NCBI GenBank assembly: GCA_024280895.1
Contig: JAJRPI010000060.1
Coordinates: 1-64,000 of the forward strand
Source of the DNA: Alphaproteobacteria bacterium
GTDB lineage: Bacteria > Pseudomonadota > Alphaproteobacteria > Rhizobiales > JAKIUO01
DNA: 64,000 nt
Direction of reading: 5' to 3'
Positions 1-64,000 of the stretch are shown here, piece by piece. The translations under genes and the position numbers were made by a program. The notes under the pieces are model-generated. The model was given only the letters and a program-made list of their open reading frames with translations, was not told the DNA's origin and made no database searches. Every line of letters begins with the position of its first letter. Positions within the stretch are counted from its first letter, which is position 1.

Positions 1-140
1 AAGGCAAACGCTTCCGCCCCACTCGCTTCAGCCATCACTTTCGTAATCGCAGCAGTCAGCGTCGTCTTGCCGTGGTCAACATGGCCAATCGTGCCAATAT
101 TGGCATGTGGCTTTGTGCGTTCAAACTTTTCCTTGGACAT
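1..140 (-). CDS. tuf: Elongation factor Tu, N-terminal part (cut by window edge)
   Basis: Only the first 46 codons are inside the window; the gene continues past base 1. The translation starts [20 protein letters not shown] and contains the P-loop GHVDHGKTT of the translation GTPase that delivers aminoacyl-tRNA to the ribosome. It is read leftward, downstream of tRNA-Tyr and tRNA-Gly on the same strand. This is the tRNA-tuf arrangement known from many proteobacteria, so co-transcription is likely. Confidence 0.97.
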
Positions 141-304
141 ATCTTCTTACCCTAGCTGAATATCAATTTCATCTACATCGTTTCCCATACTTCCTCATCT
201 GGAACATATAGGAGCTTCTTCGCCTCTTTCGACCCTTTATAAACACTTATCGACCATAAATAACGTGGCGCGATCTCTTTTAACCCTGCGACAAATGAGC
301 GAAT

Positions 305-378
305 TGGAGCGGGTGAAGGGAATCGAACCCTCGTCATCAGCTTGGAAGGCTACTGCTCTACCATTGAGCTACACCCGC
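305..378 (-). tRNA. tRNA-Gly (anticodon UCC)
   Basis: Read on the minus strand, it has acceptor arms GCGGGTG/CACCCGC, a D-arm GCTC..GAGC, an anticodon loop CTTCCAA giving UCC, a T-loop GGTTCGATTCC and an encoded CCA end. The outermost anticodon-stem pair is a G-A mismatch. It lies between tRNA-Tyr and tuf. Confidence 0.95.
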
Positions 379-449
379 AGATCACCAATTTGGTGAATGT
401 TCACTGAACCGAACCCGTCACATTTCTCGCCTGACCAAAAACAAAGGAA

Positions 450-534
450 TGGTGGAGGAGGTTGGATTTGAACCAACGTAGGCGTAGCCAACGGGTTTAC
501 AGCCCGTCCCCTTTAACCACTCGGGCACTCCTCC
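450..534 (-). tRNA. tRNA-Tyr (anticodon GUA)
   Basis: Read on the minus strand, it has acceptor arms GGAGGAG/CTCCTCC, an anticodon arm CGGGCTGTAAACCCG with GUA, a long variable arm typical of class II tRNA-Tyr, a T-loop GGTTCAAATCC and an encoded CCA. It is the first RNA after the promoter at 607-635. Confidence 0.95.
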
Positions 535-606
535 CAAATCCAAGGTCTTTATTTAGTCTCGATCAAATAAAATCGCCCCGCCAGTTACAGCAGGGGTCAG
601 CGCCCG

Positions 607-635
607 TTTATGGGGCCATGACCACCCCCTGTCAA
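607..635 (-). promoter_or_regulatory. Promoter of the tRNA-Tyr/tRNA-Gly/tuf unit
   Basis: On the minus strand there is a perfect -35 TTGACA (630-635), a 17-base spacer and a -10-like CATAAA (607-612). The G+C-rich stretch CGGGCGC follows immediately. Such a discriminator is typical of stringently controlled stable-RNA promoters. It lies just beyond the stop codon of the DUF1015 gene. Confidence 0.7.
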
Positions 636-643
636 CCGCAAAA

Positions 644-1867
644 TCAATCAAAAACCAGGGAAACAACACCGTCTGCAAGTTTTGGCTCAAACCATGTCGA
701 TTTGGGCGGCATGACCTGACCCGATTCAGCCACCGCCATCAGTGCCTCCATGCTGGTTGCATAAATCGAAAAAGCAATCTCCCAATCCCCATTGTCAACA
801 CGCCTTGAGAGCTCTTCAACCCCCCTGATACCGCCCACAAAATCAATACGGTCATCCTTGCGGGGGTCGCTGACCCCCAATAATGGCTCGATCAGATGAG
901 CGCTCAACAGCGAAATATCCAGGCTTTTGACGGGGTCCTGTGGGATCAGCTGCGGATCGACGCTCAGCTCATACCATTGCCCATCCACATACATGCCGAA
1001 TTGGCCAACCTTTGATGGCTTTACGGGGTGGTCAGACTTGCTCACATTAAAGCTCTTGCCAATGGAGGATAACAGCTCTTCAACGGTGTGCCCGTTAAGG
1101 TCTTTCACCAACCGGTTATAATCCAGTATTTTCATCTCATGGTGAGGGAATATAACGGACAAGAAGCTATGGTGAATAGCGTCGGCGTCCCCACCTCTTG
1201 AGGCACTGATGCGCGAAGCTGATGCGGAGCGATGATGACCATCGGCGATATAAACCGCTGGCAACGCTTCAAAACCGTCAGATAGAGCCTTGATGATTTC
1301 GCCGTCACTGATCACCCACAGCTGATGGCGCACCCCATCGGCACTGGTGACATCCATATCTGCTTCACTAGAAGTTGCATCCTTGATGATCGCGTCAAGA
1401 TGCGGGGCATCTGGATATGCCATCATCACGGGGCCGGTTTGAGCATTGACCGCCTCAATCTGGCGCACACGGTCATCTTCTTTGACCGGGCGGGTATATT
1501 CATGCTTGCGTATCCGGTTGGTATTATAGTCGGCAACAGACGCCGCCGCGACCAGCCCTGTCATAACAACCTCTCCCCAGGTCAAACGATAGGCGTAAAA
1601 ACTCGGGGCTTCTTCTTGTAGCAATAGTTTTTTATCCACAAGCTTGGCCATATTACTGGCCCCCATCGCATAAACTTGAGGATCATAGGGAGACATATCT
1701 TCTGGTAGATCAATCTCGGGCTTTGAGATATGGAGAAAGCTGTGAGGTTTGCCTTTGACCTGTTCGCGTGCTTCGGCACTCGAAAGAACATCATAAGGAG
1801 GCGCAAGGATTTCATCACCATGGCCTTTTGCTGGTCGCAATCCCTGAAAGGGTCTGATCAAAGTCAC
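644..1867 (-). CDS. DUF1015 family protein
   Basis: A soluble protein of 407 residues with no signal peptide. The N-terminus VTLIRPFQGLRPAKGHGDEI and the motifs APPYDVL, RKHEYTR and YIADGHHR are those of the DUF1015 family, whose biochemical role is not established. I chose the GTG start because AAGGAGAAAG stands directly before it and the family begins with a LIRPF-like segment. The longer frame back to 2071 would overlap the divergent miaA. Its 3' end abuts the tRNA promoter. Confidence 0.85.
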   Translation of the reverse strand: MTLIRPFQGLRPAKGHGDEILAPPYDVLSSAEAREQVKGKPHSFLHISKPEIDLPEDMSPYDPQVYAMGASNMAKLVDKKLLLQEEAPSFYAYRLTWGEVVMTGLVAAASVADYNTNRIRKHEYTRPVKEDDRVRQIEAVNAQTGPVMMAYPDAPHLDAIIKDATSSEADMDVTSADGVRHQLWVISDGEIIKALSDGFEALPAVYIADGHHRSASASRISASRGGDADAIHHSFLSVIFPHHEMKILDYNRLVKDLNGHTVEELLSSIGKSFNVSKSDHPVKPSKVGQFGMYVDGQWYELSVDPQLIPQDPVKSLDISLLSAHLIEPLLGVSDPRKDDRIDFVGGIRGVEELSRRVDNGDWEIAFSIYATSMEALMAVAESGQVMPPKSTWFEPKLADGVVSLVFD

Positions 1868-1930
1868 TTGCTTTCTCCTTGCTATGGTCGTGGAACTCAT
1901 TCCTCTATAACACCAGAAGGGAAAACAGCA

Positions 1931-2857
1931 ATGCCAATTAAAGGTCAAGACCCAATTCTGATTGCCGGTCAAACGGCCAGTGGAAAATCTGGCCTGGCGC
2001 TTGAGCTCGCGCATGAATTGGACGGGGTGATCGTCAATGCTGATAGCATGCAGATCTATCGTGAGCTGCAAATTTTAACGGCCCGCCCCAGCGACGAAGA
2101 TATGCAGGGCCTACCCCACAAACTCTATGGCCATGTCAAAGCCCAAACCCCCTACTCTGTTGGCCATTGGCTGCTTGAAGTCGAGACGGCCCTTCGTGAC
2201 ATTGCCAATGAAGGCAAGCGGGCCATCATCATTGGAGGAACCGGGCTCTATTTCAAATCTTTGCTAGAGGGCCTATCTCCGGTTCCAGAAATCTTTGATG
2301 AATTTCGCGACAAGTGGCGCCAACGCGCCCTCGATCCAACTTATGATTTGCATGCAAGGCTTGCGCTTGATGACCCTGAAATGGCGAAGCGCTTGTTGCC
2401 GAGCGATCGTCAAAGGCTGACGCGGGCACTTGAAGTCATCGATGGCACGGGAAAATCACTGCTCTATTGGCAAAAACAACCCAATAAAGTAGGGCTCATT
2501 GACGCCGACAAGTGCGTAAAGCTGGCGATTGATATTGACCGCCCCGAGCTTTATGCCAGATGTGATCGCCGGTTTGATGAAATGATTAGCGCGGGAGCGA
2601 TCGACGAAGTCGCCAGGCTGCTTGATCTGCAGCTCCCCCACACACTTCCCTCAATGCGTGCCCTTGGTGTGCGTCCTCTGGCAGTTTTTCTGGCCGGAGA
2701 CTGCTCAATTGAGGACGCCGTAGAAAAAGCAAAAACAGAAACACGCCAATATGCCAAACGACAAAGCACATGGCTCAAAGGTAATATGATTGCGTGGAAA
2801 CACCTTAATTTGAAAGAACTGGAAAGAAACAAGATGGATTTATTTTCATTAATTTAA
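1931..2857 (+). CDS. miaA: tRNA dimethylallyltransferase MiaA
   Basis: MiaA transfers the dimethylallyl group to N6 of A37 in tRNAs reading UNN codons. The 308-residue protein has the P-loop GQTASGKS near its start, then NADSMQIYRELQILTARPS and IIGGTGLYFKSLLEGL, all MiaA signatures. The length is normal. The ATG at 1931 is preceded by AGAAGGGAAAAC. The same frame extends upstream into the divergent DUF1015 gene, but that part is not conserved sequence. Confidence 0.95.
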   Translation: MPIKGQDPILIAGQTASGKSGLALELAHELDGVIVNADSMQIYRELQILTARPSDEDMQGLPHKLYGHVKAQTPYSVGHWLLEVETALRDIANEGKRAIIIGGTGLYFKSLLEGLSPVPEIFDEFRDKWRQRALDPTYDLHARLALDDPEMAKRLLPSDRQRLTRALEVIDGTGKSLLYWQKQPNKVGLIDADKCVKLAIDIDRPELYARCDRRFDEMISAGAIDEVARLLDLQLPHTLPSMRALGVRPLAVFLAGDCSIEDAVEKAKTETRQYAKRQSTWLKGNMIAWKHLNLKELERNKMDLFSLI

Positions 2858-2866
2858 ATTATCCTC

Positions 2867-2893
2867 TTGACCTCACGCCAGCGACCCTATAAT
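2867..2893 (+). promoter_or_regulatory. Candidate ilvB promoter
   Basis: TTGACC at 2867-2872 and a perfect TATAAT at 2888-2893 are separated by 15 bases, a short spacer. The unit would give ilvBNC a leader of about 220 bases. No clear operator was recognised. Confidence 0.4.
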
Positions 2894-2896
2894 TTT

Positions 2897-2952
2897 CCGC
2901 CACTCAAGCCCTGAAAACAGGCTTGAAAAATACAGTGGAATTCTTGTGGCGG
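2897..2952 (+). promoter_or_regulatory. Nested hairpin in the ilvB leader
   Basis: CCGCCAC (2897-2903) pairs with GTGGCGG (2946-2952) and encloses a perfect 7-bp stem TCAAGCC/GGCTTGA (2904-2910 and 2920-2926). No T-run follows, so it is not an ordinary terminator. It sits directly after the candidate promoter, which suggests a role in mRNA stability or attenuation. I found no leader peptide rich in Ile, Val or Leu codons. Confidence 0.45.
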
Positions 2953-3122
2953 TTGGATATGATGACCTTTGTGACCAGTAGCGAAAAAATTCTTTGACCT
3001 GTGCTCATATTGCTTGAAAAGTCCGATGAGAATGCGGTTTATTAAATGAAACCGACGTTAAAACAAACAGATAGTAAAACACAATCGCCCGCGGGTGAAA
3101 AAACAATAAAGTGAGAAGTGCG

Positions 3123-4880
3123 ATGGCACGCGACTTGACAGGGGCTGAAATCGTCATCAAAGCGTTGGCGGAGCAAGGTGTTGAACATCTCTTTGGATAT
3201 CCAGGTGGTGCGGTACTACCAATCTATGACGAGATCTTCCAACAGAACAATTTTCAGCACATTCTGGTCCGCCATGAGCAAGGCGCGCTGCATGCCGCTG
3301 AAGGCTATGCCAGATCAACCGGCAAAGTTGGTGTTGCTCTTGTTACTTCGGGGCCCGGCGCAACCAATGCTGTCACTGGCCTCACCGACGCCATGCTCGA
3401 CAGTATTCCGCTTGTCTGCATCACCGGTCAGGTGCCCACCGCTTTGATTGGTATGGATGCCTTTCAAGAGGCCGATGTCGTTGGCATAACCCGTCCTTGC
3501 ACCAAGCACAACTATCTCGTCAATCATATCGATGATCTGGCCAGGATCATTCACGAAGCGTTTTATATCGCCAATACCGGTCGCCCTGGCCCCGTGGTCA
3601 TTGATATTCCCAAAGATATTCAGTTTGCGTCTGGCCCTTATCAAAGTCCAAAGAAAATTGGGCATCCGACCTATCGCCCACAGATCAAGGGTGACCAAAA
3701 CGATATCCGCAAAGCCGTTGAACTCATAGCAGCAGCCAAAAGGCCGGTTTTTTATACGGGAGGTGGTGTTATCAATTCGGGCACTGCCGCCTCGCAGTTG
3801 TTGCGTGAACTCGTCACGATGACAGATATTCCCATCACATCGACCTTGATGGGTCTGGGTGCTTTCCCAGCTTCTGAGCGGCAATGGCTGGGTATGCTTG
3901 GCATGCACGGGACCTATGAAGCAAATCTTGCCATGCACGATTGTGATTTGATGATCAATATTGGTGCGCGCTTTGATGATCGTATCACCGGACGCCTTGA
4001 TGCGTTTTCACCGGATTCAACTAAAATCCATATCGATATCGACAAATCCTCGATCAACAAGACCGTCAAGGTTGATCTGCCGATCATTGGTGATGTGGCT
4101 CATGTCCTCGAAGATTTACTGCGTATCTGGAAAGACAAGTCGCCCAAACAAGACAGCAAAGCGCTGGCTAGTTGGTGGCAACAGATTGACCAGTGGCGTG
4201 ACAAAAAATGTCTGAGTTACAAGCCAGACGCTGAGCAGATCTTGCCGCAATATGCGATTGAGCGCCTTTTTGAGCTTACCAAGGATAAAGATACTTATAT
4301 CACCACCGAAGTTGGTCAGCATCAAATGTGGGCCGCGCAGTATTACAGATTTGAAGAGCCAAACCGCTTTATGACTTCTGGCGGCCTTGGTACGATGGGG
4401 TATGGATTGCCCGCAGCGCTTGGCGTACAAGTTGCGCATCCAGATAGCCTGGTGATCGATATCGGCGGTGATGGCTCCGTGCAAATGACCATGCAGGAAA
4501 TGTCAGCTGCAGTGCAATATGGTCTACCTATCAAGATTTTCATTTTGAACAACAGCTATCTGGGCATGGTGCGTCAATGGCAGGAATTGCTGCATGGCGG
4601 GCGCTACTCGCACTCCTACTCAGAAGCCATCCCCGATTTTGTCAAACTGGCCGAAGCATATGGTGGTGTTGGCATCCGGTGCGATAAACCAGCTGATCTT
4701 GATGATGCCATCAAGGAAATGATTTCAGTCGACAAGCCCGTCTTGTTCGATTGCGTGGTGCAAAATCTGGCCAACTGCTTCCCCATGATCCCATCAGGTG
4801 AAGCACATAATCATATGTTGCTAGCGGACAGTGAAGATATCGGCAGCGCCATCAGCGAAAAAGGCAAGGTACTTGTCTAG
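3123..4880 (+). CDS. ilvB: Acetolactate synthase, large catalytic subunit
   Basis: This ThDP- and FAD-dependent enzyme condenses pyruvate with pyruvate or 2-oxobutyrate, the first common step of Ile/Val/Leu synthesis. The 585-residue protein carries LFGYPGGAVLPIYDE, the ThDP glutamate in RHEQGALHAAEGYARS, GPGATNAVTGLTDA, and the C-terminal ThDP motif GDGSVQM..NNSYLGMV. I prefer the ATG at 3123 because GAGAAG lies just before it; a GTG at 3111 is the alternative. ilvN and ilvC follow on the same strand. Confidence 0.96.
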   Translation: MARDLTGAEIVIKALAEQGVEHLFGYPGGAVLPIYDEIFQQNNFQHILVRHEQGALHAAEGYARSTGKVGVALVTSGPGATNAVTGLTDAMLDSIPLVCITGQVPTALIGMDAFQEADVVGITRPCTKHNYLVNHIDDLARIIHEAFYIANTGRPGPVVIDIPKDIQFASGPYQSPKKIGHPTYRPQIKGDQNDIRKAVELIAAAKRPVFYTGGGVINSGTAASQLLRELVTMTDIPITSTLMGLGAFPASERQWLGMLGMHGTYEANLAMHDCDLMINIGARFDDRITGRLDAFSPDSTKIHIDIDKSSINKTVKVDLPIIGDVAHVLEDLLRIWKDKSPKQDSKALASWWQQIDQWRDKKCLSYKPDAEQILPQYAIERLFELTKDKDTYITTEVGQHQMWAAQYYRFEEPNRFMTSGGLGTMGYGLPAALGVQVAHPDSLVIDIGGDGSVQMTMQEMSAAVQYGLPIKIFILNNSYLGMVRQWQELLHGGRYSHSYSEAIPDFVKLAEAYGGVGIRCDKPADLDDAIKEMISVDKPVLFDCVVQNLANCFPMIPSGEAHNHMLLADSEDIGSAISEKGKVLV

Positions 4881-4952
4881 TTCGCCCCTACATGCTCTAT
4901 CAATTGGCCGCACACATGGCCGCAAGTTAAATTCGAGTGGAAGGTTATTCTC

Positions 4953-5507
4953 GTGAACACCCCTCAACAAACCGTTGGCTCAGCCTATTTCATTACCGAA
5001 GACTCGGATAAAGAAGAGAGCCACACACTTTCGGTTCTGGTCGATAATGAACCTGGCGTGCTGGCCCGCGTCATTGGCCTAATTGCTGGGCGAGGCTATA
5101 ATATTGACAGCTTGACGGTCTCCGAAATATCGCACCAAAAGCATATTTCCCGTATTACCCTTGTGACCATTGGGACGCCTCATGTCATCGAGCAGATAAC
5201 CCATCAGCTTGAGCGCTTGATCCCTGTTCACAGAGTCTATGACCTGACGGCGGGAGGCCCGCATATCGAACGCGAGCTAGCTCTCGTCAAGGTCATTGGC
5301 AAAGGCGATGCCCGCCTCGAAGCCTTGCGCCTTGCCGAAGCTTTCAAGGCCCTCGTCGCAGATGCCTCAACCGAGCATTTCGTCTTTCAAATCACCGGGC
5401 GTCCTACAAAGATTGACCAGTTCATTTCGCTGATGAAGCCGCTTGGTCTCGTCAATGTGGCCCGAACCGGTATTGCGGCCGTCTCTCGGGGAGCCGAACA
5501 GATCTAA
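4953..5507 (+). CDS. ilvN: Acetolactate synthase, small regulatory subunit
   Basis: This 184-residue regulatory partner of IlvB normally gives the enzyme feedback inhibition by valine. The N-terminal ACT domain is clear (LSVLVDNEPGVLARVIGLIA, then GYNIDSLTV), followed by the ALS small-subunit C-domain (LVKVIGKGDARLEALRLAEAF, GRPTKIDQFI). It starts with GTG behind GGAAGG. It lies 72 bases after ilvB and 120 bases before ilvC. Confidence 0.95.
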   Translation: MNTPQQTVGSAYFITEDSDKEESHTLSVLVDNEPGVLARVIGLIAGRGYNIDSLTVSEISHQKHISRITLVTIGTPHVIEQITHQLERLIPVHRVYDLTAGGPHIERELALVKVIGKGDARLEALRLAEAFKALVADASTEHFVFQITGRPTKIDQFISLMKPLGLVNVARTGIAAVSRGAEQI

Positions 5508-5624
5508 GGCAGACATTACTTTATGCTTTTTGGCTTGCCAGAAATGCCCATAAGCAGTTAGTTCATGGCAACAAACAATTATCCCTGTTTCAAACAAACC
5601 AGAAAACAGTCAAAGCAAAGGTGA

Positions 5625-6647
<1,023 letters not shown>

Positions 6648-6674
6648 AATCTTCCTTATCTATCATTGATTGAC

Positions 6675-6710
6675 AGCACTCCTTGCCACATGGTGAGGGG
6701 TGCTTTTTCT
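6675..6710 (+). terminator. Rho-independent terminator of ilvBNC
   Basis: An 8-bp stem AGCACTCC/GGGGTGCT (with one G-U pair) is followed by TTTTTCTT. It lies 28 bases after the ilvC stop. Confidence 0.8.
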
Positions 6711-6823
6711 TACCCTATTACCATCGTTGACAGCAGCAATCCGGTAATCATGCCCATGACCATGAAAATACATTTAAAGCTATTGGTGCAGGTGGTGTCT
6801 AATGTGTGGACTTTGATGGTCAT
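6710..6823 (-). CDS. Possible 37-residue single-span membrane peptide
   Basis: The frame reads MTIKVHTLDTTCTNSFKCIF and then a hydrophobic, Met-rich segment (VMGMITGLLLSTMVIG) that could span a membrane. AAGGAAAAGATC stands directly before the ATG, a very good ribosome binding site for an otherwise empty gap. The stop codon touches the ilvC terminator. I recognise no family. The start signal and hydrophobicity are seen; expression is inference. Confidence 0.33.
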   Translation of the reverse strand: MTIKVHTLDTTCTNSFKCIFMVMGMITGLLLSTMVIG

Positions 6824-6902
6824 GATCTTTTCCTTATATTTTTTTGTTCTACTCCTTTAGTCGCTGCGAGAGGCGATCTGGTTCAATTTCCTGGGCCACA
6901 AA

Positions 6903-6935
6903 ACAAAAAAGAGCACCGCATCTGCGGCACCCCTT
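6903..6935 (-). terminator. Terminator after the DUF2147 gene
   Basis: Read on the minus strand, a stem GTGCCGC/GCGGTGC (with G-U pairs) around AGAT is followed by CTCTTTTTTG. The G-U pairs form only in the leftward transcript, so it ends the DUF2147 mRNA. Confidence 0.65.
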
Positions 6936-6968
6936 TTTTAATTCATCAATTTAATAGCTTTAGAGCCG

Positions 6969-7403
6969 CTAATTCACCGTAGGGCTCCAATATTCGGATT
7001 CGCAGATAAACATCAAACAACCCGTTACCTTCATGCGGCCATCAGCCATAAGTGTCATCGAGCCGCTATAGGTCGAACCACCCCTTTGAGGGTCATAGAC
7101 GCGGCCTTTCCATTTATTGCTATGTGTCTGTTTCATATTATAGGCGACCGGCAATCCAATGATGGGACGTTTGCGCATGCTGACGTCCCCATTATTGCTA
7201 TCGACCAGGGGCTGGCCATTGCGATCATTGGGCTGACGCAACCAGACAATACGGGCGCACAATGTGCCGCCACCACAAACCCCGACCTCCATTTTGGCCT
7301 TACCTTTTTGATCAAGCCACATGCCCTTGGCACCCTTGGCGCTAGCCTGACCGGTAAGACCGATCAATGCCACCATCATCAACACACTTGTAAATATTTT
7401 CAT
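6969..7403 (-). CDS. Secreted DUF2147 family protein
   Basis: A 144-residue protein with a cleavable signal peptide (MKIFTSVLMMVALIGLTGQASA). The mature part has the DUF2147 pattern: GMWLDQKGKAKMEV, CGGGTLCARIVWL, a central RPIIGLPV and a C-terminal GCLMFICESEYW. Four or more cysteines suggest disulfides in the periplasm. The function is unknown in the family. GGAGTGAAAA precedes the ATG. It is a monocistronic gene with its own terminator. Confidence 0.85.
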   Translation of the reverse strand: MKIFTSVLMMVALIGLTGQASAKGAKGMWLDQKGKAKMEVGVCGGGTLCARIVWLRQPNDRNGQPLVDSNNGDVSMRKRPIIGLPVAYNMKQTHSNKWKGRVYDPQRGGSTYSGSMTLMADGRMKVTGCLMFICESEYWSPTVN

Positions 7404-7559
7404 TTTTCACTCCACCCCGTATTTTGGTCGGTTCCAATAATTTGGGGGCTGTCATACCATAGCAATCTCGTAATAAGCAAACGCTTATCTTCAATAGCTA
7501 GTGAAAATTATGCGGCAATTCAATGGCAAGAGTGTTTGAGAGTTAATCAGGAGCTTACG

Positions 7560-8846
7560 CTATTTGGCGCTTTCAAGAATCGCCGCAACGCCCATTCCAC
7601 CGGCTGTGCAGATCGAAATCAGCCCTTTTCCAGAACCTTTTTCATGCAGCTGTTTGGCCAGTAGCGAAAGAATACGCCCACCGGTTGCGGCAAAAGGGTG
7701 ACCATAGGCAAGACTTGAACCTTTGACATTCATCTTTGCCAGATCAATACTGCCCAGAGCCTTGCTGGCCCCCAGCACATTCTTGCAATAATCGGCATCC
7801 TCGAATGATTTCAAGGTGCACAATACCTGCGCGGCGAAGGCTTCATGGATCTCGTAAAGATCAAAATCCTGCAAGGCCATATCATTGCGTTTCAACAGAT
7901 CAGCAATAGCCACAGTTGGCGCCATGAGAAGGCCATCCCCTGCGACAAAGTCAACGGCTGAGGTCTGCGCGTCTACAAGCCACGCCAGAACCGGTAGATT
8001 ATGCTTTTTGGCCCATTCTTCAGAGGCCAGCAAAGTCGCCGAAGCCCCATCAGTAAGCGGCGTTGAATTGGCGGCGGTCAGCGTGCCCTTGGAAGAGCGA
8101 TCAAATGCCGTGCGTAATTGGGCCAATTTCTCAAGGGTGGTATCACTACGGATATTATTGTCGCGATAAACCCCGGCACAAGGCACGAGCAGATCATCAT
8201 GAAAGCCCTCGTCAAAGGCTTTGGAAGCGTTCATATGGCTGTTATAGGCCAGCTCATCTTGAGCGGCGCGCTCAATAGACCATTCCTTGGCCATCAGTTC
8301 ACAATGCTGTCCCATGGAAAGGCGAGTACGTGGTTCACCGGTCGAGGGCGCATCTGGTGCCAACTCGCGCAGTTTCATGCCCTTGAAGGCACCCAGTTTT
8401 TGCATGAAAGAGCGGCCCCTTGACGCCGCAACAAGCCGTTGAGCAAATTTGCGCTGGAACACGATAGCGGCGTCTGAGGTTGTATCAGAGCCCGCGGCGA
8501 TGCCACATTCAATCTGCCCGCTGGCGATCTTGGCACCAATCCCCATTGCTGCTTGTAAACTCGTGCCACAAGCCTGCATCATAGTGATACCTGGTGTCGA
8601 AGGTGCCAGTCTCGTCCCAACCACAGCTTCACGAGCCAAATTCCAGTCTTTGGCATGAGTGACAACCGCCCCGGCCACCACTTCATCAATATGCTTGCCA
8701 TTCAGAGCAAACCGATCACTCAGCCCTTGCAGAACGGTCGTGAGCATTTCAAGATTGGTTAAATCGGCATACATGGTATGGGAGCGGCAAAAGGGTGTTC
8801 TCACACCTCCGATCACGGCGACCCGGCGAAGCGTTTTCTCGACCAT
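7560..8846 (-). CDS. fadI: Acetyl-CoA C-acyltransferase (3-ketoacyl-CoA thiolase)
   Basis: This enzyme carries out the thiolytic last step of beta-oxidation. The 428-residue protein has the nucleophile cysteine in MMQACGTSLQA, then EIHEAFAAQ, GHPFAATGGR and a C-terminal ISICTAGGMG, which provide the His and second Cys of the thiolase active site. The length fits the FadI group better than the roughly 390-residue FadA group. Its ATG directly abuts the stop of the upstream fadJ-like gene, and GGGAG lies within that gene's end, so translation is coupled. Confidence 0.92.
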   Translation of the reverse strand: MVEKTLRRVAVIGGVRTPFCRSHTMYADLTNLEMLTTVLQGLSDRFALNGKHIDEVVAGAVVTHAKDWNLAREAVVGTRLAPSTPGITMMQACGTSLQAAMGIGAKIASGQIECGIAAGSDTTSDAAIVFQRKFAQRLVAASRGRSFMQKLGAFKGMKLRELAPDAPSTGEPRTRLSMGQHCELMAKEWSIERAAQDELAYNSHMNASKAFDEGFHDDLLVPCAGVYRDNNIRSDTTLEKLAQLRTAFDRSSKGTLTAANSTPLTDGASATLLASEEWAKKHNLPVLAWLVDAQTSAVDFVAGDGLLMAPTVAIADLLKRNDMALQDFDLYEIHEAFAAQVLCTLKSFEDADYCKNVLGASKALGSIDLAKMNVKGSSLAYGHPFAATGGRILSLLAKQLHEKGSGKGLISICTAGGMGVAAILESAK

Positions 8847-10853
8847 CTATTCACTGGCTCCCATATCGTTCTTTTTTTCGTCAGCGGTTTTCTTTTTAAG
8901 GCTTCGATCATAATGGATCGGTCCCCCGCGAAAGGGTGCAAAACCGGTTCCAAAAATGACACCGGCATCTGCCAGGTCAGCATTTTTAACGATCTTGTTG
9001 CGCACAACCTTACGAGTTTCATCGACCAAAGTGCGTAATAGCTCGCGTCCCAATTGTTCCAGATCATGATCATCGGGATCAATCTCTTCCTTGACCGGCT
9101 TGCCATTGCTCCATTTATAAAACCCCTGCCCGGTCTTTTTGCCAAGCTTGCCGCTCGACACCAAGCGATCAAGATCGCCGCCATCAGGAGGCGAAATTTC
9201 GAGAATTTTGCCCACATTGGTAATAATATCGAGCCCAACAACATCGGACAATTCAATCGGCCCCATCGGCATGCCAAAATTCAGCGCTGCCTGATCGAGC
9301 ACCTCGGCTTTCATGCCATCTTGATGCCGCGCAATGGCGACCATCATGTAAGGTGCCAGCACGCGATTAACGAGGAAACCTGGAGCACTTGCGACCTTGA
9401 GCGGCGATTTCTTAATGCGCGCAACAAAAGCTGCCCCCTTGTCGACAGTCTCAACATCGCTGTCCTTGCCATGAATGACTTCAACAAGCGGCATCTTGGC
9501 AACGGGGTTGAAGAAATGCAGGCCAATCAGTTCGGACGGCTTTTCAAGGCCCTTGGCGATATCCTCAATTTTCAGGGAGGAAGTATTGGTCGCCAACACC
9601 GCTCCTGGCTTCATCGACTTTTCGATGGATGCGAGGACTTTTTGTTTCACTTCAAGAACTTCGACAATCGCCTCGATGATCACGTCGGCGCGCGGAATGT
9701 GCTTGCCATCAGGGTCAGCAATGAGCCGCGCCATGGCGGCATCAACAGCCTGCTTCTTACGCAGGCGTTTCTTGAACAGTTTTTTGGCGCGCTGGCGGGC
9801 TTTTTCAATCTGTGCTGGATCAAGATCCTGCAAGCTGGCTTCCATGCCGCTGACAACACACCAGGCAGCAATATCGCCGCCCATCAGCCCCGCGCCTACA
9901 ACATGCACACGCGCAGGTTTAAAGCGCTTGTCGCCAGCTTCAGCTTTCAATAATTCCGATAGTTTGAAGACGCGGCGCAGATTGCGCGATGTTTCAGAGG
10001 CCATTAGCGGCGCAAAAACATTGGTTTCTTCCGTGCGCATACGCCTTTTGCTATCGCCATACTTCTCGAACATATCAATCAGCTTGAACGGCGCTGGATA
10101 ATGATCTTCTCGTACTTTCGCCGCTGTCTGTTTGCGCATCTGGTTCGCAAGAAGCTTGCGCGCCGGCTTTAACAGCATGAGCTTTTTAACCAATGATAGT
10201 GGTTTGGATTTGCGGCCAGATAACACAGCTTTGCGGGCGGCCCAGCGCAGATTATGCTCAGTGCTCACCAGCTGATCCACCAATCCCATGCCCTTGGCCA
10301 CACTGGAGCGCAACATGCGCCCGGTCAGCATGGTCGTCATGGCACCCATAGGTCCCGCGGTATGGATCGAACGCAGCGTGCCATGCAGGCCGGGTATGAT
10401 GCCAAGCTTAACTTCGGGAAAACCAAGTCGAGTTCCATCGGCGCGCGTCGCAATACGATAATGACATGCCAGCGCAAATTCCAACCCGCCACCAAGACAA
10501 TAGCCGTGAATGGCCGCGATAACCGGCACACGCAGATTTTCGATTTGATTTAAAAGAGTGATTGCCGGTTCAAGGAAATTACGAACTTCGCCCTGGGTCT
10601 TCATTTGCTCGAACTCGCGAATATCGGCTCCCGCGACCCAGTTATTGTGCTTGCCGGAAATGAAGACCAGCCCCAGGATTTCTCCCAGATTAGCCGCATT
10701 TTCCGCCTCATCGACAATCTGCCCCAATTCCTCGAAGGGCCGCTTGCCCAACGTGTTCATGCTCTCGTTTTGCCGGTCAAACGTGGCCCACGCGATGCCT
10801 TCTGCATCTACTTCGTAGCGCCAGTCTTTCAGATTATTGAGTTTTGCCGTCAT
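8847..10853 (-). CDS. fadJ: Multifunctional enoyl-CoA hydratase / 3-hydroxyacyl-CoA dehydrogenase
   Basis: A 668-residue two-domain enzyme. The N-terminal crotonase domain (to about residue 190) has the oxyanion-hole segments ISGKHNNWVAGADI and HGYCLGGGLEFALACHYRIA. The dehydrogenase part begins with a Rossmann motif VVGAGLMGGDIA and has GLHFFNPVAKMPLVEVI and APGFLVNRVLAPYM. It catalyses hydration and NAD-dependent oxidation in beta-oxidation. It lies between fadE and fadI with gaps of 6 and 0 bases. The length matches alphaproteobacterial FadJ-type proteins. Confidence 0.93.
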   Translation of the reverse strand: MTAKLNNLKDWRYEVDAEGIAWATFDRQNESMNTLGKRPFEELGQIVDEAENAANLGEILGLVFISGKHNNWVAGADIREFEQMKTQGEVRNFLEPAITLLNQIENLRVPVIAAIHGYCLGGGLEFALACHYRIATRADGTRLGFPEVKLGIIPGLHGTLRSIHTAGPMGAMTTMLTGRMLRSSVAKGMGLVDQLVSTEHNLRWAARKAVLSGRKSKPLSLVKKLMLLKPARKLLANQMRKQTAAKVREDHYPAPFKLIDMFEKYGDSKRRMRTEETNVFAPLMASETSRNLRRVFKLSELLKAEAGDKRFKPARVHVVGAGLMGGDIAAWCVVSGMEASLQDLDPAQIEKARQRAKKLFKKRLRKKQAVDAAMARLIADPDGKHIPRADVIIEAIVEVLEVKQKVLASIEKSMKPGAVLATNTSSLKIEDIAKGLEKPSELIGLHFFNPVAKMPLVEVIHGKDSDVETVDKGAAFVARIKKSPLKVASAPGFLVNRVLAPYMMVAIARHQDGMKAEVLDQAALNFGMPMGPIELSDVVGLDIITNVGKILEISPPDGGDLDRLVSSGKLGKKTGQGFYKWSNGKPVKEEIDPDDHDLEQLGRELLRTLVDETRKVVRNKIVKNADLADAGVIFGTGFAPFRGGPIHYDRSLKKKTADEKKNDMGASE

Positions 10854-10859
10854 AATTTA

Positions 10860-13376
10860 TTATTCCGCTGCCACTTTTTTTTGTTTCTCATTTACTGAGC
10901 CCCCAGATTTACTCTTTGCAGATTCTTTCTGGGCGTCCTTATAGTGAGGAATAACCTCATCGGGGGTGAATTGGTCAACCGCAATCACTTTATTGATTAA
11001 TTCATCAAGCTCACGCAAATCATCAGCTTCGTGTGCTGTGACGACCTTTTCATCAACCGCCTGCTGAAACCAGTCGGAACCGTAATGGCGTTGTATCTTG
11101 CCACTCCGCACCGCTTTTTCGATCGCCTTTTCCGCACGCTCCAGCGACACGGCCAGTTTCAGCGTATATTCCAGTATACCGGTAATATCGGCTGGATTTT
11201 CGTTGATATAAATTTCGCTGGTCAAACGATCGCGGACATCGCCAGGCTTAACGGCCAATGCAGCGACTTTCTTGCCTAAACGATCGCTCGCTGGTTTGCT
11301 GCGAATGCCAAGCGGCAGAGCAACCAGTTTCATGATATAGGCGGCAGGACGAACCGGGAAATTGTCAATCACCCCCTGAATGGCGATTTCAAATCTATGC
11401 AGGGAATTTCTTGCACATAATTCAACAATCAATAGGTCCCGCGATAGCTCTCCATCATCCTCATAACGCTTCAAGATGGCGGATAGGAAATAGAGTTCCG
11501 ACAAAGCATCAGCCATGCGGCCGGTGATTTTCTGCTTTGTCTTGAGGCCACCTGCCAATATGCCCACTGTCAAATCGGCAACAAAAGCGAAGGAGCGCGA
11601 GGCTCGGCTTAATTGACGATACCATTGCTCAATTTCAGGGGCATGTCCCGGCCCCTTGGCAAATCTGGAACCCGAAAAATTGTGCAAAGTTGAGGCTGTC
11701 GCATTGGCCAGCGACCATCTGAGATGGGCATAAAAAGCGTCTTCGAAATCGTCAAAGCCGCGATCAGTATCTTTATTTTGAAGCGCTTCGGTTTCCTTGA
11801 ACAAATAAGGATGACAACGCAGGGCACCTTGCGAAAAAGTAATCAATGTGCGGGTCAAAATATTGGCACCTTCTACGGTGATGCCAACGGGGACGGATTG
11901 ATAGGCCGCTTGCAGATAGTTCGAGGGACCATCGCAAATGGCCCGCCCGCCGTGTATATCCATGGCGTCGGTGATGGACTGGCGCATACGTTCGGTCGAG
12001 CTATATTTCAACAGGGCGGAGATCACGGACGGCTTTTGCCCATCTCCCACCATCGCAGCCGTCATGGCTCTGGCGGCTTCAACCGCATAGGCATTTTCAA
12101 TGATACGGGTCAGCGGCTCTTCGACGCCTTCCATGACACTGATCGGTATGGAGAACTGGCGGCGCAAACGGGCATAGGCAGTCGTTGTGCGCAGCACAGA
12201 CTTGATCGCAGAGGTGCTGGTTGCTGGCAGTGAGATCGCTCGACCAACGGCCAGACATTCCATCAACATACCCCAGCCACGCCCGACCAAGTCACGACCA
12301 CCAATGATAAAGTCCATAGGGATAAACACATTATCCCCAGAGGTTGGACCATTGGGAAACAGATTACCCCCCGGCAAATGGCGATTGCCTATCACTACGC
12401 CCTTATGGCTCGCGGGTATCAATGCCAAAGTGATGCCGATATCTTCCTTGCCCAACTCCAGCAGATTATCGGGGTCGAGCAGATTGAATGCCAGACCGAG
12501 CAATGTGGCCTTGGGAGCCAGCGTAATATAGCGCTTGTTCCATGTGACGCGCATCCCAAGTGTTTTTTTGCCTTTGTAAGTCTCCTCACATACGATGCCA
12601 ATATCGCGCATAGAAGCCGCATCAGAACCAGCGTTCGGACTGGTAAGTGCAAAACACGGCACTTCCTGGCCTTTTGCCAAACGAGGCAGATAATATTCCT
12701 GCTGCTCGCTGGTGCCATATTTCTCCACCAGTTCGCCAGGTCCCAACGAATTGGGGACCATGCAGATAATCGCAATATCGGGACTTCTGGAAGCGACTTT
12801 ACCCAGGATCAGAGATTGCGCCTGCGCAGAAAAACCAAGTCCTCCATGTTTCTTGGAGATCAACATGCCCCAAAAACCGTTATCCTTGATAAAATCCCAA
12901 ACCTTTGGTGGCACATCACGGCGGTTGTGACGCATGTCCCAATCATTGGTCATCTCGCACAGCTCTTCGGTTGGCCCATCGAGAAAGTCACGCTCTTCGG
13001 ATGATAGCCGAATAGGAGGAATGGCTTTTAATTTCGCCCAGTCAGGGGTACCAGAGAACAGCTCCGCGTCCCAGCCAACAGTTCCAGCCGCCAAAGCTTC
13101 ACGTTCGGTATCCGAGATGGCAGGAAAAGTCCGGCGTAGGCTGTCAAATAATGGCCTGGCGACGAACTGACGACTTACAAATGGCACCGAGAGAGCCGCC
13201 AAAATCACCCCTGGAAGCAATAGCAAAACATAGGCGAAAGCGCCACCACCATAGAGCGTTAGAATAGCAAATGCGGCACAAAGAGCAAAAGCGGCCCAAG
13301 CCCACATCAGCACTTTATTAAGAGCCAGAACACAAAAAACGGCAACAATGATTCCAAATAGGAGAATAGCGGTCAT
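10860..13376 (-). CDS. fadE: FadE-type acyl-CoA dehydrogenase
   Basis: The first oxidation of fatty acyl-CoA, FAD-dependent. The 838-residue protein is close in size to E. coli FadE. Two to three hydrophobic segments occupy the first 60 residues, then come the acyl-CoA dehydrogenase domains (GLGFSAQAQSLI, CFALTSPNAGSDA, AICDGPSNYLQAAYQSVP, VEGANILTRTL) and a long C-terminal DUF1974-type region. AGGAGTTGAGAAG precedes the ATG. It is the first gene of the leftward fadE-fadJ-fadI operon. Confidence 0.93.
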   Translation of the reverse strand: MTAILLFGIIVAVFCVLALNKVLMWAWAAFALCAAFAILTLYGGGAFAYVLLLLPGVILAALSVPFVSRQFVARPLFDSLRRTFPAISDTEREALAAGTVGWDAELFSGTPDWAKLKAIPPIRLSSEERDFLDGPTEELCEMTNDWDMRHNRRDVPPKVWDFIKDNGFWGMLISKKHGGLGFSAQAQSLILGKVASRSPDIAIICMVPNSLGPGELVEKYGTSEQQEYYLPRLAKGQEVPCFALTSPNAGSDAASMRDIGIVCEETYKGKKTLGMRVTWNKRYITLAPKATLLGLAFNLLDPDNLLELGKEDIGITLALIPASHKGVVIGNRHLPGGNLFPNGPTSGDNVFIPMDFIIGGRDLVGRGWGMLMECLAVGRAISLPATSTSAIKSVLRTTTAYARLRRQFSIPISVMEGVEEPLTRIIENAYAVEAARAMTAAMVGDGQKPSVISALLKYSSTERMRQSITDAMDIHGGRAICDGPSNYLQAAYQSVPVGITVEGANILTRTLITFSQGALRCHPYLFKETEALQNKDTDRGFDDFEDAFYAHLRWSLANATASTLHNFSGSRFAKGPGHAPEIEQWYRQLSRASRSFAFVADLTVGILAGGLKTKQKITGRMADALSELYFLSAILKRYEDDGELSRDLLIVELCARNSLHRFEIAIQGVIDNFPVRPAAYIMKLVALPLGIRSKPASDRLGKKVAALAVKPGDVRDRLTSEIYINENPADITGILEYTLKLAVSLERAEKAIEKAVRSGKIQRHYGSDWFQQAVDEKVVTAHEADDLRELDELINKVIAVDQFTPDEVIPHYKDAQKESAKSKSGGSVNEKQKKVAAE

Positions 13377-13782
13377 CTTCTCAACTCCTGAAATTGTGCG
13401 AAATGTCTAGTTAGTAAATAAGTTACTGACCCATTTGTCGTCAACTAAATGCCTGACATACAGTCAATAATTCGTGAGATAAGTTCGGGATTTAAGAATC
13501 CCCCACTGACATTATATATTTTTACAATAAGTGACGCCGCGAAACCACATAAAACACACATAAACCCAATATTCTTTATCATATTATCACAATTATTATA
13601 TTGTAACTTGCTAATATTAGTAGCTTCTAATAGTCTGATCTAAGAGAGAAGCTGTTCTCATAATGCTAAATTTATGATCATTTTCTTGTTGATTAATTGG
13701 TATTTTTTCCAAGATGCAACTGTAATAATCTGTACGCATAGTGTGATAAAGCAGCGAACAATAATGACAGGAAATAGATTAC
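13377..13782. promoter_or_regulatory. Divergent control region between fadE and the persulfide-sensor gene
   Basis: An AT-rich, gene-free stretch of about 400 bases. Near fadE it holds the palindrome AGTAA-ATAAG-TTACT (13413-13427), which is well placed for a beta-oxidation repressor. Nearer the sensor gene it holds TATTAG-TAGCTT-CTAATA (13615-13632) and the overlapping CTAATATTAG (13611-13620). No coding frame in it has a supporting ribosome binding site. Confidence 0.5.
13611..13632. promoter_or_regulatory. Candidate ArsR/SqrR-type operator
   Basis: The perfect 6-base arms TATTAG and CTAATA are spaced by six bases and overlap a second 10-bp palindrome, CTAATATTAG. AT-rich palindromes of this sort are bound by BigR/SqrR regulators. 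It lies about 150 bases upstream of the regulator gene. Assignment is by position and shape only. Confidence 0.4.
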
Positions 13783-14163
13783 ATGGGCTCACCCGATAAA
13801 ACTGATGGCGTCAAAGAAGACGTCGATGGCGAAAACGAGGGAGCCGAAATGATCAGTGGCATGAGATGTGCAGCCGACAAGGCCGCCGAATTGCTTCGCT
13901 GTATTGGTAGCCCCTATCGCCTGCTTATCCTTTGCCTTTTGATGGAAAAAGAGCAGACCGTCTCCGAGATCTGTGAAGCCATTGGTGCACGCCAGAGCTT
14001 AACCTCTCAGCATCTGACCCGTTTGCGGCTGGATGGTCTTGTTGAAGCTGAGCGCCGTGGTCACTATGTCATCTATTCTTTAACTGACACTGTCACCAAA
14101 GAGATCATCTCAACACTTCACAAGCATTTTTGTGCAGATGGTACAGAAAACAGCACCTGCTAA
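13783..14163 (+). CDS. sqrR: ArsR-family persulfide-sensing repressor (SqrR/BigR type)
   Basis: A 126-residue winged-helix repressor. The recognition-helix region is IGARQSLTSQHLTRLRLDGLV and the wing is RRGHYVIYSL. Cys51 (in LLILCLL) and Cys117 (in HKHFCADG) sit 66 residues apart, at the positions of the two cysteines that form the tetrasulfide switch in SqrR and BigR. Extra cysteines are at 29, 40, 64 and 126. It adjoins a sulfide dehydrogenase, thioredoxin and soxYZ, the expected targets. An acidic 22-residue N-terminal tail is unusual; a shorter start at Met23 is possible. Confidence 0.85.
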   Translation: MGSPDKTDGVKEDVDGENEGAEMISGMRCAADKAAELLRCIGSPYRLLILCLLMEKEQTVSEICEAIGARQSLTSQHLTRLRLDGLVEAERRGHYVIYSLTDTVTKEIISTLHKHFCADGTENSTC

Positions 14164-14188
14164 TCAAGCAGGTGCTCCGCCAGCACAC

Positions 14189-14220
14189 ATTCAATCCAAC
14201 CCTGTCACGGATTGAATTTT
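14189..14220 (+). terminator. Terminator after the persulfide-sensor gene
   Basis: A perfect 9-bp stem ATTCAATCC/GGATTGAAT with an 11-base loop is followed by TTTTC. It separates the rightward regulator from the leftward sulfide dehydrogenase gene. Confidence 0.65.
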
Positions 14221-14291
14221 CAATGCACGGGATCGAACAGCATAACTTGATATCCGTGTGAAAGTGAGGGGCTTAACTATCCCTCCAAGCT

Positions 14292-15584
14292 CTATCCCTT
14301 GGCGAACATATCACCAGTAATTTCATCATACCATTTCAGGGATTCCTTGAAATTGCTGGCTCTCACCCTCTTATCTTCCTTGACATCAGAAATGAATGAG
14401 GTTCGTTGCTCGACTAATTCCTTACCAGCCGTGTAGCTGGCCCCCGACTTGACGGCATTATTTGTGGATAACAGCGACCAGCAAGTATTGCGAAAGCGTG
14501 GGGGGAATAATTTACGACCGGTCAATTGGGCCGCAATCGCATTGGCGACGATCTGCGCTTGCGAATGAGCCGATGACGCTGATTTTGGCATATTGTTAGC
14601 CGTCGCCGCGTCTCCCAATACAAAAATATCCTGCACCAGTTTGGATGCAAAACTATCAGGCATGATCGGACACCAGTCGCCGTCCGCACACCCCGCTCTG
14701 GCAGCAATCACAGAGGCGCGCTGCGGGGGGATAATATTAACGACATCCGCTTTCATTTTATCACCATTTCTGGTGACAACACTCATTTCATTGGCAATGA
14801 CCTTTACGACCCCACCATGCTTGTCCCCCGGGATCCACTCCACATAGTCTTTATATTCCACACTCCAGACCTCTTCAAACAGCTCCATCTTGGGAAAAAG
14901 CGATTTGCTATCCAGTATGATCAATTTTGAGGCTGGCTTGTAATGCTTGAGGTAATGGGCAATCAACGTCGCGCGCTCATAAGGAGCCGAGGGGCATCGA
15001 TAGGGATTGCCTGGAGCCGAAATAAGGACAACGCCGCCATCCTTCATATCAAGTAACTGTCGGCGCAAATTCTGGGTTTGCGCTCCTGCACTCCAAGCGT
15101 GCGGCATGATTTTGGCGACATCTTCACTGTAGCCCTCAACGGCCTTGTAATTTATGTCTATGCCAGGAGAGAGCACCAGCTTGTCATATGAAATATCCCC
15201 ACCAGCTTTTAGCGACACCGTTTTCTTGTCAGAATCAATGTCATTGGCAGTATCATGGATAACCTTTACGCCTATTTTTTTCAAACCATCATAATTATGC
15301 TGGAGCGAGTTCAAAGAGCGGAAACCGCCGATAAAATGATTTGAAAAGAAACAGCTCGTATAGGTGCTATTGGGCTCAATCAGCGTCACATCTATTTTTT
15401 TGGCGTTTTTCTTGATGTGATGAGCAACGCTTGCCCCGCCTGCCCCGCCACCAACAATCACAACACGGCCAGACGCTTTTCCCTTGGCCATTGCGGACGA
15501 TGTCATACCCACACCACTGGTCAGTCCTGCAGCTACGACCGTTCCCAGTAATCGATTGAATGAACGCCTGTCTAAATCCACCAT
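14292..15584 (-). CDS. fccB: Flavocytochrome c sulfide dehydrogenase, flavoprotein subunit
   Basis: This periplasmic FAD protein oxidises sulfide to sulfur or polysulfide. The 430-residue precursor has a Tat-type signal (DRRSFNRLLG) and the FAD motif VVIVGGGAGGASVAHHI. It has the family redox cysteine context GNPYRCPSAPYER, the FAD motif DIFVLGDAA, and a C-terminal RNTCWSL that supplies the second cysteine. No FccA-type haem subunit with CXXCH is encoded beside it, which is odd for this enzyme. It is read leftward, after the thioredoxin gene. Confidence 0.92.
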   Translation of the reverse strand: MVDLDRRSFNRLLGTVVAAGLTSGVGMTSSAMAKGKASGRVVIVGGGAGGASVAHHIKKNAKKIDVTLIEPNSTYTSCFFSNHFIGGFRSLNSLQHNYDGLKKIGVKVIHDTANDIDSDKKTVSLKAGGDISYDKLVLSPGIDINYKAVEGYSEDVAKIMPHAWSAGAQTQNLRRQLLDMKDGGVVLISAPGNPYRCPSAPYERATLIAHYLKHYKPASKLIILDSKSLFPKMELFEEVWSVEYKDYVEWIPGDKHGGVVKVIANEMSVVTRNGDKMKADVVNIIPPQRASVIAARAGCADGDWCPIMPDSFASKLVQDIFVLGDAATANNMPKSASSAHSQAQIVANAIAAQLTGRKLFPPRFRNTCWSLLSTNNAVKSGASYTAGKELVEQRTSFISDVKEDKRVRASNFKESLKWYDEITGDMFAKG

Positions 15585-15747
15585 TGAGCCGTTTTTAAAG
15601 ACCTTCTTGTGTTATGAAAATGATCACAATCCATCACGATTGACGGTAAGAGGACCGGAGATTCGACTGAGAATTCAACAGACGCCATGTTAGGGTGAAA
15701 AAGGGGCGAATTAATGACTGAGCCAATGTGTAAGCTGGCCGCTCATT

Positions 15748-16197
15748 CTAGTTCAATGCGCCTTCAGCCCCCTTGTTGGCCTGGTCTTCATCGCGATATC
15801 CGTGCTTCTTCAACATGGGATTGAGCAAACCCCAGAAAAAATCATCGGATATATAGCCAGTCAAACGCCCAACCTCTTTACCATCTTTATACAGAACAAA
15901 GGTGGGAGTGAAAACAACTGGCCTGACATTGGGAACATCGTCGTCATGGTGAATATCAACTTTGCTCAATGGCGCAAATTTTCCTTCGCGTGTTTTGTCA
16001 TACGACACACCAATATTGGCATCCCATATTTCACAATACGGACAGGCATCTTGTTCAAACATAATAAGAGTGATCCCCTTTGACGGGACGGCTGAAGAGC
16101 CATCAGCAGCCTGTGACGGCGCACTCGAAAACAAAGCGAAACAGGCCATCATCCCCGCGATGAAGAACCCACCCACCAACATTCTTTGTCTATTCAT
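15748..16197 (-). CDS. Periplasmic thioredoxin-like protein (SoxS/SoxW type)
   Basis: A 149-residue protein with an N-terminal signal/anchor (VGGFFIAGMMACFALF) and a thioredoxin fold. The redox motif is CPYC in MFEQDACPYCEIWDA, and the cis-proline loop is VFTPTFVLYKDGKEVGRLTGY. Such proteins keep SoxY or other sulfur-carrier cysteines reduced in Sox systems. GGGCGGATAG precedes the ATG. It is probably co-transcribed with fccB, 163 bases downstream. Confidence 0.85.
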   Translation of the reverse strand: MNRQRMLVGGFFIAGMMACFALFSSAPSQAADGSSAVPSKGITLIMFEQDACPYCEIWDANIGVSYDKTREGKFAPLSKVDIHHDDDVPNVRPVVFTPTFVLYKDGKEVGRLTGYISDDFFWGLLNPMLKKHGYRDEDQANKGAEGALN

Positions 16198-16674
16198 CTA
16201 TCCGCCCTATTTGTCTTTGACTTTATTCCAGCCAATGTCATGCACTCCACCGTGCACAGACTGAAACCTCATCTTTGGCAGTCATACATCAAATAGTACA
16301 CTGCTCGCAAATCACATCACCGTGTAACAGTTTGCACTATATATCGAAGTTGTGATATAGAAGAAATAGAAACTGAAATGTTAGATTCATTTTCTACGAT
16401 TTTACCTTTCAATGTGAGATCCAATTAAAATATAATGTAGGCTAACTACATTTGAGAAGAACCTTGGCAAAGATCTAACGAAAATACGCGTAAGAGAGCC
16501 TATACACTCTTGTAATCAAAGGTGATCATAAAGGCATTGCCGTAACGTGTCTGCCTTGTTAGTATTTGTGGGACCAACAATAATAAACACTGGTCGTAAA
16601 ATTGTCTCATTGGTTTTATAGCTAGAGACAAGAAGAACTTGGCCATACCGAGCAAACCAGACAGAGAGGAACAG
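16198..16674. promoter_or_regulatory. Divergent control region of the thioredoxin-fccB and soxYZ units
   Basis: A gap of 477 bases without a supported gene. Its clearest signal is AATGTAGGCTAACTACATT at 16434-16452, a perfect palindrome with 7-base arms and a 5-base spacer. A weaker inverted repeat CTATAT..ATATAG lies near 16340. Both could bind the local ArsR-type regulator. Confidence 0.45.
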
Positions 16675-17148
16675 ATGAGCGATAAAATCCAAATTGAGGT
16701 CGTTAACCGACGCACCTTTATCCTTGGCGCATCAGCTGTGGCAGCACTTGCCACGCTAGCCCCAATAGGAAGCACACCAGCCAGTGCGAAAGCATGGGAA
16801 GACTTCATGAAAGAAGCCATCAAAGGCGCCACCCCGACAGAAGGCAAAGTCAAAATTGATCTGCCCGAAATTGCAGAGAACGGCAACACCGTTCCTTACA
16901 AAGTCAATGTGGAAAGCCCTATGAGCGATGCTGATCACGTAACGAATGTGCATGTCTATGCAACCGGCAATCCCGGACCACAGATCATCAGCGCTAAATT
17001 CACTCCCATGAGCGGTAAAGCTTATGTCAAAAGCCGCATGCGTCTTGCCAAAACGCAAGAAGTTGTTGCTGTTGCACAGATGAGCAACGGCAAGGTTTAC
17101 ATGGGCAAGACAACCGTAAAAGTCACCATCGGCGGCTGCGGCGGTTGA
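16675..17148 (+). CDS. soxY: Sulfur carrier subunit SoxY
   Basis: SoxY carries sulfur intermediates covalently on a C-terminal cysteine. The 157-residue precursor has a Tat-type signal (NRRTFILGASAVAALATLAP) and ends in the diagnostic swinging arm, here IGGCGG, with the cysteine intact. I chose the ATG at 16675 because AGAGAGGAACAG precedes it; a longer frame from 16639 lacks a site. soxZ follows 21 bases later. Confidence 0.95.
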   Translation: MSDKIQIEVVNRRTFILGASAVAALATLAPIGSTPASAKAWEDFMKEAIKGATPTEGKVKIDLPEIAENGNTVPYKVNVESPMSDADHVTNVHVYATGNPGPQIISAKFTPMSGKAYVKSRMRLAKTQEVVAVAQMSNGKVYMGKTTVKVTIGGCGG

Positions 17149-17169
17149 TCAATAAAGGGAGAATTTAGA

Positions 17170-17493
17170 ATGGCGAAACCTCGCATCAAAGTGCCTAAAA
17201 AGGCCAAAGTCGGCGATATTGTTGAAATTAAATCAATGATCAGCCACAAAATGGAAACCGGCCTTCGTAAAAATAAGAAGACTGGTGAAATGATCCCACG
17301 CAAGATTATTAATAATCTTGCTGTGACTTTCGCTGGCAAGGAAGTGTTCAGCACAATCCTTTATCCATCTGTATCAGCTAATCCATATGTTGCTTTCAAC
17401 TTTAAAGTACCAGGATCTGGTGACATGGTCTTTACTTGGACAGAAGACGGTGGCAAAACCACCACTGCCAAAAAGACTATCACAGCCGCTTAA
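17170..17493 (+). CDS. soxZ: Sulfur carrier complex subunit SoxZ
   Basis: The 107-residue partner of SoxY has no signal peptide and is exported with SoxY as a heterodimer. Typical SoxZ features are MAKPRIKVPKKAKVGDIVEI, IKSMISHKMETGLRK near residue 25 and the C-terminal FTWTEDGGKTTTAKKTI. AAAGGGAG precedes the ATG. soxXA, soxB and soxCD are not in this window, so the carrier is probably used by another sulfur donor or acceptor such as FccB. Confidence 0.95.
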   Translation: MAKPRIKVPKKAKVGDIVEIKSMISHKMETGLRKNKKTGEMIPRKIINNLAVTFAGKEVFSTILYPSVSANPYVAFNFKVPGSGDMVFTWTEDGGKTTTAKKTITAA

Positions 17494-17535
17494 GGCTTGA
17501 AGATACATTCTGGTTGATCCAGACTGAATGATAGA

Positions 17536-17569
17536 CCGCTTGCGATATTGTTTCGCGAGCGGTTTTTTT
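17536..17569 (+). terminator. Terminator of soxYZ
   Basis: A 10-bp stem CCGCTTGCGA/TCGCGAGCGG with a 7-base loop is followed by seven T residues. It is a textbook Rho-independent terminator. Confidence 0.9.
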
Positions 17570-17681
17570 ATGCCCACACTCTATCATATTGGAGAATTTC
17601 TTGCCGGTCAGCACATCGGGCGCTAAAGGTAGGAATACGAACAATTCCAATAAAAAGACATTCTCATGGAAGGGAAAATAT

Positions 17682-17933
17682 ATGTCAGAAAAACCAACCA
17701 TCGCGCAGGCCAGCCCATTTAAAGTAGAGCTCGAAGAAGGCAAAAGATACGCATGGTGCCGATGCGGCCTGTCGAAGAACCAACCATACTGCGATGGCGC
17801 TCACAAAGACACGAGCTTTACGCCCATGATGTATGTCGCCGAAAAATCCGGCCCTCACTATATGTGCGGATGCAAGCAAACCAAAAATGAGCCTATGTGT
17901 GATGGCACCCATAATAAGCTTGACGAAAGCTGA
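17682..17933 (+). CDS. CDGSH iron-sulfur domain protein with two motifs
   Basis: An 83-residue protein with two CDGSH-type [2Fe-2S] sites: CRCGLSKNQPYCDGAH near residues 26-41 and CGCKQTKNEPMCDGTH near 63-78. Each has the three-Cys/one-His ligand set. The family is implicated in redox or Fe-S handling, and no specific role is assigned. GGAAGGGAAAATAT precedes the ATG; the longer upstream frame is non-conserved. It follows the soxYZ terminator and so has its own promoter. Confidence 0.9.
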   Translation: MSEKPTIAQASPFKVELEEGKRYAWCRCGLSKNQPYCDGAHKDTSFTPMMYVAEKSGPHYMCGCKQTKNEPMCDGTHNKLDES

Positions 17934-17960
17934 GGTAACGCAAGAACAAGCAGATCAGCG

Positions 17961-19057
17961 ATGGAATATTTTGCGCAACAGATGATCAATGGCGTAACGC
18001 TAGGCTCAGTCTATGGCCTGATCGCTATTGGCTACACCATGGTCTATGGCATTATCGGCATGATCAACTTTGCTCATGGTGATATTTTTATGGTCAGTTC
18101 CTTTATTTCACTGATCACATTCATCGCTCTTTTGTCGTTTGGGATCACCTGGATTCCCCTTGTGCTGATCGTTTCCATGGCCATGACAGCTGTCGATGGC
18201 TGGACCGTGGAGCGCCTGGCTTATCGGCCATTGCGGGCAAGTTTTCGTCTCGCGCCCCTTATCACAGCTATCGGCATGTCGATTGTGCTGCAAAATTATG
18301 TGCAGATTGTCCAAGGGGCGCGTGTAAAAACGCTGCCACCCATAATCTAGGGCAGCTATATACTCATGGAAAAAGACGGATTCACCGTCCAGATTTCCAA
18401 TATGCAGATCGTCATCATCATCACGACAGTCTTTTTGATGTTGGCGTTTGCAGCGCTGATTTCATAAATCAGTCTGGGGTGATGCCAGCGCGCCTGCGAA
18501 CAAGACCGAACGATGGCGGCACTGCTCGGCAATAATGTTGACCGAACCATCTCGCTGACTTTTATCATGGGGACGTCTTTGGCTTCTGTCGCCAGTCTCA
18601 TGTATCTGCTTTATTATGGCGTCATCGATTTTTACATCGGCTTTGTCGTCGGCATCAAGGCGTTCACGGCAGCCGCTCTGGGGGGTATCGGCTCGCTCCC
18701 CGGTGCTATGCTGGGTGGCCTGATCATCCGGCTGGTTGAAACATTCTGGTCCGGCGGCGAACAACAAATGCTGGCCATTGGTCGCGCTCTCATGGGGCGG
18801 CCAAAACTCTTATTGCTCGACAAACCCTCGCTTGGCCTTGCGCCGCTCATCGTCAAGCAGATCTTTGCCATCCTAAAGAATCTCAACAAGTAATTGGGGC
18901 TGACCATTTTTCTTGTAGAGCAAAACGCCCACCATGCGCTCAACCTTGCTGATCGCGCTTATGTCATGGTCAATGGCCGCATTCCCATGAGCGGTTCGGA
19001 CAAAGAATTTTGCAAAAAGAAGAGATCCGCACCGCCTAACTTGAGGGTGGGCATTAG
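17961..19057 (+). pseudogene. livH-livF fusion pseudogene, remnant of a branched-chain amino acid ABC transporter operon
   Basis: The first part is a LivH-type permease ([67 protein letters not shown]). At about 18750 it runs straight into the end of a LivF ATPase, from the signature [14 protein letters not shown] through [14 protein letters not shown] to VEQNAHHALNLADRAYVM. The whole lies in one frame broken by stops at 18348, 18465, 18480 and 18891. A frameshift near 19010 and a further stop at 19037 precede the natural LivF end LEGGH-stop. livM and livG are gone. The gene cannot give a working transporter. Confidence 0.92.
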
Positions 19058-19227
19058 CTGTTTTGACCTTCCCAGCCCCCTTGCATTGCGCGCAAATAAC
19101 CAATGTAAAGCGCTCATCGTGAAGAGCAGGCAGGCAACTCCGCTATAGTCTTAAGACGAAAGATATTGTAGAGTAAACCTCAACACATAATGAGAAAACG
19201 ACCCCTATTTGAGAGAGTGTAAATTTC

Positions 19228-20331
19228 ATGAAAAAGTTCTTTGCCCCCTTGTCCGCTCTTGCAATCATCTGCGTATTTTCAAGTGCCGCCAAAGCCGATA
19301 TCTCAATTGCAGCGGTCGGACCTCTTACCGGCCAATATGCAAGTTTTGGCAAACAGATCAAGGATGGGGCTGAAATGGCGGTCAAGGATATCAATGCCGC
19401 GGGCGGTATTCTTGGACAAAAAATAAAACTGCTGATCGAAGATGATGCCTGCGATCCAAAACAAGCTGTTGCAGTCGCCAATAAAGTCGCTGGTTCCGGT
19501 GTGGTTTTTGTCGCTGGTCATTTTTGTTCAGAATCGTCGATTCTCGCTTCAAAAGTATATGAAGAAGAAGGCATTGTGCAGATTTCCCCCGCCTCCACCA
19601 ATCCAAAATATACTGATGAAGGTGGACCTAATATTTTCCGCATTTGTGGTCGCGATGACCAACAAGGTGCAACCGCTGCAGCCTATATCGTCAAAAATTT
19701 CAATGACAAGAGAATTGCCGTTTTGCATGATAAAACAGCTTACGGCAAAGGCCTTGCAGATCAGACAAAAATGGCAATGGAAAAGCTCGGCAAAAAGTCG
19801 GACATCTATGAAGCCATTACAGCTGGTGAAAAAGACTACACCGCTTTGGTCACGAAAATGAAAGCCGCAAAAATCGACTATGTTTATCTTGGTGGCTACC
19901 ATACAGAAGCTGGTCTGATCATCCGCCAGATGCGCGATCAGGGCATGAGCGCAACGCTGATCAGTGGAGATGCTCTTGTCACCAACGAGTTCTGGTCGAT
20001 CACCGGCGATGCTGGCGAAGGCACGCTGATGACTTTTTCTCCTGACCCTCGCAAAAACCCAAGCGCCGCTCCCCTCGTAAAGCGCTTTCGCGATGCTGGT
20101 ATCGAGCCTGAAGGCTATGTGCTTTATACCTATGCTGCTGTACAGGCCTGGAAACTGGCAGCGGAAAAAGCTGGCACCGTTGATCCTGCAAAAGTAACTG
20201 CAACCCTTCATTCCGGCGCCGTTTTTGATACCGTTCTCGCCAAGCTGTCATTCAATAAAAAAGGTGATGTGACCCTCCCCGGCTATGTATTTTACAAATG
20301 GTCAAAAGGTAATTACGACTACGTCAAATAA
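19228..20331 (+). CDS. LivK-type periplasmic amino-acid binding protein
   Basis: A 367-residue ABC transporter binding protein with a signal peptide (MKKFFAPLSALAIICVFSSAAKA). The mature start DISIAAVGPLTGQYASFGKQ and DPKQAVAVANKV, FVAGHFCSES and AYGKGLADQ are typical of Leu/Ile/Val-binding proteins. It is intact although the transporter genes just upstream are dead. It may serve another permease or retain a signalling role. GAGAGAG lies ahead of the ATG. A terminator follows. Confidence 0.92.
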   Translation: MKKFFAPLSALAIICVFSSAAKADISIAAVGPLTGQYASFGKQIKDGAEMAVKDINAAGGILGQKIKLLIEDDACDPKQAVAVANKVAGSGVVFVAGHFCSESSILASKVYEEEGIVQISPASTNPKYTDEGGPNIFRICGRDDQQGATAAAYIVKNFNDKRIAVLHDKTAYGKGLADQTKMAMEKLGKKSDIYEAITAGEKDYTALVTKMKAAKIDYVYLGGYHTEAGLIIRQMRDQGMSATLISGDALVTNEFWSITGDAGEGTLMTFSPDPRKNPSAAPLVKRFRDAGIEPEGYVLYTYAAVQAWKLAAEKAGTVDPAKVTATLHSGAVFDTVLAKLSFNKKGDVTLPGYVFYKWSKGNYDYVK

Positions 20332-20353
20332 AAATTTGAAAAGACATCGAATG

Positions 20354-20385
20354 AAAGCGCTGGGTAAATATCCAGCACTTTTTTT
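20354..20385 (+). terminator. Terminator of the LivK-type gene
   Basis: The stem AAAG-C-GCTGG / CCAGC-A-CTTT (one mismatch) is followed by seven T residues. Confidence 0.75.
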
Positions 20386-20404
20386 GTGATCATTTCGCAC
20401 TCAA

Positions 20405-20441
20405 TAAAAAAGGGGTGGTGCTGTTGCACCACCCCTTTTGA
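20405..20441. terminator. Bidirectional terminator between the LivK-type gene and sodB
   Basis: A perfect 10-bp stem GGGGTGGTGC/GCACCACCCC with loop TGTT is flanked by A-run and T-run on both sides. It can end the leftward sodB transcript and back up the rightward one. Confidence 0.88.
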
Positions 20442-20465
20442 TCGTTCTTGCAATGTAAGAGCGCT

Positions 20466-21059
20466 TTAAGCAGCCGACAGATTGGCTTCGGCGAATTCCC
20501 AATTGACGAGATTATCGACAAAAGTTTCGAGGAATTTAGGGCGCGCATTGCGATAATCGATATAGTAAGCATGTTCCCAAACATCGCAGGTAACGATTGG
20601 TGTGGCGCCATGAACCAGTGGATTTTCTGCATTTGGTGTCTTCATGATTTCCAGCTTGCCATCTTTCAGAACCAGCCATACCCAGCCAGAACCAAACTGT
20701 GTCATGCCGCCTTGTACGAATGCCGTGCGGAACTCATCCATGCTGCCAAAACTTTCATTTATTTTAGCTTCAAGTGAACCGGGCATGGCGCCGCCGCCAG
20801 ATGGTTTCATGCTATTCCAGAAGAATGAGTGGTTGTAAACTTGGGCAGCATTATTGAAAACGCCAGGGTTTTTGCCAAACGAAGAGGTGATCGTCTCTTC
20901 CAGAGATTTACCCTCGAATTCGCTACCAGCGATAAGCTTGTTACCATTGTCCACATAGGCCTGATGATGCTTGCCGTGGTGATATTCAAAGGTTTCAGGT
21001 GACATATGAGGCAACAGGGCATCTGTTGCATATGGGAGAGCTGGAAGTGTCATTGTCAT
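20466..21059 (-). CDS. sodB: Superoxide dismutase (Fe/Mn family, Fe type)
   Basis: It dismutates superoxide to oxygen and peroxide in the cytoplasm. The 197-residue protein has the metal ligand region YHHGKHHQAYV, NHSFFWNSM, GSGWVWLVLKDG and DVWEHAYYIDYRN, which supply three His and one Asp. GGAMPGSL-type context and overall features favour the Fe form, though Mn or cambialistic use is possible. AGGAAATATCCCCC precedes the ATG at 21059; another ATG lies two codons later. Confidence 0.94.
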   Translation of the reverse strand: MTMTLPALPYATDALLPHMSPETFEYHHGKHHQAYVDNGNKLIAGSEFEGKSLEETITSSFGKNPGVFNNAAQVYNHSFFWNSMKPSGGGAMPGSLEAKINESFGSMDEFRTAFVQGGMTQFGSGWVWLVLKDGKLEIMKTPNAENPLVHGATPIVTCDVWEHAYYIDYRNARPKFLETFVDNLVNWEFAEANLSAA

Positions 21060-21248
21060 GGGGGATATTTCCTCGCGATTTGAAATCTGGATCATCCAGA
21101 TTTGTTTTGAATAATTCCAGATAGAACCTATAGCCCTGCTAGCGCGAAATCAACCATTGCAAGGGGCTATTTCCAAACTATTATAGTCAAGAATTATAAA
21201 TGCGCGCCAACTGCCTGCTTAATTACAAACCTGCCCTTGATCATTCGC

Positions 21249-21932
21249 TCAAAACAGCTCTTGCTGCCCCACCGATTGTAACAGCTCCTCGCCGCTATTT
21301 GCGGGGTTATTGACTTTGGTGCCAACTTTTCGCAATCGAAAAAAGCCAGCTTTGGGGGGCTCCAAAAGGGGTAAGGCATTTGCTGGCGTGCCATCCATAC
21401 AATCCAGCCACAGATCATAATCTTTTGGTGCAATGACGACGGGGCTGCGTTTATGCACTTTTGATAATTCAAGGTTGGCGCTGGTCGTAATAATCACGGC
21501 GCTTTCCATTTCGGATCCATCTACTCCCATCCAGTTCTCCCATAATCCCGCAATGCCCATAGGGCGCTCGTCCGCACTGGTTATATAATGAGGCTGGCGA
21601 TTGCCCTTGGAGCCGCTCCACTCATAAAATCCATTGATAGGAAACAGGCAGCGGCGATATTTAAGAGCGTTGCGAAAGGACGGTTTTTGTTGCAGCGTTT
21701 CAGCCCGCGCATTGATCAATGTGGTGAACTCGCCCGGGTCCTTTACCCAGTCAGGTATCAACCCCCAGCGCACCAGTGCAAACTCACGCGCATGATCATA
21801 GCCGGTTCGAATGATCCCCACAGGCTGTGTTGGTGCAATATTGTAGCGCGGTGGAAAATCATCTATTTGCGGCAAACCAAATTGCTTGCCGATCAGAACT
21901 GGTTTGGAGGTTAGGGTAAAGCGAGAGCACAT
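21249..21932 (-). CDS. SOS response-associated peptidase (SRAP, YedK/HMCES family)
   Basis: The family protects abasic sites in single-stranded DNA by crosslinking through its second-residue cysteine. The 227-residue protein starts MCSRFTL, so Cys2 is in place once Met is removed. PPRYNIAPTQPVGII, INARAETL, NGFYEWSG and KVHKRSPVVI give the conserved Asn, Arg, Glu and His. I set the start at 21932 because only this ATG puts Cys at position 2. It lies upstream of sodB on the same strand. Confidence 0.92.
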   Translation of the reverse strand: MCSRFTLTSKPVLIGKQFGLPQIDDFPPRYNIAPTQPVGIIRTGYDHAREFALVRWGLIPDWVKDPGEFTTLINARAETLQQKPSFRNALKYRRCLFPINGFYEWSGSKGNRQPHYITSADERPMGIAGLWENWMGVDGSEMESAVIITTSANLELSKVHKRSPVVIAPKDYDLWLDCMDGTPANALPLLEPPKAGFFRLRKVGTKVNNPANSGEELLQSVGQQELF

Positions 21933-21994
21933 GATCAATTTCGCCGTTGGTTTAACAAGGTCATCATTTCTACTTACCCTACACGATTTCTGGG

Positions 21995-24106
21995 TCAGTT
22001 ATGAGAGGTCCAGGGGCGCGCGCCTCTGATTGCTCGTGCGTGGATGATTTCCAGACCTTTCTTTGGCAGGTAAAGTGCATAGGATCCGTTTTTCTTCACA
22101 GCCTTGATATCGATTATTTTTTTAACCCGTTCACATGCCTGCAAAGAGGTCGGCACAGGATAAGTGGCTATCAGGATATCAGCTTGCAAGCAATCCTCGT
22201 CAAGGGCACCAATATGAGTGCTATAGGCAATCACCATGCCGTTAAACAGACTGGTGCAGCCATATTGATCGCATCGCCATTTACGCGGACGTTTGTCACC
22301 AGCGCGCTGCTTTGCGCTTTGAGCAGGCGCCAGAGCGCCAAAACTGCTGCGCCAGCGGTCCAGACTATAGCGCCCTTTGCCAGGAGCCATCGGCCACATG
22401 ACCTTGTGCTCATCAATCAAAACAACATTCTTGCCATCGCGTTCGACAATGAGAAAAGGCGTTGGCCGAAAGGGGGATAGAGCCAGACCGGCAAGAATGA
22501 GCAATACCCCGCCAAAGCGATAAGCTGATCGCCACAGACAAAGCCAAAGCCCCCCGCACACAATCAACAGTAAAGGGAACAGGCCAATGGTCCCCACATT
22601 GATCCGGGCATTGTCAAACCCTGCCACATAGCGCGCGATATCAACGATCACAGCATTACCCTGCCCCATTATTTGCAAGGGCACCTCATGCAAGCCAAAC
22701 GGCATGGCAAACATGCCCGTTAGGGCCATGGGCATGACAAGCAGCGACAATACCGGCATGGCCAGCACATTGCCGATCACTGAATAGGTGGTGATGTGAT
22801 GAAAGTGATAAACCGCGATGGGAGCAACCGCAAACCCCGCTATCAGCGTCGTTGCAAAAATACCGAAAAATACCAGCATGACTTTATCGAGCATGCGCAC
22901 CAACAGTAGTGAGCTACGAAAGCGCGGGCGACGAAACACACCGCTTTCATAAAAAGCCACAAGCGCCACGACCGAGGCAAAAGACATCTGGAAGCTGACC
23001 GATAGCAGGCTTTCTGGCTGGACAATCAATATGAGCAGTGCGGCAATGGACACGTTACGCAGGCTCAATGCTTTACGTCCCAGCAAAATTGCCACGAACA
23101 TAATGGTGATCATGATAAAGGCGCGCAGGGTCGAGACGCTCATACCAGATAGCAAGAAATAGGCACCACCACCTAAAATGGCTCCGGTTGCGGCCATTTT
23201 GCGGATATCAAACGACAGCGCCAGAGTTTGTGACAGGGCCAGCAGGGCGCGCAACACCCAGTACATAGATCCAGAGACCAGCGCCATGTGCATGCCGGAG
23301 ATGGCCAGCATATGAGCCAGTCCCGCAGCACGTATCGAAGACAGCACCTCTTTATCCATAGAGCGCTTTTCCCCGACAATCAGTGCCAGTGCGATGTCAC
23401 CGCCATGCCCTGTTGTAGCGGCGATGATCTTGTGGGAGATCAGCTGGCGAAGCCGTTCGCTGCGTGACCAAAAGCCACTCGCTTGATCACCCTTCACTGG
23501 CTGCACTTTCGACACCGCAAAGCCAACGCCTCCCAATCGGGCAAACCATGCCTGACGTGCAAAATCAAATCCACCGGGGCGCACAGGCCCCGGAGGTGGG
23601 CGTAACACGGCCTGCAATTTCACTCTTGAACCAACAATCAAGGGCCGGTCTTTAATGCGCGAGGTAACGCGGATCCGAATTGGCGTTTGGGCGCGATCAA
23701 GCCTCTTGATGACCAGTTGCGAGAGATGCAATTGTTTTTTGTTCCCAGGAAGCCGGGTCACGCGGTCCAACTGGCCCTCCACAATATAAAACCCGGTTGC
23801 CTTTACAAGCACCGGACCGCGAACAAACTCGGTGCGCACTTTGGCAAGGGCAAATCCACTCGCTACACTGATAATGATTACAGGGATGCTCAAATGGTGA
23901 AAAAAGCGCCAGATCACACCCGCAACAACAAAACAAACAAGCCAAGTAACCAAGACAAAAAAAGCGGAAGGCTCAATATTTTGCGAAAAATAAATGCCGA
24001 TGCCAAGCCCTAGAAAAACCGGCAGCCATAAAAACAAACGCCCCTCCTCAAGGGCAAGAAAACGCACCCCATGCCCCTTGAGAAAGTCCTGAACTTTCTC
24101 GCGCAT
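21995..24106 (-). CDS. comEC: ComEC/Rec2-family competence membrane protein
   Basis: The 703-residue protein would form the inner-membrane channel for single-stranded DNA uptake. It has N-terminal membrane spans, a soluble DUF4131-like OB region (about residues 100-210), then the competence domain with ALIVGEKRSMDKEVLSSIRAAGLAHMLAISGMHM and many spans. The C-terminal part (after about residue 540) is a short degenerate lactamase-like tail, lacking a clear HXHXDH motif, as in many alphaproteobacterial homologues. It is divergent from gltX. Confidence 0.9.
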   Translation of the reverse strand: MREKVQDFLKGHGVRFLALEEGRLFLWLPVFLGLGIGIYFSQNIEPSAFFVLVTWLVCFVVAGVIWRFFHHLSIPVIIISVASGFALAKVRTEFVRGPVLVKATGFYIVEGQLDRVTRLPGNKKQLHLSQLVIKRLDRAQTPIRIRVTSRIKDRPLIVGSRVKLQAVLRPPPGPVRPGGFDFARQAWFARLGGVGFAVSKVQPVKGDQASGFWSRSERLRQLISHKIIAATTGHGGDIALALIVGEKRSMDKEVLSSIRAAGLAHMLAISGMHMALVSGSMYWVLRALLALSQTLALSFDIRKMAATGAILGGGAYFLLSGMSVSTLRAFIMITIMFVAILLGRKALSLRNVSIAALLILIVQPESLLSVSFQMSFASVVALVAFYESGVFRRPRFRSSLLLVRMLDKVMLVFFGIFATTLIAGFAVAPIAVYHFHHITTYSVIGNVLAMPVLSLLVMPMALTGMFAMPFGLHEVPLQIMGQGNAVIVDIARYVAGFDNARINVGTIGLFPLLLIVCGGLWLCLWRSAYRFGGVLLILAGLALSPFRPTPFLIVERDGKNVVLIDEHKVMWPMAPGKGRYSLDRWRSSFGALAPAQSAKQRAGDKRPRKWRCDQYGCTSLFNGMVIAYSTHIGALDEDCLQADILIATYPVPTSLQACERVKKIIDIKAVKKNGSYALYLPKKGLEIIHARAIRGARPWTSHN

Positions 24107-24293
24107 GCCTTCCTTGTGGCGATATTGGTAGCCCCCTTCGTAAATATTAGCGCCTCTCTATCTCGTGCCCTGCATTTTCCCTTGTAACTTACACTATGGC
24201 CTGCTCTATGGTACACCGTTGCGAAATACTATTCATTGACCAACCAAGTGCACCGCGGTGCCATCTATTTGGCGATCAGCCCAAGGACAACTC

Positions 24294-25709
24294 ATGACAC
24301 AATCGGTCGTTACCAGATTTGCTCCCTCCCCCACAGGTTTTTTACATATTGGCGGCGCCCGAACCGCTTTGTTTAACTGGCTATATGCCAAGGGCCGCGA
24401 TGGCAAAATGCTCCTGCGCATTGAGGACACAGATCGCAGCCGCTCCACAACTGAAGCCATCGACGCCATTCTTGATGGCATGAAATGGCTCGGACTGGAT
24501 TGGGACGACGAACCGGTCTTTCAACACAAAAATGCCAGCAGGCATCAAGAAATCGCCAACCAGCTATTGGCGCAGGGCAAAGCCTATCATTGTTATTGCT
24601 CCAAAGAGGAGCTGACGAAAATGCGCGAAGACGCACGAGCCGCTGGCAAACCACCAGGTTATGACGGCATGTGGCGCGACCGCGACCCATCACTTGCGCC
24701 AGATGATGTCAAACCCGTTGTGCGCTTCAAGGGGCCCATTGAAGGCAACACCATCATCAAGGATGAGGTGCAAGGAGATGTGACCTTTGCCAATAAAGAA
24801 CTGGATGATCTCATCTTGCTGCGCTCTGATGGCAGCCCGACCTACATGCTTTCCGTCATCGTAGATGATCACGATATGGGGATCACCCATATTATTCGCG
24901 GCGATGACCATTTGACCAATGCAGCCCGTCAGGCGCAAATTTATGAAGCGCTTGGCTGGCAGCCGCCCAGCTTTTCCCATATCCCGCTGATCCATGGGGC
25001 GGATGGTGCCAAACTGTCAAAACGCCACGGTGCCCTTGGGGTCGAGGCTTACCGCGCCATGGGTTATCTACCCGCCGCCCTGCGCAACTATCTGGTACGC
25101 CTTGGCTGGAGCCATGGGGATGATGAAATTTTTTCCACCGAGCAAATGATTGAATTGTTTGGTTTGGAAAATATCGGACGCTCGGCAGCGCGTTTTGATT
25201 TCTCGAAACTGGAAAATCTCAACGGCCAATATATTCGCAATAGCGACGACAAGGATCTGATCGACGCGATCAAGCGATCGATAGGTGAATTCGAAGGTTG
25301 TGAGGATCTTGCAAGCAGCCTTGAAGACGACGACTGGAGCCGCTTCGAGATAGCCATGCCGGGTCTAAAAGAGCGGGCCAAAACACTGGTCGAACTCGTC
25401 AATAGTGCTCGCTATCTGTTTGCCAAAAGGCCTCTTTCTTTTGATAAAAAAGCCACCAAACTATTGAACGATGAGGCCATATCAACGCTCAAGGGATTAG
25501 CTGTCGATTTTGAAGAAATCGCGGATTGGAACGTCGAGGCTATCGAACAATGCGTACGGGACTTTGCCGATAAAAATGATCTCAAACTTGGCAAGATTGC
25601 CCAGCCATTGCGAGCAGCTCTTACCGGCTGCACGGTCTCACCTGGCATTTTCGATGTGCTTTTCGTGCTCGGCAAGCAAGAAGCCCTTGGCCGACTGGCC
25701 GATATCTAG
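24294..25709 (+). CDS. gltX: Glutamyl-tRNA synthetase
   Basis: A 471-residue class I aminoacyl-tRNA synthetase. The HIGH-type motif is in [20 protein letters not shown] and the KMSKS-type motif is AKLSKRHGA near residue 240. AAGGAC lies before the ATG at 24294; the frame extends upstream to 24258 without conserved sequence. The size is usual. Many alphaproteobacteria carry two gltX genes; this one could be either, and the sequence alone does not say whether it also charges tRNA-Gln. Confidence 0.95.
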
Positions 25710-25885
25710 GCCCCCCACACGGCCATTATGCGTAGGTGCCCTTGTCCATCAATCAATGATCCTTTATTGATAGTCACACACGAAATGAACGTTAAGTACA
25801 TTTTTGATTGCACAGACATATTTGTGTTTCAGGAAGCGCTCTTCCACAATCGATTTGTAGCCACCCAGACATGTAGGATAAAACA

Positions 25886-27181
25886 ATGAAAACGAGCGAC
25901 GATAAATTCAAAATCACCTACAAAGGCAAAGAAATCGAGCTACCAGTCTATACGGGGACACAAGGACCCAACGTTGTCGATATTGCAAGGCTCTATAAGG
26001 AAACAGGACTATTCACCTATGACCCGGGCTATCGATCAACTGCCAGCTGTAAATCCGATATCACCTATATTGATGGCAATGCCGGTATTTTGCAATATCG
26101 CGGCTATCCTATTGATCAGCTAGCCAAGCACGGCAACTTCATGGAAACATGCTATTTACTGTTGCAAGGAGAATTGCCCACACAAGCCCAATATGAAGAG
26201 TTTGAAGTGGATGTCATGAAGCACAGCATGCTTCACGAACAACTGATCAAATTCTATTCCGGTTTTCGCCGTGATGCCCATCCAATGGCTATTCTTGTCG
26301 GTGTCTTTGGGGCCTTGTCGTCGTTTTACCATAGCGATGTTGATATTGATGATCCGGTGTCGCGAAACCGTGCAACTGTTCGCATGCTGGCAAAAATGCC
26401 AACCATTGCCGCCATGGCCTATCGTTATTCTCTGGGCCGCACCTTTGTGACGCCAAAGGGAGATATGAGTTATGCTGGCAACTTCTTACGCATGTGTTTT
26501 GCAAATCCCATGATGCCTTATGTCGAGGACGAGGTCCTGACCCGTGCCATGGACAGGATTTTTATCCTGCATGCCGACCATGAGCAAAACGCCTCAACCT
26601 CAACGGTGCGGCTAGCCAGCTCTTCAGGTGCCAATCCTTATGCCTGCGTCGCAGCTGGTGTGGTTAGTCTTTGGGGGCCAGCTCACGGCGGCGCCAATGA
26701 AGCGGCACTGAATATGCTCAAGGAAATCGGCACGGTTGACCGTATCCCACATTACATAGAACGCGCTAAAGACAAGAATGATAGTTTCCGTCTGATGGGC
26801 TTTGGTCACCGCGTTTACAAAAACTATGACCCGCGCGCGAAAGTCATGCAGGAAACCGCTCATGAAGTCCTCAAGCACAAGGGCATTGATGATCCACTGC
26901 TGGATGTTGCCATCGAGCTTGAACGCGTCGCATTGTCTGATGACTATTTCGTACAGCGTAAGCTATACCCCAATGTCGATTTCTATTCCGGCATCACTTT
27001 GCGCGCGATGGGGTTCCCCTCCTCCATGTTCACCGTGATGTTTGCCATTGCGAGAACCGTTGGCTGGGTCACCCATTGGCGCGAAGGTATTACCGAGCCC
27101 GATCAAAGCATTGGACGGCCTCGCCAGATCTATCTGGGGCCAACCGAGCGCAATTATACGCCCATGAAAGAACGAGGATAG
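25886..27181 (+). CDS. gltA: Citrate synthase (type I)
   Basis: It condenses acetyl-CoA with oxaloacetate, the entry into the TCA cycle. The 431-residue length and the N-terminal beta-rich domain are those of hexameric, NADH-sensitive Gram-negative enzymes. Active-site segments are [46 protein letters not shown] and the Asp-containing [24 protein letters not shown] precedes the ATG. It is monocistronic, with uvrC convergent downstream. Confidence 0.97.
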
Positions 27182-27296
27182 CAAGCTGCTCGCTTCGCTC
27201 TACATAAAGGGTGAAGCGGGCACAACAATACTATTGGGGTGGATAAATAACCTGTTTGATAGCGGCGCGAAAGTTACCCCGATTAGCTCACCCACC

Positions 27297-29222
27297 CTAA
27301 GACGCTGCTTCATCGTGGAAAAAATCGTAGATAGCTTGCGCCAGGGTGGTGGAAACACCCTCGACTTGAGCGATATCACGCACCCCCGCATTAGTGACCG
27401 CTTTTGCCGACCCAAAATGGCGCAACAAAGCCCGTTTGCGCATAGCGCCAACATTGGGTACATCATCAAGCGGATTACGCGCCATGCTCTTTTTGCGTCG
27501 CGCCCGATGCGTGCCAATCGCAAACCGATGCGCCTCATCACGCAAACGCTGGATGAAATACATCACAGGATCGCGAGGTTCCAGGGAAAAAGGCGGGCGA
27601 CCGGGTATGAAAAAGCGCTCGCGCCCAGCATTGCGATCCGGCCCCTTGGCAACACCAATATAAGGAATATCGGTGATACCAAGATCCGCCAGCGCATCAC
27701 CGACCGCCGACACCTGCCCAGCTCCACCATCGATCAATAACAGATCGGGCTTAAGAGGCGCGGCGTCTTCATCATCATCCTGCTTACTTTGTTGCTCGAA
27801 TTTTTCCAATTGCTTCAGGTAACGCGAAAACCGGCGTTCCATGACTTCACGCATCATGCCAAAATCATCTCCCGGTGTAAGGGTTTTGGATTTAATATTG
27901 AATTTTCTGTACTGGCTTTTGATCCACCCTTCACGGCCCGCCACTACCATGGCGCCAATGGCGTCGGTCCCTTGAATATGGCTGTTATCATAAATTTCGA
28001 TGCGGCGCGGCGCGCTTTCCAGATCAAAACACTCCGCCAGCCCCGCCAACAGTTTTCGCTGTGAGGCGCTGTCCGACAATTTGCGTCCCAGGGCTTGACG
28101 TGCAGTGGCCAACGCATGTTCGACCAGCGTGCGTTTTTCACCCTTCATGGGCGTCTGAACAGCAACTTTGCGCCCCGACTTTTCACTCAATGCCTCGCCA
28201 AGCAATAATCTACCGGGCAGGTCATGAGAAATCAGGACCTGACGCGGGCACGGTTTATTATCGTAAAACTGGGCGATAAAGCTTTCCAGAATTTCGGCAT
28301 CGCCATGACTTTTATCGGAGCGGGGATAGTAGGCCCGATTGCCCCAGTTTTGTCCGGTGCGAAAAAAAAACACCTGAATACAGGACTGCCCGCCTTCGCT
28401 ATGCACGGCAAAAATATCTGCCTCATCAAAGCCTGAAGCATGAACGCCTCCCCCGCCCTGAACATGGGTAAGAGCGGCCAGACGGTCGCGAAAACTGGCC
28501 GCTCGCTCATACTCTTGCTGCTTCGACGCATCTTCCATGCGCTTGGCCAGATGAGTTTGTACATTGGTGCTTTTGCCCGATAAAAATCGCCGCGCTTCCA
28601 CGACCAGCTCGCCATAATCTTGCAGGCTGATATCCTTTGTGCATGGGGCCGAGCAGCGCTTGATTTGAAACAACAAACAAGGGCGGGTGCGGTTGACATA
28701 GACGCTATCTGAACAAGAACGCAGCAAAAATGCCCGTTGCAAGGAATTCAGCGCCTGATTGACGGCCCCGGCAGAGGCGAAGGGACCAAAATAATCCCCT
28801 TTACGCTTGCGAGAACCGCGATGCTTCACCAGTTGCGGGGCTTCATGATCGTCGGCGATAAGGATATATGGAAACGCTTTGTCATCGCGCAGCAAAACAT
28901 TGTAGCGAGGTTTCAGGCGCTTGATCAAATTGGCTTCCAGCAAAAGCGCCTCTGATTCGGTCGCCGTCGTGATGACCTCCATCGAGCAGGTGCCCATGAT
29001 CATGCGCTGGATGCGATTGGTGTGACCATTGAGGCGGGTATAACTCACAACTCGCTTGGAGAGCGCCTTGGCCTTACCCACATATAGCACATTTTCGTGC
29101 TTATCGAGCATGCGGTAAACACCGGGCGTAGCAGGCAGCGTTTTGACAAACCGAGCGATCACCTCTGGCCCTTTTGGAGGCTCAACGGGGACGTTTTTTT
29201 TCTGCTTTTCGCTCATTGTCAT
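27297..29222 (-). CDS. uvrC: Excinuclease ABC subunit C
   Basis: UvrC makes both incisions in nucleotide excision repair with UvrAB. The 641-residue protein has the GIY-YIG nuclease domain ([27 protein letters not shown]), a UvrB-binding UVR segment near residues 225-260, the RNase H-like domain ([31 protein letters not shown]) and a C-terminal helix-hairpin-helix ([20 protein letters not shown]). The start at 29222 has no strong ribosome site. A foldback element begins only 8 bases upstream and may have replaced the original leader. Confidence 0.95.
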
Positions 29223-29230
29223 AACGATCT

Positions 29231-29388
29231 AGGGTTCGTGCATAAATAAGTGATGCTTTTAGCGCCGTATTTTTGTTTGTCAGTTAGGCGCGAAAAGGGG
29301 CGTATAGCCAGCTATATAACCCTTTTTGCAACGACACTGACGGATAAAAAGACAAGCTAAAAGTATTAGTTATTTATGCACGAACCCT
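29231..29388. mobile_element. 158-bp foldback MITE-like element
   Basis: The ends are a 33-base inverted repeat: AGGGTTCGTGCATAAATAA begins the left arm and the right arm matches it at 30 of 33 bases. The interior also folds back (GTCAGT, AAAAGGG and TATAGC recur in inverted order), so nearly the whole element is one imperfect hairpin. It has no coding capacity. The flanks are CTA and TTA around the GGG/CCC ends; no clean target duplication could be fixed. It lies between the uvrC start and the stop codon of the upstream gene. Confidence 0.75.
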
Positions 29389-30119
29389 TAGGTCTGCGTT
29401 CTTTGCTTGATCATCCGATATAAGAGCGCTACGCCGCCCGCTGCAACCAGATGTTTTACGGGATGCCCAGCGATCATTTGCCCGCTCAGATCATAAATCT
29501 GATGATCTGCCAATTCCAGCAGTTTCGCCAGCACATAAAGGCCAAGAGCGCCCGCTATATAATTTTTCTGGCAATATTGACTGCGATAAAACAACAGCAA
29601 TATAAGGATTGTCAGCAATGGGAAAAACTGCACCCAGACATAAAGCCGCAAATCGTCATACACCCCCCACACAAGCACTGACGCCGCTCCCAGCGCCAGA
29701 CAGGGAAGCAGCAGATATTTTTGCGCTCGCTCGTCGACATATTCGCAGAGCAGCGCCACAAACAATCCCATAAATCCCACGGCCATCGGCAAGCGGTCCC
29801 AGACCAAAGTCTTATTATCCGGGTGCAAATGATACCATGAGGAGCCAAACGCCACAAAAGCAACGCTGAGGAAAAACACACTCCATGAAAGACGCGCTCG
29901 TAGATCAACACGACGCATGCAGAAAAACAGCCCGATAAGTCCAACGAACAAAAACGGTCCATTTGAAACCACGTTCCAAAAATTGGCGATGCCAGCCTTG
30001 GTGCTTTGACCGGCAAATTGATGATATGAGAGATCTTGTGTTAGGGGCGCGAGCAAAAAAATGCCGGCCAGCGAAATGATGGCGATGGACAACAATGCTT
30101 CAGAGCGACCCCAGCTCAT
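29388..30119 (-). CDS. Ceramidase-like (CREST superfamily) membrane protein
   Basis: A 243-residue protein with about seven hydrophobic segments. The motifs SSWYHLHPDN (Ser/His), LVWDRLPM (Asp) and AGHPVKHLVAA (HxxxH) match the metal-hydrolase signature of the alkaline ceramidase/CREST superfamily, so a membrane lipid amidase is plausible. The substrate is unknown. The ATG at 30119 overlaps the stop of the ABC-F gene (ATGA) and has GGAGGG before it. The stop codon reaches one base into the foldback element, so its C-terminus may be altered. Confidence 0.72.
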   Translation of the reverse strand: MSWGRSEALLSIAIISLAGIFLLAPLTQDLSYHQFAGQSTKAGIANFWNVVSNGPFLFVGLIGLFFCMRRVDLRARLSWSVFFLSVAFVAFGSSWYHLHPDNKTLVWDRLPMAVGFMGLFVALLCEYVDERAQKYLLLPCLALGAASVLVWGVYDDLRLYVWVQFFPLLTILILLLFYRSQYCQKNYIAGALGLYVLAKLLELADHQIYDLSGQMIAGHPVKHLVAAGGVALLYRMIKQRTQT

Positions 30120-31945
30120 GATCCCTCCAGTTCCTCGCGCATCATCTCCAGACGCAACCATTCCTCTTCCAGATTATCATGTTTTTCTTGCGCGTCAGAC
30201 AGGGCATTGACCGCCTTTTCAAAGGCATCTGGATCGCGGGCATATAATTCGTGATCATCAAGTTTGGCCTCATGAGAGGCCATGACTTGTTTTAGCTCTT
30301 GCATCTGAGTGGGAATATTTTCCAGTGCAAACTTATCTTTGTAGGTGAGTTTATCGCCAGATTTACCAGTCGTTTTTTTTGTGCCCGACTTATTCCCCAG
30401 CTTTTGCTTTTTTTCTTTTGCGCCTGCTTTTTGCTCCCTGGCGACCAGTTTGCGCTGCTCAAGCATATCGCTATAACCACCCGCATAGCTGAGCCACTGC
30501 CCCCCTTCTTCGACAGCCAGTGTCATGGAGACAACACGATCAAGAAAATCGCGGTCATGGCTGACCAGTAGCACTGTGCCGCTATAGTCCGACAATAGCT
30601 CTTGCAGCAGATCTAGAGTTTCAAGATCCAGATCATTTGTGGGCTCGTCCAACACGAGGAGATTGGATGGGCTGGCAAAGGCGCGCGCCAGCATCAAGCG
30701 GCCGCGCTCACCTCCCGACAATTTTCCAATGGGCGTGCGCGCCTGTTCGGGCAAAAACAAAAAGTCCTTCATATAGCTCATGACATGGCGCTGCTCATCG
30801 CCAACGGCAACCATATCACCGCCGCCGCCCGTCAAAATGTCCTTGAGGGTCATATCGGCATCAAGGCTTTCGCGTTTTTGATCCAGTGTAACAACGTCCA
30901 GATTGGCACCAAGGCGCACCGAACCACTATCTGGCGCCAGCTCTCCCGTCAGCAGACGAATGAGCGTTGTTTTACCCGTACCATTTGCCCCGACCAGACC
31001 AATCCGGTCCCGCCGGTTGATCTTGATCGACAGATCCTTGATAAGCTCGCGCTCATCGTATGATTTGGAAATTTCCTTGGCCTCGATGACCAGTTTGCCA
31101 GAGCGCTCACTTTCCGAGGCGCTAATATTATCGCGATCAAACTTCTTGGTCACCCCAGCTTTCATCTGCTTCTTTAAATCTCGCAAGGCATGCAGATCAC
31201 CAAGGCGCTTTTGATTGCGCTTGCGCCGCGCAGTGACACCATAGGTCAACCAGTGCTCTTCACGCACGATTTTACGATCGAGCTTGTGACGCATCTGCTC
31301 TTCTTCCAGCAAATGTTTTTCACGCCAATCCTCAAACAGCTCAAATCCACCCTTCATGTTTTTGGTAATGCCGCGATCAATCCAGATGGTGCGCGATGAC
31401 AGATTGGTCAAAAAACGCCGGTCATGACTGATCAGGACAATCGCCGAGCTCATTTGCTTAAGCTCGGTTTCGAGCCATTCAATGGTTGTCACATCAAGAT
31501 GATTGGTCGGCTCATCGAGCAGCAAAATATCTGGTTCGGGTGCCAATACCCGGGCCAGCGCAGCGCGCCGGGTCTCGCCCCCCGACAGATCTTGCGGGCG
31601 CTCGCTACCATTCAGCCCCAACTGCTCCAGCAGATAGATCGCGCGATAATCGACTTCGCCATCATGGAACCCGTCTTCCACATATTCAAGCACGGTTTTA
31701 TAGCTGGAAAAATCGGGTTCCTGCTCAAGATACTGAACGGTCACGCCGGGTTTAATAAACCGCTCCCCCTCATCCATCTCAACCAAATCGGCAGCGATTT
31801 TCAATAGGGTAGATTTTCCCGAGCCGTTACGCCCCACAAGGCATAATCGGTCGCGTTCCTCAATAGTCAGGCTTGCGCCCTCCAGCAAGGGGGTGCCGCC
31901 AAATGTCAGGTATATGTTTTGCAAAGTTAAAAGTGGTGGAGCCAT
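30116..31945 (-). CDS. uup: ABC-F family ATPase, Uup type
   Basis: A 609-residue cytoplasmic protein with two ABC ATPase domains and no membrane part. Walker A motifs are GRNGSGKST and GANGTGKTT. Signatures are LSGGETRRAALARVL and LSGGERGRLMLARAF. Walker B motifs are LLLDEPTNHLD and LVLDEPTNDLD. A C-terminal coiled coil (after about residue 540) is the DNA/ribosome-binding tail of Uup. Members act on the ribosome or on replication intermediates. It is coupled to the ceramidase-like gene by a 4-base overlap. Confidence 0.9.
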   Translation of the reverse strand: MAPPLLTLQNIYLTFGGTPLLEGASLTIEERDRLCLVGRNGSGKSTLLKIAADLVEMDEGERFIKPGVTVQYLEQEPDFSSYKTVLEYVEDGFHDGEVDYRAIYLLEQLGLNGSERPQDLSGGETRRAALARVLAPEPDILLLDEPTNHLDVTTIEWLETELKQMSSAIVLISHDRRFLTNLSSRTIWIDRGITKNMKGGFELFEDWREKHLLEEEQMRHKLDRKIVREEHWLTYGVTARRKRNQKRLGDLHALRDLKKQMKAGVTKKFDRDNISASESERSGKLVIEAKEISKSYDERELIKDLSIKINRRDRIGLVGANGTGKTTLIRLLTGELAPDSGSVRLGANLDVVTLDQKRESLDADMTLKDILTGGGGDMVAVGDEQRHVMSYMKDFLFLPEQARTPIGKLSGGERGRLMLARAFASPSNLLVLDEPTNDLDLETLDLLQELLSDYSGTVLLVSHDRDFLDRVVSMTLAVEEGGQWLSYAGGYSDMLEQRKLVAREQKAGAKEKKQKLGNKSGTKKTTGKSGDKLTYKDKFALENIPTQMQELKQVMASHEAKLDDHELYARDPDAFEKAVNALSDAQEKHDNLEEEWLRLEMMREELEGS

Positions 31946-32083
31946 AGGGTGAAGTACAGCGCCCGATCGATGCTGGCAAGCTTGTTATCCCAGATCTTGA
32001 AATTCGAGCTGTTGATATAAGGTCTTCAACTCTTAAAGCCCGGATGAATCGAGTGAAAAGCGCCACTTATTGATATTGATCGT

Positions 32084-32111
32084 TTGACAAAGTAAAATAA
32101 AAACTTATTTC
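32084..32111 (+). promoter_or_regulatory. Candidate promoter of the ABC-2 exporter
   Basis: A perfect TTGACA (32084-32089), a 16-base spacer and TATTTC lie 65 to 92 bases before the ATPase gene, in an AT-rich stretch. Confidence 0.35.
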
Positions 32112-32175
32112 TAGAGCGAGCTTCGTCAAAACCATTGGCGAGTTCGCGACCTAAGGGCAAGAGGGATATAGCTGG

Positions 32176-33120
32176 ATGCAGAAAGAAAATACCAACCAGT
32201 CGGTTATTCAGATTGAGAATCTGTCAAAGTCCTATCCGCCGGACTTCAAAGCCCTCAATAAGATCAATCTGGAGATCAAACACGGTGAGATTTTCGCCCT
32301 GTTAGGACCAAACGGGGCGGGTAAAACGACGCTCATCAGCATCATTTGTGGCATTTCAAACCCCACATCCGGGCGTGTTTTGGTCAATGGCAAAAATATC
32401 ATCTCAGATTTTCGCGCCACTCGCGCCATTATAGGGCTGGTGCCACAAGAACTGACCACGGACGCGTTCGAAACCGTCTGGGATACGGTGTCCTTTACGC
32501 GCGGTCTGTTCGGCAAAAGCCGCAACTCCGCCCATATCGAAAAAATACTCCGACAATTGACCTTATGGGACAAGAAGGACGACAAAATCATGACCCTGTC
32601 CGGGGGCATGAAACGCCGCGTCTTGATCGCCAAAGCCTTGTCCCATGAGCCTGACATCTTGTTTCTGGATGAACCAACGGCAGGCGTTGATGTCGAATTG
32701 CGCAAAGATATGTGGGAAATTGTGCGCGGCCTGCAAAAGACCGGCGTGACGATCATCCTCACCACTCACTATATTGATGAAGCCGAAGAGATGGCCGACC
32801 GTATTGGCATCATCAACAAGGGCGAGCTGATACTGGTGGAAGAAAAAGCCTCGCTCATGAAGAAACTGGGCAAGAAACAGCTGGCATTAGAACTCCAGGA
32901 AAAGCTGAAAAAAGTCCCCAAGACGCTGAAAAAGTATAAACTTGAGCTGGTCAATAATGGCAATTGCCTCATCTATACCTATGATACCAAGGCCAAACAC
33001 ACAGGGATTACCGCTCTTTTGGGTGAACTTAGCGAGGCTGGTATCAAATTTAAAGATCTCAATACGAGCAAAAGCTCCCTCGAAGATATATTTGTTAGTC
33101 TGGTGAAAGAAACCACATGA
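32176..33120 (+). CDS. ABC-2 type transporter, ATP-binding protein
   Basis: A 314-residue ATPase of the DrrA/YadG type. Walker A is [11 protein letters not shown], the signature is [15 protein letters not shown], Walker B is [12 protein letters not shown] and the switch His is in [14 protein letters not shown]-terminal extension of about 80 residues is usual for this group. AGAGGGATATAG precedes the ATG. The stop overlaps the permease start (ATGA), so the two form a two-gene exporter of unknown cargo. Confidence 0.9.
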
Positions 33121-33878
33121 ATATAGAAGCCGTAAAAGCCATCTACCGATTTGAAATGGCCCGTGCTCGTCGCACCGTTTTTCAAAGCATCGTCTCGCCA
33201 GTGATCTCAACGGCGCTGTATTTCATCGTCTTTGGATCGGCGATTGGCTCGCGCATTACCGAGATCGAGGGCATCTCCTATGGCTCTTTCATTGTGCCGG
33301 GGCTGATCATGCTCATGGTCTTGACCCAGAGCATCGCCAACGCGTCCTTTGGGATTTATTTCCCCAAATTCACCGGCACAATCTATGAGATCTTGTCGGC
33401 CCCGATTTCGTCGTTTGAAATCGTGCTGGGATATGTGGGAGCGGCGGCCACAAAAAGCTTGATATTGGGACTGATTATCCTTGCAACGGCCCATCTGTTC
33501 GTACCGCTTGAGATCCAGCATCCTTTCTGGATGTTGGCCTTTCTGGTCCTCACTTGTATCACCTTCAGCCTGTTTGGCTTTATCATCGGTGTTTGGGCCG
33601 ATGGTTTTGAAAAACTGCAGATCATTCCCTTGCTGGTGATCACGCCGCTGGTTTTTCTGGGCGGCACCTTCTACTCAATCTCGATGCTGCCGCCATTCTG
33701 GCAAACGGTGTCGTTCTTTAATCCAGTTGTTTATCTGGTCAGTGGCTTTCGCTGGAGCTTTTTCGAGATGGCCGATGTCAATGTCTGGCTCAGCCTTGGC
33801 ATGATCGGCTTTTTCCTGGCCCTTTGCATGGCCACGATCTGGTGGATCTTCCATACCGGCTATGAGATCAAGGATTAG
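33117..33878 (+). CDS. ABC-2 type transporter, permease protein
   Basis: A 253-residue membrane protein with about six spans. The stretches [38 protein letters not shown] and [18 protein letters not shown] are typical of ABC-2 permeases of the YadH/NodJ type. It overlaps the ATPase gene by four bases, which supports a single complex. The substrate cannot be told; drug, polysaccharide or lipid export are all possible. Confidence 0.9.
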
Positions 33879-33888
33879 GAGCCAATTC

Positions 33889-34596
33889 CTAACCGCGATA
33901 CCCGCTGGCCACCACATACATTTCAGCGCTATCAGCGCGGCTGGCTTTTGGTTTGACGTGCTTGACGGTCTTGAAATCGCGTTTCATATCGGCCAGCAAT
34001 GTGTGCTCTGTGCCACCAGCCAGCACCTTGGCAACAAATACGCCTCCGGGTTCGAGAACCTCGCGGGCAAATTCCAAAGCAACTTCGCACAGGCCCATTA
34101 TACGCATATGGTCGGTCTGCTTGTGTCCAGTCGATGGCGCTGCCATATCGGATAGCACAACATCGACCCCCTTGCCGCCAATTAATTCACGGATGCGATC
34201 AGGAGCCTGCTCATCCATGAAATCTATTTGCAGAAAATGGGCACCGGCCACCGCATCCATATGGTTGATATCGATGGCCACGAGGTGCCCGCCTCCGTGC
34301 TCTGTGCGTATGCGTTTTGAGGCAACTTGTGACCAGCCACCAGGCGTCGCGCCCAGATCAACAACACAACGACCAGGTTTTAAAAAGTGCAGCTTGTCGT
34401 CAATTTCCACAAGCTTATAAGCCGCTCTGGAGCGATAGCCATCGCGTTGTGCCGCCGCAACATATGGGTCATTGAGCTGACGTTGCAGCCATTTGGTCGA
34501 AGAGGGTTTGCGGCCACGCGCCGTTTTCACACGAACCGAGAGTTCGCGCGCGCCTTTACCGCCTTTGCCACCAGTTTTTGATGCTTTGGCCATCAT
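33889..34596 (-). CDS. rlmE: 23S rRNA 2'-O-methyltransferase RlmE (FtsJ/RrmJ)
   Basis: It methylates the 2'-OH of U2552 in the ribosomal A-loop using SAM. The 235-residue protein has SRAAYKLVEIDDKLHFLKPG, the SAM motif VVDLGATPGGWSQVA and VLSDMAAPSTG, with the K-D-K-E catalytic tetrad context present. A basic, glycine-rich N-terminal tail of about 25 residues precedes the core. It overlaps the ppx/gppA-like gene by four bases, a pairing common in alphaproteobacteria. Confidence 0.93.
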   Translation of the reverse strand: MMAKASKTGGKGGKGARELSVRVKTARGRKPSSTKWLQRQLNDPYVAAAQRDGYRSRAAYKLVEIDDKLHFLKPGRCVVDLGATPGGWSQVASKRIRTEHGGGHLVAIDINHMDAVAGAHFLQIDFMDEQAPDRIRELIGGKGVDVVLSDMAAPSTGHKQTDHMRIMGLCEVALEFAREVLEPGGVFVAKVLAGGTEHTLLADMKRDFKTVKHVKPKASRADSAEMYVVASGYRG

Positions 34597-35879
34597 CTTT
34601 CCCGTCTGTTTCTTTGAGCTTTATTACGCTGCCGCGATTGCCCGACATTGTCCTCGGCCATCAGTGAAGCAAGAATGCCCTCGCGCAAGCCACGATCAGC
34701 TACGCGCAGGCGGTCACAGGGCCACATGCGCATGATTGCCTCTAATATGGCACATCCGCCCAGCACCAGATCAGCGCGTTCGTTGCCGATACAAGGTTGT
34801 GCGGCTCTTTTTTCAAAACTCATATTGACTAAAACCCGTGAGACATCGCGCACATCAATTGATTTCAACCAGCAACCATCCACCTTGCGGCGATCATAAA
34901 ACGACAAACCCAGATAGATACCGGCCAGCGTCGTGACGGTCCCTGAAGTCCCTAACAGATAGGCATTGCCGCTCATCAACTGTTCGGCAATCTGGTTCTT
35001 TTGTTCAAAGCCTTCCAGCAGATCCATCACATAAAGAACCATTTCTTCAAAAATCTGCGGGGTCACATCATGACCGCCAAATTTTTCTGAAATCGTCACC
35101 ACCCCGATCGGTAATGACGTCCAGCAAGAAATACTGGATTGGGCTGCCAGCCGATCTTTCAGGCTATTGCGACTTGGTGATTGCTGATTGCGCAAATCAA
35201 GCCAGATCAATTCTGAGGAGCCACCACCAATATCAAACACCAGCGCACCGCTACTATTTGGCTCCAGCAGCGACGCACAGCCAGACACCGCCAATCGTGC
35301 TTCGGTTTCCTGATCAATGATTTCCAGCTCAAGGCCGGTTTTTTCTCGCACCCGCTCGATAAATTCATCGGCATTGCCAGCGACACGACAGGCTTGCGTT
35401 GCGATAAGCCGCGAGCGCTTAACGGCCCGGCGCTGCATCTTTTTTGAGCAGACCTGCAAAGCATCAATGGTGCGTTTCATGGCTGCTTCTGACAAGATGC
35501 CAGTGGTACTGACCCCCTCACCCAACCGAATAATCCGAGAAAAAGCATCAACCACTCGAAAACCACGCCGCGAGGGCCGTGCGACGAGCAAGCGGCAATT
35601 ATTGGTGCCAAGATCAAGGGCAGCATAAACGGGAGGTATGATTTTACGTGAAGATTGCGCTGCGCCGCTTGAGCGAGCACCGGCAAGCTCTTTTGCCGAT
35701 TGAGAGGGCACGCCCCCAGCGGATTTGCCCTTTGAGCGCCTGCGCTTATGTTTTCTGCCGGTTTTGTCTGGCTCTGGCAGTCCACTCATCCCCAAATCTT
35801 CTTTGGGTGCTGATGGGTGTCGTTGCGCAAAAATCCCTTGTTCATCAACCGGCCGCCCTTTATCGGCTGCCCCTGTCAC
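34593..35879 (-). CDS. Ppx/GppA-family exopolyphosphatase / guanosine pentaphosphatase
   Basis: A 428-residue protein of the ASKHA fold. The core begins YAALDLGTNNCRLLVARP near residue 88; LVFDIGGGSSELIW and LLGTSGTVTTLAGIYL are the phosphate-binding loops. The first 85 residues are low-complexity and basic, an extension beyond the catalytic domain. The GTG start is preceded by GGAGAATTGAA. Members hydrolyse polyphosphate or pppGpp; which applies here is not visible. It is coupled to rlmE. Confidence 0.88.
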   Translation of the reverse strand: MTGAADKGRPVDEQGIFAQRHPSAPKEDLGMSGLPEPDKTGRKHKRRRSKGKSAGGVPSQSAKELAGARSSGAAQSSRKIIPPVYAALDLGTNNCRLLVARPSRRGFRVVDAFSRIIRLGEGVSTTGILSEAAMKRTIDALQVCSKKMQRRAVKRSRLIATQACRVAGNADEFIERVREKTGLELEIIDQETEARLAVSGCASLLEPNSSGALVFDIGGGSSELIWLDLRNQQSPSRNSLKDRLAAQSSISCWTSLPIGVVTISEKFGGHDVTPQIFEEMVLYVMDLLEGFEQKNQIAEQLMSGNAYLLGTSGTVTTLAGIYLGLSFYDRRKVDGCWLKSIDVRDVSRVLVNMSFEKRAAQPCIGNERADLVLGGCAILEAIMRMWPCDRLRVADRGLREGILASLMAEDNVGQSRQRNKAQRNRRER

Positions 35880-36091
35880 TTCAATTCTCCAGCGCCTGGA
35901 TTATGGGCTGGCAACGGGCCATTTCCCCTTGCTAACCGATCCGTCAGGCGTCTTGCCGGATTTACACTTGATAACACTCTAACATTTTCAGCGTAGCGGT
36001 AAAGAGCAATCTTGTTTCGTCTCAACGAACGGGTTAACAAAGGCTTCGATGGCGCATCAATGTGCTCTTTTACAACAAGGATCGTCTCCCT

Positions 36092-36901
36092 ATGCCTCGC
36101 CCCCCCAAAAGCCCTAAAAAACCGCAACAAAAAAGCTGGCAAAAACGTGGCTCAGTAAAATCCAAAAGCGGGGCTGCACGTAATCACGATTGGCTATATG
36201 GCAGGCACGCCGTCATTGCGGCTATTGAAAACCCCGACCGCCAGATCGACAAACTATATGCCACCAATAATGCTCTCAAGGATATTGAAACGCTGGTTGA
36301 GCAATCTGATCTAACCGCCACCCCCTCCACGACGACCGAGATCAGCGCTATGCTGCCTCCTGGCGCCGTTCATCAAGGGATCGCGGTGAAAGTAAAACCG
36401 CTGCCGGAGGCAAGCCTTGAAGATCTGCCATTTGACCGCCCGGTCATCGTACTTGATCAGGTCACCGATCCTCACAATGTCGGTGCAATTTTGCGCTCTG
36501 GTGCTGTTTTCAATGCCTCTGCCGTCATTATGACCCGCCGCAATAGCCCCCCTGTGACGGGGGTTTTGGCAAAATCTGCCTGTGGAGCGCTAGAGCATGT
36601 GAGCGTGATTTATGTTGGTAATCTCTCGCAAGCACTCAAGACATTGGGAAAGATTGGCTTTTGGAGAATTGGCTTTGCAGGCGAAGCGAGCGACGCCTTT
36701 GAAAACTCCCCCGCTTTGCGAGACCAGCGCCAACCTGTGGCTATCGTGCTAGGAGCCGAGGACAAGGGCTTACGGCGCCTATCAAAAGAGCAATGTGATG
36801 AAGTTTGCCATATTACAACGAAAGGTGCTCTTTCTTCTCTCAATGTCTCAAATGCAGCTGCAATCGCCCTACACGCGCTCGATCAGACCAAAATAAAATA
36901 A
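36092..36901 (+). CDS. rlmB: 23S rRNA 2'-O-methyltransferase RlmB (SpoU/TrmH family)
   Basis: A 269-residue SPOUT methyltransferase. After a basic tail, the substrate-binding domain starts at WLYGRHAVIAAIENPDRQ. The knot motifs are VLDQVTDPHNVGAILRSG, IVLGAEDKGLRRLSKE and SSLNVSNAAAIALH. It modifies G2251 of 23S rRNA in E. coli. The ATG at 36092 has AAGGATC about ten bases upstream; the GTG at 36062 lacks a site. It is convergent with the giant TPR gene. Confidence 0.9.
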   Translation: MPRPPKSPKKPQQKSWQKRGSVKSKSGAARNHDWLYGRHAVIAAIENPDRQIDKLYATNNALKDIETLVEQSDLTATPSTTTEISAMLPPGAVHQGIAVKVKPLPEASLEDLPFDRPVIVLDQVTDPHNVGAILRSGAVFNASAVIMTRRNSPPVTGVLAKSACGALEHVSVIYVGNLSQALKTLGKIGFWRIGFAGEASDAFENSPALRDQRQPVAIVLGAEDKGLRRLSKEQCDEVCHITTKGALSSLNVSNAAAIALHALDQTKIK

Positions 36902-36914
36902 CTAAGATCGCGAC

Positions 36915-39900
36915 CTAGTTCAGTGTGCTGGTTATTTGCGGACCACTGGTCTGCTTCAGTCGTTGTCCAAACGCCTTGATAAAGGCTTCCAGAGTATCAA
37001 TGTCAGCAATATCACGGGCCAGCCGGCCAACCGCACTGGCACTCGACTTAAGGGGGTCGGTAATCATTGCAAAGGCCTCGGCATCCACGCCACGAGCCAT
37101 TTTCTCGGCATATTTATCGCGCAACCGGCCAACGCCTAGCTGGTCACCACCAAGAGTATAGGAAATGGCCGCGCGCAATATCTGCATGCGGGCTTTGGCG
37201 GGTAGCTCCCCTGGCGTCTGCCACTGTGTACCAAGCAGTTTTTCATACTGTTCCCCGGCCTGTGTCCATTTTTCACCATTCCACAGCGCCAGAGACTTTA
37301 TTTCTCCCGCTTCACTACTGTCATCTCTGGCCAGCAATTCAAGCGCTGGTCCAGAGCGACCGAGTTCGGCATAAGCTCTTGCCTCCAGTAATCTGCGTGC
37401 GTCACGTACCTGCGCTGGCAATTTGGGCTGGCGCGATTGATAAAGCGCTTTCAACGCCTTTTTAGGACGTTGCTGCAGCAGATGAACCATAGCCAGTCGA
37501 ATGGCGACTTGCGCCCGCCCAGCACCTTTCAAACGCCGCGTAACCTGATGCTCCAGCAATCCAGCGGCCTTATCGAGCAAATCGACCTTGATCAGGCGGT
37601 CTGCCAGACGGCGGATCATTTCGTCTCCAAGGCGACCAGGCGGGGTCATATGTTTATGATCGTAAAACAAAGCTAAAGCCTTGATGGGGGGCAAACTATC
37701 CGCTTTACCCTGCAAAAACAGATCCTGGAACTGAGTTTTCATGCGGTCTTGCAGAGCCAGGGCGCGTGCGGAACGAGGAAAGGCTTTCACCGCCGTCTTC
37801 ATCAATGTAAATGCCTCATTATACCGTCCTTTGGCCAGATGCAGATCAGCCAGCCGGTATAAGACTTCCAATTCAACATCGTCGCCTCGCCAGACAACCG
37901 ACAATCGTTCTAATATATCGATACCGGCATCCGGTTTCAGCTCTCCCATTCGCAGTCGCAAGTCCGTTAAATGAAACACTGCTTTCGCTGTGACCGGGCG
38001 AATATCAGCTTTGGTCGCATCTGCGTAGAGTTGCAGGGCTTCGCGAGGCCGGTTCTGCAATTCCATCAACCGTCCCTCCAAAAGCTGGTTCATGGCGCTT
38101 TGCAGGGGGGTGAGGCCTTGCTTGGGCATATTGTCGAGTTCGGACCCAGCAAGTATCGGGTTCTTCTTTTCGATGGCGACATCCGCCCCGACCAGGCGAA
38201 ACATCGCCTGTTGGTTCGGTAGATAAGACTTGATGACCGGTTCGCCGCGCTTCATCTCAGCCAATGACCGATCAAAATTTTTCAACTTGTATGCCGCAAT
38301 GCCTCTCCATAGGGAGGCATGTTTATTATTTGCAAGATCATTGGTTTTAAGATCTTCTTCGGCAAGCTTATAGCGCCGTAACAACACATTGGACATGCCT
38401 CGCAGAAGCCGGAAGACGGGATCTTTGAGAACTTCCTCATCTTGGCTCGCGGTAATTGCCAGCATGCCAAGCGCCTCAGGAGCCAATCCGCGTGATAGCC
38501 AGTGCTGCGCCAGATCAAGCCGCGCCCGGCGTTGAGCTCGTCCACTATTGCTGACAATCTTCTTTTCGAGATCAAGTGTCCGCTTGATGAATTTGCCAAG
38601 TTTACGGCTATCAGCACTGTTAAACACCAGTTTGCGGGCCTGAATACGTCGTTTATTATGTGGATTTTCAGCCTCAGAGATAACTTTTTGAAGGTCACCT
38701 GACAGATACAGACCATCGACCCCGCTTATTTTAAGCCCCTGATCTAAATTCGTCACACGCAAGCTATCTGATAACGGGCGAACGACAATCCCATGAATAG
38801 TCTGAAATAGCTGAAACTCCACATGATCATGTATTTTTTTTATGCTTTTTGCTGGCCCCTTACTGGTCCGGACCAGTAGATCATCACCGCTAGACCGGTC
38901 TTTGATCTGGTGCAGTCGCCCCTTAGACGAGGTCGCAATATAAACTTCTTCAACCCCCGCACTATTGACCCGTTTGGCTGGCTTGTACTTTTTCGAGCTG
39001 CCGGTCACAAGGTCGCCAATGCTGATATTCCAGTTGGTATTTCGTTGTGAAACTGACGACAACCAAGGACCTGAAAGCTGAAACTCGAAAAGCTGACTTT
39101 TATCTAGCATACTATGGCGAATATCATTGACGATCCCGCCAAGCTGAGATTTCATTCCAGTCAGGTCAATTTTCTTGGCACTATCCACCAATATCCACAA
39201 CGTCTCATTGCGCTGAAAAATCGCCGCGGCCACATCTTTCTTTTTAAATGGAAAGCGAAGCTGCACGCTATTTTCATTGCGCACGATCTCAATCTCATTG
39301 CTGATTTGTATAGGGGCTTGCGGTTTCTCAGATTTTGCCACCACCTGGTTTTTAAAGGGTTCAAAGCCCCCGCGCGGCGCGGCCTTGGCATGAGCCATTG
39401 CCCCAGCGTCAGCGTCAGCGTCAGCGTCAGCGACGGGTATCTTTCCGCCAGGTTTTATCATAGGAGCAGCTGACGCTTTTTGCGCCGCCTTCTTCGCAGG
39501 CGAAACCAAGCGGCTAGCGCCATCAATCACAACTGTTCCAGCTAGTTTTTTAGGCTCGCCAGAAGGACTGTCGGAAAGGACAGGAGCTTTGGGTGTCGTT
39601 ACCATGGCCTTCACAGGCTCATTCCTAGCGGTGGCTGTTTTTTGTTTAATCTGTTTGTTGGTGTTTATGATGTCTTGTTTTGAACGCACAGGCAAAGGCG
39701 GTGAAAGCTGAGTTGTTTGTGCCTGCTTTTCTTTGGGGCGAACGGGCGCAGTTTTAGACCGGGCGGGTGCTGCTGCGGGCGCACTGTTTGCTGGCGTCTC
39801 TATAGCAGGTAATGAAATTTCTTCCAACTTCTGGGAGCCTTGATTTGCACCTTTTGGAGCTGTCGCAGCATAAAGTTGGCGCTCGATTTTAGACAATTTG

Positions 39901-40763
39901 AGGGGTTTGTTGATCGTCAGGTCGACAACATAATTTTGTCCCTCACGAAACGCACGCACCTTCGTACCTTTGACAACCTCCATGATGATCTTCAGGCTTT
40001 TAGGTCCAGCGACGTGCTTAATGCGCTTGAGATTTGGCGGCGGATTGATTTTCAGATGAGCCAGATCCGGAATAGCGCGCCCGCCAAACAAAATGATGAC
40101 GTCATTTCCCTTGCGCGTGAACTGGGCGGTTACGAATCTGTTCCAATTAAACGAAATCCGGTGAAAGGTCGGTTGCTTGGCATAGTGGACATCAACCAGC
40201 AATGGATCTGTTTGCAACGCTTCTTGGCGCGCCTGCTCCTCAGCTACCAAACGGGCGGTTTCAACCGCTTTGGCCAGCTTATCGACAATATCTTGCGGGA
40301 TGCCAGGTGGGCGGCCCCGCCAGTTTTTTGACAAAAAATCGACAATTAGATGGTTGCCTGCCCGTAGCACGCTTACTTTAAAATCGCGCACCATGGCAAA
40401 CCGCAGTCCATATCCATCGGGATCACGGCGTGCAATCGTCAAGATATTGGGTAGCTTAGCTGCAACGTCACCAAGGTTTACGGCAACAGATTTCTTGAAT
40501 TTGAGAACAAACACGGTTGAGATGGTTTTCGAAGAAAATTTCGGCAGATTGTCAAATTCGAAAACAAGGCGGGTGAAGCCCTTCTTTTCTCGAATTTCCA
40601 GCGAGGCATCACGTTCACTAGCCCACCCTGGAACCGCACTCCACGATATCACAAGGGTCGCCAGCAAAATGAGAAAGCTGTTTTGGGCGTATTTCCGGTC
40701 GACATTCATCAGGTGCATGTACCCATCAAGGTGCTTGTTATTCGGAAAACCACGCCACTGCAT
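36915..40763 (-). CDS. Giant periplasmic AMIN/TPR-like protein of the flagellar locus
   Basis: A 1282-residue protein with a signal peptide after Met-Asn-Val (SFLILLATLVISWSAVPGWA). Three beta-rich, AMIN-like segments lie at about 55-150, 190-290 and 490-600. Between them is a long Pro/Ala/Lys-rich linker with Asp-Ala dipeptides (about 435-455). Residues of about 740-1250 are helical tetratricopeptide-like repeats. It is last in the leftward series fliL-fliM-DUF6468-motE. This suggests a periplasmic role in motility or peptidoglycan localisation, perhaps as partner of MotE, but that is inference. Several ATGs compete as start. Confidence 0.75.
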   Translation of the reverse strand: MQWRGFPNNKHLDGYMHLMNVDRKYAQNSFLILLATLVISWSAVPGWASERDASLEIREKKGFTRLVFEFDNLPKFSSKTISTVFVLKFKKSVAVNLGDVAAKLPNILTIARRDPDGYGLRFAMVRDFKVSVLRAGNHLIVDFLSKNWRGRPPGIPQDIVDKLAKAVETARLVAEEQARQEALQTDPLLVDVHYAKQPTFHRISFNWNRFVTAQFTRKGNDVIILFGGRAIPDLAHLKINPPPNLKRIKHVAGPKSLKIIMEVVKGTKVRAFREGQNYVVDLTINKPLKLSKIERQLYAATAPKGANQGSQKLEEISLPAIETPANSAPAAAPARSKTAPVRPKEKQAQTTQLSPPLPVRSKQDIINTNKQIKQKTATARNEPVKAMVTTPKAPVLSDSPSGEPKKLAGTVVIDGASRLVSPAKKAAQKASAAPMIKPGGKIPVADADADADAGAMAHAKAAPRGGFEPFKNQVVAKSEKPQAPIQISNEIEIVRNENSVQLRFPFKKKDVAAAIFQRNETLWILVDSAKKIDLTGMKSQLGGIVNDIRHSMLDKSQLFEFQLSGPWLSSVSQRNTNWNISIGDLVTGSSKKYKPAKRVNSAGVEEVYIATSSKGRLHQIKDRSSGDDLLVRTSKGPAKSIKKIHDHVEFQLFQTIHGIVVRPLSDSLRVTNLDQGLKISGVDGLYLSGDLQKVISEAENPHNKRRIQARKLVFNSADSRKLGKFIKRTLDLEKKIVSNSGRAQRRARLDLAQHWLSRGLAPEALGMLAITASQDEEVLKDPVFRLLRGMSNVLLRRYKLAEEDLKTNDLANNKHASLWRGIAAYKLKNFDRSLAEMKRGEPVIKSYLPNQQAMFRLVGADVAIEKKNPILAGSELDNMPKQGLTPLQSAMNQLLEGRLMELQNRPREALQLYADATKADIRPVTAKAVFHLTDLRLRMGELKPDAGIDILERLSVVWRGDDVELEVLYRLADLHLAKGRYNEAFTLMKTAVKAFPRSARALALQDRMKTQFQDLFLQGKADSLPPIKALALFYDHKHMTPPGRLGDEMIRRLADRLIKVDLLDKAAGLLEHQVTRRLKGAGRAQVAIRLAMVHLLQQRPKKALKALYQSRQPKLPAQVRDARRLLEARAYAELGRSGPALELLARDDSSEAGEIKSLALWNGEKWTQAGEQYEKLLGTQWQTPGELPAKARMQILRAAISYTLGGDQLGVGRLRDKYAEKMARGVDAEAFAMITDPLKSSASAVGRLARDIADIDTLEAFIKAFGQRLKQTSGPQITSTLN
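39405..39434. repeat. Hexanucleotide tandem repeat inside the TPR-protein gene
   Basis: Four perfect AGCGTC units and one variant AGCGAC stand in a row. On the coding strand they encode alternating Asp-Ala. Units of six bases change length without breaking the frame, so the linker length may vary between strains. Confidence 0.8.
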
Positions 40764-40921
40764 TTGACAAGCACGTCATTCGAATCACCTGCAAGTCTAG
40801 TCCTATGCAGGCTAGTGGCAAGTTAATCGCAACACAATCTGGCCAATCTCACAAAGTTATCACTGGAAAAACACCAATCATGGCCCAAAAACCACATCTA
40901 GAATGATCGTAAAGCGCTTTA

Positions 40922-41629
40922 CTAGTTCCCGTTAATTTTGGGAAGATCATCGAGATTTTTCTCAGTAAACTTTCGCTGTGTCATGCCAGCCAGAGAAATG
41001 GTCATTTCGCGAGCCTTCACAGGGGCCATGGCAGCCAGAATTGCTGACATAACCTGAGGTTTCATATTTTTCATGATCCCCAACAATACTTTTTTATCAA
41101 GTTCGTTAAAAATACGCGCTGCCCCTTTGGGCTTCATCGAAGAGTACATCTTGACCAGCATCGAAAATTGCGTCTTTTTTTGTTCTTTTTGCACCTTGGC
41201 AAAACGCTGAATTTTCTTATCAAGCTTCTTAAGCATGGCAATTCTTTGATCAACGCGCTTTTCCGCCGCCTTGATCAAATTGTGGCGCAAGCCAAGTTCT
41301 TTTTCACGGGCATCAAGTTGTTCACGCCGCTTGGAAAGGCTCGTCAGCAAATCAATTTCGGCCTTGGATCGATGGTCATCGCGGGTCAGGCTCACTATAT
41401 CTTTGGGCGGGGCTTTCTTGGCCCCAATCCGCTTGGCGGCGAGACTTGAATCCTTTGCCTTTGGTTTGTCCGTCGCATTACCGCGAGGCGCATCGGGAAT
41501 TGCCTTGGCAATCGACGACGACGTGCCCGTCACGATGTTTTTATCACCCAGTAACAAGCCTGCCATTTTCAAGGACAGCAAGGAAAAGGCGGCGAGAGCC
41601 ACGAGAGGTAAAAAGCGGATCGTTTTCAT
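40922..41629 (-). CDS. motE: MotE-like flagellar motility protein (MgtE N-domain)
   Basis: A 235-residue protein with an N-terminal signal/anchor (FLPLVALAAFSLLSLKMAGLLLG) and a charged coiled coil (about 90-155). The C-terminal MgtE-N-like domain reads MYSSMKPKGAARIFNELDKK..MKNMKPQVMSAILAAMAP. MotE of Sinorhizobium is a periplasmic chaperone of the motor protein MotC. The ATG overlaps the stop of the upstream gene (TGATG). The giant TPR gene follows. Confidence 0.85.
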   Translation of the reverse strand: MKTIRFLPLVALAAFSLLSLKMAGLLLGDKNIVTGTSSSIAKAIPDAPRGNATDKPKAKDSSLAAKRIGAKKAPPKDIVSLTRDDHRSKAEIDLLTSLSKRREQLDAREKELGLRHNLIKAAEKRVDQRIAMLKKLDKKIQRFAKVQKEQKKTQFSMLVKMYSSMKPKGAARIFNELDKKVLLGIMKNMKPQVMSAILAAMAPVKAREMTISLAGMTQRKFTEKNLDDLPKINGN

Positions 41630-42135
41630 CAAATTATTCCCTTTGCATCCACCATCAAATCTTCAGTAGATTGGGGGGCCTGTGGGGCCGCATCGAGCTC
41701 CAGGTCATCAAAGCCAAGCATCGTGTTGCGCAGATCACTGGCCGTCTCGACGACGGTATCAATGGTGTTTTGCGGCACCGATGATCTGCGCGCATGCTGG
41801 CTGGTTTCCCCATGACCAATCATAATGACTAGCTTGCTTATGGTCTGCTCGGCACTTTCGATTTCGCCCTTCAAAAGACGGTTCATATTGCGCCCCTTGT
41901 CGATCTGACTGGCCAGTTCTTCGCCAGAATCTTGAACGGTCGCACGCAGCCCCTGAATAGCCTCGTCAGCCTTGGCAGTGGCGACTGAAAGCTCGCGGAT
42001 AAACTGGTGCATGCCTTTTTGCTCATCGCGCAACCGCTCCAACTTTCGATTGACGCTGATGCAGTAGAAAATCGTCGCGACCAAAAGGGTCGATAGCAAA
42101 CCTTCAACGATTAATCCAAGAGAGCCTTCAATCAT
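41629..42135 (-). CDS. DUF6468 flagellar-locus protein
   Basis: A 168-residue protein with one N-terminal membrane span (SLGLIVEGLLSTLLVATIFYC) and a cytoplasmic coiled coil. It is a conserved alphaproteobacterial protein always seen near fliM/fliL and motE; its function is unknown. GGTGATATC precedes the ATG. It lies 83 bases after fliM and is coupled to motE. Confidence 0.8.
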   Translation of the reverse strand: MIEGSLGLIVEGLLSTLLVATIFYCISVNRKLERLRDEQKGMHQFIRELSVATAKADEAIQGLRATVQDSGEELASQIDKGRNMNRLLKGEIESAEQTISKLVIMIGHGETSQHARRSSVPQNTIDTVVETASDLRNTMLGFDDLELDAAPQAPQSTEDLMVDAKGII

Positions 42136-42218
42136 GATATCACCCGTGATCCTGTTATATTCTTATTCGTACAATGAAAGGAGTCGTGATCGAGCGCAAG
42201 ACACCGTTTAAGCGGCGA

Positions 42219-43502
42219 TCAACCCACAGAGTCTGTGAGCACTCCCTCGGCCTGCACGCCAATGCCACGATTAAGACGAATGGCAACATGGCCGTTTTTG
42301 CTCCCCATCACCCCCTCACCCAAAGAGATATTCCCGCTCTTGATACAAATGGAATCATTGGGGGCACATTCAAGCATAACCGTCTCGCCGACTTCCAATT
42401 TCATTAACCGCTGCAAGGGCATGCTCATCTCTGACAAGATCGCCTCAACTGGCAATTCGGTATTCCAGATCTCATGAGCCAGATGCTCTTCCCAGATCGT
42501 GTCATTACCAAACTTTTCCCCCATGAACCCTTGAAGTAATAGCTCCCGGATAGGTTCCAGAGTCGAAAGCGGCAACACCACCTCAATACGTCCACCACGA
42601 TCTTCCATATCAATCCGAAGCTCGACCCGAATGGCCGCATTGGATTCTCTGGCGATCGTCGCAAAGCGCGGATTGGTCTCGAGGCGATCAAGCTCGAATT
42701 TGACCGGTGACAGAGGCCGAAAAGCATTCTCTGTATCTTCCAGCACGACCTCGATCATACGCTTGACGAGATTGGTTTCAATCGTTGTGTATGGTCGCCC
42801 CTCGATGCGAATAGCATCCGAACCACGCCCGCCGAGCAACACATCAACGATGGAATAGATCAGATTAGACTCAACCGTCACCATGCCAAAATTATCCCAT
42901 TCTTTGGCATGAAATACCGCAAGCATGGCAGGTAATGGAATAGAGTTCATATATTCGCCAAAGCGAATTGTAGTTATTGAATCGAGGGTGACTTCAACAT
43001 TGTCTGATGTGAAATTGCGCAGACTTGTCGTCAACAAGCGCACCAATCGATCGAAGATAATCTCAAGCATCGGCAAGCGTTCATACGAGACAATCCCCGA
43101 ATTCAAAATGGCTTTTATGCCGGTCAGATCTTTGTCATCACCTTCGCTGGCCTTAAATCCCAGTAGGCTGTCGATTTCGCCTTGAGAAAGCAATCTGGCA
43201 GCTCGTTCAGTTGAGCTTTCATCCATTCCGCCATCGACCAGAGACGCCCATTGAGCGGCCACGTCGCCGCCGCCGCCGCCTTCATCACCTTCGATACCAA
43301 GATCAGCACCCCAGGCCGCAGCAAGGTCATCTTGACCGCCTTCTTCGTCTTCAAGGCCTGTATCAGCGCCCCAGGCCGCAGCAAGATCATCTTGCTCTCC
43401 GGCCTCTTCCTTGATGCCTATATCGCCTTCATCAGCAAGGCCCATTTCAGCGCCCCAAGCATCGGCCAAATCATCCTGGTTTCCATCACCACCTGAAGTC
43501 AT
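42219..43502 (-). CDS. fliM: Flagellar motor switch protein FliM with repeated N-terminal extension
   Basis: FliM is the C-ring protein that binds CheY-P to switch rotation. The usual N-terminal CheY-binding motif, here LLSQGEIDSLLGF, sits at residues 104-116 instead of the very start. The middle domain (MLEIIFDRLVRLLTTSLRNF, SIVDVLLGGRG) and the C-terminal SpoA-like domain are normal. The added first 100 residues are acidic and carry DDLAxAW at 10-16, 38-44 and 58-64 plus DVAAQW at 80-85. AGGAGATCAGAGTA precedes the ATG. It is downstream of fliL. Confidence 0.95.
   Translation of the reverse strand: MTSGGDGNQDDLADAWGAEMGLADEGDIGIKEEAGEQDDLAAAWGADTGLEDEEGGQDDLAAAWGADLGIEGDEGGGGGDVAAQWASLVDGGMDESSTERAARLLSQGEIDSLLGFKASEGDDKDLTGIKAILNSGIVSYERLPMLEIIFDRLVRLLTTSLRNFTSDNVEVTLDSITTIRFGEYMNSIPLPAMLAVFHAKEWDNFGMVTVESNLIYSIVDVLLGGRGSDAIRIEGRPYTTIETNLVKRMIEVVLEDTENAFRPLSPVKFELDRLETNPRFATIARESNAAIRVELRIDMEDRGGRIEVVLPLSTLEPIRELLLQGFMGEKFGNDTIWEEHLAHEIWNTELPVEAILSEMSMPLQRLMKLEVGETVMLECAPNDSICIKSGNISLGEGVMGSKNGHVAIRLNRGIGVQAEGVLTDSVG
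43250..43480. repeat. Imperfect tandem repeats in the fliM 5' region
   Basis: Units of about 60 bases encode QDDLAAAWGADTGLEDEEGG-type peptides. Two neighbouring copies are nearly identical in DNA (the GCCCCAGGCCGCAGCAAG core recurs), with a more diverged copy on each side. Confidence 0.8.
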
Positions 43503-43554
43503 TACTCTGATCTCCTATTCCCAACCCCGTTATTTTGATCTATCAATCAAGGGG

Positions 43555-44061
43555 CTATTGGATGATAATTTCCTTAAATAAAACACGCTTTATTTGGGCG
43601 GGATGAATAGTGATATTGATCCGCCGCATCAATTCGTTTTTGAGGCGATACACCCCAGCTGATCCTTCCAGATCAGAACGCCTCATTTCGCGCAGATAAA
43701 TTTGAAACATGTCTTGAATGCGCGGCATTTTCGGCGTCAACGCATCAATATTTTCCTGGCTATCTGCCTCAATAGCAATTTTCAACTTAAGATATTGTGG
43801 CCGCTTGCGTCCCGACGCCAAATTCACCACCATTTCGGGGATGTCGAAATATATCGATGGCGCTTGAGCTTCAGCCGCTTTTCCATCCATAGGGCCACTG
43901 CTGAAGAACCCCATAAAATAAGCCCCACCGGCGCCACCAGCGAGCACCACGACAGCCCCGATTATAATCATCATCATCGGGAGCTTTTTTTTACCACCCT
44001 GTTCGGCATTTTCGTCACCATCAACGATTTCTTTTTCGCTGACTTCTTCTGTCTTTGCCAT
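43555..44061 (-). CDS. fliL: Flagellar basal body-associated protein FliL
   Basis: A 168-residue stator-associated protein. It has a short charged cytoplasmic tail, a single span (MMMIIIGAVVVLAGGAGGAYFM) and a periplasmic domain with YFDIPEMVVNLAS and a C-terminal VLFKEIIIQ. GGGAGAAG precedes the ATG at 44061; the longer frame upstream is not conserved and crosses the promoter region. fliM follows after 52 bases. Confidence 0.92.
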   Translation of the reverse strand: MAKTEEVSEKEIVDGDENAEQGGKKKLPMMMIIIGAVVVLAGGAGGAYFMGFFSSGPMDGKAAEAQAPSIYFDIPEMVVNLASGRKRPQYLKLKIAIEADSQENIDALTPKMPRIQDMFQIYLREMRRSDLEGSAGVYRLKNELMRRINITIHPAQIKRVLFKEIIIQ

Positions 44062-44150
44062 GGCGCGTCTTCTCCCGGAGCCTTGATTATTCCACATCAC
44101 GCAAAGCGGTCTTGTGCTAATCCGCTCGGCTATTTTTGCCGCCCAAACAG

Positions 44151-44165
44151 TTAATCCTTTATTAC
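44151..44165 (-). promoter_or_regulatory. Candidate CtrA site before fliL
   Basis: TTAA-N7-TTAC differs by one base from TTAA-N7-TTAA. In Caulobacter fliLM is a CtrA-dependent class II operon, so the location is apt. A single near-match in AT-rich DNA can arise by chance. Confidence 0.35.
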
Positions 44166-44268
44166 CAAACTGCTTTATGCGGCAGATATTGCCGGGAAAA
44201 AATTGCCCCAAGTGATAAATTTCCCAATGGGCTAATTCGCAACGCACTGATATTGCTTACATATTTAC

Positions 44269-44284
44269 TGGCACGTCTTATGCA
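44269..44284 (+). promoter_or_regulatory. Sigma-54 promoter of flgF-flgG-flgA-flgH
   Basis: TGGCACG-TCTT-ATGCA matches the -24/-12 consensus TGGCACG-N4-TTGCA with one mismatch and exact GG/GC spacing. It lies about 90 bases before flgF. Confidence 0.8.
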
Positions 44285-44375
44285 GAATGATCATGGTTAA
44301 TGTCGGCCTCCTTATTTAGCCAAGCCGTTCAATTGAGACCGGAATGCTAAATTCAAACCAAGCGGTGCAAGTCTT

Positions 44376-45116
44376 ATGGAAAATACGATTCTCGTCTCTT
44401 TGTCGCGGCAAATAACCTTGCAGCGTAAAATGGACGTCATCGCCAACAATATGGCCAACATGAATACTCCCGGTTTCAAAAGTGATGAATTGAAATTCGA
44501 GGAGTTTTTACCAGCAGTTGCCCGCGTCGAGGGGTTTGCTGGGGCCGACAAGCAAGTGAAATTTGTGACAGATCCTCAAATGGTCCGCAATATGGCTGCC
44601 GGGGCTGAACGCCACACAGGACGCGAACTTGATGTCTCGATAGGCCAAGGTGGCTGGATGGTTGTCGACGCTCCGCAAGGCGAGCGCTTCACCCGCAACG
44701 GCCAGTTAAAGCTCACGGGCGACGGCACGCTTGTCACCTCTGAGGGCTACCCCGTACTTGGTGAAAGCGGCGAGATAACTTTTGGACCGGGCGAGACTGG
44801 CATCGTCATTGGCAAGGATGGCACCATCTCAACCTCCCAAGGCACCAAAGATAAATTGCGTATTGTCGAGTTTAAAGAACCGCAAGCGATGAGCAAGCAA
44901 GGCAATAGCCTTTATAATAGTCAAGAAACACCAGTCGATGGCGAGAATATCACTGTCACCCAGGGCGCCTTTGAAACATCCAATGTGCAGCCAATGAAAC
45001 AAATGACGCAGATGATTGAGACTGTCCGCGCCTATAGCTCAGTCTCCAAGATGGTGGAAGCCGTCGACGAGACCAGAGGCAAGGCCATTCAGCAGTTGGG
45101 ACGCCTCGAAAACTAA
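44376..45116 (+). CDS. flgF: Flagellar basal-body rod protein FlgF
   Basis: A proximal rod component, 246 residues. The N-terminal rod motif is MDVIANNMANMNTPGFKSDEL, followed by GGWMVVDAPQGERFTRNGQLKL. The conserved C-terminal coiled part ends near MVEAVDETRGKAIQQLGRLEN. The protein is exported by the flagellar type III system and has no cleavable signal. It is first in the flgF-G-A-H operon, behind the sigma-54 promoter. Confidence 0.95.
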   Translation: MENTILVSLSRQITLQRKMDVIANNMANMNTPGFKSDELKFEEFLPAVARVEGFAGADKQVKFVTDPQMVRNMAAGAERHTGRELDVSIGQGGWMVVDAPQGERFTRNGQLKLTGDGTLVTSEGYPVLGESGEITFGPGETGIVIGKDGTISTSQGTKDKLRIVEFKEPQAMSKQGNSLYNSQETPVDGENITVTQGAFETSNVQPMKQMTQMIETVRAYSSVSKMVEAVDETRGKAIQQLGRLEN

Positions 45117-45171
45117 GGCTCCGCCACACCGACATTACGCACGCATGATATAAGATAGAAAGAATAACCAG

Positions 45172-45960
45172 ATGAGATCACTACAAACCGCAGCAACCGG
45201 CATGCACGCGCAAGAGCGCAATGTCGAGGTTATCTCCCACAATATCGCCAATATGCGCACCACCGGCTACAAACAGATCCGAGCGGAATTCCAGGATCTA
45301 CTCTATCAAGACCTGCGCCGCGTTGGCTCAAGTAGTTCGCAAAATGGCACCAAAGTCCCGACCGGCATCCAGATTGGTTATGGGGTAAAAACGGCAGCAA
45401 CATCGCGCATTATGAGCCAGGGCAGTCTGCAATCAACTGAAAAAGATTATGATGTGGCGATACGGGGAGAAGGCTTTTTGCGTATCGCCCTGCCCGACGG
45501 CCAAATCGGCTATTCACGTGATGGCTCCCTTGAGCTTGATGCCAACGGTAATCTTGTGACCCTCGATGGATATCTTATTGAACCAACGATTACCGTTCCA
45601 GGCAATGCGAAATCATTTTCCATCAGCAAAGACGGGGTCGTCGAGGTGACCCTTGATGGACAGACAGCACCAACCAGCCTTGGCACTATTACGATCGCGC
45701 GCTTCGTCAACAAGTCCGGTCTTTCAACCATTGGCGACAATCTCTATCTGGAAACAGCCGCCAGCGGCGAGCCTGTTGTTGGCAATCCGGGTGATGATGG
45801 TTTTGGCACAACCTTGCAGCGCTTCCTGGAAGCCTCGAACGTCAACGCTGTGGCTGAACTTTCCGATCTCATTGCAGCACAGCGCGCCTATGAAATGAAT
45901 GCCAAGGTTATCAGTTCATCCGATGAGATGATGCAGACTACTTCGAATATTCTTCGATAG
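45172..45960 (+). CDS. flgG: Flagellar distal rod protein FlgG
   Basis: A 262-residue distal rod subunit. MRSLQTAATGMHAQERNVEVISHNIANMRTTGYK-type N-terminus (first residues as seen), the distal-rod-specific stretch FQDLLYQDLRRVGSSSSQNG near residue 43, and the C-terminal LSDLIAAQRAYEMNAKVISS are diagnostic. It lies 55 bases after flgF and 19 before flgA. Confidence 0.96.
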   Translation: MRSLQTAATGMHAQERNVEVISHNIANMRTTGYKQIRAEFQDLLYQDLRRVGSSSSQNGTKVPTGIQIGYGVKTAATSRIMSQGSLQSTEKDYDVAIRGEGFLRIALPDGQIGYSRDGSLELDANGNLVTLDGYLIEPTITVPGNAKSFSISKDGVVEVTLDGQTAPTSLGTITIARFVNKSGLSTIGDNLYLETAASGEPVVGNPGDDGFGTTLQRFLEASNVNAVAELSDLIAAQRAYEMNAKVISSSDEMMQTTSNILR

Positions 45961-45979
45961 ATCAAGGAGGGATTAAACC

Positions 45980-46984
45980 ATGATCAGCTCGGTATATAAA
46001 TTGCGTTCACGGTGGTTTCGTAATGAGTTCATCTATCCGTTTATCCTGACTTTCGCTATGGCAGGGTTTTTGCCAAATTTGGCGCATGCTCTGTCTATAG
46101 AGCCGCAACTTCATGAAAAGGTAACTGTGCAGGGCAAGCTCGTAACCCTCGCCGATCTGTTTGATCATGCTGGTCTTAACGGTCACACCCCCTTGTTCCG
46201 CTCTCCTGACCCGGGCACAACTGGCAATATTTCCGTGCAGCGCATTATATCTGCGGCCCAAAAACATGGGCTCAACATTGCTCGCCGCCCCCGTTTTTCG
46301 ATGGTTACCATTTCACGCTCAAGCCGAGTGATTGAACTTGACGTTCTCAAAGACATAATCCACGACCGCCTGGCAGAAAATAGCTCTGCGACCGACGAGA
46401 AAAGCAAGCTGATCATCACCATCAGGAACAAGACAAAAGATCTGCATCTGGATGCGAAGTTGCAAGGTGAGGTCGCATTAGCAAGTCTTGATTGGTCATC
46501 ACGATCCCGGCGCTTTACTGCCCGCTTTTCGGTGCCAGGCAATGAACCGATTATTCTTAAGGGAACAGCGCTGTTGATGGTTCAAGTTGGTGTGGCCAAG
46601 AGTAATATCACCAGAGGCACAACACTAAACCGCAACGACCTGGAACTTAAACTGGTGCGATCATCTGGCCGCCGCTCTCAGCGCTATAGCAGCATAAACG
46701 AAATGATCGGCCTGTCCACAAAACGCACGCTGCAAGCTGGCAAGCCTATCAATATCAATGATCTGGAGGCTCCCAGGCTGATTCATAAAAACCAGCTCGT
46801 AACCATTTTGCTCAAAGCTCCTGGCCTTATCATTCGCGCCGAAGGCAAAGCCCTTGCCGACGCATCAAAGGGTGAAGCCGTCAAAGTGCTCAATACACAG
46901 TCAAAACGAATTATCCACGCAACAGCCCAAGCACCCGGCCTTGTGTCCGTGTCACTAAAGCAATCCTTTGGTTCTGGCAGTTAA
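45980..46984 (+). CDS. flgA: Flagellar P-ring assembly chaperone FlgA
   Basis: A periplasmic chaperone for FlgI. The 334-residue precursor has a late signal peptide (residues 16-37, FIYPFILTFAMAGFLPNLAHA). The C-terminal SAF domain includes NITRGTTLNRNDLELKLV, TLQAGKPININDLEAPRLI and GEAVKVLNTQSKRIIHA. It is longer than enteric FlgA because of an extra N-terminal domain, as is common in alphaproteobacteria. AAGGAGGGATTAAACC gives a very strong ribosome site. Confidence 0.9.
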   Translation: MISSVYKLRSRWFRNEFIYPFILTFAMAGFLPNLAHALSIEPQLHEKVTVQGKLVTLADLFDHAGLNGHTPLFRSPDPGTTGNISVQRIISAAQKHGLNIARRPRFSMVTISRSSRVIELDVLKDIIHDRLAENSSATDEKSKLIITIRNKTKDLHLDAKLQGEVALASLDWSSRSRRFTARFSVPGNEPIILKGTALLMVQVGVAKSNITRGTTLNRNDLELKLVRSSGRRSQRYSSINEMIGLSTKRTLQAGKPININDLEAPRLIHKNQLVTILLKAPGLIIRAEGKALADASKGEAVKVLNTQSKRIIHATAQAPGLVSVSLKQSFGSGS

Positions 46985-47008
46985 TCAGCTGAGTTGATTA
47001 GTTATTCA

Positions 47009-47788
47009 ATGTTGAAAAGGTTCAAGCATATCGTGATGAATGTAACGCTACTATCAAGGCTTCCCCTGTTCGCCCTCCTCATGTTGGGTCTGGCAGGATG
47101 CAGCAGTATGGACCGTTTGTCCGAAATCGGCAAAGCGCCACCACTAACAAGGATCAGCAACCCTGTTCATCAACCTGGTTATCGCCCGGTCAGCCTACCT
47201 ATGCCGTTACCAGAAAAAGCCTCGTACAATGACAATTCGCTATGGCGCAATGGGTCTCGTTCGTTTTTCAAAGACCAACGGGCCATGAAAGTTGGAGATA
47301 TTCTCACGGTTATCGTCGAGATTACCGATAAGGCAACCATCAGCAACAAGACGTCTCGCGACCGCACATCGTCGAAAAATCTTGGCATTGATAACCTTGG
47401 CGGCCTTGAACAGCTGGCAACAAAACTACTGCCTTCTGGCGCCGATGCTTCAAAACTTGTTGGCATCAATTCAACCACCGCCAATGCAGGAACAGGCTCG
47501 GTGAACCGATCAGAAAAACTCGTGACTAAAATCGCCGCCATCGTGACGCAAAAACTACCCAATGGCAATCTCGTCATCGAGGGGCGCCAGGAAGTGCGCG
47601 TCAATTATGAAGTCCGGGAAATGATGATCGCAGGCATTGTGCGCCCTGAAGATATATCGGCGCAAAACCGCATTGATATTTCAAAGATCGCCGAAGCGCG
47701 GGTCTCGTATGGAGGTCGCGGTCATATCACAGATGTGCAACGGCCACCGGCCGGGCAAGCCGTACTTGATGTTCTGCTTCCTTTCTAG
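47009..47788 (+). CDS. flgH: Flagellar L-ring lipoprotein FlgH
   Basis: The outer-membrane ring of the flagellar basal body. A lipobox LMLGLAGCSS shows lipidation. YNDNSLWRNGSRSFFKDQRAMKVGDILTV, TSRDRTSSKNLGID and GNLVIEGRQEVRVNYEVREM..GIVRPEDIS are family signatures. Starts at 47009 or 47036 are both possible; neither has an ideal ribosome site. It is last in the flgF-G-A-H operon and is followed by a terminator. Confidence 0.93.
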   Translation: MLKRFKHIVMNVTLLSRLPLFALLMLGLAGCSSMDRLSEIGKAPPLTRISNPVHQPGYRPVSLPMPLPEKASYNDNSLWRNGSRSFFKDQRAMKVGDILTVIVEITDKATISNKTSRDRTSSKNLGIDNLGGLEQLATKLLPSGADASKLVGINSTTANAGTGSVNRSEKLVTKIAAIVTQKLPNGNLVIEGRQEVRVNYEVREMMIAGIVRPEDISAQNRIDISKIAEARVSYGGRGHITDVQRPPAGQAVLDVLLPF

Positions 47789-47809
47789 GGCATTTTTATA
47801 AATAAAAAA

Positions 47810-47833
47810 GGCACCCGAGGGGGTGCCTTTTTT
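47810..47833. terminator. Bidirectional terminator between flgH and dksA
   Basis: The stem GGCACCC/GGGTGCC with loop GAGG is followed by seven T residues and preceded by an A-run, so it works for both converging transcripts. Confidence 0.88.
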
Positions 47834-47877
47834 ATGCAACGTCCATCTTGGTCATTCTGATCAAGCAGGCAATGTTA

Positions 47878-48324
47878 CTAGTTGCGGAAAATACGCTCTT
47901 TACGTTCATGACGCTCTTGCGCCTCAATACTTAAAACGGCAATCGGTCTGGCATCCAGACGTCTAAGCCCGATCGGTTCACCTGTTTCCATGCAATAGCC
48001 ATAAGTACCATTGTCGATCCGCTCAATCGCTTCATCGATTTTACAGACCAGTTTGCGCTGCCGGTCACGAGCGCGAAGCTCAAGTGTTTTATCGGTTTCA
48101 GCCGAAGCCCTGTCAGCATCATCGGAATGTTGACTACTGTCTTCATGCAGATATGCCAAGGTATCGCGATTGGCCTTGAGGATATCGTCTTTCCAGTCCT
48201 GCAATTTTTTTCCGAAATATGCCAATTGACGAGCGTTCATGAATTTTTCGCTCTCGGATGGGACATAGCCATCCAGATTTATCGCTTTTTTCGCAGGTTT
48301 CTTTGTTTCAACTTTTCGCAGCAT
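47878..48324 (-). CDS. dksA: DksA-family RNA polymerase-binding regulator
   Basis: It binds the RNA polymerase secondary channel and works with ppGpp. The 148-residue protein has the coiled-coil tip context SQHSDDADRASAETDK and the globular end GTYGYCMETGEPIGLRRLDARPIA. Only one cysteine of the usual CxxC..CxxC zinc site remains, as in other alphaproteobacterial DksA proteins. AAGGAG lies seven bases before the ATG at 48324, which decides the start over the ATG six bases earlier. Confidence 0.92.
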   Translation of the reverse strand: MLRKVETKKPAKKAINLDGYVPSESEKFMNARQLAYFGKKLQDWKDDILKANRDTLAYLHEDSSQHSDDADRASAETDKTLELRARDRQRKLVCKIDEAIERIDNGTYGYCMETGEPIGLRRLDARPIAVLSIEAQERHERKERIFRN

Positions 48325-48648
48325 GATCATTCTCCTTGGCATCATGGTTTGACCCATCACTTCAAGACCTTTTAATTACGCTCATCAAATATAACTCATC
48401 ATCCCGGGCGCCAGATATCACCAATTCTGGCTCAAATGGCGGTTTTCTATCAAGAGCGTTTTTAATTGCCCATCAAAAATTTGGCAATAACCAAATAGGC
48501 TATTTGAGTCGCTTAATGTCCTTCTCAAACAGAAGTAACAAAAAACTGGGCAATATTATGTAGGGATTGGGATAATATGAGGGCCGTGACCAGGTCAATC
48601 AATCACCTTCAGCAAAGTTAACCGATGAAACAGTGCTTTAGGCCTTGA

Positions 48649-49077
48649 CTAACGCCTGTTTTGCTCGAATTTCGCCAACTCTACGCGGGCTCGAAGTTCG
48701 ATATGATCAAGCACATTCATCAAGCTGGGGTCGCCAAGATTCTGCCGCTGCTTATCCACAAGGGACGCCAGATGCAATAGCTTTTGCCGCGACACATGAC
48801 CAGATAATACATCCACTTTAAGAGAATCCAGCACATCCAGCGTATCATGACCACGACTTACAGCAGCACTTCGTTGTCGCTCTTGATCGTCTCCTTGCAC
48901 CGCCAGCAATGCTGAAATATCGCCGATGGGCAGCGAGGATGCTGTATGAGTTGAAGGGGCTGTGCGTGGTGTGGAAGATGGTTGGTCAAGGCTGAAAACG
49001 CCCTCAGCACTGGATGAACGCGCGCCTTTGGCAGATTTGCGTACACCATTGACCGGCTTGTTTTGAATGATCCTCAT
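48649..49077 (-). CDS. fliX: Class II flagellar assembly regulator FliX
   Basis: In Caulobacter FliX couples basal-body assembly to the activator FlbD at sigma-54 promoters. The 142-residue protein has a variable N-terminus, SLPIGDISALLAVQ in the middle and the conserved C-terminal SRGHDTLDVLDSLKVDVLSG and VLDHIELRARVELAKFE. It is divergent from flgI, the arrangement known from Caulobacter and relatives. Confidence 0.9.
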   Translation of the reverse strand: MRIIQNKPVNGVRKSAKGARSSSAEGVFSLDQPSSTPRTAPSTHTASSLPIGDISALLAVQGDDQERQRSAAVSRGHDTLDVLDSLKVDVLSGHVSRQKLLHLASLVDKQRQNLGDPSLMNVLDHIELRARVELAKFEQNRR

Positions 49078-49264
49078 CGCCTATCCCCAAAGTTGCATGA
49101 ATAACAGCTTTACCCCGGCTAGAATTGCCGGATCTCATTAACAGCAGGTAAAAGACGGGTAATTTTTGCCGCCCGACAGGCAGTCCTAACCGACCTCAAC
49201 CACCATAAAAAAATCATGGTAATTTTTATCAATTTAAATCAAGTACTTACGAGATATTCAGAAC

Positions 49265-49280
49265 TGGCACGTTCCTTGTA
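49265..49280 (+). promoter_or_regulatory. Sigma-54 promoter of flgI
   Basis: TGGCACG-TTCC-TTGTA matches the -24/-12 consensus except for T in place of C at the -12 pair. It lies about 50 bases before the flgI start and shares its -24 half exactly with the flgF promoter. Confidence 0.8.
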
Positions 49281-49330
49281 AACAAGAACACTAACAAACA
49301 TAACTAATTTTTCTGTTGGAGTGTTGCTTC

Positions 49331-50488
49331 GTGCGAACCAAAGAGTCTTCGATCAAATCCCTGATTGCCAAAATGTTCCTATTTTTGGGGATCATCACAT
49401 TTTCCACAGCTTTACTGATGGTTATCTACGCTCCTGTGGCCAATGCTGCATCCAGGATCAAGGATCTTGTGGACATTGAAGGTATTCGTGAAAACCAATT
49501 GGTTGGCTATGGTCTTGTTGTTGGTCTGAGCGGATCCGGCGATACGCTGAACAACTCACCCTTCACCCGCCAAAGTCTTGTTTCGATGCTGGAGCGTCTT
49601 GGCGTTAATACGCGTGACACCAATCTGCGCACCAAGAATGTTGCTGCGGTCATGGTCACAGCCAACCTCCCCCCGTTCTCAACTCAGGGTACTCGCATAG
49701 ACATAACGGTCAGCGCGCTTGGTGATAGCAAAAGTCTGCAAGGTGGAACACTACTTGTGACGCCGCTAAAAGGTGCTAATGGCGAAGTTTATGCCGTTGG
49801 CCAGGGATCGGTGGCGATTGCTGGATTTAAAGCAGAAGGCAAGGCAGCTTCCATTACTCGCGGCGTGCCAACTGTCGGGCGGATTTCAAATGGCGCAATC
49901 ATTGAACGCGAAATCAAACATACGCTAGGTAAGCAAAACAGCCTTCGCCTGGCTTTGCGCAATCCTGACCTCACAACTGCTCGCCGTATCGCTATGGGTA
50001 TTAACGCCTTTACCGGTGGTAATATGGCAAAGGCGATTGATCCTTCAACGGTTCGCCTTCACCTTAATCCAAAAGACTCGCTCAATCTGATCGCCCTGCT
50101 AACCGAAATCGAACAAATCTATGTTGAGCCGGATCAAAAAGCCAGGGTGGTCATTGATGAGCGTACCGGCATTATCGTCATGGGACGCGATGTGAAGGTA
50201 TCAACCGTTGCCGTGGCTCAAGGCAATCTCACTGTCACAATATCTGAGAAGCCTCTCGTTTCACAGCCGCAGCCATTTAGTGATGGCGTCACCAAGGTTG
50301 TGCCGCGCACGAACGTCACTGTTGATGATGAAAGCAATCGCAAGCTTGGCATTATACGCTCAGGTATCAATTTACGCGAGCTTGTGAACGGCCTCAATGC
50401 CCTTGGTATTGGACCGCGAGATATGATTTCGATTTTGCAGGCCATCAAGGCCGCTGGTGCATTACAAGCTGAAATAGAGGTTCTATAA
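49331..50488 (+). CDS. flgI: Flagellar P-ring protein FlgI
   Basis: It builds the periplasmic P-ring around the rod. The 385-residue precursor has a signal peptide (MFLFLGIITFSTALLMVIYAPVANA) and the canonical mature start SRIKDLVDIEGIRENQLVGYGLV. GSGDTLNNSPFTRQS and the C-terminal INLRELVNGLNALGIGPRDMISILQAIKAAGAL are conserved. The GTG start fits GGAG ten bases upstream. It is first in flgI-flgJ/cheL-flgN/flbY. Confidence 0.95.
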   Translation: MRTKESSIKSLIAKMFLFLGIITFSTALLMVIYAPVANAASRIKDLVDIEGIRENQLVGYGLVVGLSGSGDTLNNSPFTRQSLVSMLERLGVNTRDTNLRTKNVAAVMVTANLPPFSTQGTRIDITVSALGDSKSLQGGTLLVTPLKGANGEVYAVGQGSVAIAGFKAEGKAASITRGVPTVGRISNGAIIEREIKHTLGKQNSLRLALRNPDLTTARRIAMGINAFTGGNMAKAIDPSTVRLHLNPKDSLNLIALLTEIEQIYVEPDQKARVVIDERTGIIVMGRDVKVSTVAVAQGNLTVTISEKPLVSQPQPFSDGVTKVVPRTNVTVDDESNRKLGIIRSGINLRELVNGLNALGIGPRDMISILQAIKAAGALQAEIEVL

Positions 50489-50491
50489 ATA

Positions 50492-50812
50492 ATGGCAATT
50501 GAAACCCTCCCCTCTTCATTGACGACGAGCGCGCCAGCCTTAAAGCCTGGCAATCTGTCGGGATTGTCAAAAGACAATCAAGCAGCTCGCACCGCGGCCG
50601 AAGAATTCGAGCAAACATTCTTGACCACAATGATGGAAAGCATGTTTGCTGGCGTCGAAACAAGCGCCCCTTTTGGTGGCGGACATGCCGAACAACAGTT
50701 TAGATCAGTATTGCTTGGTGAGTATGCAAAAGATATGGCCAAAACCGGCGGTATCGGCATTGCAGACGAGGTATATCGAGAAATCCTGGCAATTCAGGAA
50801 GGTAAAGTATGA
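50492..50812 (+). CDS. flgJ: Rod-binding protein (FlgJ N-domain / CheL)
   Basis: A 106-residue protein with only the rod-capping domain of FlgJ: AARTAAEEFEQTFLTTMMESMFAG, then FGGGHAEQQFRSVLLGEYAKDMAKTGGIGIADEV. It lacks the peptidoglycan hydrolase domain of enteric FlgJ, as usual in alphaproteobacteria, where a separate enzyme (SltF) does this. It starts 3 bases after flgI and overlaps the next gene by four (ATGA). Confidence 0.92.
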   Translation: MAIETLPSSLTTSAPALKPGNLSGLSKDNQAARTAAEEFEQTFLTTMMESMFAGVETSAPFGGGHAEQQFRSVLLGEYAKDMAKTGGIGIADEVYREILAIQEGKV

Positions 50813-51309
50813 TGATCGAACAACTGATAAATCAAGACCAGATGGCGAACGCCCCAACAATCCTGGAGCACCCGCAACAGGCTGAAGCTTTGTGCACCCG
50901 CGTGCTTCAGACTACGGCGGAACTCATTTCGGTTCTTGAGCGCGAAACACAGCAACTGCGTAAAGGCGACACTCAGGAGTTCAACTCACTCATCGCACGA
51001 AAGACCTCGCTGAGCACAACCATGATGCGAGATATGACGACGCTCAATGCCAACGCATCCTATATCAGTCAAGTAGTTCCCGAGCAGATTGAAATATTGA
51101 AAGATCAGCACGCCCTATTCCAGCGTTCGTTGCGGATCAATCATGACGCCCTTGGTGCAGTTAAAGCGATATCGGAAAACTTACTACGTACCATATCAAA
51201 TGCTGCCGGCAGCACCAAACAGGGTCCAGAAACTTACGGTCGGACTGCTGCAATGGCGACAGCCACTTCAGCTCGCCCATCCGCTGTTTCAGTCAATCGC
51301 TCATTATAG
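50809..51309 (+). CDS. FlgN/FlbY-like flagellar export chaperone
   Basis: A 166-residue, largely helical protein. Residues 25-130 form the long helices of the FlgN fold (CTRVLQTTAELISVLERETQQLRKGDTQEFNSLIARK). FlgN chaperones the hook-junction proteins FlgK and FlgL. In Caulobacter the gene at this place is flbY. The tail after about 135 is Ser/Thr/Ala-rich and disordered. It is coupled to the rod-binding gene. Confidence 0.75.
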   Translation: MMIEQLINQDQMANAPTILEHPQQAEALCTRVLQTTAELISVLERETQQLRKGDTQEFNSLIARKTSLSTTMMRDMTTLNANASYISQVVPEQIEILKDQHALFQRSLRINHDALGAVKAISENLLRTISNAAGSTKQGPETYGRTAAMATATSARPSAVSVNRSL

Positions 51310-51483
51310 TTTTGTCAGCACAGTCTAGTTGTTCATTGTTGCAACTGACTTTCTCACAAACAGGATTTATGTTTGAACACCTCTATTCTGGCGTTGTGAC
51401 TTCAAACGAACGATCTTAAAGCCTGTCAGTGCATATGTTTGTTGTATGTTTTTCGATTTTGTTAATTACAGTCAAAGTTTAGA

Positions 51484-51518
51484 TGAGGGTTTCTTGTGCT
51501 GAGCGCGAGAAACCCTCA
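51484..51518. other. 11-bp perfect hairpin upstream of flagellin
   Basis: TGAGGGTTTCT pairs with AGAAACCCTCA around a 13-base loop. There is no T-run in either direction, so it is not a clear intrinsic terminator. It could end the flgI operon with Rho or protect a processed 3' end. Confidence 0.5.
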
Positions 51519-51713
51519 ATCGCTTCATGGGGTATGCTTGCATTCAATGGAACCACATCGCACTTTGTGATATCAACAGCGCTTCTCACTCGCTAATCTA
51601 TTCCACATCTATCTCCATTATTCGTGTTGTATTATAATGATTTAAGATTACCTACGCCCCAAATTCGGTTGTATTAAATAATCTCACACCCATTCATTCA
51701 GCCCACGTTTACT

Positions 51714-51764
51714 TTTCCTTAGGGTTGACAGTCTATTACTAAGGAAACTGCTCAAAGGGAGCAG
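51714..51764 (+). promoter_or_regulatory. Double hairpin in the flagellin mRNA leader
   Basis: The stem TTTCCTTAG/CTAAGGAAA (51714-51722, 51739-51747) is followed at once by CTGCTC/GAGCAG (51748-51753, 51759-51764) with loop AAAGG. The ribosome site AAAAGG and the ATG come about 30 bases later. Flagellin leaders in alphaproteobacteria are targets of FlbT, so a post-transcriptional role is plausible. Confidence 0.55.
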
Positions 51765-51798
51765 GTTTAAACCACCATAGATAAAAGGTGTATATGTA

Positions 51799-53475
51799 AT
51801 GGGTGATATCTCAATTTCGAACGGTGTCCGTTCAAACCTAATGGCTCTTCAGAGCACGACACGCATGATCGAAGACACACAGAACCGTCTTGCCACCGGC
51901 AAACGCGTTAATAGTGCGCTCGACAATCCTGCTAACTTCTTCACGGCTTCTGCCATGAACAATCGCGCTGGCGACCTTAGCTCTCTTCTCGACAGTATGA
52001 ATACTGGCGTGAATACAATCAAAGCTGCCGACAACGCGCTTACTTCTATTACCAAGCTTGTTGAAAGTGCCCAGGGTACTGCTCGTCAGGCCTTGCAAGA
52101 TGCAACTGGTGAAAAAGAAGCTTCCATCATTGGTGGAACCGCTCTTGGTACAGCAACAACCAAATCAAGTGGCGAAAATTTGTCCCTCGTAGATGATCTG
52201 AACTTTGACGTCGGCGATTCAATCAGTGTCACAACCACAAAAGATGGCGTGCCAACTGAATCCACGATCACAATTAGTGCAACAACAACTGTAAAAGATC
52301 TGGTCGCGGATATCAATTCAGGTCTTGGCGGCAAAGTAGATGCCGAAGTTACATCTGATGGAAAACTCTCCATTACTGCCAAGGATGGCGCCTCACTTGA
52401 TCTGAAGATCAACGATTCTGCATCTGGCCCAACAGACAACAATCTGCAAAACCTCTTTGGTGCGACCGCCACAGTCAATGGTACTGCCGGTGTTGCTGTG
52501 CAAGGCGCTGCTGGAGCTCAGATTGATACTCTTCTCACAGCTGTCGGCACTGCCGAGACTGCGAAAACAAATGCAGATGCAACTGCAGCCTTGACTGTTA
52601 CAGCTGATCTGCAAACCACTGCTGATCTGACTGATGCTACCGCGCTGACCGCAACTGCTGTTACAGACACCGCTACATATGATGCTGCTGCTGTTGCTGC
52701 TGCCGCTGCTAACGGTGGTGCAGGCGGAGATGCTGCTCTTGACGCTGCCGCAGCTACCGCATTGACGACCAAAAACGCTTCGGATACTGCTCGTGACAAC
52801 GCCTTGGCCGCGGACGCTGCCGTCGTTTCCGCACAAGCAGACGATGATGCAGCTACTGCCGCCGCGACTGCCTTAACAGCTGCTCAGACTGCGTTGACTG
52901 ATGGGGTTGCCTCTGACGCAACGTCTGAAGCTCAGTCCATCGCAGCTCCGGCAACAGATGCAAACGGCACTCGCGAAAAACTGGCCGCTCAGTTCAATGA
53001 TCTACTTAGTCAGATTACCGATCTTGCTGAAGACGCTGATTTCAATGGTGTTAACTTGCTGCAGGGCGACGACTTGAAGGTTACCTTCAACGAAAAATCT
53101 GGATCAGCAGAGAATTCCCTGACCATTAAAGGGGTAACACTTGATGCGAACGGCCTTGGGCTTAGTTCAATCACTGGAGATTTCCAGTCCGACACGGATA
53201 TTGAAGGCGCCCTCACCCAGATCAAGGATTCTCTGACAACTCTTCGTCAGCAGGCTTCTGAATTTGGTTCAAGTCTCTCGGTTGTTGAAACCCGTCAGGA
53301 TTTCACAAGCATGATGGTCAACACACTTGAAAAAGGTGCTTCCGACCTGACGCTGGCTGATGTCAATAAAGAGGGTGCTAATATGCTCGCTCTGCAGACT
53401 TCACAGCAGCTTGCGACCACCACAATGGGTATCGCGAACCGGAACGACCAGGCAATCTTGTCCTTCCTTCGTTAG
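51799..53475 (+). CDS. fliC: Flagellin with long Ala-rich central domain
   Basis: The filament subunit, 558 residues. The D0/D1 N-terminus (SNGVRSNLMALQSTTRMIED, QNRLATGKRVNSALDNP) and C-terminus (TSMMVNTLEKGASDLTLADV, ending ANRNDQAILSFLR) are normal for alphaproteobacterial flagellins. Residues about 150-215 resemble the flagellin hook-IN motif. Residues about 245-390 are an Ala/Thr/Asp-rich insertion with few large side chains, probably exposed on the filament surface. AAAAGG precedes the ATG. A terminator follows, then flaF. Confidence 0.96.
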   Translation: MGDISISNGVRSNLMALQSTTRMIEDTQNRLATGKRVNSALDNPANFFTASAMNNRAGDLSSLLDSMNTGVNTIKAADNALTSITKLVESAQGTARQALQDATGEKEASIIGGTALGTATTKSSGENLSLVDDLNFDVGDSISVTTTKDGVPTESTITISATTTVKDLVADINSGLGGKVDAEVTSDGKLSITAKDGASLDLKINDSASGPTDNNLQNLFGATATVNGTAGVAVQGAAGAQIDTLLTAVGTAETAKTNADATAALTVTADLQTTADLTDATALTATAVTDTATYDAAAVAAAAANGGAGGDAALDAAAATALTTKNASDTARDNALAADAAVVSAQADDDAATAAATALTAAQTALTDGVASDATSEAQSIAAPATDANGTREKLAAQFNDLLSQITDLAEDADFNGVNLLQGDDLKVTFNEKSGSAENSLTIKGVTLDANGLGLSSITGDFQSDTDIEGALTQIKDSLTTLRQQASEFGSSLSVVETRQDFTSMMVNTLEKGASDLTLADVNKEGANMLALQTSQQLATTTMGIANRNDQAILSFLR

Positions 53476-53504
53476 AGCCAGACGAAAATTTAAATATTGG
53501 AGAA

Positions 53505-53532
53505 GGCGGGTTTATACTAACCCGCCTTTTTC
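53505..53532 (+). terminator. Terminator of the flagellin gene
   Basis: A perfect 8-bp stem GGCGGGTT/AACCCGCC with loop TATACT is followed by a T-run. Confidence 0.9.
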
Positions 53533-53712
53533 TGTTTTGTGTCGAGAATACTGTGTTGTTATGGCCTACTGCTTAACTCATTGTTAAGTCATATATATTA
53601 TTAATTAAGAAGAATCAGTTTTGCTCACAAGACACAATTTCAGACGTGCTTTACGGATTGAAAACAGCACCTCAGGTTTTCATCAAGCACTCACTACCAA
53701 GGAGCTAAAGAC

Positions 53713-54081
53713 ATGCAAAATGCAGCCGCCCAGGCCTATGGACAGACCGCCGTCAACGGCATGAGCCCCCGCCAGGCAGAAGCCTCAGCATTGATGAAAT
53801 CAGCAAATCAGTTGCAGGCCGCCAAAGAACAGTGGTCCCAGGATATGGGTGATGTCGCCAACGCACTTTATTTCAATCGCCAGCTCTGGATCCTTTTGAC
53901 CAGCTCCGTCGCCGATCCCGAAAATGCTCTGCCTGTTAAGCTACGCAATGATGTTGGAAGTCTTGGAACATTCGTTTTCAAGCACACGATGGATATCGAG
54001 TCTGCACCAGAGGCCGCCAAACTTGACGAGTTGATTTCAATCAATCGCGAACTGGCCGCTGGTTTGCAAGGCACTGCCTAG
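53713..54081 (+). CDS. flaF: Flagellar biosynthesis regulator FlaF
   Basis: FlaF is needed for flagellin secretion or translation in Caulobacter and acts opposite FlbT. The 122-residue protein has AAAQAYGQTAVNGMSPRQAEASAL, the core NALYFNRQLWILLTSSVADPENALP and LRNDVGSLGTFVFKHTMDIE. CAAGGAGCTAAAGAC precedes the ATG. flbT, its usual neighbour, is not next to it here. Confidence 0.93.
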   Translation: MQNAAAQAYGQTAVNGMSPRQAEASALMKSANQLQAAKEQWSQDMGDVANALYFNRQLWILLTSSVADPENALPVKLRNDVGSLGTFVFKHTMDIESAPEAAKLDELISINRELAAGLQGTA

Positions 54082-54110
54082 TAGCAAATGCAGTCATATG
54101 AATTTGAAGG

Positions 54111-54141
54111 GTGCCGTCAAAAAGTTGACGGCACTTTTTTT
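54111..54141 (+). terminator. Terminator of flaF
   Basis: A perfect 10-bp stem GTGCCGTCAA/TTGACGGCAC with loop AAAG is followed by seven T residues. Confidence 0.92.
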
Positions 54142-54163
54142 GCGGGACAATCAACTAGGCTTG

Positions 54164-54889
54164 CTAGGACAATCCCCTCTCGTGCTTGATATCTTCATAA
54201 GCGGCATTAATCGCTGCCAGTCGTTTATTGGCAATATCAATAAACTCAACAGGAACGCCCCGCGCCACCAATCGATCTGGATGATGCTCAACCACTAGCG
54301 CGCGATAATGGCGCTTTAATTTCTCATCGCTCACATCATTTGATATTTTAAGAATATTGTATGGGTCCTGATCATTGGAGGCCACATAGCGCGATTTAAT
54401 ATTTCGAAACTGGTTCTTGTCGATACCAAATCGTTGAGCAACATCGAATAGAAATTGCTCTTCAGAGGGATGCAATACCTCGTCTGCCATAGCAATATGA
54501 AACAAGCCTTCGAGCACATCTCGAAGCAGCTCTGGCTTCTCTTGGAAAGTTTGGGCAAGCTGGTTTGCGTAAGTGTCATATCCGGCCACATCCTGCTTGG
54601 CAAGATTGAACAATAGCGCCACATTCTTTTCGTCGGCTTCCTCTACTTTGAAGACTTCACGAAACGCTATGATTTCATCCCTGCTGACATGTCCGTCTGC
54701 TTTGGCCATCTTGGCGCCAAGAGCAACAACGCCAGCAGTGAAAGCCAGTTGATTGCGAAGTTCTTTATCTTCAGGGGTTTCGCTAACACGGTCGGCAATG
54801 TGACCGGCCACGCCGCCGAACAGAGCACCAAGTGGTCCCCCTATCAGAAGCCCGGCTGCAGCTCCAGTTAATTTTCCCCATATAGACAT
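54164..54889 (-). CDS. DjlA-like TerB/J-domain membrane protein
   Basis: A 241-residue co-chaperone. A glycine-rich N-terminal membrane segment (TGAAAGLLIGGPLGALFGGVAG) is followed by a TerB-like helical domain (LAFTAGVVALGAKMAKADGHVSRDEI) and a C-terminal J domain whose HPD is in VVEHHPDRLVARG. The order matches DjlA. It would stimulate DnaK at the inner membrane. It lies on the strand opposite flaF, which is outside its functional context. Confidence 0.88.
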   Translation of the reverse strand: MSIWGKLTGAAAGLLIGGPLGALFGGVAGHIADRVSETPEDKELRNQLAFTAGVVALGAKMAKADGHVSRDEIIAFREVFKVEEADEKNVALLFNLAKQDVAGYDTYANQLAQTFQEKPELLRDVLEGLFHIAMADEVLHPSEEQFLFDVAQRFGIDKNQFRNIKSRYVASNDQDPYNILKISNDVSDEKLKRHYRALVVEHHPDRLVARGVPVEFIDIANKRLAAINAAYEDIKHERGLS

Positions 54890-54971
54890 AAAGGCAGTAT
54901 AAGTCCTGAAGAGCGAAAAGTCATGGCCTGTCTAACTGAACCCACCATTAAATCGGAAGGTCCAAACCAGG

Positions 54972-55214
54972 CTAAGATCTGGATGCGAGAGATGTCTTTA
55001 ATTTGCGCAAAGCTAATGTTTGTAAATCTGTGCGATTGGCGGCCAATGGCCCAAGCACAAATGTTTCAAAACCAGTGGCGGCATGAATGGCAGTAACGCG
55101 CATATAGTTGCCGACAGGACGGAACTCGAAATAGACTTCACCAAGGTCTCCATCACCTCGATTTGCGGTATTCCCAGACGCCCTCCTAGCAGGTTTGCGG
55201 TTGTCAGGCGGCAC
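54972..55214 (-). CDS. DUF6898 family protein (start uncertain)
   Basis: The C-terminal 55 residues, [20 protein letters not shown] and on to [13 protein letters not shown], match the small alphaproteobacterial DUF6898 family of unknown function. Only the GTG at 55214 or an ATG inside hemA (55253) can start this frame. Both add an unconserved 40-residue or longer tail. An AGGAGG sequence near 55180 has no in-frame start after it. It follows hemA on the same strand with a short overlap. Confidence 0.6.
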
Positions 55215-56421
55215 GGCGAAGTTCCATCTCGCTCCATAGCGTCGAGAGAGCATTCACCAGATAATCCATATCAGCATCCGAATGGGTTGGACCTGGGGTC
55301 AATCTGATACGCTCTTTACCAGCATCAACCGTTGGATAGTTGATTGGTTGCACATATATGCGGTAGCGCTCCAGCAATTGATCCGTCAATGCCTTGCATT
55401 TAACAGGATCGCCGACCATAACTGGGACGATATGGCTAGGGTTTTCAAGGACCGGTAGACCAAGATCACCCAAACGCTTCTTCAGTGTTCTGGCACGCTC
55501 TTGTTGCGTTTCACGTTCTATACTGGAGTTTTTGAGGTGATGGACGCTGGCCAAAGCCCCCGCGACGATGGCGGGAGCAACCGAGGTTGTAAAGATAAAG
55601 CCAGAGGCATAGGAGCGAATAGCATCACAAATATTGGCATTGGCCGCTATATAGCCGCCCATCAAACCAAAAGCCTTGGCTAACGTCCCCTCAATGATAT
55701 CGACGCGGTCCATAAGACCTTCACGTTCTGCAACCCCGCCTCCACGCGCGCCGTACATGCCAACGGCGTGCACTTCATCAATATAGGTCAAGGCATTATA
55801 CTTGTCTGCGAGATCGCAAATTTCCTTGATGGGCGCAATATCGCCATCCATAGAATAAACACTCTCAAAGGCGATCAATTTGGGAGTATCAACTGGTAAT
55901 TCGCGCAAAAACTCTTCCAGATGAGTAATATCATTATGGCGCCAGATTCTTTTCTCGCCGCCACCATGCCGAATACCTTCAATCATAGAGGCGTGGTTTT
56001 TTGCATCAGACAGAATCACCAGACCAGGCAGTAGCTTCACAAGAGTGCTAAGGGAGGCATCATTTGCCACATAACCCGATGTAAACAAAAGCGCCGCATC
56101 TTTGTGATGCAGATCAGCCAGCTCTTTTTCGAGCATCACATGATAGTGGGTGGTGCCAGCAATATTGCGAGTGCCACCGGATCCCGCACCTACGCGATCA
56201 ATGGCTTCGTGCATGGCATTTAGAACGAGATCATTTTGCCCCATGCCAAGATAATCATTGCTGCACCAGACTTTAACGCTGCATTTAGGACGACCGTCAG
56301 AGGGATAATGTCTGGCAACCGGAAACTCTCCGCATTTTCGCCTGATATTGGCAAACTCACGATAACGTCCCTCTGCTTTCAAGGCATCAATGGCCTTGTC
56401 AAACATCCCATCATAATCCAT
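55204..56421 (-). CDS. hemA: 5-aminolevulinate synthase (C4 pathway)
   Basis: This PLP enzyme makes 5-aminolevulinate from glycine and succinyl-CoA, the first step of haem synthesis in alphaproteobacteria. The 405-residue protein has [51 protein letters not shown], the PLP-stacking [12 protein letters not shown] and the PLP lysine in [16 protein letters not shown]. The length is normal. It stands alone with the DUF6898 gene downstream. Confidence 0.97.
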
Positions 56422-56683
56422 GAAGTCGTCCTCACTGTATATACGCTGTTTTTATTCTGCATCCGTTCTACCGACGGAATTGGGCCGGTTGATGGCCTTT
56501 AAGCCCAAATAATATAGCAAATCGCAATAAATGCAATACAGCTAAATGTGGCATTATTGCATATTCGCGAGCGCAGATCCTAAACCGACAATACCACCCC
56601 GGTTTGGAGGTGGCATTGACAAATATCATGTATGCTCAACCACCTGAGTGGGCCGAACTGTGTATAGGATAGCTAGATACACC

Positions 56684-57952
56684 CTAGTAAGCAGAAGCTG
56701 TTACATCGACATTATCACGACCATACAGATCACGGCGGAACTGCACCATGCCATCTGGCGTCGCCCAGGCAGTAACATAGGCCAACATCAAAGGAATACG
56801 AGCCTTGTTGCGTACTGACAAGGTTTCCTTCGAACGTTTAATCTCGGCAACCCGATCAATGTCCCAGCCATCGTCCTTAAGTATCCAGGCAACGAGCTGC
56901 GACACGTTTTGAACTCGTACACATCCCGAACTATCGGCGCGATAATTGCGGCCAAACAGACTCTTGGATGGCGTGTCATGAAGAAAAACGGCATGTTTAT
57001 TAGGAAAGTGAATCTTCACAAATCCCATGGAGTTATCTTCCCAAGGGTCTTGCCGATAAACATAATTATAGACGTCATCCGACTCCCAGTTGATGCTTGC
57101 AGGATCAAGCCTTTTGCCACTTCTCGTGAAGGCCTTCATGCGGTAGGCCGCAAGAATATCTTTGCCGCGCTTGGCATATTGGCGTGCCTTAGGAATGAGA
57201 TCTTTGCGCAATACGGTTGGTGGCACGGTCCAATAAGGATTGAAACTCACAGTAGAAACCGAGCTGCTCAATATAGGCGTCTGGCGATCAAGTTTTCCAA
57301 CCACACCCGAATGGCGAGAAACAACCTGACCATTCTCAACGGCTTCGATCTGCGCTGCTGCAATATTGACGAACACATATTTTTTGGCGTTTTTACGCAT
57401 CAGTGATTGTACCCGCGTCAGATTGATACGCAATTGCCGCAAACGAGAACTAGCTGGCACATTAAGAGCCATGACCGTGGTTTTATCGACATAACCCGTC
57501 GGAGTAAGCCCATGACGTTTCTGGAATTTTTTGACAGCCTTTTCGACATAATAGTCAAATGTCTTTATAAAACCCGCGGACACTCTTAGATCACCTGTGA
57601 CCTGCAAACGGGCGCGCAGTGTTTCAACGAGTTTACCGCTATTGCCGACCTTAAGCTTGATCGTCTTGGGAAGCGTGCCCCATCCCCCTCTTGAAACAAT
57701 ACCGGCATAACGCTTAATCGCTACTTTCAGCGGCGCGATATTATCTTGCTGCACAGTTGGGTAACCGCGCGCTGGCTGTGATTCGTATTTTCGAGCGAAG
57801 CTGCGATCAAAGGGCTGGCTCCAATCTTCAGCATTGCCGTATTCACCGCCGAAATTCATCCACGCGGTGTCCTCATCAGCATTGGCCATACCAGTAAATG
57901 CCACAAGGGTTATTCCTGCGGCAACTATACCCATGATATTGCGTAATGACAT
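56684..57952 (-). CDS. ldtP: L,D-transpeptidase (YkuD/YcbB type)
   Basis: It forms 3-3 crosslinks in peptidoglycan or links proteins to it. The 422-residue precursor has a signal peptide (IMGIVAAGITLVAFTGMANA), a peptidoglycan-binding segment (AVKKFQKRHGLTPTGYVDKTTVMALN) and the YkuD catalytic motif HDTPSKSLFGRNYRADSSGCVRV with His and Cys in place. An LdtR-like regulator gene lies upstream on the same strand; in Rhizobiales LdtR controls such enzymes. Confidence 0.92.
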   Translation of the reverse strand: MSLRNIMGIVAAGITLVAFTGMANADEDTAWMNFGGEYGNAEDWSQPFDRSFARKYESQPARGYPTVQQDNIAPLKVAIKRYAGIVSRGGWGTLPKTIKLKVGNSGKLVETLRARLQVTGDLRVSAGFIKTFDYYVEKAVKKFQKRHGLTPTGYVDKTTVMALNVPASSRLRQLRINLTRVQSLMRKNAKKYVFVNIAAAQIEAVENGQVVSRHSGVVGKLDRQTPILSSSVSTVSFNPYWTVPPTVLRKDLIPKARQYAKRGKDILAAYRMKAFTRSGKRLDPASINWESDDVYNYVYRQDPWEDNSMGFVKIHFPNKHAVFLHDTPSKSLFGRNYRADSSGCVRVQNVSQLVAWILKDDGWDIDRVAEIKRSKETLSVRNKARIPLMLAYVTAWATPDGMVQFRRDLYGRDNVDVTASAY

Positions 57953-58369
57953 CAGCCAAAGATCTCCGTTAATTATTATATACTATCCCCACCCAAATGG
58001 CTGGACAGATCAGTTGTTAGGAACACTACTTTTGCGTAGTTAACAAACTGGTACATCTTAATACATTCCCAATGTGCCAGTCTGTCCTTTATATATCAAT
58101 ACACGGCAAGTGGCTTTCACATCAATGTGACCCATTTTCGTCCACAATGTCAAAATGCCCATAAATACGCAAGTTTTCAGATATATTACTTCACGACATT
58201 GTTTATCAAATGGGGCGAATTGAGGGTCGATCGACACGCGTCGGTATCGAGACAAGAAGATAGTTGTATATCTGTCACAAAAAGCCCCGGAAAATCCGGG
58301 GCTTTTCCACATGGGGGATGAAATGACATCCATATATGTAGACGTTTAAAGTTTGAAAAAAATTTTGGC
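57953..58369. promoter_or_regulatory. Region between ldtP and ldtR
   Basis: 417 bases without a supported gene. It contains the ldtR terminator (58281-58305) and, close to ldtP, a short hairpin ACTAC-TTTTGC-GTAGT (near 58025-58040) with AT-rich sequence suitable for a promoter. The middle part (58080-58270) shows nothing I can name. Confidence 0.4.
58281..58305 (-). terminator. Terminator after ldtR
   Basis: An 11-bp perfect stem AAAGCCCCGGA/TCCGGGGCTTT with loop AAA is followed by T residues in the leftward direction. It also has a T-run rightward, so it can act both ways. Confidence 0.85.
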
Positions 58370-58882
58370 TTAAAGCTTGAACCTGATCTGATCATGCCAG
58401 AAGCGCTCCAACCGCTGCATTTGCTCGTTCAGATTTGCCAGGTCGTCGAGTGCCAGACCGCCAATCGTTTCCACTGCTTGTAGCTGACGATCATATAACT
58501 CATCGATACTCTCGCAAACGCCTTTGCCCATATCGGTCAAACGAATAAAGATGGAACGCCGATCACGCGTTGAACGATTTTGCTCAATATAACCACCAGC
58601 GATTAGCTTTTTCAGATTGTATGAAACATTGGAGCCGAGATAAAAGCCGCGTCCACGCAATTCACCGGCCGTCAATTTCTTGTCGCCGATATTATATATC
58701 AGCAAGGCCTGAACAGCATTGATATCCCATTTCCCATCACGCTCGAACTCGTCGCGAATAACGTCAAGAAGCAAGCGATGCAAACGCTCAATATGTCGTA
58801 ACATTTGCAGATATACTGGTTTGTACTCGCTTTGTGTAAGCTCCTCATCACTCGGCAAGACCCGATCAAGTACCACAGTCAT
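58370..58882 (-). CDS. ldtR: LdtR-like MarR-family regulator
   Basis: A 170-residue winged-helix regulator. Residues about 20-60 are dimerisation helices (MLRHIERLHRLLLDVIRDEF). The DNA-binding part is KLTAGELRGRGFYLGSNVSYNLKKLIAGGYIE with the wing RSTRDRRSIFIRLTDMG. It matches the LdtR group, which in Liberibacter and Sinorhizobium activates L,D-transpeptidase genes. Here it lies 417 bases upstream of ldtP on the same strand. The ATG at 58882 is chosen from protein similarity; its ribosome site is weak. Confidence 0.78.
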   Translation of the reverse strand: MTVVLDRVLPSDEELTQSEYKPVYLQMLRHIERLHRLLLDVIRDEFERDGKWDINAVQALLIYNIGDKKLTAGELRGRGFYLGSNVSYNLKKLIAGGYIEQNRSTRDRRSIFIRLTDMGKGVCESIDELYDRQLQAVETIGGLALDDLANLNEQMQRLERFWHDQIRFKL

Positions 58883-58965
58883 GAAAACAACACCCCCAAC
58901 AACGCAAACAAAAACACTCTCAATAATATAATGAATAAAATCTAACCGGTGTTTAAGCTTGTTGG

Positions 58966-60042
58966 TTAATGAGAAGCTAACGCTCCAAACACTTTCCTGT
59001 CGGGCAAGTTGAGCTCTCCCCAATTATTCTCGAAAAGGGCTTCCAACCGCGTTGTTGATACATCACCTATTGCGTCCGGCTGCCATTGTGGCGATTTATC
59101 CTTGTCGAGTATCATCGCGCGAATACCCTCATAGAAATCTTGTTGCCGGAGCAGATTGCACACCACCCCATATTCCATTTGCAGCGCGGACTGCAAATTC
59201 ATTTTCCGGCCCTTTTTCCAAAGCCTGAGCGCCAGATGAAGCGATGTAGGGGATTTTTCCTTTAATTCGTCCAGCACGCGGACCGACCAACCATCGCTCT
59301 TGTCTTGCAGCGCCTTTGCCCGCACAAATATTTCATCGAGGGTTGAGGCCGAAAACACCGCCTCGATCCAGCTCGCCAGCTTTGGCAAATCCCCCTTGCC
59401 AGGGGGCTGATGAAGCTCATCAAGAAGGGTGTCCACAGGCTGTCCCTCACCGATCGCTCGCTTGATGTCACCAAAATGCTTCTCATCAATACAATGGGTG
59501 ACAAGACCAAGCTTTAAAGCATCGGCGCGATTGATCGAGCGCCCGGTCAGCGCCAGATAGAGCCCCGTTGAATAGGGCAAATGACCCAAAAACCAGCTAG
59601 CCCCAATATCTGGTATGAAGCCAATGGCCGTCTCTGGCATGGCGAGCGAGAAGTTTGTACCCGCGACCCGGTGCGTTCCATACAAGCTGATACCAACACC
59701 GCCACCAAGCACCAATCCATTCATCAAGGAGATATGGGGTTTGGTAAATCTATCAAGCTGCCAGTTATATTCATATTCGCGGCACAAAAACGCAGCCGCC
59801 AGCTTGCTATCTTGCTGGCCACGCTCATGCACTTCACGGATATCTCCGCCAGCGCAAAAGACGTTGCCCGCTGCGCTATCGAGCACGACCCCATAGATTT
59901 CGGGATCATCTTGCCATTGCTCAAGCGCCTTGCTCAATTGCCCAAACATCTCATAAGAGAGAGCATTGAGAGCCCTTGGTCGATTGAGTGTGAGCAGGCC
60001 TGCTCGATTGTTCTTTTTGACAAGGAGATGCTTATCGCCCAT
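58966..60042 (-). CDS. 3-hydroxyisobutyryl-CoA hydrolase / crotonase-fold protein
   Basis: A step of valine catabolism, cleaving 3-hydroxyisobutyryl-CoA. The 358-residue length and the C-terminal domain with SPTSLHLALRLWKKGRKMNLQSALQMEYGV separate HIBCH from ordinary 260-residue hydratases. The oxyanion-hole segments are NVFCAGGDIREVHE and MNGLVLGGGVGISLYGTHRVA, and catalytic Glu/Asp lie in PETAIGFIPDIGASWFL. It is an isolated gene upstream of ldtR. Confidence 0.9.
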   Translation of the reverse strand: MGDKHLLVKKNNRAGLLTLNRPRALNALSYEMFGQLSKALEQWQDDPEIYGVVLDSAAGNVFCAGGDIREVHERGQQDSKLAAAFLCREYEYNWQLDRFTKPHISLMNGLVLGGGVGISLYGTHRVAGTNFSLAMPETAIGFIPDIGASWFLGHLPYSTGLYLALTGRSINRADALKLGLVTHCIDEKHFGDIKRAIGEGQPVDTLLDELHQPPGKGDLPKLASWIEAVFSASTLDEIFVRAKALQDKSDGWSVRVLDELKEKSPTSLHLALRLWKKGRKMNLQSALQMEYGVVCNLLRQQDFYEGIRAMILDKDKSPQWQPDAIGDVSTTRLEALFENNWGELNLPDRKVFGALASH

Positions 60043-60106
60043 TTATGACCTCAATTTTTGTCTTCATTGCACGGAATCAGGGTGCTAAAGCTATACAAGG
60101 TCACGT

Positions 60107-61381
60107 ATGAACTGCATAGACCAACATCTCGCAGCAAAACATAACTGTTTTCAAGCAGACCTTGTGCGCTATTGCTTTCCGGTCGCAGCCGTTGCGCTAT
60201 TTTCTGCTCTTATTGTGGCAGCCCCCCGACCAGCTTTTGCAGGTCCACAATTTTCCATTCCAGGTCTGCAATCCCTACAAAGAAAATTCCAAAAGCGAAA
60301 ACGGCACCAAAAAGATCGTCAACAGGAAAACAGTGATCAAGAACTCCTGGACTTGCGCGAAAACACTCTACCTACCTCGCCGCCTCCCCTGCCTGTGCGC
60401 AATCCACACTTTGCCGAAACCCGAAAATTTCTTGACGCTCTCACCCTCCTTGAACCACAGGGCCAAAAGCAGGCACGCAAAGCCGCACAAACCATGCAGA
60501 CTAAGTTTGCCAGAATGCGCCGGACTCACTTGCCGAGTGATGATGCTCGCACAAATGATTATAACAAAGCAGCAAAAACACCGCGCGCAGGCATCACCCC
60601 AACCAGATGGAACCGCCCGCAAAACAACCAGCCCCAACGCTCACACCAAGAGCCGGATCTTTTTCTCGAAAAAGCCACGCAGACCCGAGACATTCCCCCG
60701 GCACCACAGGTAAAAACTGATATATTGAAAGAAGATCGCCTCGCTGTGGCGCTACCACCAGCGCCCCCACTGCCTGTGAGAAAACCGCGCCGCCATCCGT
60801 CCCAAGTCACCCAGGATGACTGGTCGAGCGCTGTCATTGCTAGCGCCACCTCACAATGCGCGACGCTCGGCATAATAATCAAACCAATGCCGCCGGTCAG
60901 AAAAGGCCTTTGCGGTAATCCAGCACCCATTCTCATGCCCATTGTCGGGACCGCCACAATACGCCCTGCTGCCACCACATCTTGTCCAATGGCCGCCAAC
61001 CTCGCCAGCTGGTTTTCGCAATCCGTGCAACCACTGGCCCTCAAATATTTTGGTAACAAAGTCCGCCAGATCCGTAATGTCTCGTCTTACGTGTGCCGCA
61101 ACCGTTATGGGGATACCAATACCCGCATCAGCGAACATGCCTATGCCAATGCGCTGGATATCGCGCATTTCGAGTTACAGGGGGGAGAGAAAATCTCGGT
61201 GCTCAAAGACTGGGACAGTGCGCAAGGCGAGCCATCACCAAAAAGCGCGTTCTTGCACGCCGTACACGAATCCGCCTGCGAGTATTTTGGCACCGTGCTC
61301 GGTCCCGATGCCAACGCCGCCCACAAAGACCATTTCCATCTCGACAAAGCCCCGCGCAAGCGCAGCAATTATTGTCGTTAA
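60107..61381 (+). CDS. Extensin-like family secreted protein
   Basis: A 424-residue protein with an N-terminal signal (YCFPVAAVALFSALIVAAPRPAFA), a long basic, Pro/Gln-rich middle (about 60-240) and a C-terminal extensin-like domain. That domain has CGNPAPILMPIVG, VSSYVCRNRYGDTNTRISEHAYANALDI and a final HKDHFHLDKAPRKRSNYC. The His and Asp pattern resembles D,D-carboxypeptidase folds, so action on the cell wall is possible. AAGGTCACGT precedes the ATG. Confidence 0.88.
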   Translation: MNCIDQHLAAKHNCFQADLVRYCFPVAAVALFSALIVAAPRPAFAGPQFSIPGLQSLQRKFQKRKRHQKDRQQENSDQELLDLRENTLPTSPPPLPVRNPHFAETRKFLDALTLLEPQGQKQARKAAQTMQTKFARMRRTHLPSDDARTNDYNKAAKTPRAGITPTRWNRPQNNQPQRSHQEPDLFLEKATQTRDIPPAPQVKTDILKEDRLAVALPPAPPLPVRKPRRHPSQVTQDDWSSAVIASATSQCATLGIIIKPMPPVRKGLCGNPAPILMPIVGTATIRPAATTSCPMAANLASWFSQSVQPLALKYFGNKVRQIRNVSSYVCRNRYGDTNTRISEHAYANALDIAHFELQGGEKISVLKDWDSAQGEPSPKSAFLHAVHESACEYFGTVLGPDANAAHKDHFHLDKAPRKRSNYCR

Positions 61382-61467
61382 CGTAAAAAAGGAAATGTCC
61401 GAGACCTCAACAAGAGCGGTCATGGATACCACTGTCCTTAAAGGTCAGCTAAGTGCCAAAGACGGAC

Positions 61468-61495
61468 TATAATCCCATATGATTGACGTACCTCA
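61468..61495 (+). promoter_or_regulatory. -10 box and candidate operator of the LacI-type gene
   Basis: TATAAT at 61468-61473 is followed at 61484-61495 by TGACGTACCTCA, a near-palindrome that would overlap the transcription start. A longer version of the same motif stands before the binding-protein gene. This fits autorepression. Confidence 0.5.
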
Positions 61496-61534
61496 CCTTA
61501 GTGGAATATGTTGCTGAGTGAAACAGAGGCACGT

Positions 61535-62584
61535 ATGGATAAACCGACAACCAAAGATCTTGCGAAAGCAGCGAGAGTGAGTTTAGCCACGGTTGATCGG
61601 GTTTTAAACGGGCGTGCGGGGGTGCGGCAAGCGACTGTTGTGCGCGTCCACAAGGCGATCGAAGATATAAACTTCGTGCGCAACATGTCCGCCGCCAATC
61701 TGGCACGCAAAAAAGAATATCAAATTATATTTTTACTGCCAGACCATGACGATGAATTCATTGACTTGATTAAAAAAGAGGTCGCTGAGTCCGGTCGATT
61801 TTTAGCTCACGAACACACACGAGTGTCAATTGTTCGCGCACCGGCGAATGATCCGCACCAGATTGCGAAAGAGATCGACAAACTGTCTGCCGATAAGGTT
61901 GACGGGGTGGCAATCATGGCTCCCGAGACCCCGCTGGTACGCGATGCGATTTTGCGGCTGGAAGCTCGAAATCTGCCTGTCATCGCATTCGTTTCTCACC
62001 AGCCAAATGCCGATGGAGCCTATTATGTCGGCATAAACAACGAAGCTGCAGGGCGCACGGTTGGGCAGCTAATGGCCCGTTTTACCGGCCAGCGCCGCGG
62101 CACTGTTTTAGTGCTGACCGAAACGATGCAATCCCGCGATAGCCAAGAACGCCGACTTGGCTTTGATGCGATTATGGAAAAATATGACACTCGCCTCAAT
62201 GTAGGGCCATCGATGGAGACCTATGGTGACCCGCAGCGCTCTGAAGAAGTCGTGAAGATGGCCCTGCTAAGTCAGACACCTGTGGTTGGCATCTATTTGA
62301 TGCATCATGATATACGCAAGGCCATGCAGGTGATTGAAGAAATGGATATGGCACAAAAGGCGGTTATCATCGGCCATGAGTTAACGTCACTCACCCGTGC
62401 TCGATTGATCGATGGCGCTATGGATGCGGTGATTACCCAGGATGTCGGGCATTTGGTACGCAGCTCAATCCGCGTGCTTGGGTCCAAGATCACCCGCGTA
62501 AGTCCCGTGGCATCGCAAGAGCGAATCCGAATTGAGATCATCTTGAGGGAAAATATGCCCGAAGAAAAATCATCTCAAACCTAA
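61535..62584 (+). CDS. LacI-family transcriptional regulator
   Basis: A 349-residue repressor. The helix-turn-helix is TTKDLAKAARVSLATVDRVL with hinge NGRAGVRQATVVRVHKAI. The periplasmic-binding-like core has NLPVIAFVSHQPNADGAYYV, GINNEAAGRTVGQLMARF, FDAIMEKYD and VIGIYLMHHD-type stretches (seen as VVGIYLMHHD). AGAGG precedes the ATG at 61535; an ATG at 61508 is less well placed. It probably controls the sugar ABC transporter that begins downstream. Confidence 0.92.
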   Translation: MDKPTTKDLAKAARVSLATVDRVLNGRAGVRQATVVRVHKAIEDINFVRNMSAANLARKKEYQIIFLLPDHDDEFIDLIKKEVAESGRFLAHEHTRVSIVRAPANDPHQIAKEIDKLSADKVDGVAIMAPETPLVRDAILRLEARNLPVIAFVSHQPNADGAYYVGINNEAAGRTVGQLMARFTGQRRGTVLVLTETMQSRDSQERRLGFDAIMEKYDTRLNVGPSMETYGDPQRSEEVVKMALLSQTPVVGIYLMHHDIRKAMQVIEEMDMAQKAVIIGHELTSLTRARLIDGAMDAVITQDVGHLVRSSIRVLGSKITRVSPVASQERIRIEIILRENMPEEKSSQT

Positions 62585-62628
62585 GAAGATCGCATTTTCG
62601 CCTTTTCCAAACCCTCGACCATCATAAA

Positions 62629-62644
62629 TGACGTACGTACCTCA
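62629..62644. promoter_or_regulatory. Candidate LacI-type operator before the binding-protein gene
   Basis: TGACGTACGTACCTCA is a 16-base palindrome broken only at the fourth pair. It lies 39 bases upstream of a TATAAT (62683-62688) and about 100 bases before the binding-protein ATG. It shares TGACGTAC and GTACCTCA with the site ahead of the regulator gene. Confidence 0.55.
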
Positions 62645-62744
62645 TAATATCGTTGACTCGCAACCTGCGTATCATTTACAGCTATAATTGCACGAGAGTT
62701 AGAGTCATCGGCCATATGCCGTGAACGCAATCCGGGAGAATTCA

Positions 62745-64000
62745 ATGAAAGCTTCAAAATTTTTAATAGCAACCGCCCTTGCAGCCATGACAAGTGCAGG
62801 AAGCACTAACGCTTCTGCTAAGTCCCTCACCCTATGTTGGGCGGCATGGGACCCTGCCAATGCCCTTGTTGAACTTAGCAAAGACTTTGAGAAGCAGTCT
62901 GGCGTCGATATGAAGTTTGAATTTGTGCCCTGGCCAAATTTTGCTGATCGCATGCTCAACGAGCTCAACTCCAAAGGCAAGCTATGCGATCTAATGATCG
63001 GTGATAGTCAGTGGATCGGTGGGGCAGCAGAAAACGGTCAATATCTCAAGCTCAACGATTTTTTTAAAGCCAACAAGATTTCGATGGATGATTTCATCCC
63101 GGCAACCGTCACAGGCTATGCGGAATGGCCAAAAAACACACCAAATTATTGGGCGCTTCCCGCCTATGCTGACGTGGTTGGATGGACCTATCGCAAGGAT
63201 TGGTTTGCCAAGCCAGAGCTAAAAGCCGAATTCAAGAAAAAGCACGGCTACGATCTTGGCGTACCTAAAGACCTTGCGCAGTTGAAAGACATAGCTGCAT
63301 TTTTTCAAGGGCGTGTGATTGACGGCAAGAAAGTCTACGGCGCAGCGATCTATACAGAGCGCGGTTCCGAAGGCATCACAATGGGCGTCACCAACGCGCT
63401 CTACAATTACGGCTTCAAGTACCAAAATCCTAAAAAACCTTATGATATGAAAGGTTTCATCAACTCGGACGGTGCAATAAAGGGCCTTGAATATTACAAA
63501 GCACTTTATGATGCTGGCTCGCCTCCAGGTTCATCAGATTGGTATATGTCGGAAAATATTGATGCTTACAAATCTGGCCAAGTTGCTATGCAAATGAATT
63601 TTGCATTCATATGGCCCGGTGTAAATGCTGATAAGAATGTCGGTGGGGATCGCACAGGTTATTTCGCTAACCCTCCAGGACCAGGTGGACATTTCGCTCA
63701 ACTTGGTGGGCAAGGTATCTCAGTCGTCGCGAACACCAAGGATAAAGACTCGGCCCTTGCTTATATCAAGTGGTTTGCTCAGCCAAAAATTCAGGCTAGA
63801 TGGACTGAAATGGGTGGGGCATCAGCTATGCGCGCAGTGGTTGAAGATCCTAAGTTCCCGACTGCTCAGCCTTACAACAAAGCGTTCCTCAACTCGATGG
63901 CTATCGTCAAGGACTTCTGGGCCGAACCGTCTTATGCTTCACTGCTATTGGCAATGCAAAAGCGGGTTCACAACTTTGTCATTGCTGGAAAAGGCACTGC
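62745..64000 (+). CDS. Extracellular sugar-binding protein of an ABC transporter (family 1, runs off the end)
   Basis: The frame is open to the window edge, 418 codons. It starts with a signal peptide (MKASKFLIATALAAMTSAGS) and continues LTLCWAAWDPANALVELSKD, FEKQSGVDMKFEFVPWPNFA, CDLMIGDSQWIGGAAENGQY and ALPAYADVVGWTYRKDWF. These are features of the UgpB/MalE-type solute-binding family (COG1653). TCCGGGAG precedes the ATG. The permease and ATPase genes are expected beyond the edge. The sugar or polyol cannot be named. Confidence 0.9.
   Translation, partial: MKASKFLIATALAAMTSAGSTNASAKSLTLCWAAWDPANALVELSKDFEKQSGVDMKFEFVPWPNFADRMLNELNSKGKLCDLMIGDSQWIGGAAENGQYLKLNDFFKANKISMDDFIPATVTGYAEWPKNTPNYWALPAYADVVGWTYRKDWFAKPELKAEFKKKHGYDLGVPKDLAQLKDIAAFFQGRVIDGKKVYGAAIYTERGSEGITMGVTNALYNYGFKYQNPKKPYDMKGFINSDGAIKGLEYYKALYDAGSPPGSSDWYMSENIDAYKSGQVAMQMNFAFIWPGVNADKNVGGDRTGYFANPPGPGGHFAQLGGQGISVVANTKDKDSALAYIKWFAQPKIQARWTEMGGASAMRAVVEDPKFPTAQPYNKAFLNSMAIVKDFWAEPSYASLLLAMQKRVHNFVIAGKGT

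Follow-up and report, generated by a model that had tools for sequence, protein, structure and literature searches.

Genes at the fccB-soxYZ locus

The stretch of DNA analyzed here, referred to as the window, comprises 64,000 nucleotides and contains a gene for an FCSD flavoprotein beside genes for a thioredoxin and the SoxYZ sulfur carrier. The relevant features are the following.

10860-13376, minus strand: long protein that we take, from its sequence type, to be an acyl-CoA dehydrogenase (ACAD); conserved neighbor of the fccB-soxYZ block
13783-14163, plus strand: ArsR/SmtB-family regulator, SoxR/SqrR/BigR-like, 126 amino acids, recognized by HTH_metalloreg and by its cysteine spacing
14292-15584, minus strand: fccB, FCSD flavoprotein of 430 amino acids with a Tat-type signal and no adjoining cytochrome gene, recognized by Pfam and 1fcd
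15748-16197, minus strand: soxS-like gene for a periplasmic thioredoxin of 149 amino acids with a CPYC motif; best solved relative 3d4t/3dml
16198-16638, no strand assigned: divergent promoter region of soxS and soxY with the inverted repeat AATGTAGGCTAACTACATT, a candidate operator
16639-17148 (likely start 16675), plus strand: soxY, carrier subunit with a Tat-type signal and a C-terminal GGCGG, recognized by NCBIfam
17170-17493, plus strand: soxZ, carrier subunit, recognized by NCBIfam SoxZ_true
17589-17933 (likely start 17682), plus strand: CDGSH iron-sulfur protein, kept beside soxYZ in part of the relatives

A preliminary description of the sequence had recognized an FCSD flavoprotein with its redox cysteines, a periplasmic thioredoxin and the SoxYZ carrier, and the family comparisons bore out all three assignments. 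The fccB gene product matched the Pfam families FCSD_central (E 2.2e-43; 147.5 bits against a cut-off of 27) and FCSD-flav_bind (E 4.7e-13; 49.7 bits against a cut-off of 26), had 1fcd as its best solved relative (E 2.6e-104), and carries Cys197 and Cys368 in alignment with both redox cysteines of 1fcd. The FccB of one congener (G002, locus L041) has a serine at the position of Cys368, the second redox cysteine, which is either a sequence error or evidence against strict conservation of the FccB disulfide within the genus. The best solved relative of the thioredoxin was 3d4t/3dml (9.2e-20), which we take to be SoxS from Paracoccus, with ordinary thioredoxins far behind; the gene was assigned to soxS as encoding a periplasmic CxxC thioredoxin near soxYZ with this best match and the CPYC motif. 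SoxY and SoxZ passed the NCBIfam equivalogs SoxY_true_GGCGG (143.6 against a cut-off of 125) and SoxZ_true (104.2 against a cut-off of 76), respectively. The listed TTG start of SoxY at 16639 was assigned mechanically, and translation probably begins at an ATG further in, at 16675 (MSDKIQIEVVNRRTF, which looks like a Tat-type signal).

The regulator and the CDGSH protein, overlooked in the preliminary description, also belong to the conserved block. The regulator scored 74 bits with HTH_metalloreg (cut-off 55) and failed the NCBIfam BigR equivalog (64.7 against a cut-off of 155). Its Cys51 and Cys117 lie 66 residues apart, a spacing equal to that of Cys50 and Cys116 in the SoxR of Hyphomicrobium denitrificans as published (PMC10451225). 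The inverted repeat between soxS and soxY is identical in G002 and similar in the congeners G001 and G004. A comparison of seven upstream regions for a shared operator yielded no motif that the other sulfur genes have in common; of the seven, only the soxS-soxY region gave a repeat that recurred in congeners.

The window lacks other Sox enzymes and FccA, as had been described: tblastn with Sox and Fcc queries gave no match in the 64 kb for SoxA, SoxB, SoxX or FccA, and CxxCH was absent from the non-overlapping open reading frames of at least 60 amino acids. The window fccB thus has no adjoining gene for the cytochrome subunit of an FccAB holoenzyme. Beyond the CDGSH gene, a branched-chain amino acid transporter operon (17961-18893) looks cut near 18750; the window is continuous with the corresponding locus of G001 (L040) up to 18753, and the match resumes about 2.7 kb further in L040. 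The break, which leaves a livH piece followed by a livF end, is either a real deletion or an assembly error.

Sulfur genes elsewhere in the genome

The genome that contains the window (G000; 3.36 Mb, 96 contigs, 98.4% complete) encodes SoxB (C57:5413-7263; 685.7 bits joined, cut-off 550) and SoxA (C57:11157-11780; 243.5, cut-off 110) on contig C57, where soxX adjoins soxA (63, cut-off 61) and a two-domain thioredoxin-like protein sits between the sox genes. The SoxY of the window is the only one in the genome, and the SoxC model had no match in it. With SoxX, SoxA, SoxB and SoxYZ present and SoxCD absent by the SoxC model, the gene set is that of a truncated Sox system. Three FccB proteins are encoded: that of the window, one on C26 behind a two-heme cytochrome fccA, and one on C64 behind a one-heme cytochrome fccA. 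The C26 fccAB genes are adjoined by genes that, by eye, encode a small DsrE-like protein and a pair of sensor kinase and response regulator (L009, 3337-6355).

At their ends, contigs C9 and C56 each carry the start of a dsrA-like gene (profile positions 1-42). A dsrA profile search did not find a full dsrA in the assembly, and full dsrA genes over the cut-off were detected in three of the four congeners (G001, G002, and G003). Reverse Dsr would probably take the sulfane sulfur, judging from the broken dsrA and the genes of the congeners. The first 141 bases of C9 and C56 (L130 and L131), which encode the dsrA-like start, are identical, possibly reflecting an assembly break, two copies or strain variants. 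Contig C56 also encodes a second SoxS-like thioredoxin (L087, 4510-4914), whose best solved relative is 3d4t (E 1.5e-13), in the neighborhood of the dsrA start and of a siroheme synthase-like gene. The sHdr system was considered as the sulfur sink and set aside: nine CCG (HdrB-type) matches on five contigs gave no sHdr or DsrK pattern in their neighboring open reading frames, inspected by eye, and the matches themselves resembled glycolate-oxidase or lactate-utilization subunits (by eye, from the starts of the open reading frames).

A probable truncated Sox system at two loci

Very probably, the organism has a truncated Sox system (XA, B, YZ) divided between two loci, of which the window contains the carrier half; this reading joins the observed genes, their places and their family matches to the sulfur fluxes proposed here. 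SoxXA and SoxB encoded on C57 would load thiosulfate sulfur onto the window SoxYZ with release of sulfate and, because no SoxCD was found, the sulfane sulfur would enter the cytoplasm, with reverse Dsr as its probable destination. Sulfide would be oxidized by the two FccAB pairs plus the window FccB, whose electrons may go to a cytochrome from another locus, with the C64 FccA or another soluble cytochrome c as candidates. By analogy with named homologs, SoxS would keep SoxYZ reduced and the SoxR-like repressor would respond to sulfane sulfur; in H. denitrificans, SoxS guards SoxYZ against false disulfides and SoxR is a sensor of sulfane sulfur (PMC10451225).

The congener G003 has soxYZ directly adjoining soxXAB (L042), so the split of the locus varies within the genus. 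A separation of soxB-soxAX from soxYZ has been published for Thiohalomonadales (PMC11237559). The organism thus appears to be a fairly ordinary member of the truncated Sox systems for which no new pathway is needed. More unusual is that close relatives keep this small gene block in genomes in which the remaining pathway was not detected.

Cytochrome genes beside fccB in relatives

Among 61 genomes sampled from the organism itself, its genus and its order, 39 had SoxY, 33 had FccB-type matches (E 1e-30) and 14 had dsrA (E 1e-40); a scan of named records gave 80 loci. The window FccB fell in a 17-row clade of a 49-row tree (support 100/99). By the rule used to label the rows, this clade has no co-directional small cytochrome gene and an opposite-strand one in three rows; on closer look L053, of the same clade, has a co-directional FccA-like gene overlooked by the rule. 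A 135-row tree, from which L141 and L204 (internal stops) and L132 (a duplicate of G001) were omitted, placed the window FccB in a 30-row clade (SH-aLRT 99). Within it FccA-like genes are co-directional with fccB at L053, L133, and L146 and lie on the opposite strand at L061, L096, L098, L134, L135, and L139. The cytochrome is therefore missing beside many clade members, not all, and in the window genus it was likely lost secondarily from beside fccB.

These neighborhoods bear on an alternative to which we give nearly even chances, namely that the window FccB is an ordinary FCSD flavoprotein, its cytochrome gene having been lost or relocated, and that fccB adjoins soxYZ only because of shared regulation. 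The FccA-like genes at L053, L061, L096, L098, L133, L134, L135, and L139 are small one-heme genes next to fccB and speak for this alternative, and the organism retains a one-heme FccA on C64 that is 57% identical to the FccA of L061 over 74 residues. Shared regulation with Sox would not, however, require fccB to stay with soxYZ in genomes in which neither SoxA nor SoxB was found, and such genomes occur among the relatives.

The fccB-soxYZ block, SoxB and the SoxY tail

The block consists of the acyl-CoA dehydrogenase, fccB and soxYZ, often with soxS and the CDGSH gene, and is kept in several families. By tblastn, fccB adjoins soxYZ in the window genus, in G013, G019, G028, G049, G005, and G056, and at the named loci L137, L139, L142, L143, L157, L168, L187, and L194, usually in divergent orientation. 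The acyl-CoA dehydrogenase adjoins fccB at most block loci, soxS and CDGSH at part of them. A literature search for the block found no paper.

SoxB matches were obtained in 13 of the 24 genomes searched, including eight of the 18 that have fccB beside soxYZ (G000, G001, G002, G013, G019, G028, G049, and G067), where the match in G019 is a piece below the cut-off at a contig end. SoxB was not found in the other ten (G004, G005, G056, G061-G066, and G068). SoxA was searched for in 15 genomes; profile searches did not find it over the cut-off in nine of the ten SoxB-less block genomes, G062 being the one that has it, and G064, G065, and G068 gave weak matches below the cut-off. Hyphomicrobium facile DSM 1565 (G064, L143) thus has fccB-soxYZ, no detected SoxB and no SoxA above the cut-off. 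These absences come from profile searches, and most of the genomes are drafts, which can mislead: G004, of the window genus, had no match to SoxY, SoxA or SoxB and no strong one to dsrA, although its soxY is present, beginning at a contig end (L094).

The C-terminal tail of SoxY varied with the presence of SoxB. Block SoxY proteins end in GGCGG in seven of eight SoxB-positive genomes compared with one of the nine SoxB-less genomes whose tail can be read; the other eight end in GGCGI, GGCGNE, GGCQS, GGCSS, or GGCGAE. In G067, the SoxB-positive genome that departs from this pattern, soxB is adjoined by a second SoxYZ, which ends in GGCGG (L223). IGGC with its cysteine is retained in all 17 block SoxY proteins with a readable tail, and every readable SoxY that shares a locus with SoxB ends in GGCGG (28 of 28 among those listed; L054 is a fragment). 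The association of tail and SoxB has a Fisher p of 0.003, which overstates independence because most SoxB-less genomes belong to a single lineage. In a SoxY tree built without the tails, and without rows shorter than 100 amino acids or lacking GGC near the end, the altered-tail block proteins lay outside the SoxY proteins of Sox clusters and the window SoxY grouped with the SoxB-linked L042 and L044; the tree is midpoint-rooted and its long row L071 pulls at the root.

These patterns hint that SoxYZ may be loaded independently of SoxXAB in SoxB-less relatives, largely one lineage. The link between FccB and SoxYZ made in the preliminary description keeps indirect support in this way, with a pair found in several families that persists where SoxB, and mostly SoxA, was not detected. 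As a reading of the window, a SoxXAB-independent pair in which sulfane sulfur from sulfide would pass to the SoxY cysteine and on to cytoplasmic oxidation, in parallel with SoxXAB, is plausible, although we lean somewhat against it. The recurrent adjacency of the two genes, the lack of SoxB matches in ten of 18 genomes (nine of these ten lacking an above-cut-off SoxA) and the altered tails in eight of nine SoxB-less against one of eight SoxB-positive genomes argue for it; on the other side, a single lineage accounts for most SoxB-less genomes, most of the relatives are drafts, and the window SoxY has a canonical tail and groups with Sox-cluster proteins. More tentative still, and in our view rather doubtful, is the broader proposal that the block is a SoxXAB-independent sulfide module in which FccB would load SoxY, the tail having drifted from GGCGG in lineages from which SoxA and SoxB were lost or always absent, and that the window SoxYZ would serve both inputs.

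The reading in the preliminary description of a reduced, SoxXAB-free and cytochrome-free pathway in this organism is true of the 64 kb window alone and is very improbable for the organism, being ruled out by soxX, soxA, and soxB on C57 and fccA on C26 and C64 unless the bin is chimeric. The genome search that it had proposed found soxXA, soxB and fccA, most of what it had named as counting against it, and did not find soxC; since SoxX, SoxA, SoxB and two fccA genes are encoded elsewhere, the pathway here is not SoxXAB-free, and a false gap in SoxXAB and FccA is removed for this genome.

For the organism itself we retain the reading of a truncated Sox system at two loci, and the stand-alone fccB-soxYZ block of its relatives is the part worth following. 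To our knowledge, the route of sulfide-derived sulfur from periplasmic FccB to the cytoplasm has not been settled, and strains of the H. facile DSM 1565 type suit the question of whether SoxYZ takes sulfur straight from FccB.

Comparison with known sulfur-oxidizing systems

The window FccB shares its family with the flavocytochrome c sulfide dehydrogenase of 1fcd and differs in that the window has no FccA gene. Paracoccus-type SoxF (soxEF) is likewise an FccB-family flavoprotein linked to Sox genes. Three loci (L048, L051, and L125) are, in our reading of their sequences, candidate SoxF loci; unlike the window they have a co-directional cytochrome gene, and their FccB proteins are about 30% identical to the window FccB and branch outside its clade. 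An assignment of the window FccB as SoxF of this type was not adopted, since the candidate SoxF loci branch apart in the FccB tree.

The branched pathway of the Allochromatium vinosum type consists of FccAB, SoxXAB-YZ and reverse Dsr. The window organism resembles it in having FccAB, SoxXAB and SoxYZ without SoxC, together with dsrA in its genus, and differs by an extra FccB that has no neighboring cytochrome and lies beside soxS and soxYZ.

H. denitrificans, also an Alphaproteobacterium, has SoxXA, SoxB, SoxYZ, a SoxR-type repressor and SoxS and no SoxCD, as does the window organism, and its truncated Sox system works with sHdr-LbpA2 (PMC10451225, PMC11582611). Neither "fccB" nor "flavocytochrome" occurs in PMC10451225. 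The sox genes of H. denitrificans share one region with shdr, whereas those of the window organism lie on two contigs, in a genome that has a dsrA start and an FccB beside soxS.

Follow-up and report, generated by a model that had tools for sequence, protein, structure and literature searches.

A repeated tryptophan-centred motif in the N-terminal tail of alphaproteobacterial FliM, a candidate docking site on the flagellar switch

The motor switch protein FliM encoded in the window (the whole 64,000-nucleotide stretch of alphaproteobacterial DNA analysed here) carries four copies of a short tryptophan-centred motif, the W motif, in an acidic tail ahead of its CheY-docking motif. Comparison with FliM and FliN proteins from other genomes indicates that the W motif is probably a widespread, undescribed candidate docking site on the control ring of the flagellar motor. 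The FliM of the window has a known shape, of which it represents the extreme in copy number, and is not peculiar to this organism; the new and unexpected part of the finding is that one and the same W motif is shared between FliM and FliN.

The fliM gene and its acidic tail

The product of fliM matches the Pfam domains FliM (5.4e-65) and FliMN_C, or SPOA (6.9e-13), and its LLGGRG segment around residue 224 contains the GGxG motif, the predicted contact with FliG (motif named in PMC7355467). An AGGAG lies about 11 bases 5' of the ATG at 43502, in support of this start codon. The features considered are as follows.

42219 to 43502, minus strand: fliM, motor switch protein of 427 residues (open reading frame, AGGAG, Pfam FliM and FliMN_C)
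43191 to 43502, minus strand: acidic tail carrying the motif array, FliM residues 1–104 (29 acidic and 3 basic residues)
43443 to 43478, minus strand: motif copy 1, QDDLADAWGAEM, FliM residues 9–20
43359 to 43394, minus strand: motif copy 2, QDDLAAAWGADT, FliM residues 37–48
43299 to 43334, minus strand: motif copy 3, QDDLAAAWGADL, FliM residues 57–68
43236 to 43271, minus strand: motif copy 4, GGDVAAQWASLV, FliM residues 78–89, the copy nearest the CheY motif
43155 to 43190, minus strand: canonical CheY-docking motif, LSQGEIDSLLGF, FliM residues 105–116
43276 to 43395, no strand assigned: two 60-base DNA units, 80% identical, representing the duplication of copies 2 and 3
43555 to 44154, minus strand: fliL, upstream neighbour of fliM
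41629 to 42135, minus strand: gene for a DUF6468 protein, downstream neighbour of fliM

A first-pass annotation of this DNA had described about 100 extra residues with a repeated motif before the CheY segment, made up of three DDLA(A/D)AW copies and a related DVAAQW, and this description is borne out: the tail spans residues 1–104, the CheY motif follows from residue 105, and all four tail tryptophans (16, 44, 64, and 85) lie inside copies of D-D-[LV]-A-x-x-W-[GA]-A. None of 100,000 shuffles of the tail equalled that arrangement, and a chance origin of the array is excluded. An assembly error or a start-codon artefact was ruled out by three further species and by the ribosome-binding site; four copies are also found in two other species of the genus with separate assemblies (L002 and L018), and three in another (L003).

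The CheY-docking motif of the FliM N-terminus has been defined as LSQxEIDxLL (PMC5677366), and an EIDxLL of this kind is present in LSQGEIDSLLGF. The W motif resembles it in being short, acidic, and hydrophobic, and in lying in the flexible N-terminus of FliM, but differs in being centred on tryptophan, flanked by alanine-rich sequence, repeated, and able to move between FliM and FliN; the units read DDLAxAW or DVAAQW and lack the E-I-D-x-L-L core.

Elsewhere in the window, the region downstream of fliM (36915 to 42135) encodes the DUF6468 protein, a MotE-like protein, and a 1282-residue TPR protein, the last possibly a distant homologue of MotK, which has been reported beside motE in Caulobacteraceae (PMC10954123). 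A flagellin of 558 residues (51799 to 53475) contains a long low-complexity insert, rich in alanine, threonine, and aspartate, in the middle of the protein.

Conservation across alphaproteobacterial FliM tails

FliM N-termini were gathered from related loci and whole genomes and scanned by script. In a census of 170 alphaproteobacterial FliM tails, made with a matrix at a 1% shuffle threshold, 76% contained one or more copies of the motif, 49% two or more, and 11% three or more; three copies occur in several other lineages, and four in the genus of the window only. A strict pattern recovered 202 copies in 168 distinct tails, compared with 4.2 ± 2.0 in shuffles. Enrichment is seen ahead of the tryptophan for D at −6, L/M at −4, A at −3 and −2, and E/Q at −1, and after it for A/G/E at +1, A at +2, M/A at +3, and L/I/V/M at +4. 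Successive motifs lie a median of 21 residues apart, with the last a median of 23 residues ahead of the CheY motif, and across 16 aligned FliMs Trp64 and Trp85 are invariant while the linkers differ in length and sequence.

The first-pass annotation had regarded the displacement of the CheY motif as unusual, a view that the class does not sustain. The median tail in alphaproteobacteria is 57 residues, as against 104 in the window, and the FliM of C. crescentus, a partner of CheYII and the Cle proteins, has its CheY motif at residues 57–58 (PMC5677366); a displacement by about 50 residues is therefore the rule in alphaproteobacteria, Caulobacter included. Among the FliMs compared, L276 is most readily identified as that of C. 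crescentus or a very near relative, since the published FliM peptide lies at exactly residues 47–62. On this peptide match, the C. crescentus protein shares the displaced CheY motif but has one degenerate copy of the W motif, DDQAAMAQWASEN, in place of four strong ones, and its switch works, a counterpoint to the docking function favoured below. A literature search found no study of the Caulobacter FliM tail motif.

Absence of the motif from close relatives with normal chemotaxis had been named beforehand as evidence that would weigh against a docking role. Relatives in the genus retain it (G001, G002, and G004 combine three to four copies with CheW), but class-wide 29 of 119 CheW-positive FliMs are without it. 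These 29 belong to the roughly one quarter of alphaproteobacterial FliMs that have no clear copy, and the motif is thus dispensable for switching in general.

History of the copies

The DNA units of the tail are 58–60 bases long and 74–80% identical, so that the earlier description of units of about 60 bases stands while "near-identical" overstated their likeness. Only copies 2 and 3 are spaced by exactly one 60-base unit. Tandem Repeats Finder reported no array with a period of about 60 bases in the tail DNA, the units being too diverged. Orthologous copies 1–4 of the three four-copy species (L001, L002, and L018) share 82–88% DNA identity (78% for copy 2 between L002 and L018), whereas the related copies 1–3 inside one genome share 63–78%, with many synonymous changes; the change from three to four copies therefore predates the split of these species. 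The rapid copy-number turnover once proposed for this tail is accordingly not supported: with no tandem array detected and with diverged units older than the species split, the tail does not look like a rapid tandem-repeat (slippage) locus. Amino-acid differences within the genus are slightly fewer in the motifs (4–6 of 46 positions) than in the linkers (7–10 of 55–58), and all gaps fall in linkers. Another alphaproteobacterial FliM tail (L163) contains four tandem units of (E/D)MDMAAAMAA, in which methionine replaces tryptophan, and this separate expansion implies that arrays have grown in FliM tails more than once.

Could the tail be a low-complexity acidic spacer, produced by replication slippage and serving no specific partner? 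Its acidic, Gly/Ala-rich composition, the duplication visible in the 60-base units, the variable tail lengths, and the quarter of FliMs without the motif would all fit such an origin. Nevertheless, motif residues persist throughout the class in tails whose linkers and lengths differ, 202 copies occur where 4 are expected, the copies have diverged at synonymous sites with the motif retained, and a related motif is found on the FliN of other classes. We consider the spacer explanation very improbable; a specific function for the W motif is highly probable.

The same motif on FliN

The first-pass annotation had suggested a search for the motif in FliN, which gave a divided answer. The FliN of the window genome itself (L072) has no W motif and was rejected as a second carrier in that genome. 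Among FliN N-termini of the phylum, however, tryptophan was found in none of 13 alphaproteobacterial sequences and in 30 of 48 others. The non-alphaproteobacterial motifs typically read DDWAAAMAEQ or LADEWAAAL, and six of these proteins have two to three W-x-x-[AM]-[LM] copies; in FliNs of the beta/gamma type, a class assigned from sequence and from likeness to Salmonella FliN, one to three N-terminal copies occur, usually one. A matrix trained on FliM scored the FliN tryptophan windows at −3.3, against −18.0 ± 1.0 in shuffles (about 14 SD). The FliN-type profile W-[AG]-x-A-[LM]-x-E is likewise found in the N-terminal tail of the window FliM, whose copies are without the EQ end. Four gamma-type FliMs lack the tail and start almost directly with LLSQDEIDALL. 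From this distribution it follows that the motif is carried by FliM in alphaproteobacteria and by FliN in other classes. In three FliNs (L258, L259, and L262) the W motif is followed by QDDIDAL, the order found in alphaproteobacterial FliM.

The N-terminus of FliN in Salmonella and E. coli, DDLWADALNEQ (residues 16–26 of the Salmonella sequence in 8umd), has the same W-x-x-A-[LM]-x-E-Q core. It differs from the array in the window in residing on FliN, in single copy, with three FliN per protomer, and in falling outside the modelled C-ring, since FliN begins at residue 45, 59, or 63 in the Salmonella model (PMC11087270). FliN/FliY proteins with a full or degenerate EIDAL are a precedent for N-terminal docking motifs spread over FliM, FliN, and FliY (PMC6946799); the motif treated there is EIDAL. 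A literature search that covered few subscription journals found no paper on a W motif in the N-terminus of FliM or FliN.

A DNA pattern run over the whole window genome, which left out the TTG leucine codon and so did not count copy 1, and which copy 4 does not fit, gave 16 matches against 7 in a reversed control; in this search the LAAAW core occurred in FliM only. Separately, several alphaproteobacterial FliN N-termini (L072, L105, L111, L115, and L130) share another short motif, roughly L-x-L-x-[ED]-[FL]. The window genome also encodes, away from the flagellar genes (G000 contig 35, 23597 to 23797; L073), a second FliN-like protein of about 76 residues consisting of SPOA only. It recalls FssF, a Caulobacter FliN paralogue that is required for chemotaxis and not for assembly (PMC11580411).

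Association with chemotaxis genes and alternative partners

CheW was looked for in 139 flagellated alphaproteobacterial genomes, the counts being restricted to FliMs in which an EID motif could be recognised. A strong motif is present in 90 of 119 CheW-positive FliMs and in 2 of 13 CheW-negative ones; a relaxed threshold weakens the link (95 of 119 versus 5 of 13). When gain and loss of the motif were simulated on a tree of the FliM core, admittedly short and crude, the observed difference was reached in none of 300 runs at either threshold. In two families (f107 and f160) the motif is missing from CheW-negative species and from their CheW-positive sisters alike, and may therefore have been lost before CheW was. 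The association points to the chemotaxis system as the context of the motif. FliM with an intact EID motif was also seen in nine genomes in which no CheW was detected (G043, G082, G168, G348, G395, G422, G441, G481, and G548).

The same association would be expected if the copies were extra, weaker sites for CheY or CheY-like receivers, which would concentrate the response regulator locally and then pass it on to the EID motif. QDDLAAAWGA can be overlaid on QDEIDSLLGF with similar chemistry, the W motif sits directly ahead of the EID motif, and the FliNs L258, L259, and L262 pair a W motif with QDDIDAL. Two published results make this reading unlikely in our estimate. The ID57WA change abolished binding of CleA to residues 2–65 of C. 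crescentus FliM in a two-hybrid assay (PMC5677366); because that fragment should retain the single Caulobacter copy, judging by the L276 peptide match, this copy would be insufficient for CleA, with the provisos that it is degenerate and that CleA is one receiver only. In addition, the account of the CheY-bound C-ring gives CheY contacts with FliM and FliG only (PMC11528121).

Alternatively, the partner might be part of the rotor itself or of the export apparatus (SPOA clefts, FliH/FliI), with the motif aiding C-ring assembly instead of signalling; this would account for its being carried by either FliM or FliN. N-terminal elements of FliN and FliM swap between protomers at the base of the ring (PMC11528121), and tryptophans mediate the docking of FliH on FliM-FliN (PMC4443714). 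We nonetheless doubt an assembly role, given that models of assembled rings begin FliN only after the W region (PMC11087270), that many flagellated alphaproteobacteria are without the motif, and that its loss tracks chemotaxis genes.

A docking array on the flagellar switch

On balance, we lean towards a reading in which the FliM tail is an acidic tether whose four docking motifs would hold a putative chemotaxis- or motor-associated partner by avidity. The multivalent docking proposed in the first-pass annotation thus gains partial support, as the motif is conserved, short, repeated, adjacent to the CheY motif, set in an acidic low-complexity tail, and variable in copy number (zero to four). 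The tether would be flexible, with four copies of D-x-[LM]-A-x-x-W-[AG]-A-x-[LM]-x-E, each of which probably folds into a short amphipathic helix on binding. An AlphaFold prediction of the full FliM with 16 homologues had a mean pLDDT of 36, too low to be informative. Placed beside the CheY-docking motif, the array would present its copies around the C-ring base, where avidity could retain a partner from the motor or the chemotaxis system close to the switch.

FliG, FliM, and FliN occur in a 1:1:3 stoichiometry (PMC11528121). In most alphaproteobacteria the motif is therefore presented on the one FliM of each protomer, in one or two copies and sometimes three, and in beta/gamma types on three FliN per protomer, usually in one copy each; as FliM contributes one and FliN three subunits, copy number may govern how many docking sites are locally available. 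More tentatively, the Trp motif could be a second, so far undescribed docking site of the Proteobacterial switch, borne by FliM in alphaproteobacteria and by FliN in beta/gamma types including E. coli and Salmonella, that recruits one conserved chemotaxis-linked partner and whose copy number is tuned by duplication.

Although few molecular machines have been studied as thoroughly as the C-ring, the W motif, found on two of the three C-ring proteins, falls outside the modelled part of the Salmonella structure and did not come up in the literature searched. If the motif recruits a partner, the motor would have one more input, and the four-copy FliM of the window's genus would be the natural high-dose version of it.
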